NCBI GenBank assembly: GCA_003511885.1
Contig: DOIX01000078.1
Span: 1-22,550, forward strand
Source: Cyanobacteria bacterium UBA11153
GTDB lineage: Bacteria; Cyanobacteriota; Cyanobacteriia; Cyanobacteriales; Coleofasciculaceae
DNA length: 22,550 nucleotides
Direction: 5' to 3'
In this document: in pieces, positions 1-22,550 of the stretch
Layout of the letters: every line of letters starts with the position of its first letter
How positions within the stretch are numbered: position 1 is the stretch's first letter
Notes under the pieces: model-generated
Database searches by the model: none
What the model was told of the DNA's origin: nothing
Seen by the model: only the letters and a program-made list of their open reading frames with translations
Translations under genes and position numbers: made by a program

Positions 1-26
1 TTTTTCAGCAAACCCTATATAGTTTG

Positions 27-40
27 AACCAATAACCAGT
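27..40. repeat. Short heptad repeat just after a stop codon
   Basis: There are two 7-bp units (AACCAAT, AACCAGT) followed by an A/T-rich third unit. They lie immediately downstream of the stop codon of the exported protein gene on the minus strand. This is a minimal version of the heptad arrays seen elsewhere in the window, read as ACTGGTT/ATTGGTT on the sense strand of the gene. Confidence 0.4.
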
Positions 41-46
41 AAAAAA

Positions 47-637
47 TTAGCGATCCCGAAGTTCAGTTTCTAGTTTATCCAAATCCTCCTTGAGAAAAAT
101 TATCAACTGTCCGTTATAAGCTTTACCGCTATCGGTTTGGGTAACTTCCAGCCAATAAGCAAAGCGTTCCCCCAAGACAAGTTTCCCCTGTTGTGCTACA
201 ATTAAAGGCCGATTTTGTCGCCGTGCCACATCGATAGTTTCTGGGGTAGGATAATCGTAAACTAATCTCGCTCTCTGATAATCTTGATAAATCGCCGGAC
301 CATAAATTACACGGAGAGACTCTTCAAGTCTTTGGGCAGTTACTCCATTAATTGAATCATAGAAAGAAATACGTTCGCTACGGATATATCTTTTACTTGT
401 GGGAAAACCAAGTTTACCTGGAGATAGCGTTGTCGCTTGAAAAGTAAATCTTTGCCCCGCTGTATTACTTTTGGTTACTAATAATCCATCACCAATACCA
501 GGGCGTAAGGTAGGATGTGCCGCAATCCAAGAAGTGACAATTTCTACAGTTTCTCCTGGCAAAGCATTAGCCCGATTTCCCAATAAAGCGAAGGCAATGC
601 CCAATGATAAAACTGACAATAGTTTCCGGCTTTTCAT
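47..637 (-). CDS. Exported protein of unknown function
   Basis: A 196-residue protein with a clear Sec signal peptide: basic MKSRK, a hydrophobic core of about 14 residues, and a likely cleavage after Ala-Asn-Ala near residue 25. The mature part of about 170 residues has no transmembrane segment and no motif I recognise. Its composition suggests a soluble mixed alpha/beta periplasmic or lumenal protein. I chose the ATG at 637 because GAGGAA at 645-650 lies 7 nt upstream. An in-frame TTG at 643 sits only 1 nt from that ribosome site. The gene stands alone and a short heptad repeat follows its stop. It looks like a conserved cyanobacterial hypothetical protein, but I cannot give a function. Confidence 0.75.
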   Translation of the reverse strand: MKSRKLLSVLSLGIAFALLGNRANALPGETVEIVTSWIAAHPTLRPGIGDGLLVTKSNTAGQRFTFQATTLSPGKLGFPTSKRYIRSERISFYDSINGVTAQRLEESLRVIYGPAIYQDYQRARLVYDYPTPETIDVARRQNRPLIVAQQGKLVLGERFAYWLEVTQTDSGKAYNGQLIIFLKEDLDKLETELRDR

Positions 638-865
638 TACCAATTTCCTCTATGACTATTTGGGATGGAAGGATTGTATCCTTTTCGCTCGATATTTTTA
701 TTGGGGGAATAGTAGCAACCACCAGGGCAGTTAAGACATTCTCAATTCCTCAAACCCTTGATTTTACAGCTTTCTTCCTGAGCCAATAGCCCCCAGCCCC
801 TAGTCCCTCGCTATAATAGCATTTTTATTTGAGATGTGAGACAAAAATCTGATGGGGAGACAACC

Positions 866-967
866 ATGGCTCTACTCAATCGCAAAAATCCTTTCACAGA
901 ATTTGGTTTGAGTTGTGGTGTAATGACATTAGTGCCAGACATCAGTCTTATTTTAGCAACGCCCTAA
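866..967 (+). CDS. Possible 33-residue small protein
   Basis: A short frame starts with ATG after a good ribosome site (GGGGAGA at 854-860, 5 nt spacing). A perfect TATAAT lies at 812-817, about 50 nt upstream, but I see no matching -35 box. The product begins MALLNRKNPF and ends with a moderately hydrophobic stretch of about 15 residues. Its stop overlaps the stop of the convergent gene at 964. It sits in an otherwise empty spacer (638-963). It could be a real small protein or a chance frame; initiation signals are the only support. Confidence 0.28.
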   Translation: MALLNRKNPFTEFGLSCGVMTLVPDISLILATP

Positions 968-1488
968 TTAAATTTAATAGTTTGTACTGCTTCATTAAAA
1001 ACAGGTAAATAGCGATCTTTATCTTCTGTTTTCATAATGGCAACCAAACCACATACAGCCCTGTCTAATTGCAAAGTTAATTGGTATTGAGTTACTGGTA
1101 TTTTAGTTTCTTTCTCGATAAAGTTAAAAATGTCAATTCTCGCAGGATGATGATTGATATTGCCCAATCTCTGCTCTAACATTTCTAGAGGTTTCCAGGA
1201 ACTATATTCTGCTTGTTCTTTCAAAATAATTTCTGATAATTCTTGATAACTATTCTCATGATATTCAATTTCTGGAATTTGAATAACTTTAATTGTTATA
1301 TAAGGTGAATATGGCTCTCCAAGAGATTGAAAATATATATCACTTGGAGAGTCTGCATCTTCCTTACTTTCCTGATACCAACCAATGGGCAAAGTAATAG
1401 AAATACCTGTTTTTTTACTAGAAAACTGTAATTTATGTTCGGAATTATTGAAAATGTCCATAGTTTTAAATCTTGATAATTTTGCCAT
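964..1488 (-). CDS. DcrB/PsbP-fold-like protein, possible cargo chaperone
   Basis: A 174-residue cytosolic protein without a signal peptide. The layout resembles the PsbP/DcrB (DUF1795-like) fold: an opening strand around FSSKKTGISITLPIGWY (residues 23-38), a central strand run ending ITIKVIQIP, a helix ELSEIILKEQAE, then an N-G/N-HHPAR turn, and a closing helix with YLPVFNEAVQTIKF. Assignment is by pattern, not by search. It starts 72 nt after the lipase-like cargo gene on the same strand, so the two are probably co-transcribed. DUF1795 proteins of the Eag group are known chaperones of type VI effectors with hydrophobic segments; the same role here is inference. Residue 10 is also a Met, so the start could be at 1461; neither start has a strong ribosome site. 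Confidence 0.6.
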   Translation of the reverse strand: MAKLSRFKTMDIFNNSEHKLQFSSKKTGISITLPIGWYQESKEDADSPSDIYFQSLGEPYSPYITIKVIQIPEIEYHENSYQELSEIILKEQAEYSSWKPLEMLEQRLGNINHHPARIDIFNFIEKETKIPVTQYQLTLQLDRAVCGLVAIMKTEDKDRYLPVFNEAVQTIKFN

Positions 1489-1560
1489 CTTACCAGCACT
1501 TAAATGGTACTGGTAAGGGTTTGAGCGATATGGGAGAAAATTTTACTCTTTTTTTCTCTA

Positions 1561-3450
1561 TTACTCTCTTTTCCAACGCTTCCACAAAGCTAATGGTATT
1601 CCCGTAATTCCGCCAACAGCTCCGCCGACGACTCCACCAACAGCTCCTCCAGTTAATGCCGTAGCCTCACCGAATAATGAACCCAAACCACCACCGACTA
1701 CTTTAGCACCGCCTTTGAGTTTGTTGAGGAATCCTCCTTGTTTCCAATTTTCGACTCCCTCCGTTGCTAATTCTTTTCCACCACTAGCTAATGCCCTACC
1801 TGGAGAAGAGCCGATATTAACACCTTCAGATAATCCTTCACCTGCTCCTTTAACAGTATTGTAAGCACCTACGGCAAGTGTTCCACCTACTCCTCCAGCC
1901 AAACCACCAGCTAATGCCGTAGCACCACCAGCTAATACCGTAGCCCCACCGAATAATGAACCCAAACCACCACCGATTACTTTAGCACCGCCTTTGAGTT
2001 TATTTACGAATCCTCCTTGTTTCCAATTTTCAATTCCTTCCGTTGCCAATCCTTTTCCTCCTTTCGCTAATTCCATTCCTCCAATTGCTAATGCTCCTCC
2101 TGGTGCAGCCAACTCTCTGGCACGTTCTGTGATAAATTGAGTACCTGCAAAAGGATTATCATCATACATTCCTACTTTTTCATTGACACCAATCTGTTCG
2201 CTTTTTAGATCAAATGCTTCACGGGCATTTTGATCGATACCAACTTCTTCTTGTTGTTGTTTAAATGCCTCATCTTGCAGTAAAAATTTTGTATGATTTC
2301 CCGGCCCACTGCTCTCTAGATTATGTAAATAAAATTGAGCCTTTCCTTCCCCAGTGTATAAACCTGAACCACCAAGATGCTTACCTCCAGCCAGATCCAC
2401 AATATCACCTGTGGCAATGTGATGAACCATTTCTGGTCTTTCTTCCTCTGGAATATTGTTAAATTGTCTAACTTGTTCTTGACTAATACCAGGGGCTTGA
2501 AAGGTGACTGCTTTCTGAATGGAACCGGGGAAAGCAGAGGCAGCTTGTTGAGCTAATGCGCCGCCTAAACTATGCCCCGTAACATCCACTTTTCCTCCAG
2601 CTCGACTGATTAAATTCTGCACTTCCTCTTGTTTGGCTTTAAATGCAGTAAAACCAACAGCAATTGGATCTAAATCAGCCATAACATCCCCTGCTTTATC
2701 AGGCTCAGTCCCTTTAAAAGCTAAAACAGGTGTTTTCTGAGAACCTTCTTTAGGCATTAATAAACCACAAAATAAACCACTACCTTTTACTGTACCTATC
2801 CAATTTTGTTGATAGCCTTGACTGTCCAGCCATTTTCCCGCTTCTGCTGATATTCCATCTTGACCATCGTAGGCTAATTTATGGGCAATTAGTTCGTAAA
2901 CAACATCTATACTATCAACTTTAGATGCTGCATTTTCATCGATTAAATCTCTCTGAATATCAGAAATATCTCTCTGAGGCTTCATTTGCAGTTTCGCCTG
3001 CATTTCCTCGTCTGCTTCTTCTTGACGCTGTATCGACTCCCCTTGAGGTGACTGAGCTGTTGCAGGTGAATTGATTTTGTCTACAACCTCAGCCGCTACT
3101 GTATCAGCTTCCTCCTCATACTTATCCCCAGGTTCCCCAATCGTCAATTTTGCTTGAATCGGTGCAAATGGCGCTGGCGCAAACAGCGGAATACTCGCCC
3201 CATTGTAACCAAATGTTTCGACTTTATCCTGTGCTTCGGGTGTCAGGGGTTGTACTTCTGATTGGGATGATTTTTGAATAGGAGTGGAAAAGGGGCGGGT
3301 TCGCAATATATCATCAGTTGTTGGCAACTCAGTACTTCTGCCTTTTTTACCCTTACTAAAGCCACGAGATTCCATCATCTTTGGCTGGGGCTTCGGGGTG
3401 AAAGCTGATGCGCTAATATCTTTCCTGCTGATATGCTTGCGGCTACCCAT
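1561..3450 (-). CDS. eCIS-type cargo protein with class 3 lipase domain
   Basis: A 629-residue protein in three parts. Residues 1-145 form a basic, Pro/Ser-rich leader ending in KLTIGEPGDKYEEEAD (101-116), a sequence typical of proteins carrying DUF4157 that are loaded into extracellular contractile injection systems. Residues 180-395 look like a class 3 lipase: oxyanion-type AFKGTEP (244-250), nucleophile motif GHSLGG (Ser294), candidate acid in GDIVD (Asp349/352), candidate His386 in GNHTKF. Residues 450-629 are glycine-rich and hydrophobic, with two copies of a 41-residue unit and a basic KRWKRE end. The DUF4157 metal site itself is absent. There is no signal peptide, as expected for cargo loaded in the cytoplasm. 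I infer a phospholipase-like effector acting on membranes. No sheath, tube or baseplate gene lies in this window. Confidence 0.78.
   Translation of the reverse strand: MGSRKHISRKDISASAFTPKPQPKMMESRGFSKGKKGRSTELPTTDDILRTRPFSTPIQKSSQSEVQPLTPEAQDKVETFGYNGASIPLFAPAPFAPIQAKLTIGEPGDKYEEEADTVAAEVVDKINSPATAQSPQGESIQRQEEADEEMQAKLQMKPQRDISDIQRDLIDENAASKVDSIDVVYELIAHKLAYDGQDGISAEAGKWLDSQGYQQNWIGTVKGSGLFCGLLMPKEGSQKTPVLAFKGTEPDKAGDVMADLDPIAVGFTAFKAKQEEVQNLISRAGGKVDVTGHSLGGALAQQAASAFPGSIQKAVTFQAPGISQEQVRQFNNIPEEERPEMVHHIATGDIVDLAGGKHLGGSGLYTGEGKAQFYLHNLESSGPGNHTKFLLQDEAFKQQQEEVGIDQNAREAFDLKSEQIGVNEKVGMYDDNPFAGTQFITERARELAAPGGALAIGGMELAKGGKGLATEGIENWKQGGFVNKLKGGAKVIGGGLGSLFGGATVLAGGATALAGGLAGGVGGTLAVGAYNTVKGAGEGLSEGVNIGSSPGRALASGGKELATEGVENWKQGGFLNKLKGGAKVVGGGLGSLFGEATALTGGAVGGVVGGAVGGITGIPLALWKRWKRE
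1660..2061 (-). repeat. Two-copy internal repeat in the lipase tail
   Basis: Residues 464-504 (1939-2061) and 557-597 (1660-1782) of the lipase-like cargo protein match at about 35 of 41 positions, with a spacing of 93 residues. Both contain ENWKQGGF, NKLKGGAKV and GGGLGSLFG. The DNA is also very similar, so the duplication is fairly recent or is kept alike by conversion. Confidence 0.85.
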
Positions 3451-3459
3451 TTTCTGTTA
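3265..3459 (-). repeat. Cargo leader repeat, copy 1
   Basis: This stretch covers the first 62 codons of the lipase-like cargo gene plus 9 nt upstream. It matches 5188-5382 with only scattered base differences, and the encoded 62 residues are identical. Upstream of position 3459 the similarity stops abruptly. The leader therefore behaves as a duplicated unit carried by different cargo. Confidence 0.85.
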
Positions 3460-3721
3460 CCTGTGTGAGTTTTGTGGGGAGTTGGGAATAGAGATATTCT
3501 TATATTGACGCTCCTATATTTTTTTTGTCAAAAATATTTATATTTCTTAACTTAATTGGGTTTGAGTTATGGTGGTAGAGACCAGACATTGGCAATGAAT
3601 AAATGCGAAGGAGGCGAGCGAGCGCACTCTTCATTACATTCCTTCTAAATCTCCTGTCAGTTTTTCATAAGGGGTTACCCTGCGGGAAGCAAACTAGGTT
3701 TCCTCAAACCAACCGACAAGA

Positions 3722-3753
3722 GTGGCGATGCCGAAGGCGGGCGTTGCCATCGC
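3722..3753. repeat. GC-rich imperfect palindrome in the 3451-3757 spacer
   Basis: The spacer between the toxin gene and the lipase-like gene holds an imperfect palindrome (GCGATGCC through GCCATCGC), a type common in filamentous cyanobacteria. Just before it, CTGCGGGAAGCAA and TCAAACCAAC motifs occur that also appear near 4333-4475. A 28-bp GC-rich tract at 3604-3631 is also present. I see no gene in this spacer. Confidence 0.5.
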
Positions 3754-3757
3754 ACTT

Positions 3758-4033
3758 TTATTTTTTACCAAGAATCTTGTCATACTCGGCGTGCGATCCT
3801 AGCCAAAACCACACTATTTTCTCTTCGTCGGCTTTCATCACTCCCAACGCTCGCCATCCTATTCCTATTCTGACTGACCAAATGTTCTCTTTGGGCTTAA
3901 GTTCTTTAAATTCTAAACTGGGATGGAATGGATTCTGTTTCCAGAGTTCGTAGTTCTTCTTGGCAGTTTCTTTTATTCGCGGAGGCAATTGCGCAAATTT
4001 TTGCTGAAAATCCTTAGTTCTAGACGATCTCAT
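3758..4033 (-). CDS. RelE/ParE-superfamily toxin
   Basis: A 91-residue basic protein with the layout of small RelE/ParE toxins: an N-terminal helical hairpin (DFQQKFAQLPPRIKETAKKNYELW), then FKELKPKENIWSVRIGIGWRALG, then a last strand IVWFWLGSHAEYDKIL. The Arg residues in the middle strand and the His/Tyr in the last strand are where this family usually places functional residues. Its ATG overlaps the stop of the upstream antitoxin gene by one base (TAATG), and a GGGAGGAG ribosome site lies inside the antitoxin gene, so the two are translationally coupled. Whether it cuts mRNA or acts on gyrase cannot be read from sequence. Confidence 0.85.
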   Translation of the reverse strand: MRSSRTKDFQQKFAQLPPRIKETAKKNYELWKQNPFHPSLEFKELKPKENIWSVRIGIGWRALGVMKADEEKIVWFWLGSHAEYDKILGKK

Positions 4034-4260
4034 TACTCCTCCCCAAAACCTTTTGATTCGGTTTTACCTTCTCGATCTTCAATCAATGCCGCTTGAGCCA
4101 TTTGCCTGATAATATCTAAATTAATATTAAAATTTGTTAGGGTTTCCTGCCATTTTAATTCATTCTCAATATCGGCTAACAGTTGTTGAGCAATTTGGTC
4201 TTGGAGATTATTGGAAAGTTTTTGAGCTTCTTGGAAGGCTTTTTGTAGCAGTTTAGTCAT
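4033..4260 (-). CDS. Antitoxin partner of the RelE/ParE-type toxin
   Basis: A 75-residue protein, mostly helical. The pattern of LQKAFQEAQKL, then LQDQIAQQLLADIENELKWQETL, is what I know from small cyanobacterial antitoxins that precede RelE-type toxins. The acidic C-terminal part (ALIEDREGKTESKGFGEE) would suit wrapping around a basic toxin. It is the first gene of a two-gene operon and probably represses it, as this class usually does, although I see no clear ribbon-helix-helix or AbrB motif. No strong ribosome site is seen before its ATG. Confidence 0.75.
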   Translation of the reverse strand: MTKLLQKAFQEAQKLSNNLQDQIAQQLLADIENELKWQETLTNFNINLDIIRQMAQAALIEDREGKTESKGFGEE

Positions 4261-4436
4261 GGTTTTCTTTGATAAGTAAATAAAAACTTGGAGTAAATTG
4301 AGCAGACGTATTTTGACATTAAGAAAAAGGTAAGTTACATTCGTTTCTTCAAACCAACTGATCGGAGCAATCGCACTGGCACTGGCTTGAAAATAATATC
4401 CATTGGTTTTGGTTTAATCTATAAGCTTTAGAACTA

Positions 4437-5373
4437 TTATAGGGGATTTTTTTTGTTACTCTGCGGGAAGCAAGCATCGACGTATGGTTTCATTTGCTCT
4501 GTGTAAGTGCGTTGAACCCTTGGCAACACGCCTCCATTCTGCTGCACCACACGAGTCAACTCATGGGCAATCAACTCCTGCCCCCCGACTCCCCGGATCG
4601 TAAGCCCCCTGCCGAAAGAACACATCCTGCCCCGTCGTAAACGCCTTCGCCTGAATCGATTGATTCAACTCATCTGACTGAGCATCCGTATGAACTTTCA
4701 CCCCACTAAAATCTGCCCCCATCGCCTGCCCCATTGACTGTTGCAATCCCGCATCTAATGGCTGTCCCCCTCCTCTGGCACTATTAATCGCTGAGTCCAA
4801 ATCCACAGAGGCTTCCCCTCCCCCAATGGCTTCCCCTTCCTTTTGGATTAACTGAGGTTGGATGTCTTCCTCTGTTTCTTCTTCCTTCCGTTGCAGTGCA
4901 GAAATCTCTGGTTGAGCCTGGACTTCCTCTGTTTCCTCTTCTGCTTGTCGTTGTACCGACTCCCCTTGAGGTGACTGGGCAGTCGCAGGTGAATTGATTT
5001 TGTCTACAACCTGAGCCGCTACTGTATCAGCTTCCTCCTCATACTTATCCCCAGGTTCCCCAATCGTCAATTTTGCTTGAATCGGTGCTGCTTCTGTAGG
5101 CCCGAATAAGGGAATACTCGCCACATTGTAACCAAAAGCTCCTGCCTTCTCCATTGATTCTGGTGTCGGCGGTTGTTTCTCTGCCTCAGATGATTTTTGA
5201 ATCGGAGTAGAAAAGGGGCGGGTTCGCAATATATCATCAGTTGTGGGTAACTCAGTACTTCTGCCTTTTTTCCCCTTGCTAAAGCCACGAGATTCCATCA
5301 TCTTCGGCTGGGGCTTCGGCGTGAAAGCTGATGCGCTAATATCTTTCCTGCTGATATGCTTGCGGCTACCCAT
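4437..5373 (-). pseudogene. Frameshifted DUF4157 eCIS-type cargo gene
   Basis: The leader (residues 1-62) is identical to that of the lipase-like cargo protein and includes KLTIGEPGDKYEEEAD at 101-116. A Glu-rich linker follows, then the DUF4157 core (LQQSMGQAMGADFSGVKVHTDA, then AFTTGQDVFFRQGAYDPGSRG). At a run of six G (4581-4586) the frame is lost. The first frame stops at 4561 after 270 residues, while the rest of the domain (GQELIAHELTRVVQQNGG) continues in another frame to 4437. The metal motif, normally HELTH, reads HELTR (4551-4565). After the domain only about 30 residues remain, so no toxin domain is left. A one-base loss or a two-base gain would restore the frame. It is probably a decayed gene; a sequencing error in the G run cannot be excluded, but it would not explain the Arg. 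Confidence 0.8.
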
Positions 5374-5382
5374 TTTCTGTTA
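5188..5382 (-). repeat. Cargo leader repeat, copy 2
   Basis: This is the partner of 3265-3459. Similarity reaches 9 nt upstream of the start codon and ends exactly where the MITE begins at 5381, so the promoter region of this copy has been separated from its original upstream DNA. Confidence 0.85.
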
Positions 5383-5476
5383 TAGCAACCGCCACAGCGG
5401 TGAGGAAATTCTCACCTAGTAAATTTTAACAAAGGGCCAAGAGCCAATTGTCCTAGCCGCCCTGGCGACTGCTATA
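5381..5476. mobile_element. MITE-like element, copy 1
   Basis: A 96-bp non-coding element runs from TATAGC to GCTATA. Its ends are imperfect inverted repeats (TATAGCAACCGCC at the left; TATAGCAGTCGCC when the right end is read backwards). TA at both ends suggests insertion into TA, as for IS630/Tc1-type transposases. Copy 2 is at 13538-13619 in the opposite orientation. It sits 8 nt upstream of the start codon of the broken DUF4157 gene. Confidence 0.7.
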
Positions 5477-5495
5477 TAGCGGTACTAATATATAT

Positions 5496-5569
5496 AGATT
5501 AGGACATTCTCTTGAGGATTATTCCCCCTTTTGATCGGGGGGTTAGGGGGGATCAAAACGTCCTAATCT
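5496..5569. repeat. Palindromic GC-rich interspersed repeat
   Basis: Outer arms AGATTAGGAC and GTCCTAATCT (10 bp, perfect) enclose an inner C-tract/G-tract region (CCCCC through GGGGGGTTAGGGGGG) with GATC motifs. It can fold into a long cruciform or RNA hairpin. Related C/G-tract repeats occur at 6279-6427 and 15360-15437. Confidence 0.6.
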
Positions 5570-5650
5570 TAAGGCGTAGTGCTATACAATAAAAAAGATC
5601 GCCCTCCCAACCCGATTCTTTCTCAGAAAGGAAATAAACTGGAGACTAAA

Positions 5651-6247
5651 ATGACCTCAGCAACTATCGCAATACCCGTAAAAGAATCACCTTTTCTGTT
5701 TGAGGGAGTTATCTGGAGAGAGTTCAAAGCAATTGAGCAATTATTAGATCGGCCAGGATATCGGCTGTCTTTCCTAGATGGAGTTTTGGAGATACGAAGA
5801 ATGCCTGGAGAACCACACGAAACTGTTAAAGAAAGAATTGGTGCATTGTTGGAACTTTACTTGCTGATGGCAGGGTTTGACTTTACTCCAACTGGCTCGA
5901 TGACTCTAGAAAGTGAAGCCGTCGCCGCCAAGCGGGAGGCAGATAAATCTTATAAACTTGCCCCTGGTAGTAGGCTACCAGATTTGGCGATTGAAGTGGT
6001 GTTTTCTAGTGGCGGAATCAATAAGCTGGAGGTATACAAGCGGCTGAAAATAAAGGAAGTTTGGTTTTGGGAAGATGGGGTGTTAGAGATTTATCATTTG
6101 CGGGGAGAGGGGAATATGCTTGACTATGAAAGGGTTTCTAGTAGTGAGGAAGTGAAAGGAATCGATTTGGATTTATTGTTACGCTGCATTAATATGGTAA
6201 ATCATGTTGATGCGATTAAGACTTTTCAGCAGGCGATTCAGAAATAG
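5651..6247 (+). CDS. Uma2-family (DUF820) PD-(D/E)XK-like protein
   Basis: A 198-residue protein of the Uma2 family, which is abundant in cyanobacteria and has a restriction-endonuclease-like fold. Visible motifs are YRLSFLDGVLEI (37-48), MPGEPHE (51-57), Asp98 in ADKSYKL, PDLAIEVV (110-117, with the Asp and Glu of the PD-ExK site), and EVWFWEDGVLEIY (136-148). The start at 5651 is chosen because GGAGA lies at 5641-5645 and the family normally begins near a hydrophobic strand; a GTG at 5579 would add 24 unusual residues. The physiological role of the family is not established; nuclease activity is inferred from fold. The gene stands alone between two palindromic repeats. Confidence 0.88.
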   Translation: MTSATIAIPVKESPFLFEGVIWREFKAIEQLLDRPGYRLSFLDGVLEIRRMPGEPHETVKERIGALLELYLLMAGFDFTPTGSMTLESEAVAAKREADKSYKLAPGSRLPDLAIEVVFSSGGINKLEVYKRLKIKEVWFWEDGVLEIYHLRGEGNMLDYERVSSSEEVKGIDLDLLLRCINMVNHVDAIKTFQQAIQK

Positions 6248-6278
6248 ATCGAATTTACCTGAGTTCGGTATAACTGAG

Positions 6279-6427
6279 ATCTTGCACCATTCTCAATTAA
6301 CACTTTCACCCCTCCCCCAACCCCTCTCCTTTTAGGGGAGGGGAGCAAGATTTCCGGCTCCCCCTTCCCTTGAAGGGAAGGGGGCTGGGGGGTTAGGTTT
6401 TTCAACTTGTTGAAACTGGTGCAAGAT
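6279..6427. repeat. 149-bp palindromic element with C/G-tract hairpins
   Basis: Terminal inverted repeats ATCTTGCACCA (6279-6289) and TGGTGCAAGAT (6417-6427) enclose two hairpins: CCCCTCTCC/AGGGGAGGGG-type and CCCCTTCCCTT/GAAGGGAAGGGG. It has no coding capacity. The form suggests a miniature inverted-repeat element. It fills most of the 6248-6539 spacer, which contains no gene. Confidence 0.65.
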
Positions 6428-6539
6428 GTTACGTAATAAGGAACTATTTGAGGCTGTTTAAGGGAAGAATCACGATTTCAGGCTACGACAGAATCAATCT
6501 TTCTGCTTACGTCGAACTCATGTCTGAGCGAATAGTCCC

Positions 6540-8021
6540 TTATTCTATTTCCACATATCGATATAAATCTTCAATTTTCGGATCGGGAAACTGATGAATT
6601 ACGCGCCATAGTACCGTATAACTGCCATCTAAACGTTGATATACAGGTTGAAAAATAACTAAAATATCGCTACTAGGTGTTTTGAGGATATCTGGAAGAT
6701 TCCGGCGTTGTGCCCTAGAAATGGGTTCCCTGTTTAATACTGCCTCCGGTAACTGAAACTGAATTAATCTGACTAAATAAGTATGATTGAGAATAATGGG
6801 CGATTGGGTAGATGCTGGTGGACTAACTTGCGGCACTAAGCCTATACCATCTTTACCTGTAACGAAGCGTCTTTGATCCATTTGGATGCCATCTACTCGA
6901 GTAGGAGGCAAGTAGTGGAGGAATAAATCCCGCTGTTGGGGCGATGCAAAGGAGACATTTTCTAAATCGGTTTCGATGTCGTCGAGAGAAATTTTACCTA
7001 AATTAACGATAAAACCATAATTTAGTCCTGGTGTGGGAATCTCAAAGTTACCATCTTTAATCGCGATCGCAAATTCGGACATCATACCACTAGGACTTTC
7101 TCCTAGAGAGGCAAAGGTAAATTCCTCTGGCACGGGCGGTTTGAGGCGATTGCGCAACCGATTGGGATCCGGATTATAGGTTTGGGCGAGTAAGACGCGA
7201 GTGATACCGCGATTGGGTTGGGCGAGAAATTGGGCATACCGCTGTCTTTCTAAAGGCAAAAGTCCATAATCGCCGATATCTAAAATATCCCAATCTTCGC
7301 CAGGATCGATAATGTTACTGGCATCTGGAAAAACAGGCAATACGGCGAGGAGTTTTGCCCTAGCAGCAGTTAGGATAGGGGCAGATTCTTCCGGCGGTGC
7401 GATCGCAGGTTGGTATGGTGGTGCGGGATAATCAGCAATGGGAGTTTTTGCGGGAATACCAATGACGAGGGGTTCGGGTTTTGGGAAATCTGGTGCTGGG
7501 AATACTCTAGGTAATTTGGCAGAAGGTGTATTATAGGGAGAACTTACAGTCGGTTTCTCTTGTGGTATCGGATTAGTCGCGGTTAATCCTGCCAACATGG
7601 GCAAACGTCTCTCTAAAACTTCGATCATTGGTTTGAGTTGTTGGGTGGAAGTATAGAGAGAGCAGTAAACCTGTCGTTGAGGTAAGGTTAACTGGGCAGG
7701 AATCTTGGCATCCACTGTGCCGTTGCTACAGAGAAATTGAGGAATTTGGTATTGACTGACGAGAAATCTTTCCACCTTTCCCGAATGAAGGAATAATTGC
7801 CGCCTAGCTCCTTTTACCTGATTTTCGTCTGTACCAGCTAAGGCACGTTGCATCCAATTAATTAAATTTAACTGCTCCTGCACTAACTCCTCAGCTTCTT
7901 GCCAAAACTCAGTAGTAGCGGTAGGTTGCCCAGGGGCATTCTGAGTGTTAGCCGCTGATGGTGTCAGCAAGGCTAAGGATAGGGATAATGGTAGTACAAA
8001 GAGTAGCGAACGTTTGTCCAT
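6540..8021 (-). CDS. Large exported proline-rich protein, function unknown
   Basis: A 493-residue protein with a Sec signal peptide (MDKR, hydrophobic residues 6-20, small residues near 22-25). A helical region follows (38-145) with two cysteines (98 and 120) that could form a disulphide, then a Pro-rich linker (148-215), then a mixed C-terminal domain (220-493) ending in LDGSYTVLWRVIHQFPDP. I do not recognise a family; it looks like a cyanobacterium-specific envelope or periplasmic protein. The start has only a weak purine stretch before it. It is convergent with the Uma2 gene and is not close enough to any gene to suggest an operon. The gene carries two HIP1 sites (7063 and 7399), so it looks resident rather than recently acquired. 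Confidence 0.75.
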   Translation of the reverse strand: MDKRSLLFVLPLSLSLALLTPSAANTQNAPGQPTATTEFWQEAEELVQEQLNLINWMQRALAGTDENQVKGARRQLFLHSGKVERFLVSQYQIPQFLCSNGTVDAKIPAQLTLPQRQVYCSLYTSTQQLKPMIEVLERRLPMLAGLTATNPIPQEKPTVSSPYNTPSAKLPRVFPAPDFPKPEPLVIGIPAKTPIADYPAPPYQPAIAPPEESAPILTAARAKLLAVLPVFPDASNIIDPGEDWDILDIGDYGLLPLERQRYAQFLAQPNRGITRVLLAQTYNPDPNRLRNRLKPPVPEEFTFASLGESPSGMMSEFAIAIKDGNFEIPTPGLNYGFIVNLGKISLDDIETDLENVSFASPQQRDLFLHYLPPTRVDGIQMDQRRFVTGKDGIGLVPQVSPPASTQSPIILNHTYLVRLIQFQLPEAVLNREPISRAQRRNLPDILKTPSSDILVIFQPVYQRLDGSYTVLWRVIHQFPDPKIEDLYRYVEIE

Positions 8022-8066
8022 ATATAACTCGCCCCGAAATTCCCTCTTGAGAATTCCCTATTCTAG

Positions 8067-8096
8067 CAGTTGACAGTTGACAGTTGACAGTTGACA
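8067..8096. repeat. Heptad tandem repeat (CAGTTGA)4
   Basis: Four perfect 7-bp units CAGTTGA plus a partial unit. The array lies 7 nt beyond the stop codon of the short frame at 8104-8280 and upstream of the exported protein gene. Confidence 0.9.
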
Positions 8097-8103
8097 TCAT
8101 AAT

Positions 8104-8280
8104 CTACCCACGTAAAGAGACACTTCGGACAATTACACGAGTAAGGGGTAGAAGATGATTGAGATTTTCCAAGGCTGCCAACCAGTGAGATAAAGCCGTA
8201 ATATCAGTGCTGCCAAAATCTATCTTCATTTCATATTTTTGAACCTCAATAGGATACAAACCACTCCAATTATGGATCAT
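8104..8280 (-). CDS. Small 58-residue protein or gene fragment
   Basis: A frame of 59 codons begins MIHNWSGLYPIEVQKYEMKI and ends LPLTRVIVRSVSLRG. The composition is protein-like, with amphipathic strands and a helix (LSHWLAALENL). An AAGGAG lies 11 nt before the ATG. It starts 25 nt after the stop of the HEAT-repeat gene on the same strand, so it could be the last gene of that operon. The helix-strand pattern loosely recalls the C-terminal part of PilO/GspM-like domains, but this is too short to claim. It could equally be the remnant of a longer gene; the reading frame stays open upstream of the ATG to a TAA near 8320. Confidence 0.45.
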   Translation of the reverse strand: MIHNWSGLYPIEVQKYEMKIDFGSTDITALSHWLAALENLNHLLPLTRVIVRSVSLRG

Positions 8281-8305
8281 ACCGTGCTTGTCTCCTTGAT
8301 CGGGA

Positions 8306-9124
8306 TCACGGAACAGATTCTTTCTCAGTTAATCTGAAAGATTCAAGATATTTGATTATTCCAGTTACATTGGGATAGAAAGGTTTATTTGGATCTAAAG
8401 AAGGTCGAGATTTCGTTATCTCTTGGATCGTCTCTATCAGATAGTTAGCATTTTGCTGATTTGCCAATTCTCTCGTCAGATTGAATATGGTAACTGCCAG
8501 ATTATAATCGGCTATTTCTAATAACTTTACTAACGATAATAGAGATGCTTCATCTCCAAGTTTGTAGAGAGATGCCAAGATAAACGTCTTTGTCAAGCGG
8601 CTGGATTCTGCATCTAGTTTTTGGCGTAAAATCGGCAAAGCTTCTACAACTCCTAAATTGCCTATTGCATCAGCAGAATATGCTCGAACACCCTCATCGC
8701 CATCGTTTAGGGCTTCTAACAATGATGGTAGAGTTTTAACATCTGCAATATTTCCTAATGCCTCTGCCGCACAAAGCCTTACAAGTGAATCTTCATCAGT
8801 TTTGAGTTTGGACACAATTGCCGGAATAGCATCTAGATACTGGAGTAACCCTAGAGATTCAACTGCTTCTATCCGTACCAAAGGATCGGAATCTTCTAAC
8901 AAAATTAGAAGCTTTTCTCCAACATCTTGATTACCCAGTTTACCTAAAGCGGAGGCAACATTTGCTCTTACTCCTTCATCTGGAAAATCTAATAATTCTA
9001 ATAAGATAGGTACAGACTCTTTTGCACCCATTTCTTCAAGTGCAACAACAGCATAACATTTTTCTTCATCGGAACCATTTCTACACCGATCTATTAAATC
9101 CGCAACTTTCATATTTATTTTCAT
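8306..9124 (-). CDS. HEAT-repeat (PBS-lyase-like repeat) protein
   Basis: A 272-residue protein built from about six helical repeats of roughly 31 residues, with the HEAT/PBS-lyase signature: DEGVRANVASALGKLG, DPLVRIEAVESLGLL, DSLVRLCAAEALGNIA, DEGVRAYSADAIGNLG. Such solenoids bind other proteins. In cyanobacteria some (CpcE/F, NblB) act on phycobilisomes, but nothing here identifies a bilin lyase and the neighbours do not suggest it. It follows the 79-residue gene by 29 nt and probably shares its transcript. Two starts are possible, at 9124 (MKINMK) and 9112; GGAA lies just before the first. The partner is unknown. Confidence 0.85.
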   Translation of the reverse strand: MKINMKVADLIDRCRNGSDEEKCYAVVALEEMGAKESVPILLELLDFPDEGVRANVASALGKLGNQDVGEKLLILLEDSDPLVRIEAVESLGLLQYLDAIPAIVSKLKTDEDSLVRLCAAEALGNIADVKTLPSLLEALNDGDEGVRAYSADAIGNLGVVEALPILRQKLDAESSRLTKTFILASLYKLGDEASLLSLVKLLEIADYNLAVTIFNLTRELANQQNANYLIETIQEITKSRPSLDPNKPFYPNVTGIIKYLESFRLTEKESVP

Positions 9125-9153
9125 ATTTCCGCATCTTAATTATATTCAGTGAA

Positions 9154-9393
9154 TCATGAGTGCCTTGAGTGTTTGCAGCCAAGTCCCTTCCTTGTGGAAA
9201 TAATGTGCTTCAATTTCTTTGGCTCGCGAAAGCGTTTAGGCTGTTTTTTAATATCCTGTTCCATGAGTTTCAATGCCTGACATATCATGTCATCATTAAC
9301 TTCTGACTCTGTTGCAGCCCATCCCTCTTGTATCGCACGCTCTATAGCTTCTCGGATAATGTAATCATGAACAACATTTCCCTCTGCAGTCAT
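9154..9393 (-). CDS. Conserved-looking small protein, unknown
   Basis: A 79-residue protein. The N-terminal two thirds is helical and acidic to neutral (DYIIREAIERAIQEGWAATESEV, then MICQALKLMEQDIKKQ). The C-terminal end is strongly basic and low in complexity (RFREPKKLKH through KGLGCKHSRHS). I do not recognise a family. It is the first gene of the run leading to the HEAT-repeat protein, 29 nt apart. A small regulator or antitoxin-like protein would fit its size, but no partner toxin is visible. Confidence 0.5.
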   Translation of the reverse strand: MTAEGNVVHDYIIREAIERAIQEGWAATESEVNDDMICQALKLMEQDIKKQPKRFREPKKLKHIISTRKGLGCKHSRHS

Positions 9394-9470
9394 AATAATA
9401 TTTTAAATAAATTTCTCTATTTTTTCAATATTTTAATCTCTAGCATTGCTAAGTACCCAGGATCCTAGTT

Positions 9471-9500
9471 GGACTTCAGTCCTTTTGGGGCTAAACCCCA
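9471..9500. repeat. Interspersed hairpin repeat in the 9394-9691 spacer
   Basis: Two adjacent hairpins, GGACTTCAGTCC and TGGGGCTAAACCCCA, form a common cyanobacterial interspersed repeat. The rest of the spacer has an AGCACTTTTCAG motif (also at 19028) and a GGGTTGATGAATATTACCC palindrome near 9654. No gene is seen. Confidence 0.55.
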
Positions 9501-9691
9501 GCTACAAACTAATCTTACAGCACTTTTCAGGTTTATAGAATACAAAATTGTATCTACTTGCTTTCCCACTCGGAAGTAATCTGTAGTCAACTAACTTGAA
9601 AACCACTGTAATGCACCATTTTAGCCTGAACAAGCCAGTAGCTTGGGTTGATGAATATTACCCAACACCGCTTCGCTCTTAGAAAATTAAA

Positions 9692-10201
9692 TTAAACTTC
9701 GTTAAAAACTGATGGATAAATAACTTTACCCCGATAGTCCCCCTGACAAGATTTTAGCCATTTAACCATAAAAACCTCGTCTGGCACTGGAAAAGGCGAT
9801 TCAATCCCATAGATAACAGATGGCTCAAATCCAAAACGAGGATAAAATTGAGGATGCCCTAAAACAATTACCAGAAATTCTCCCATAGCCTCTGCTACTT
9901 CTAAACCCTTTTGTACCAAAGCGCTACCAATCCCTTGATTTTGAAATTCCGGTATTACCGCTATGGGGGCTAAACTCAGCATGCGCCAGGTTTCGGCTCC
10001 TACCAAATCGATGTAGCTGAATAAGATATGCCCCACTACCGTACCATCTAATTCTGCCACAAGTGACAATTCGGGAATATTGCGATCGCTCTTGCGAATG
10101 CTATCTACCAGATTCCCCTCATTATCTCGCCCAAATGCTAACTGATATATTTCCCCTACGAGCGTATAATCTAATGGGCTTTCCCCACGAATCTTTATCA
10201 T
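9692..10201 (-). CDS. GNAT-family N-acetyltransferase (YhbS-like)
   Basis: A 169-residue protein with the GNAT fold. Residues 45-60 (LSLVAELDGTVVGHIL) form the central strands, LSLAPIAVIPEFQNQGIGSALVQKGLE (75-101) includes the acetyl-CoA pyrophosphate loop QNQGIG (87-92), and HPQFYPRFGFEP (116-127) is the motif typical of the YhbS/COG3153 group. Length is normal for the group. It would transfer an acetyl group from acetyl-CoA to an amine; the substrate cannot be predicted. It carries one HIP1 site and stands alone on the minus strand. Confidence 0.88.
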   Translation of the reverse strand: MIKIRGESPLDYTLVGEIYQLAFGRDNEGNLVDSIRKSDRNIPELSLVAELDGTVVGHILFSYIDLVGAETWRMLSLAPIAVIPEFQNQGIGSALVQKGLEVAEAMGEFLVIVLGHPQFYPRFGFEPSVIYGIESPFPVPDEVFMVKWLKSCQGDYRGKVIYPSVFNEV

Positions 10202-10327
10202 TTGTTTGTCAGGATGCCTTATTTGCTCCTGTACTTTACTCCAATTGTTAGTTATTTTCTGATGAATAACCTATCGCTAATATCTCGTCTGTCAGGATCG
10301 GTTCGAGATAGTTTTCTCTTTGGTAGG

Positions 10328-10392
10328 GGTGAAGCATTCGGGCGATAACTTCTGCAATGAAACCCATGGTTTTGTCTCCGAATGCTTCACCC
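10328..10392. repeat. Inverted repeat with 15-bp perfect arms
   Basis: GGGTGAAGCATTCGG at 10328-10342 is the exact reverse complement of 10378-10392, with 35 bases between. It can form a long hairpin and is probably a dispersed palindromic element. It lies in the spacer between petH and the acetyltransferase gene, upstream of the latter. Confidence 0.7.
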
Positions 10393-10427
10393 TGCCTTGA
10401 CGCGATTTATAAAACCAGACTTGCTCT

Positions 10428-10469
10428 AATAACCAATAACCAACAACCAATAATAAACAACTAACAACA
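10428..10469. repeat. Six-unit heptad array after petH
   Basis: Six consecutive 7-bp units (AATAACC, AATAACC, AACAACC, AATAATA, AACAACT, AACAACA), ending 4 nt from the petH stop codon. On the petH sense strand they read as GGTTATT-type units. Confidence 0.85.
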
Positions 10470-10473
10470 AAAC

Positions 10474-11721
<1,248 letters not shown>

Positions 11722-11807
11722 TTACAAAGACTTGACTCTGACACGAGAATACTATCTCCCGTTGCCTGGAATAGAAGTGCGATCGCGCCGCAGACAGTCT
11801 TTGTAGC

Positions 11808-11975
11808 TTAACTATTGTAAAGCCAAGCACAGCCCCCGATAAAGGTTATTGAGGGAATAGGAAAGACAACACAAGCTGCCATCAGCCTACCGGGTCGTTC
11901 AGGGGAAAACTGTGGCGAATGGATCGATTTCATTTTTTCTTTACCAGATCGACCAGCTCGCTTTACCATAGTCAT
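11808..11975 (-). CDS. Possible 55-residue single-span membrane protein
   Basis: A frame upstream of petH on the same strand begins MTMVKRAGRSGKEK and ends in a hydrophobic segment (LMAACVVFPIPSITFIGGCAWLY). The basic-inside, one-helix layout suits a small membrane protein. There is no ribosome site before either Met, and the stop is about 120 nt from the petH start. It is offered only as a candidate in a 630-bp spacer that otherwise holds no gene. Confidence 0.22.
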   Translation of the reverse strand: MTMVKRAGRSGKEKMKSIHSPQFSPERPGRLMAACVVFPIPSITFIGGCAWLYNS

Positions 11976-12200
11976 TGACGGGAAGAGAGGAAAATCGTAT
12001 TAAGACTTGTATCGGTAATCTCATTTTGGTACAATCCTCTCTCAGCAGCTAGGACAAAATACTTAATGTCTGGCTAGAGTCTGACCGAGGATGCCACAGA
12101 GATTTCGATGCTTCTGTCAGTTTGGAGTAGGCGGTAAGCTTAACCTTGACAGGCTCGCTTCCTGGAGCGTCCCAAGATTTCTCAGAGGAAAGAAAAAAGG

Positions 12201-12214
12201 TTAACAATTGTTAA
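12201..12214. promoter_or_regulatory. Perfect 14-bp palindrome upstream of prk
   Basis: TTAACAATTGTTAA is perfectly symmetric and contains the T-N11-A spacing bound by LysR-type regulators. It lies 101 nt before the prk start, in the petH-prk divergent spacer. CbbR/RbcR-like control of Calvin-cycle genes would fit, but the site is inferred. Confidence 0.4.
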
Positions 12215-12268
12215 TCTTTCCAAACGGGGAATGACTCTATCCGATTGACCATAAGCTTAGAATTTGCT

Positions 12269-12297
12269 TTGCTGAACTTTCTTTATGAAACTATGAT
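12269..12297 (+). promoter_or_regulatory. Candidate prk promoter
   Basis: TTGCTG at 12269-12274 and TATGAT at 12292-12297 are separated by 17 nt. Transcription would start near 12304 and give a leader of only about a dozen bases before the ATG at 12316, which still includes the GAGG ribosome site at 12307-12310. The short leader makes this a modest candidate. Confidence 0.35.
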
Positions 12298-12315
12298 TGG
12301 CGTTAGAGGAAAAAT

Positions 12316-13320
12316 ATGACGACTCAGATAGATCGCGTAGTGTTAATTGCCGTTGCTGGAGATTCTGGATGCGGTAAGTCAACGTTTCTGAAACGATTGA
12401 CAGATTTATTTGGCGAAGAGTTCATGACAGTTATCTGTTTGGATGATTATCACAGTTTAGATCGCAAACAGCGTAAAGAACAAAAGGTGACGGCGCTTAA
12501 TCCTAAAGCGAATAACTTTGACTTGATGTACGAGCAAATTAAAGCGCTCAAAGAAGGGAAAGCAATTAATAAACCAATTTATAATCACGAAACAGGTGAA
12601 ATCGATCCGCCAGAAAGGATTGAGCCAAATAAGGTGGTGGTAATTGAGGGACTTCACCCATTGTATGATGAACGGATGCGATCGCTAATTGATTTTGGCG
12701 TTTATCTTGATATCAGCGATGAAGTCAAAGTAAATTGGAAAATCCAACGGGATATGGCAGAAAGAGGTCATACTTATGATGATGTCATTGCTGCGATTAA
12801 TTCCAGACGACCAGATTTTACTGCTTACATCGAACCTCAGAAGGAATTCGCTGATGTGGTGATTCAAATCCTACCCACGCAGTTAATTAAGGATGACAAA
12901 GAAAGTAAAATCCTTCGAGTACGCTTGATACAGAAGGAAGGTGTGGAAGGTTTTGAACCAGTCTATCTGTTTGATGAAGGTTCTACTATCGACTGGAGAC
13001 CATGCGGTCGCAAGCTGACTTGTGCTTACCCTGGTATTAAACTATATTACGGACCAGATAGTTATATGGGTAATGAGGTGTCTGTTTTAGAAGTGGATGG
13101 TCAATTTGATAATCTAGAAGAGATGATTTACATCGAAAGTCATCTTAGCAACACTTCTACCAAGTATTACGGGGAAATGACTGAGTTATTGCTGAAGCAT
13201 CGGGATTATCCCGGCTCCAATAATGGTTCCGGTTTATTCCAGGTTTTAGTTGGTCTGAAAATGCGGACAACTTATGAACGCTTAATGGCGGCGAAAACCC
13301 CAGTAGTGGCATCAGTATAG
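12316..13320 (+). CDS. prk: Phosphoribulokinase
   Basis: Makes ribulose-1,5-bisphosphate from ribulose-5-phosphate and ATP, the step that supplies Rubisco. The P-loop is GDSGCGKST (15-23). Cys19 and Cys41 are the thioredoxin-controlled pair close together in sequence, as in cyanobacterial rather than plant-length spacing. Cys230 and Cys236 are the second pair, used in binding CP12/GAPDH. DDYHSLDRKQRK (43-54) and EGLHPLYDER (111-120) hold the substrate and catalytic residues. The length of 334 is normal. GAGG lies 5 nt before the ATG. It is divergent from petH, so the producer and a consumer of photosynthetic reductant and ATP sit side by side. Two hairpins follow the gene. Confidence 0.97.
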   Translation: MTTQIDRVVLIAVAGDSGCGKSTFLKRLTDLFGEEFMTVICLDDYHSLDRKQRKEQKVTALNPKANNFDLMYEQIKALKEGKAINKPIYNHETGEIDPPERIEPNKVVVIEGLHPLYDERMRSLIDFGVYLDISDEVKVNWKIQRDMAERGHTYDDVIAAINSRRPDFTAYIEPQKEFADVVIQILPTQLIKDDKESKILRVRLIQKEGVEGFEPVYLFDEGSTIDWRPCGRKLTCAYPGIKLYYGPDSYMGNEVSVLEVDGQFDNLEEMIYIESHLSNTSTKYYGEMTELLLKHRDYPGSNNGSGLFQVLVGLKMRTTYERLMAAKTPVVASV

Positions 13321-13348
13321 TATAACTTGTCTAAAAAAACTGGTTTAT

Positions 13349-13375
13349 CGTTGCCAAACCCTTGGTTTGGCAACG
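13349..13375 (+). terminator. Strong hairpin after prk
   Basis: CGTTGCCAAACC, loop CTT, GGTTTGGCAACG: a perfect 12-bp stem 28 nt after the prk stop. It is not followed by a T run, so it may act as a 3'-end stabiliser rather than a classical terminator. Confidence 0.55.
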
Positions 13376-13463
13376 GTAACCTAATCGATAACTCAGGTTT
13401 GTCATCTTTTCCTCCGCCAGTCTTGGTTGGTAATACTTTTGGCCTACATCCTAGATGGAAAAG

Positions 13464-13497
13464 AAAACGCGAGATGCCAAAAGTGGCTCTCGCGTTT
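13464..13497 (+). terminator. Second hairpin after prk
   Basis: AAACGCGAGA and TCTCGCGTTT (10 bp, perfect) with an inner GCC/GGC pair and an A-rich side before and T-rich side after. It is more terminator-like than the hairpin at 13349. Confidence 0.6.
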
Positions 13498-13500
13498 CAT

Positions 13501-13528
13501 TTGGTTATTGGTTATTGGTTATTGGTCA
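13501..13528. repeat. Heptad array (TTGGTTA)3-TTGGTCA
   Basis: Four 7-bp units follow directly after the second prk hairpin. On the prk sense strand they read TTGGTTA, the same orientation relative to the gene as the array after petH. Confidence 0.85.
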
Positions 13529-13537
13529 TGGATCTAT

Positions 13538-13619
13538 TATAGCGGTCTTGTTAATTTTTGGCTAGTGGCGCGATCGATGAGGAATTGAGAATCTCTTAAC
13601 CGCCCTGGCGGTTGCTATA
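13538..13619. mobile_element. MITE-like element, copy 2, abutting a start codon
   Basis: An 82-bp element from TATAGC to GCTATA, one base before the ATG of the glycosyltransferase gene. Read backwards, its right end (TATAGCAACCGCCAGGGCGG) closely matches the left end of copy 1 at 5381. A perfect hairpin AACCGCC-CT-GGCGGTT lies at 13598-13613. Confidence 0.7.
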
Positions 13620-13620
13620 A

Positions 13621-14304
13621 ATGAAAATAGCCAAAATTTCGATTATTATTCCAGTTTTAAATGAAGCCATTAGTCTTAGCAGGGTAATCCAAAGATTGGC
13701 AGATGTTTCTCATATAGAAACGATTGTTGTCGATGGGGGTAGTCAAGATGAAACGGTGAATATTGCCAAATCTTTTGGTATTGACGTTATTTGTACCACA
13801 CCAGGTCGTGCCAGTCAAATGAATGCTGGCGCTGCGATAGCGACGGGCGATATTTTACTCTTTCTCCACGGGGATACGATTTTACCCGCCAACTTCGATA
13901 ATCTCATCCGAGAGACTTTAGAAGATAGTCAAGTTATCGCTGGTGCCTTTGAATTACGGATTGATTCTCAAAGACGGGGATTGCGATTGATTGAGAAGAT
14001 GGTAAATTTGCGATCGCATTTTTTCTCTCTGCCTTATGGGGATCAAGGTATTTTTATCACAAGGGCTGTTTTTCAAGATATGGGTGGGTTTCCTGATTTA
14101 CCGATTATGGAAGATTTTGCCTTAATCCGCTCTTTGAGAAAACGGGGAAAAATTGCGATTATTCCTGCATCTGTAATCACATCAGGAAGGCGATGGGAAA
14201 AATTGGGTGTGGTGAAAACGACAGTAATTAACCAAATGATTGTGATTGGCTATTTTATCGGAATTCCGCCACACCAATTAGTGGGATGGTATAGGAAAGG
14301 ATAA
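13621..14304 (+). CDS. Family 2 glycosyltransferase (TIGR04283-like)
   Basis: A 227-residue GT-A fold transferase. Motifs are SIIIPVLNE (7-15), VVDGGSQDET (36-45), the metal-binding region FLHGDT (81-86) in place of DXD, PYGDQGIFI (138-146) and PIMEDFAL (161-168, acidic catalytic region). It lacks membrane anchors except a short hydrophobic stretch near the end (VIGYFIGIPP). This matches the small group often annotated as arsenosugar or rSAM/selenodomain-associated glycosyltransferases; the acceptor is unknown and no arsenic gene is next to it, except the distant ArsR-type gene. No ribosome site precedes the ATG, because a MITE ends one base upstream. Confidence 0.85.
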   Translation: MKIAKISIIIPVLNEAISLSRVIQRLADVSHIETIVVDGGSQDETVNIAKSFGIDVICTTPGRASQMNAGAAIATGDILLFLHGDTILPANFDNLIRETLEDSQVIAGAFELRIDSQRRGLRLIEKMVNLRSHFFSLPYGDQGIFITRAVFQDMGGFPDLPIMEDFALIRSLRKRGKIAIIPASVITSGRRWEKLGVVKTTVINQMIVIGYFIGIPPHQLVGWYRKG

Positions 14305-14377
14305 AAGGGCAGGGGGCAGTGGATAATTGTAGTTCTCATTTTTCAATTAATAAGGTTTCGGACTTATACAACAAGCC

Positions 14378-15289
14378 CTATTTAGGAATAATATAAACCC
14401 AATCTTGATAATTTGGGTCGCGATTTTCCGTAATAGCGGTTAATTTATCTCTGAGTTTTTCCGTAATGGGTTTAGATTGAGGTAGTTTGTAATTTTCTAC
14501 CTGCTTGACTGGAGTAATTTTAGCAGCAGTGCCACTGAGAAAGACTTCATCAGCAATAAATAATTCTGATTTATCCACGGCTCTTTCGATGGTGGGAATG
14601 CCCAAATCTTTAGCCAGTGTAAGAATACTATCTCTGGTAATTCCTTCTAAGACATCTTGGTCAAAACCAGGGGTAATCAGTTCTCCATTTCTCACCAAAA
14701 ATATATTCATTCCAGAGGCTTCGCAAATTTTACCCTGAGAATTCATTAAAAGTGCCTCATCGAAGCCAGATTCCACTGCTTCAGTTTTAGCTAAAGATGA
14801 AGTAATATAAGCGCCGCTAATTTTACCTCTTAAGGGTAAACTGCGATCTTCTTGACGATACCAGGAACTAATTCTACAGGTAACGCCATCGGGAGATAAA
14901 TAGTCTCCTAATTCTAAGCCATAAACAAAGAAGTCTTTTTCAATATTGTGGAGTCTGGGAGCAATTCCCAAATCTGAAGTGTAAACAAATGGTCGAATGT
15001 AAAAAGATTTATCTATTTGATTTTTTTTGACAAATTCAACAATAATGCTTTCAATTTTTTCAGCAGGTAAATCGTAATGTAAAAACTTGGCACTGTTACT
15101 CAAGCGCTGACAATGACGTTGTAATCTAAACAACAATACTTGATGGGGATTTTGGGGATCGATAATACCACGCAATCCGCCAAAAGCACCTGTACCGTAA
15201 TGCAAAGCATGGGTAGCAATAGAAATTTTCGCATCCTCAAATGGGATAAACTGATTCCGAAAGTAAACAATAGGTAAAAAATTATTCAT
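14378..15289 (-). CDS. ilvE: Branched-chain amino acid aminotransferase
   Basis: A PLP enzyme of fold type IV that carries out the last step of Leu, Ile and Val synthesis with glutamate as amino donor. Residues 28-40 (ALHYGTGAFGGLR) form the substrate-pocket signature. Lys156 in LPLRGKISGAY is the PLP lysine. Glu190 in GKICEASGMNIF and the phosphate-binding EGITRDSI and FLSGTAAKITPV segments are all present. The length of 303 fits the bacterial class. D-amino-acid transaminase or aminodeoxychorismate lyase are relatives, but the N-terminal pocket motif favours IlvE. It ends 74 nt from the convergent glycosyltransferase gene. No ribosome site is evident. Confidence 0.92.
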   Translation of the reverse strand: MNNFLPIVYFRNQFIPFEDAKISIATHALHYGTGAFGGLRGIIDPQNPHQVLLFRLQRHCQRLSNSAKFLHYDLPAEKIESIIVEFVKKNQIDKSFYIRPFVYTSDLGIAPRLHNIEKDFFVYGLELGDYLSPDGVTCRISSWYRQEDRSLPLRGKISGAYITSSLAKTEAVESGFDEALLMNSQGKICEASGMNIFLVRNGELITPGFDQDVLEGITRDSILTLAKDLGIPTIERAVDKSELFIADEVFLSGTAAKITPVKQVENYKLPQSKPITEKLRDKLTAITENRDPNYQDWVYIIPK

Positions 15290-15359
15290 GGGAAGAGGTA
15301 AGAGGTTAAGGGTAAGAGGGTGTTTTCAAACTACTGATTATTAACTATAGTTACCGTTA

Positions 15360-15437
15360 GATCCCCCTAAATCCCCCTTAAAAAGGGGGACTTTGAAGGC
15401 AGATTATCTCCTCTTTTTCAGGGGGGTTGGGGGAATC
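15360..15437. repeat. C/G-tract palindromic repeat
   Basis: GATCCCCCTAAATCCCCC at the left and GGGGGGTTGGGGGAATC at the right form outer arms. Inside, TCCCCCTT-AAA-AAGGGGGA is a perfect 8-bp hairpin (15372-15390). It belongs to the same general type as 5496-5569 and lies between the divergent ilvE and lyase-family genes. Confidence 0.65.
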
Positions 15438-15535
15438 GACAGGAAAGAAAACATACCCTAGGAGCTATTGGTTGTTTGCGCCTTCTTCTCTAGAATTAAG
15501 GATCGCGGATGATGGATACTTAATTTTATCGGTTC

Positions 15536-16762
15536 ATGTCAGAACAACTACAGGCAGCAGAAAAGGCACTATTCCCCATATTTTACGGAATTGACACCCT
15601 AGTCAAGCAAAATCTCCAAAAAGTTTTGGATTCCTTTCGCCGTCATCGGGTGGGTACTCATCACTTTGCTAGTGTAAGCGGTTATGGGCATGACGATCTA
15701 GGTCGTCAAACCTTAGATCGAGTTTTTGCCGAGGTGATGGGCGCAGAAGCGGCGGCAGTAAGGGTACAGTTTGTTTCCGGCACTCATGCGATCGCGTCTT
15801 GCTTGTTTGGGGTACTCCGTCCCGGTGATACAATGTTAGCAGTTGCAGGTGTGCCTTATGACACTCTCGAAGAGGTAATCGGTTTGCGAGGTGAGGGTCA
15901 AGGTTCTTTAAAAGATTTTGGGATTAATTATCGTCAGTTGGATTTAACTGCCACAGGAGAGATTGATTGGTTAGGTTTAGAAACAGCCATCGACGAGCAA
16001 ACTAGATTAGTATTAATTCAGCGTTCCTGTGGTTATTCCTGGCGTGCTAGTCTATCTATTGCCGATATAGAAAAAATTGTTACTATTGTCAAACAACAGA
16101 ATCCTGATAATATCTGTTTTGTCGATAACTGTTATGGTGAATTTATCGAAATATTAGAGCCAACTGCTGTTGGTGCAGACTTAATGGCAGGTTCTTTAAT
16201 TAAAAATCCTGGCGGTACTATTGTCACAGCAGGTGGTTATGTTGCGGGTAAGGCAGATTTGGTGGAAGCTGCCATCTGTCGCCTTACTGCACCGGGAATT
16301 GGGACTTCCGGTGGTGCAACATTCGATCAACATAGATTACTATTTCAAGGATTATTCCTTGCCCCTCAAATGGTAGGAGAAGCGATGAAAGGAAATCACT
16401 TAACTGCCTATATTTTCGATAAATTAGGTTATCCAGTTAATCCCAAACCCTTGGCACCGCGACGCGATGTCATCCAAGCCATTCAATTAGGTTCCCCAGC
16501 CAAACTAATTGCCTTTTGTCGCGCAATTCAACAACATTCTCCCATCGGATCCTATTTAGATCCAGTACCAGGAGAAATGCCGGGATATGAAAGCGAATTA
16601 GTCATGGCAGGCGGGACATTCATTGATGGCAGTACATCAGAATTTTCCGCAGATGGACCATTGAGAGAACCTTATATTGTATTCTGTCAGGGAGGGACTC
16701 ATTGGACCCATATTGCGATCGCGCTTGAAGCTGCAATTGAAGCTGTAGGGATGGCGAAATAG
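15536..16762 (+). CDS. Methionine gamma-lyase/YnbB-family PLP protein
   Basis: A 408-residue fold type I PLP enzyme of COG4100 (often called aluminum resistance or methionine gamma-lyase family protein). Key sites are VSGTHAIASCLFG (80-92, phosphate loop), FVDNCYGEF (195-203, Asp197 for the pyridine nitrogen), and GSLIKNPGGTI (219-229, Lys223 for the Schiff base). The 'methionine gamma-lyase' name rests on distant similarity to Cys/Met metabolism enzymes; the true substrate is not established. No ribosome site is seen before the ATG. The codon use and a HIP1 site in each half suggest a resident gene. A 59-nt gap separates it from the methyltransferase gene, which begins the restriction-modification block. 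Confidence 0.88.
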   Translation: MSEQLQAAEKALFPIFYGIDTLVKQNLQKVLDSFRRHRVGTHHFASVSGYGHDDLGRQTLDRVFAEVMGAEAAAVRVQFVSGTHAIASCLFGVLRPGDTMLAVAGVPYDTLEEVIGLRGEGQGSLKDFGINYRQLDLTATGEIDWLGLETAIDEQTRLVLIQRSCGYSWRASLSIADIEKIVTIVKQQNPDNICFVDNCYGEFIEILEPTAVGADLMAGSLIKNPGGTIVTAGGYVAGKADLVEAAICRLTAPGIGTSGGATFDQHRLLFQGLFLAPQMVGEAMKGNHLTAYIFDKLGYPVNPKPLAPRRDVIQAIQLGSPAKLIAFCRAIQQHSPIGSYLDPVPGEMPGYESELVMAGGTFIDGSTSEFSADGPLREPYIVFCQGGTHWTHIAIALEAAIEAVGMAK

Positions 16763-16821
16763 GAATAAGTAGGGGTTTCCTGAATTCATCGTAGTTTTAA
16801 TTTACACCTAGAGCTGATGTT

Positions 16822-18048
16822 ATGGTAAGAACGGAAAAACCTATCGCTATTGATTTATTTGCTGGGGCAGGTGGCTTTGGTTTAGGCTTTGAGATGGCAG
16901 GGTTTTCTGTTCCTTTATCTGTGGAAATTGATGCTTGGGCTTGCGATACACTGCGCTACAACCATTCTAATATGACAGTTATTCAGGGAGATATCCGTCA
17001 ATTCAATACGGAAAGTAACGTTAGAGAAATTTGTCTTTTCCAACCAGAAATTATTATTGGTGGACCGCCATGTCAAGGTTTTAGTATTGCTGGCCCAGCT
17101 CAAAAAGATCCACAAGATCCCAGAAATACTTTATTTATTAACTTTGCGCAATGGATTGAGTTTCTCCAACCCAAAGCCTTCGTTATGGAGAATGTCAAAG
17201 GATTGAAAACGCGGAGAAACACTGAGGATATAAAAGTTATAGATATTATCAAACAAACCTTTCAAAATCTTGGATATTTTGTCGAAATATGGATTTTGAA
17301 AGCCGCTGAGTATGGCGTACCACAAATTAGAGAGCGTATTTTTATTGTGGGAAATAAATTAGGAAAGGCACTAGGTATCCCCAGAAAAACACACTCTTTA
17401 GAATTGCTATTTTCACGCCAGACTCAATTATCCTTTTTTCAAGATACAGATATACTTCCTGCTTTAACTTTATGGGATGCCATATCAGATTTACCACCAC
17501 TGAATCCAGGAGAAGGCTCGGAAGAGCAACCTTATATTTTAGAACCTCAAAATGATTACCAAAACTGGATTAAAAATGGAGATGGAACATTATACAATCA
17601 TGTTGCTATGGATCATTCTCAAAGACTAGTAGAACGCTTTAAACATATTAAATGGGGTGAATCAAGTTCAGATGTACCGAAAGAATATCGAGCAAGGCGG
17701 CGTAGTGGTAATGGTGAGTTATCAGATAAAAGCTACGATCAGAATAACCGTCGCTTAAATCCTTATCAGCCATCTCATACAATCGCCGCATCATTTTATG
17801 CTAATTTTCTTCATCCTTTCCAGCATCGAAATTTAACTGCTCGTGAAGGAGCGAGAATTCAATCTTTTCCTGATAGTTATCGATTTTTAGGCAAGAAAAC
17901 TGTTGTATCTCACAAACTATTACATCGAGAAGGCAGATTAGACGAAAAGTTTCTTTGTCAATACAATCAAGTCGGTAATGCTATCCCACCTCTTCTTGCC
18001 AAAGCAATCGCACTTCATCTAAAAGAAAAATTAAATTTATGCCCATAG
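16822..18048 (+). CDS. DNA (cytosine-5) methyltransferase, type II
   Basis: A 408-residue enzyme that transfers a methyl group from S-adenosylmethionine to C5 of cytosine. It has the ordered motifs of the family: I, DLFAGAGGFGLG (11-22); IV, GGPPCQGFS (80-88, catalytic Cys84); VI, MENVKGL (122-128); VIII, QIRERIFIVG (168-177); IX, REGARIQSFPD (341-351); X, QVGNAIPPLLAKAI (383-396). The variable target-recognition region lies between about 185 and 335. It protects the host DNA from the endonuclease encoded by the overlapping downstream gene. The stretch is AT-rich and free of HIP1 sites, unlike its neighbours, which suggests transfer. Confidence 0.96.
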   Translation: MVRTEKPIAIDLFAGAGGFGLGFEMAGFSVPLSVEIDAWACDTLRYNHSNMTVIQGDIRQFNTESNVREICLFQPEIIIGGPPCQGFSIAGPAQKDPQDPRNTLFINFAQWIEFLQPKAFVMENVKGLKTRRNTEDIKVIDIIKQTFQNLGYFVEIWILKAAEYGVPQIRERIFIVGNKLGKALGIPRKTHSLELLFSRQTQLSFFQDTDILPALTLWDAISDLPPLNPGEGSEEQPYILEPQNDYQNWIKNGDGTLYNHVAMDHSQRLVERFKHIKWGESSSDVPKEYRARRRSGNGELSDKSYDQNNRRLNPYQPSHTIAASFYANFLHPFQHRNLTAREGARIQSFPDSYRFLGKKTVVSHKLLHREGRLDEKFLCQYNQVGNAIPPLLAKAIALHLKEKLNLCP

Positions 18049-19016
18049 CCAATAGGAATCCTCTAGTTCATGGCTCTAATCTTGAACAGAAGGAGAATCA
18101 TCGAACAAAATATAGAGATTCTGATAGTAGAAGATATCTGAGAGAAATTAGAGTTGAATACGATAAATGGCACGAGGCTAACTTGCAGTTAATTGGACCT
18201 ACATCAACACCAACTAATCGAGATGAGGAAATTATTACAAGAAGGGTGGAATTTCTCTCAGAATACAAGGATTTTTTAGATCAGCAGCATTATGCAGAAA
18301 AATTTGATTCTAGATCTAACCTTCACTCTAGTGTATTGGAGGAATTTCTTTACTATCTGTTTAGGGATTTAGCAGGGGATTTTGGAGAAAATGCCCTAAT
18401 TGGTAAATCCCATAGCTTTAAAGATATTTTCTTTGTTCCACCAAATTATTCGCAAATGCTCAAACGCCCTTATGCACGTATTGAGAAAAAAGACCATGAC
18501 TTTGTAATTGGAGCGACTATTCAAGCATCATTTGAAGCTGCATCTCCCTCAGAAATAGATGCAAATTCTAATGAGATGCCTACGCCTTTCCAAGAGCAAC
18601 CAGGAAGATATTCTGAAGCTACAGTTGTTGGTAATACCGAAACACATATTTTTGATATTCCGGTTGTGGTAATTGAGTGTAAAACTTATCTTGACAAAAC
18701 CATGCTTGAAGGAGCATCACGAGCCGCAGAAGAGTTAAAAGCAAGAAACCCTAATAGTTTGTATCTTGTGGTTATGGAATGGATTAAACTAACTAGTGAT
18801 GTAAACTTGCGAAAATACAAAGTAGATCAAATTTATGTCTTACGTCAGCAGAAAAATACGGATCGAGAGTTTAGGTATGAAGAGGGTTATGTGAAAAATT
18901 CAATTAATCCAACTGTTGTCCAACACTTATTTAAGAAAGTGAGAGATTATTTAACAATGGACTGGGTGGGTGGAATTGAACATGGCATCAACCGTGGATG
19001 GCTAATTGATGAATAG
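18039..19016 (+). CDS. Type II restriction endonuclease, probable Bpu10I-type
   Basis: A 325-residue protein whose ATG lies within the last 10 nt of the methyltransferase gene (ATGCCCATAG), without a ribosome site of its own, so translation is coupled. The core VVVIECKTYLDKTM (209-222) holds the E-x-K of a PD-(D/E)XK nuclease, with Asp154 in KKDHDFVIG as the likely metal partner. ASRAAEELK and SLYLVVMEWI complete the sheet and helix. By pattern it resembles the Bpu10I restriction family, which cuts interrupted C/T-N-A/G type sites; I hold this with moderate confidence. The tight methyltransferase link makes the restriction role secure even if the subfamily is wrong. Confidence 0.82.
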   Translation: MPIANRNPLVHGSNLEQKENHRTKYRDSDSRRYLREIRVEYDKWHEANLQLIGPTSTPTNRDEEIITRRVEFLSEYKDFLDQQHYAEKFDSRSNLHSSVLEEFLYYLFRDLAGDFGENALIGKSHSFKDIFFVPPNYSQMLKRPYARIEKKDHDFVIGATIQASFEAASPSEIDANSNEMPTPFQEQPGRYSEATVVGNTETHIFDIPVVVIECKTYLDKTMLEGASRAAEELKARNPNSLYLVVMEWIKLTSDVNLRKYKVDQIYVLRQQKNTDREFRYEEGYVKNSINPTVVQHLFKKVRDYLTMDWVGGIEHGINRGWLIDE

Positions 19017-19082
19017 AGTGGATATATAGCACTTTTCAGTTACTTGAGGTACAGATAAATACAAAGAAAGATAGCGATATCT

Positions 19083-19169
19083 GTTGACAATGGACAGTTG
19101 ACAATGGACAGTTGACAATGAAAAAGAGTAACTATCAACTGTCAACTGTCAACTGTCAACTATCAACTG
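19083..19169. repeat. Two opposed heptad arrays between convergent genes
   Basis: The left array repeats TTGACAATGGACAG (14-bp period, 19083-19120). The right array repeats CAACTGT/CAACTAT (19130-19169) in the opposite orientation, ending at the cyclophilin stop codon. The two can pair into a long hairpin, which may act as a bidirectional transcript end. Confidence 0.8.
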
Positions 19170-20321
19170 TTAGCCTGGATTAGCGGCAAGAGGCTGAACC
19201 AAATTCTCAGCACCTTCAACCAGAGTAGCCGATTGAATAACATCACCCACTTCAAGAGTATCCAGAATATCTTTGCCTTCTACAATATAGCCAAAGACAG
19301 CATAATTTCCATCCATGAAATTAAAGCCAGCAGGCGTAACTTCCTTATCAAACTGGAAGAAAAAGAATTGAGAAGATCCCCCATTAACATCAGTTGCCGG
19401 ATGTCCCATCGCCACAGCACCATAAGCAGAAAAAGGCAAAACTGGATTATCCAGATAACGTCCCGCTTCCTCAAAAGTAATACCATACATTGGCTCGCGA
19501 TCGCCTTTCACTAAAATTTCCAGGGGAATCGCCCGATAATCATTAGTTTCAGGATCGATAAAACCTGCTTGTGCCCCAGGAGGATCCCCAGTTTGGACAA
19601 CAAAGTTATCCTCAGCGCGAGTAATGGGCAAACCATCATAGAAACCTCGCTGGACCAAATCCGCAAAATTTCCCGCCGTAACAGGGGCACTATAGCCATC
19701 CAGCACCACAGTCATATTGCCCTTAGTAGTAACAAATTCAACAGTAGCGCGACCCTTAAGTTGTGGTAAATTGCTATATTCTGAAGGAACTTCAAAAGGA
19801 AACCCAGTTACCATCATCTGTTCGAGTTGTCCCACCGCATCGAGAATTATCTCCCTTTGGGCTAAAATAGCATCGCGATCCTTAACTTCCAAAGCAGTGC
19901 GGATAGTAGCAATACTATCCTCGATCTGAGTAATTAAGGCTTCCCCTTCAGCTTTTCGAGCATCCGGGATATCAGCCAAAAGAGCAGCACTTTGAATGCT
20001 CAAGACAGTAGAAGCTTTCGAGATATCGCTACTGACAATATTCCACCGCTGACGGCGCATTTGTAACTCCACATCTTCCAGAGAAGATTGGATATCCCGC
20101 ACTGGTTGATTATCAATCGGTAAGGCATATCGCAATAGCGCCGCACCATCCGTAATCGGATCCCCCTGTGCCAATTGACTATCACGAGCAGGTTGCCCGC
20201 TACCAAAATTCCACCAAGCCCCAGAAAGGGTGACAGACAGTGACAGCAATAGCACCATCACCAGGCTAGTTTTCGCCAAACGCTTGTACCAATCGAACCT
20301 GATAATTTTTGAAAGTCCCAT
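19170..20321 (-). CDS. TLP40/CYP38-like lumenal cyclophilin
   Basis: A 383-residue protein. A basic N-terminus plus hydrophobic segment (residues 18-35) is a signal sequence or anchor. Residues 60-185 are a helical, PsbQ-like region (QSSLEDVELQMRRQRW, then REIILDAVGQLEQMM). Residues 190-370 are a divergent cyclophilin domain with Arg235 in LPITRAEDNFVVQTGDP, GSSQFFFF (Gln318) and YAVFGYIVEG. The order matches plant TLP40/CYP38 and cyanobacterial homologues, which support photosystem II assembly in the thylakoid lumen. Isomerase activity is doubtful in this group because the catalytic pocket is altered (Thr replaces the usual His before Arg235). It carries a HIP1 site. Only a weak AGG precedes the ATG. 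Confidence 0.9.
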   Translation of the reverse strand: MGLSKIIRFDWYKRLAKTSLVMVLLLSLSVTLSGAWWNFGSGQPARDSQLAQGDPITDGAALLRYALPIDNQPVRDIQSSLEDVELQMRRQRWNIVSSDISKASTVLSIQSAALLADIPDARKAEGEALITQIEDSIATIRTALEVKDRDAILAQREIILDAVGQLEQMMVTGFPFEVPSEYSNLPQLKGRATVEFVTTKGNMTVVLDGYSAPVTAGNFADLVQRGFYDGLPITRAEDNFVVQTGDPPGAQAGFIDPETNDYRAIPLEILVKGDREPMYGITFEEAGRYLDNPVLPFSAYGAVAMGHPATDVNGGSSQFFFFQFDKEVTPAGFNFMDGNYAVFGYIVEGKDILDTLEVGDVIQSATLVEGAENLVQPLAANPG

Positions 20322-20702
20322 AAAAACCTATTGCCAAATCCTGCAAACCATCAGGATTCAGGCTTATTCCCACCTTGTAAAACGTCATCTCTCATCTTGC
20401 CACGATTGGGTTCCAGATTAGAGGTTATCAGTTAGAGCGATAGGGAAGATAGGGAGGATGAGGAGGAGAAGAGACGAAAGAAAATTGTCAATGGTCTTGA
20501 TCCTTGCTAATCTTGAGAATGCCTTTGATGAGAGAGTACGGTTGGCTTAACCGGAATTAACGCCCGTGGACAAGAAGAGGCAACCCTCCTTGGTAGAGAC
20601 GGGAAGAAAACTTCCAGATCCCAGTTGAACTGGGTTTCGGTAAGTTTTTCAGAGCAGCAGGTAAAATAAAATCCCGATTGTTCTCCCGTTTGAAAAAGGT
20701 TC
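20322..20702. other. Intergenic region upstream of efp
   Basis: A 381-bp spacer between the divergent cyclophilin and efp genes. It contains a purine-rich stretch at 20439-20482, a GGTTGGCTTAACC half-palindrome near 20539, and a CCCAGT-TGA-ACTGGG hairpin at 20620-20634 followed by a T-rich segment, about 70 nt before efp. The hairpin could lie in the efp leader. I see no gene and no convincing promoter pair. Confidence 0.4.
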
Positions 20703-21260
20703 ATGATTTCTAGTAACGACTTTCGCCCTGGCGTAACGATTGTGTTGGATGGCTCCGTGTGGCGGGTGGTAGAGTTTCTCCACGTCAAGCCTGGAAAGGG
20801 TTCTGCTTTTGTCCGTACTAAGCTCAAAAATGTCCAAAGTGGCAGTGTGGTGGAAAAAACCTTCCGGGCTGGGGAAACAGTACCGCAGGCTAACCTGGAA
20901 AAGCGCACAATGCAACACACTTATAAAGAAGGCGATCAATTTGTCTTCATGGATATGGAAAGCTATGAAGAGAGTACCCTAAGTAGTGCCCAGATTGGCG
21001 ATCGCGTTAAGTACCTCACGGAAGGGATGGAAGTTAATGTTGTCACCTGGGGCGAACAAGTGATGGAAGTGGAACTGCCCAATTCTGTGGTATTAGAAGT
21101 CATAGCTGCCGATCCGGGTGTCAAAGGCGATACTGCCACTGGTGGTAGTAAACCCGCTACGGTTTCAACGGGGGCACAGGTAATGGTTCCTCTGTTTATT
21201 TCTGTTGGAGAAAGGATTAAAATCGACACTCGTAACGATACCTATTTAGGTCGCGAGTAA
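20703..21260 (+). CDS. efp: Translation elongation factor P
   Basis: A 185-residue factor that binds between the P and E sites of the ribosome and relieves stalling at proline runs. It has the three beta-barrel domains of the family. The loop tip is [12 protein letters not shown], with Lys32 at the position that many bacteria modify by beta-lysylation; no modifying enzyme gene is in the window. The C-terminal [18 protein letters not shown] is the family signature. AAGG lies 3 nt before the ATG. accB follows on the same strand after a 227-nt spacer, an order conserved in many cyanobacteria. The downstream accB protein has a run of Pro residues, which would be an EF-P client. Confidence 0.98.
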
Positions 21261-21313
21261 ATTGTCCCAAAAATGAGGGGGTGGGGAGTACCGAGGTGGT
21301 TGTTGGTTATGAG

Positions 21314-21472
21314 TTGTTAATTGTAAGTTATTAATTGTCAATTGTTAATTGTTAATGTAACTTAACCAAGAAAAAAAACAAAGAACAAAAACCAACAAGC
21401 AATAACCAACAACTAACAAGCAACAAATAACCCCATTCCCCATTCGCCATTACCCATTCCCCATTACCTATT
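21314..21472. repeat. Three heptad arrays between efp and accB
   Basis: Three separate arrays, each of six 7-bp units: TTGTTAA-type at 21314-21355, AACCAAC-type at 21390-21431, and CCCCATT-type at 21431-21472. Each spans 42 bp. The last ends 15 nt before the accB GTG start. Confidence 0.88.
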
Positions 21473-21487
21473 TTCCCTAATATAGTC

Positions 21488-21979
21488 GTGTCTTTAGACT
21501 TTAACGAACTCCGAGAACTGATTTCCGCGATCGCGCAAACTGATATTGCGGAATTTACCCTAAAAAGTTCTGACTTTGAACTGACGGTGCGCAAAGGTTT
21601 GGTTTCCATTCCAGCCATCAATACCGTCGTGTCTGCTGAAGCAGTGAAATTGCCAGCCGCCGTGGGTAATCTGCCAACCAAACAGACTCTACCACCAGTT
21701 GTGGAAGAAGCCCCGCCACCTCCTCCCCCAACCCCAAAATGGGAAGAAGTTAAGTCACCAATGGTGGGGACATTTTACCGCGCCCCAGGGCCAGATGAAG
21801 CTCCCTACGTCGAAGTGGGCGATCGCATTCGCACAGGTCAAACCCTCTGTATCATTGAAGCGATGAAGCTCATGAACGAAATTGAAGCCGAGATATCTGG
21901 ACAAGTGATGGAAATTTTGGTGGAGAATGGTCAACCGATCGAGTACAATCAACCCTTAATGCGAATTAATCCAGGATAA
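21488..21979 (+). CDS. accB: Biotin carboxyl carrier protein of acetyl-CoA carboxylase
   Basis: A 163-residue carrier that takes CO2 from biotin carboxylase to the carboxyltransferase in the first step of fatty-acid synthesis. The biotin motif EAMKLMNE is present, with Lys127 as the attachment site. The N-terminal helix ([15 protein letters not shown]) and the Pro-rich linker ([15 protein letters not shown], 71-85) match the family. The start is GTG at 21488, giving MSLDFNEL. No ribosome site is visible; a heptad array ends just upstream. The six-Pro run makes efficient translation likely to need EF-P, encoded just upstream. Confidence 0.97.
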
Positions 21980-22031
21980 GGATTACTGAATTGTTATCAA
22001 TTGAGTAAAATAGACTAAAATCTGGGGATCG

Positions 22032-22042
22032 CCGAAATTCGG
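22032..22042. promoter_or_regulatory. Small palindrome before the ArsR-type gene
   Basis: CCGAAATTCGG, symmetric about its central A, lies 3 nt before the ATG at 22046. ArsR-family repressors often bind palindromes over their own promoter or start, so this is a candidate operator, though it is short. Confidence 0.3.
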
Positions 22043-22045
22043 TTT

Positions 22046-22405
22046 ATGTCGATGGTTACATCACGCTCCGTACCAAAAGAGGTAGTACAACAAGTTTCTG
22101 AATATTTCAGTATCTTAAGCGAGCCAATGCGCCTACGCATTCTCAATTTGCTGCGGGAAGGTGAGAAATGCGTGCAAGAGTTGGTGGAAGCTACAGAGAC
22201 TAGTCAAGCAAATGTCTCAAAACATTTGAAAGTCATGCTGCAAGCTGGAATTCTTAGTCGTCGTGCTGAAGGTACTTCGGCTTACTACAAAGTTGAAGAT
22301 GAATTAATTTTTGAGTTATGCAACCTCGTATGCGATAGATTAGCCACTCGCATTGAAGAGCAAGCACGTCATTTTCGTGACTTTAGTTTAGCCAATAAAC
22401 ACTAA
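22046..22405 (+). CDS. ArsR/SmtB-family transcriptional regulator
   Basis: A 119-residue winged-helix repressor. The order is typical: FSILSEPMRLRILNLL (21-36), a helix-turn-helix with CVQELVEATETSQANVSKHLKVML (42-65), and the wing LSRRAEGTSAYYKV (70-83). Cysteines are at 42, 92 and 96. Cys42 sits where BigR/SqrR-type thiol sensors have one of their pair, and ELCNLVC (90-96) lies in the last helix. The ligand (metal, sulphide or redox) is undetermined. No efflux or detoxification gene is adjacent in this window. A second ATG at 22052 is possible. Confidence 0.9.
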   Translation: MSMVTSRSVPKEVVQQVSEYFSILSEPMRLRILNLLREGEKCVQELVEATETSQANVSKHLKVMLQAGILSRRAEGTSAYYKVEDELIFELCNLVCDRLATRIEEQARHFRDFSLANKH

Positions 22406-22411
22406 CTATCG

Positions 22412-22472
22412 CAGTTGATAGTTGATAGTTGATAGTTGATAGTTGACAGTTGACAGTTGACAATTGACAGTT
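22412..22472. repeat. Eight-unit heptad array after the ArsR-type gene
   Basis: Eight units of (C/T)AGTTGA or CAATTGA plus a partial unit, beginning 6 nt after the stop codon. The remaining 78 bases to the window end show no gene. Confidence 0.9.
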
Positions 22473-22550
22473 ATTTGATGGCAATCAAACTTTTTATGAA
22501 GTCAGGGCTAAAGGCTCTATTCATGACGTTACAGCGGTTCCCGCTCTTAT

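What the first reader, a model, noticed from the sequence alone, without database searches (positions are those of the whole stretch)
964..3450. eCIS-type lipase cargo followed by a DcrB/PsbP-like protein: possible cargo-chaperone pair
Seen: a cargo-type leader, a class 3 lipase domain with GHSLGG, and a glycine-rich hydrophobic tail, then 72 nt later a small cytosolic protein with a PsbP/DcrB-like layout. Known: DUF1795 (Eag) proteins shield hydrophobic segments of type VI effectors. Inference: the small protein does the same for the hydrophobic tail of an injection-system cargo, which I am not aware of being described for eCIS.
Basis: partly seen in the sequence, partly recalled or inferred. 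Interest (0 to 1): 0.75.

Follow-up and report, generated by a model that had tools for sequence, protein, structure and literature searches.

The report
Likely helper for an injection-system lipase
In some cyanobacteria, a lipase carrying the tag of proteins loaded into a phage-tail-like injection machine is followed by a small gene whose product is predicted to have the fold of the chaperones that hold greasy toxin segments in type VI secretion, and the small protein's variation follows the lipase's glycine-rich tail rather than its enzyme part.

Summary
The downstream protein (165 aa from the start its relatives share) is predicted with good confidence to have the Mog1/PsbP/DcrB fold; EagT6, SciW and DcrB structures are among the matches. 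It belongs to a small cyanobacterial family. In 19 of 19 genomes whose DNA I inspected, the gene lies directly downstream of an eCIS-type cargo gene: 16 lipases with a Gly/Ala-rich tail, and 3 non-lipase cargos inside eCIS operons, just before the AAA ATPase. One of 17 genomes with such a lipase (G438) lacks the small gene. T6SS immunity proteins, including those of lipases, share this fold, so cytosolic immunity is a serious rival. The small protein's divergence follows the lipase tail, not the catalytic domain: the two trees conflict, AU tests reject the swap, and the partial Mantel is 0.75 for tail and -0.16 for catalytic domain (not significant with one pair per group). This favours a tail-directed cargo chaperone but does not prove one: tail and gene are adjacent and could move as one block, and no complex could be modelled. 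My text searches of the held open library found no Eag-like chaperone described for eCIS. Verdict: new variant of a known kind, function inferred.

The parts
964..1461 (-). small gene (165 aa from the conserved start at 1461; ORF opens at 1488): predicted Mog1/PsbP/DcrB-fold protein, putative cargo chaperone
   Evidence: family of 26 proteins; AF2 pLDDT 88.9; PDB fold matches
1561..3450 (-). lipase cargo gene, 629 aa
   Evidence: PF01764 4.1e-5; leader motif; Ser/Asp/His positions invariant in 20 of 20
3031..3450 (-). cargo-type leader of the lipase (about residues 1-140), without the eCIS_core domain
   Evidence: about 65% identical to leaders of unrelated proteins P0038, P0039, P0042; eCIS_core not found in this protein
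2266..2919 (-). lipase catalytic domain as used here (residues 178-395), GHSLGG at 292-297
1564..2127 (-). Gly/Ala-rich tail (residues 442-629); proposed binding site of the small protein
   Evidence: the small protein's divergence follows this part
1945..2046 (-). first copy of the tail repeat (about residues 469-502)
   Evidence: read from the sequence
1666..1767 (-). second copy of the tail repeat (about residues 562-595)
   Evidence: read from the sequence
4561..5373 (-). second cargo-type ORF with a very similar leader; its reading frame ends inside the eCIS_core domain (profile positions 1-59 of 79), so it looks broken

Best explanation
The small protein is a dedicated cytosolic chaperone of the lipase cargo. 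[quoted passage not shown] Shown here by computation: gene pairing, predicted fold, no evident export signal, and divergence that follows the tail. Inferred: physical binding to the tail, shielding, release at loading, and that this lipase is in fact delivered by the eCIS.
Against: G438 carries a tailed lipase cargo beside its CIS spike-tip gene and has no family match anywhere at E up to 1. The three operon-type members pair with cargos lacking a hydrophobic tail. G699's small protein is nearer the window group (43%) than the Nostoc group (36%) although its tail is of Nostoc type. One pair per group (n 5) leaves the tail correlation at 0.40, p 0.17. Tail and small gene are neighbours, so one recombination block would give the same pattern without contact. 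The Oscillatoria-type lipases reach a whole-protein hydropathy peak of only 0.96-1.10, and G402's 1.41. The gene is downstream of its cargo, whereas two characterised eag genes lie upstream (PMC7773334 passage). G346 has the pair but no PF04984 sheath match.
Confidence: 0.55

Rival explanations
1. The small protein is a cytosolic immunity protein: it binds and inhibits the lipase's catalytic domain so that the producer is not harmed before the cargo is loaded.
Against: It follows the tail, not the catalytic domain. Three distant members pair with non-lipase cargo. G438 keeps an open lipase gene without it, and G774's copy matches only in two pieces while its lipase ORF is open. No export signal is evident (N-terminal hydropathy), whereas Tli3, the one T6SS lipase immunity protein I saw described, is an outer-membrane lipoprotein (PMC9860674, abstract start in the listing).
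Confidence: 0.25
2. The small protein is an adaptor that brings cargo to the eCIS AAA ATPase or spike, recognising the leader or the whole cargo rather than shielding the tail.
For: Three members lie between cargo and AAA ATPase in eCIS operons; the family is tied to cargo of two kinds.
Against: Leaders are shared by many cargos that have no such gene next to them (0 of 15 non-lipase cargos outside the operon type), so leader recognition alone does not explain the pairing.
Confidence: 0.13
3. The gene is a passenger: a small gene carried along with lipase cargo on an exchangeable block, without functional link.
For: Tail and small gene are adjacent and vary together; similar leaders stand before unrelated cargos, so parts of these genes are probably exchanged.
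Against: The pairing is kept in 16 of 17 genomes with a cargo lipase, in four family codes (f1, f6, f17, f28), while the flanking genes differ between the main groups; the fold is one used for effector partners.
Confidence: 0.07

Closest known systems
Eag (DUF1795/DcrB, PF08786) chaperones of T6SS: EagT6, SciW, EagR1
   Same: predicted Mog1/PsbP-type fold; small protein without evident export signal beside an effector-type gene; partner has Gly/Ala-rich segments with small-xxx-small spacing above the mean of shuffled tails in 20 of 20, by little in some
   Different: partner is an eCIS-type lipase without a PAAR domain; tail is C-terminal, not N-terminal; gene downstream, not upstream; PF08786 not matched by the window protein
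T6SS lipase immunity proteins of the same fold (Tli4/TplEi; PA3488)
   Same: fold, lipase partner; the tandem form in Oscillatoria-type genomes (326-330 aa) resembles Tli4, which I recall as two-domain
   Different: no evident export signal; divergence follows the tail, not the enzyme; some members pair with non-lipase cargo
PsbP / CyanoP and PsbP-like C-terminal domains of cyanobacterial Ser/Thr kinases
   Different: no kinase, no evident export signal; tied to eCIS cargo
eCIS AAA ATPase Pvc15 (described as chaperone of PVC payloads, PMC11495950, passages)
   Same: cargo stabilisation and loading, the role proposed here
   Different: unrelated protein; Pvc15 acts through the N-terminal signal peptide

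Membership tests
Eag / DUF1795 chaperone | Mog1/PsbP/DcrB fold | tested here: met
   predicted model
Eag / DUF1795 chaperone | PF08786 match above cut-off | tested here: not met
   window protein 0 Pfam families at E up to 10; best of 12 relatives scanned 22.0 bits, cut-off 27.2
Eag / DUF1795 chaperone | partner is a PAAR effector with N-terminal transmembrane helices (prePAAR) | tested here: not met
   no PAAR domain in the lipase; Gly-rich segment is C-terminal
Eag / DUF1795 chaperone | domain-swapped dimer gripping the effector helices | not testable with these tools
   single-chain model only; tandem two-domain relatives exist
T6SS-type lipase immunity protein | paired with a lipase effector | tested here: met
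   16 of 19 inspected genomes; delivery of the lipase not shown
T6SS-type lipase immunity protein | export signal for periplasm or outer membrane | tested here: not met
   no strongly hydrophobic N-terminal segment in the window protein (highest 10-residue mean 1.27); no dedicated signal predictor was run
T6SS-type lipase immunity protein | binds and inhibits the catalytic domain | tested here: inconclusive
   only indirect: divergence does not follow the catalytic domain
PsbP family (PF01789, PF18933) | Pfam match above cut-off | tested here: not met
   window protein none; of 12 relatives scanned 7 show some PF18933 match and 1 passes the cut-off (L094, 37.4 bits)
eCIS cargo (lipase) | cargo leader shared with eCIS_core proteins | tested here: met
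eCIS cargo (lipase) | eCIS_core (DUF4157) domain | tested here: not met
   absent from the window lipase; present in the relative in G402 (6.7e-31) and in P0024
eCIS cargo (lipase) | genome encodes an eCIS | tested here: met
   G000: two adjacent sheath genes, PAAR, gp25 and two eCIS_core cargos on C225; sheath also in G087 and G193, not found in G346
eCIS cargo (lipase) | physically loaded into particles | not testable with these tools
   needs particle proteomics

The most novel reading that the evidence does not exclude
eCIS use dedicated, cargo-specific chaperones as type III and type VI systems do: a Mog1/PsbP/DcrB-fold class for tailed lipases (single, or as a tandem covalent pair standing in for the Eag dimer) and a YbjN-family class beside other eCIS cargos, so that C-terminal amphipathic tails are a second, chaperone-dependent handle next to the N-terminal leader.
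Probability: 0.3. Interest if true: 0.85.

Novelty: new variant of a known kind. Interest (0 to 1): 0.68.

Why it matters
How eCIS cargos are kept harmless and soluble before loading is open: most newly verified antibacterial eCIS toxins had no recognisable immunity gene, and DUF4157 has only been suggested to act as a chaperone (PMC8213781 and PMC11297309, passages). A cargo-specific partner with the fold of T6SS Eag chaperones would show that two contractile systems use the same fold for effector handling, and it gives a directly testable pair. It would also tell people who load foreign cargo into eCIS that hydrophobic cargo may need its own partner.

Tried and rejected
First AF2 model from the narrow alignment A1 (16 rows) was useless, pLDDT 44; the wider A4 (37 rows, one of them a kinase PsbP-like domain, which may lean the model towards PsbP) gave 88.9.

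Sequence searches of the PDB gave no solid relative for the small protein, for A3, for A4 (best 3lyd at E 1.7) or for the operon-type member. NCBIfam gave nothing for the small protein. The viral fold library gave 4 matches at E <= 0.001, three of them named as lipoproteins; not followed.

Weak hits dropped before counting: G412 (20 bits, stop inside, no gene), G803 (kinase), and 7 A5 hits that are kinases by an HRD motif (G794, G807, G787, G755, G024, G701, G805). Other lipase hits were set aside as non-cargo. I checked 42 of their loci: none has a leader-like motif or a small-gene match, though in about 10 the lipase ORF runs out of the locus, so a leader there is not excluded. Hits for which no locus was given were set aside by weak E-value alone. 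G774 was left out of the Mantel and tree tests (its small gene matches in two pieces). The groups in the AU tests were chosen after seeing identities. The 20-row trees hold five pairs (P0018, P0020, P0022, P0026, P0052) matched by equal contig length, not seen on one DNA.

Idea that the gap hairpin is a terminator: rejected, no T run.

Papers: passages only of PMC11297309, PMC8213781, PMC8651086, PMC12881460, PMC7773334 and PMC11495950; PMC9860674 seen only as a listing with the start of its abstract; the other papers listed were not opened. 'Not in print' rests on searches of an open-licence library, read as listings; subscription papers and preprints were not searched.

Full report
What is there. 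On the - strand the window holds a 629-aa lipase gene (3450-1561) and, next downstream, a small gene (ORF 1488-964; conserved start at 1461, 165 aa). The lipase has a leader of the kind that eCIS_core (DUF4157) proteins carry, a class 3 lipase domain (PF01764, 4.1e-5) with GHSLGG at 292-297, and a 188-residue Gly/Ala-rich tail with an internal repeat. It lacks the eCIS_core domain itself. The same leader, at about 65% identity, stands before unrelated proteins such as an annexin (P0039). The genome has 13 eCIS_core matches and, on another contig, two neighbouring sheath genes, a PAAR and a gp25 gene and two cargo genes.

Where its relatives are. I inspected the DNA of 19 genomes with a member: window/G000, Anabaena sp. 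FACHB-1237 (G087), Pseudanabaena SR411, Pseudanabaena lw0831 (G193), G346, G402, G449, G460, G427, G699, G809, G775, G780, G778, G783, G774, G671, G678, G064. In all 19 the gene is directly downstream of an eCIS-type cargo, 6-199 nt away. In 16 the cargo is a lipase; G and A make up 24-46% of the last 70 residues in these 16, against 6-21% in 15 non-lipase cargos. In G671, G678 and G064 it is an eCIS_core cargo without a hydrophobic tail; the next gene is a WHD+AAA ATPase in all three, and in G671 a CIS spike-tip gene (PF19267, 8.5e-51) stands on the other side of the cargo. In G449, G460 and G427 the small protein is a tandem of two domains (326-330 aa). G449's contig length equals that of the contig holding P0030, which a source names Oscillatoria acuminata. 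Among 15 other leader-bearing non-lipase cargos with a visible downstream stretch in these loci none has such a gene and three have a YbjN-like one.

The reverse test. Cargo lipases were sought in 386, 217 and 179 genomes, sets that overlap. Counting SR411, I found 17 genomes with one; 16 have the small gene next to it. The exception is G438: its tailed lipase lies beside a CIS spike-tip gene and other cargos, and the genome has no match to the family at E up to 1. The family is rare: 4 of 386 genomes in the phylum sample (narrow profile); 7 of 388 in the order, one of them spurious; 12 of 217 in one family, one of them a kinase.

Chaperone or immunity. If the protein guarded against the enzyme it should diverge with the catalytic domain; if it serves the tail, with the tail. 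G402 and P0052 have catalytic domains 39 and 38% identical to the window's, yet small proteins 54 and 58% identical and a related tail. The three Oscillatoria-type genomes have catalytic domains 58-59% identical, small proteins 27-30% identical, and a different tail. On 13 non-redundant pairs the partial rank Mantel is 0.75 (p 0.0002) for small~tail given catalytic and -0.16 for small~catalytic given tail. Three of these pairs (P0018, P0026, P0052) were matched by equal contig length only; without them it is 0.65, p 0.001, n 10; without G402 as well 0.58, p 0.003, n 9; with one pair per group 0.40, p 0.17, n 5. The trees conflict: the catalytic tree joins window-type with Oscillatoria-type (100/100) and rejects joining it with G402/P0052 (AU 7e-39); the small-protein tree does the reverse (100/99; AU 4.8e-4). 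The groups were chosen after seeing identities, so the AU values are descriptive. Against: G699 breaks the pattern in part, and adjacency alone could make tail and gene move together.

Mechanism I commit to. The protein binds the tail in the cytosol and holds it until loading (0.55). Immunity is the main rival (0.25). The positions I took as catalytic are invariant in 20 of 20 aligned lipases, so the enzyme is probably active and either role would protect the producer. Nothing here shows binding, loading or delivery.

Place among the known. It may work like an Eag chaperone but is not filed as one: PF08786 is not matched, the partner has no PAAR domain, and the tail is C-terminal. Passages read in two eCIS surveys and the Pvc15 paper name DUF4157 as a suggested and Pvc15 as a described cargo chaperone; searches, read as listings, showed no paper on an Eag-like eCIS partner in the open library.

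Noticed in passing
L064:3774-4769, L067:9584-10924, L066:9502-10020: YbjN-like (PF10722) proteins directly downstream of other eCIS-type cargos: E 2.3e-12, 6.7e-6 and a weak 0.017. I recall YbjN as resembling type III secretion chaperones; a possible second class of eCIS cargo chaperones.
   Followed up: partly
L094, L095, L096: eCIS-type gene order in three genomes of one family: 142-aa protein (CIS spike tip by Pfam in L094), eCIS_core cargo, PsbP/DcrB-like protein, WHD+AAA ATPase.
   Followed up: partly
window 1489-1517: RNA hairpin of 11 pairs just before the first ATG of the small ORF; the 102-nt stretch folds with z -4.6; not a terminator.
   Followed up: no
window 4561-5373: Second cargo-type ORF with a very similar leader whose frame ends inside the eCIS_core domain; looks like a broken cargo carrier.
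   Followed up: no
L137 (G438): Tailed lipase cargo beside a CIS spike-tip gene, two other cargos and an AAA-type ATPase (the last read from sequence), without the small gene.
   Followed up: partly
window 3758-4033: ParE-like toxin domain (PF24732, 1.6e-9) between the lipase and the broken cargo ORF.
   Followed up: no
L093 (G774) 6840-7235: The small gene matches in two overlapping pieces while the lipase next to it is open: decay or assembly error.
   Followed up: no
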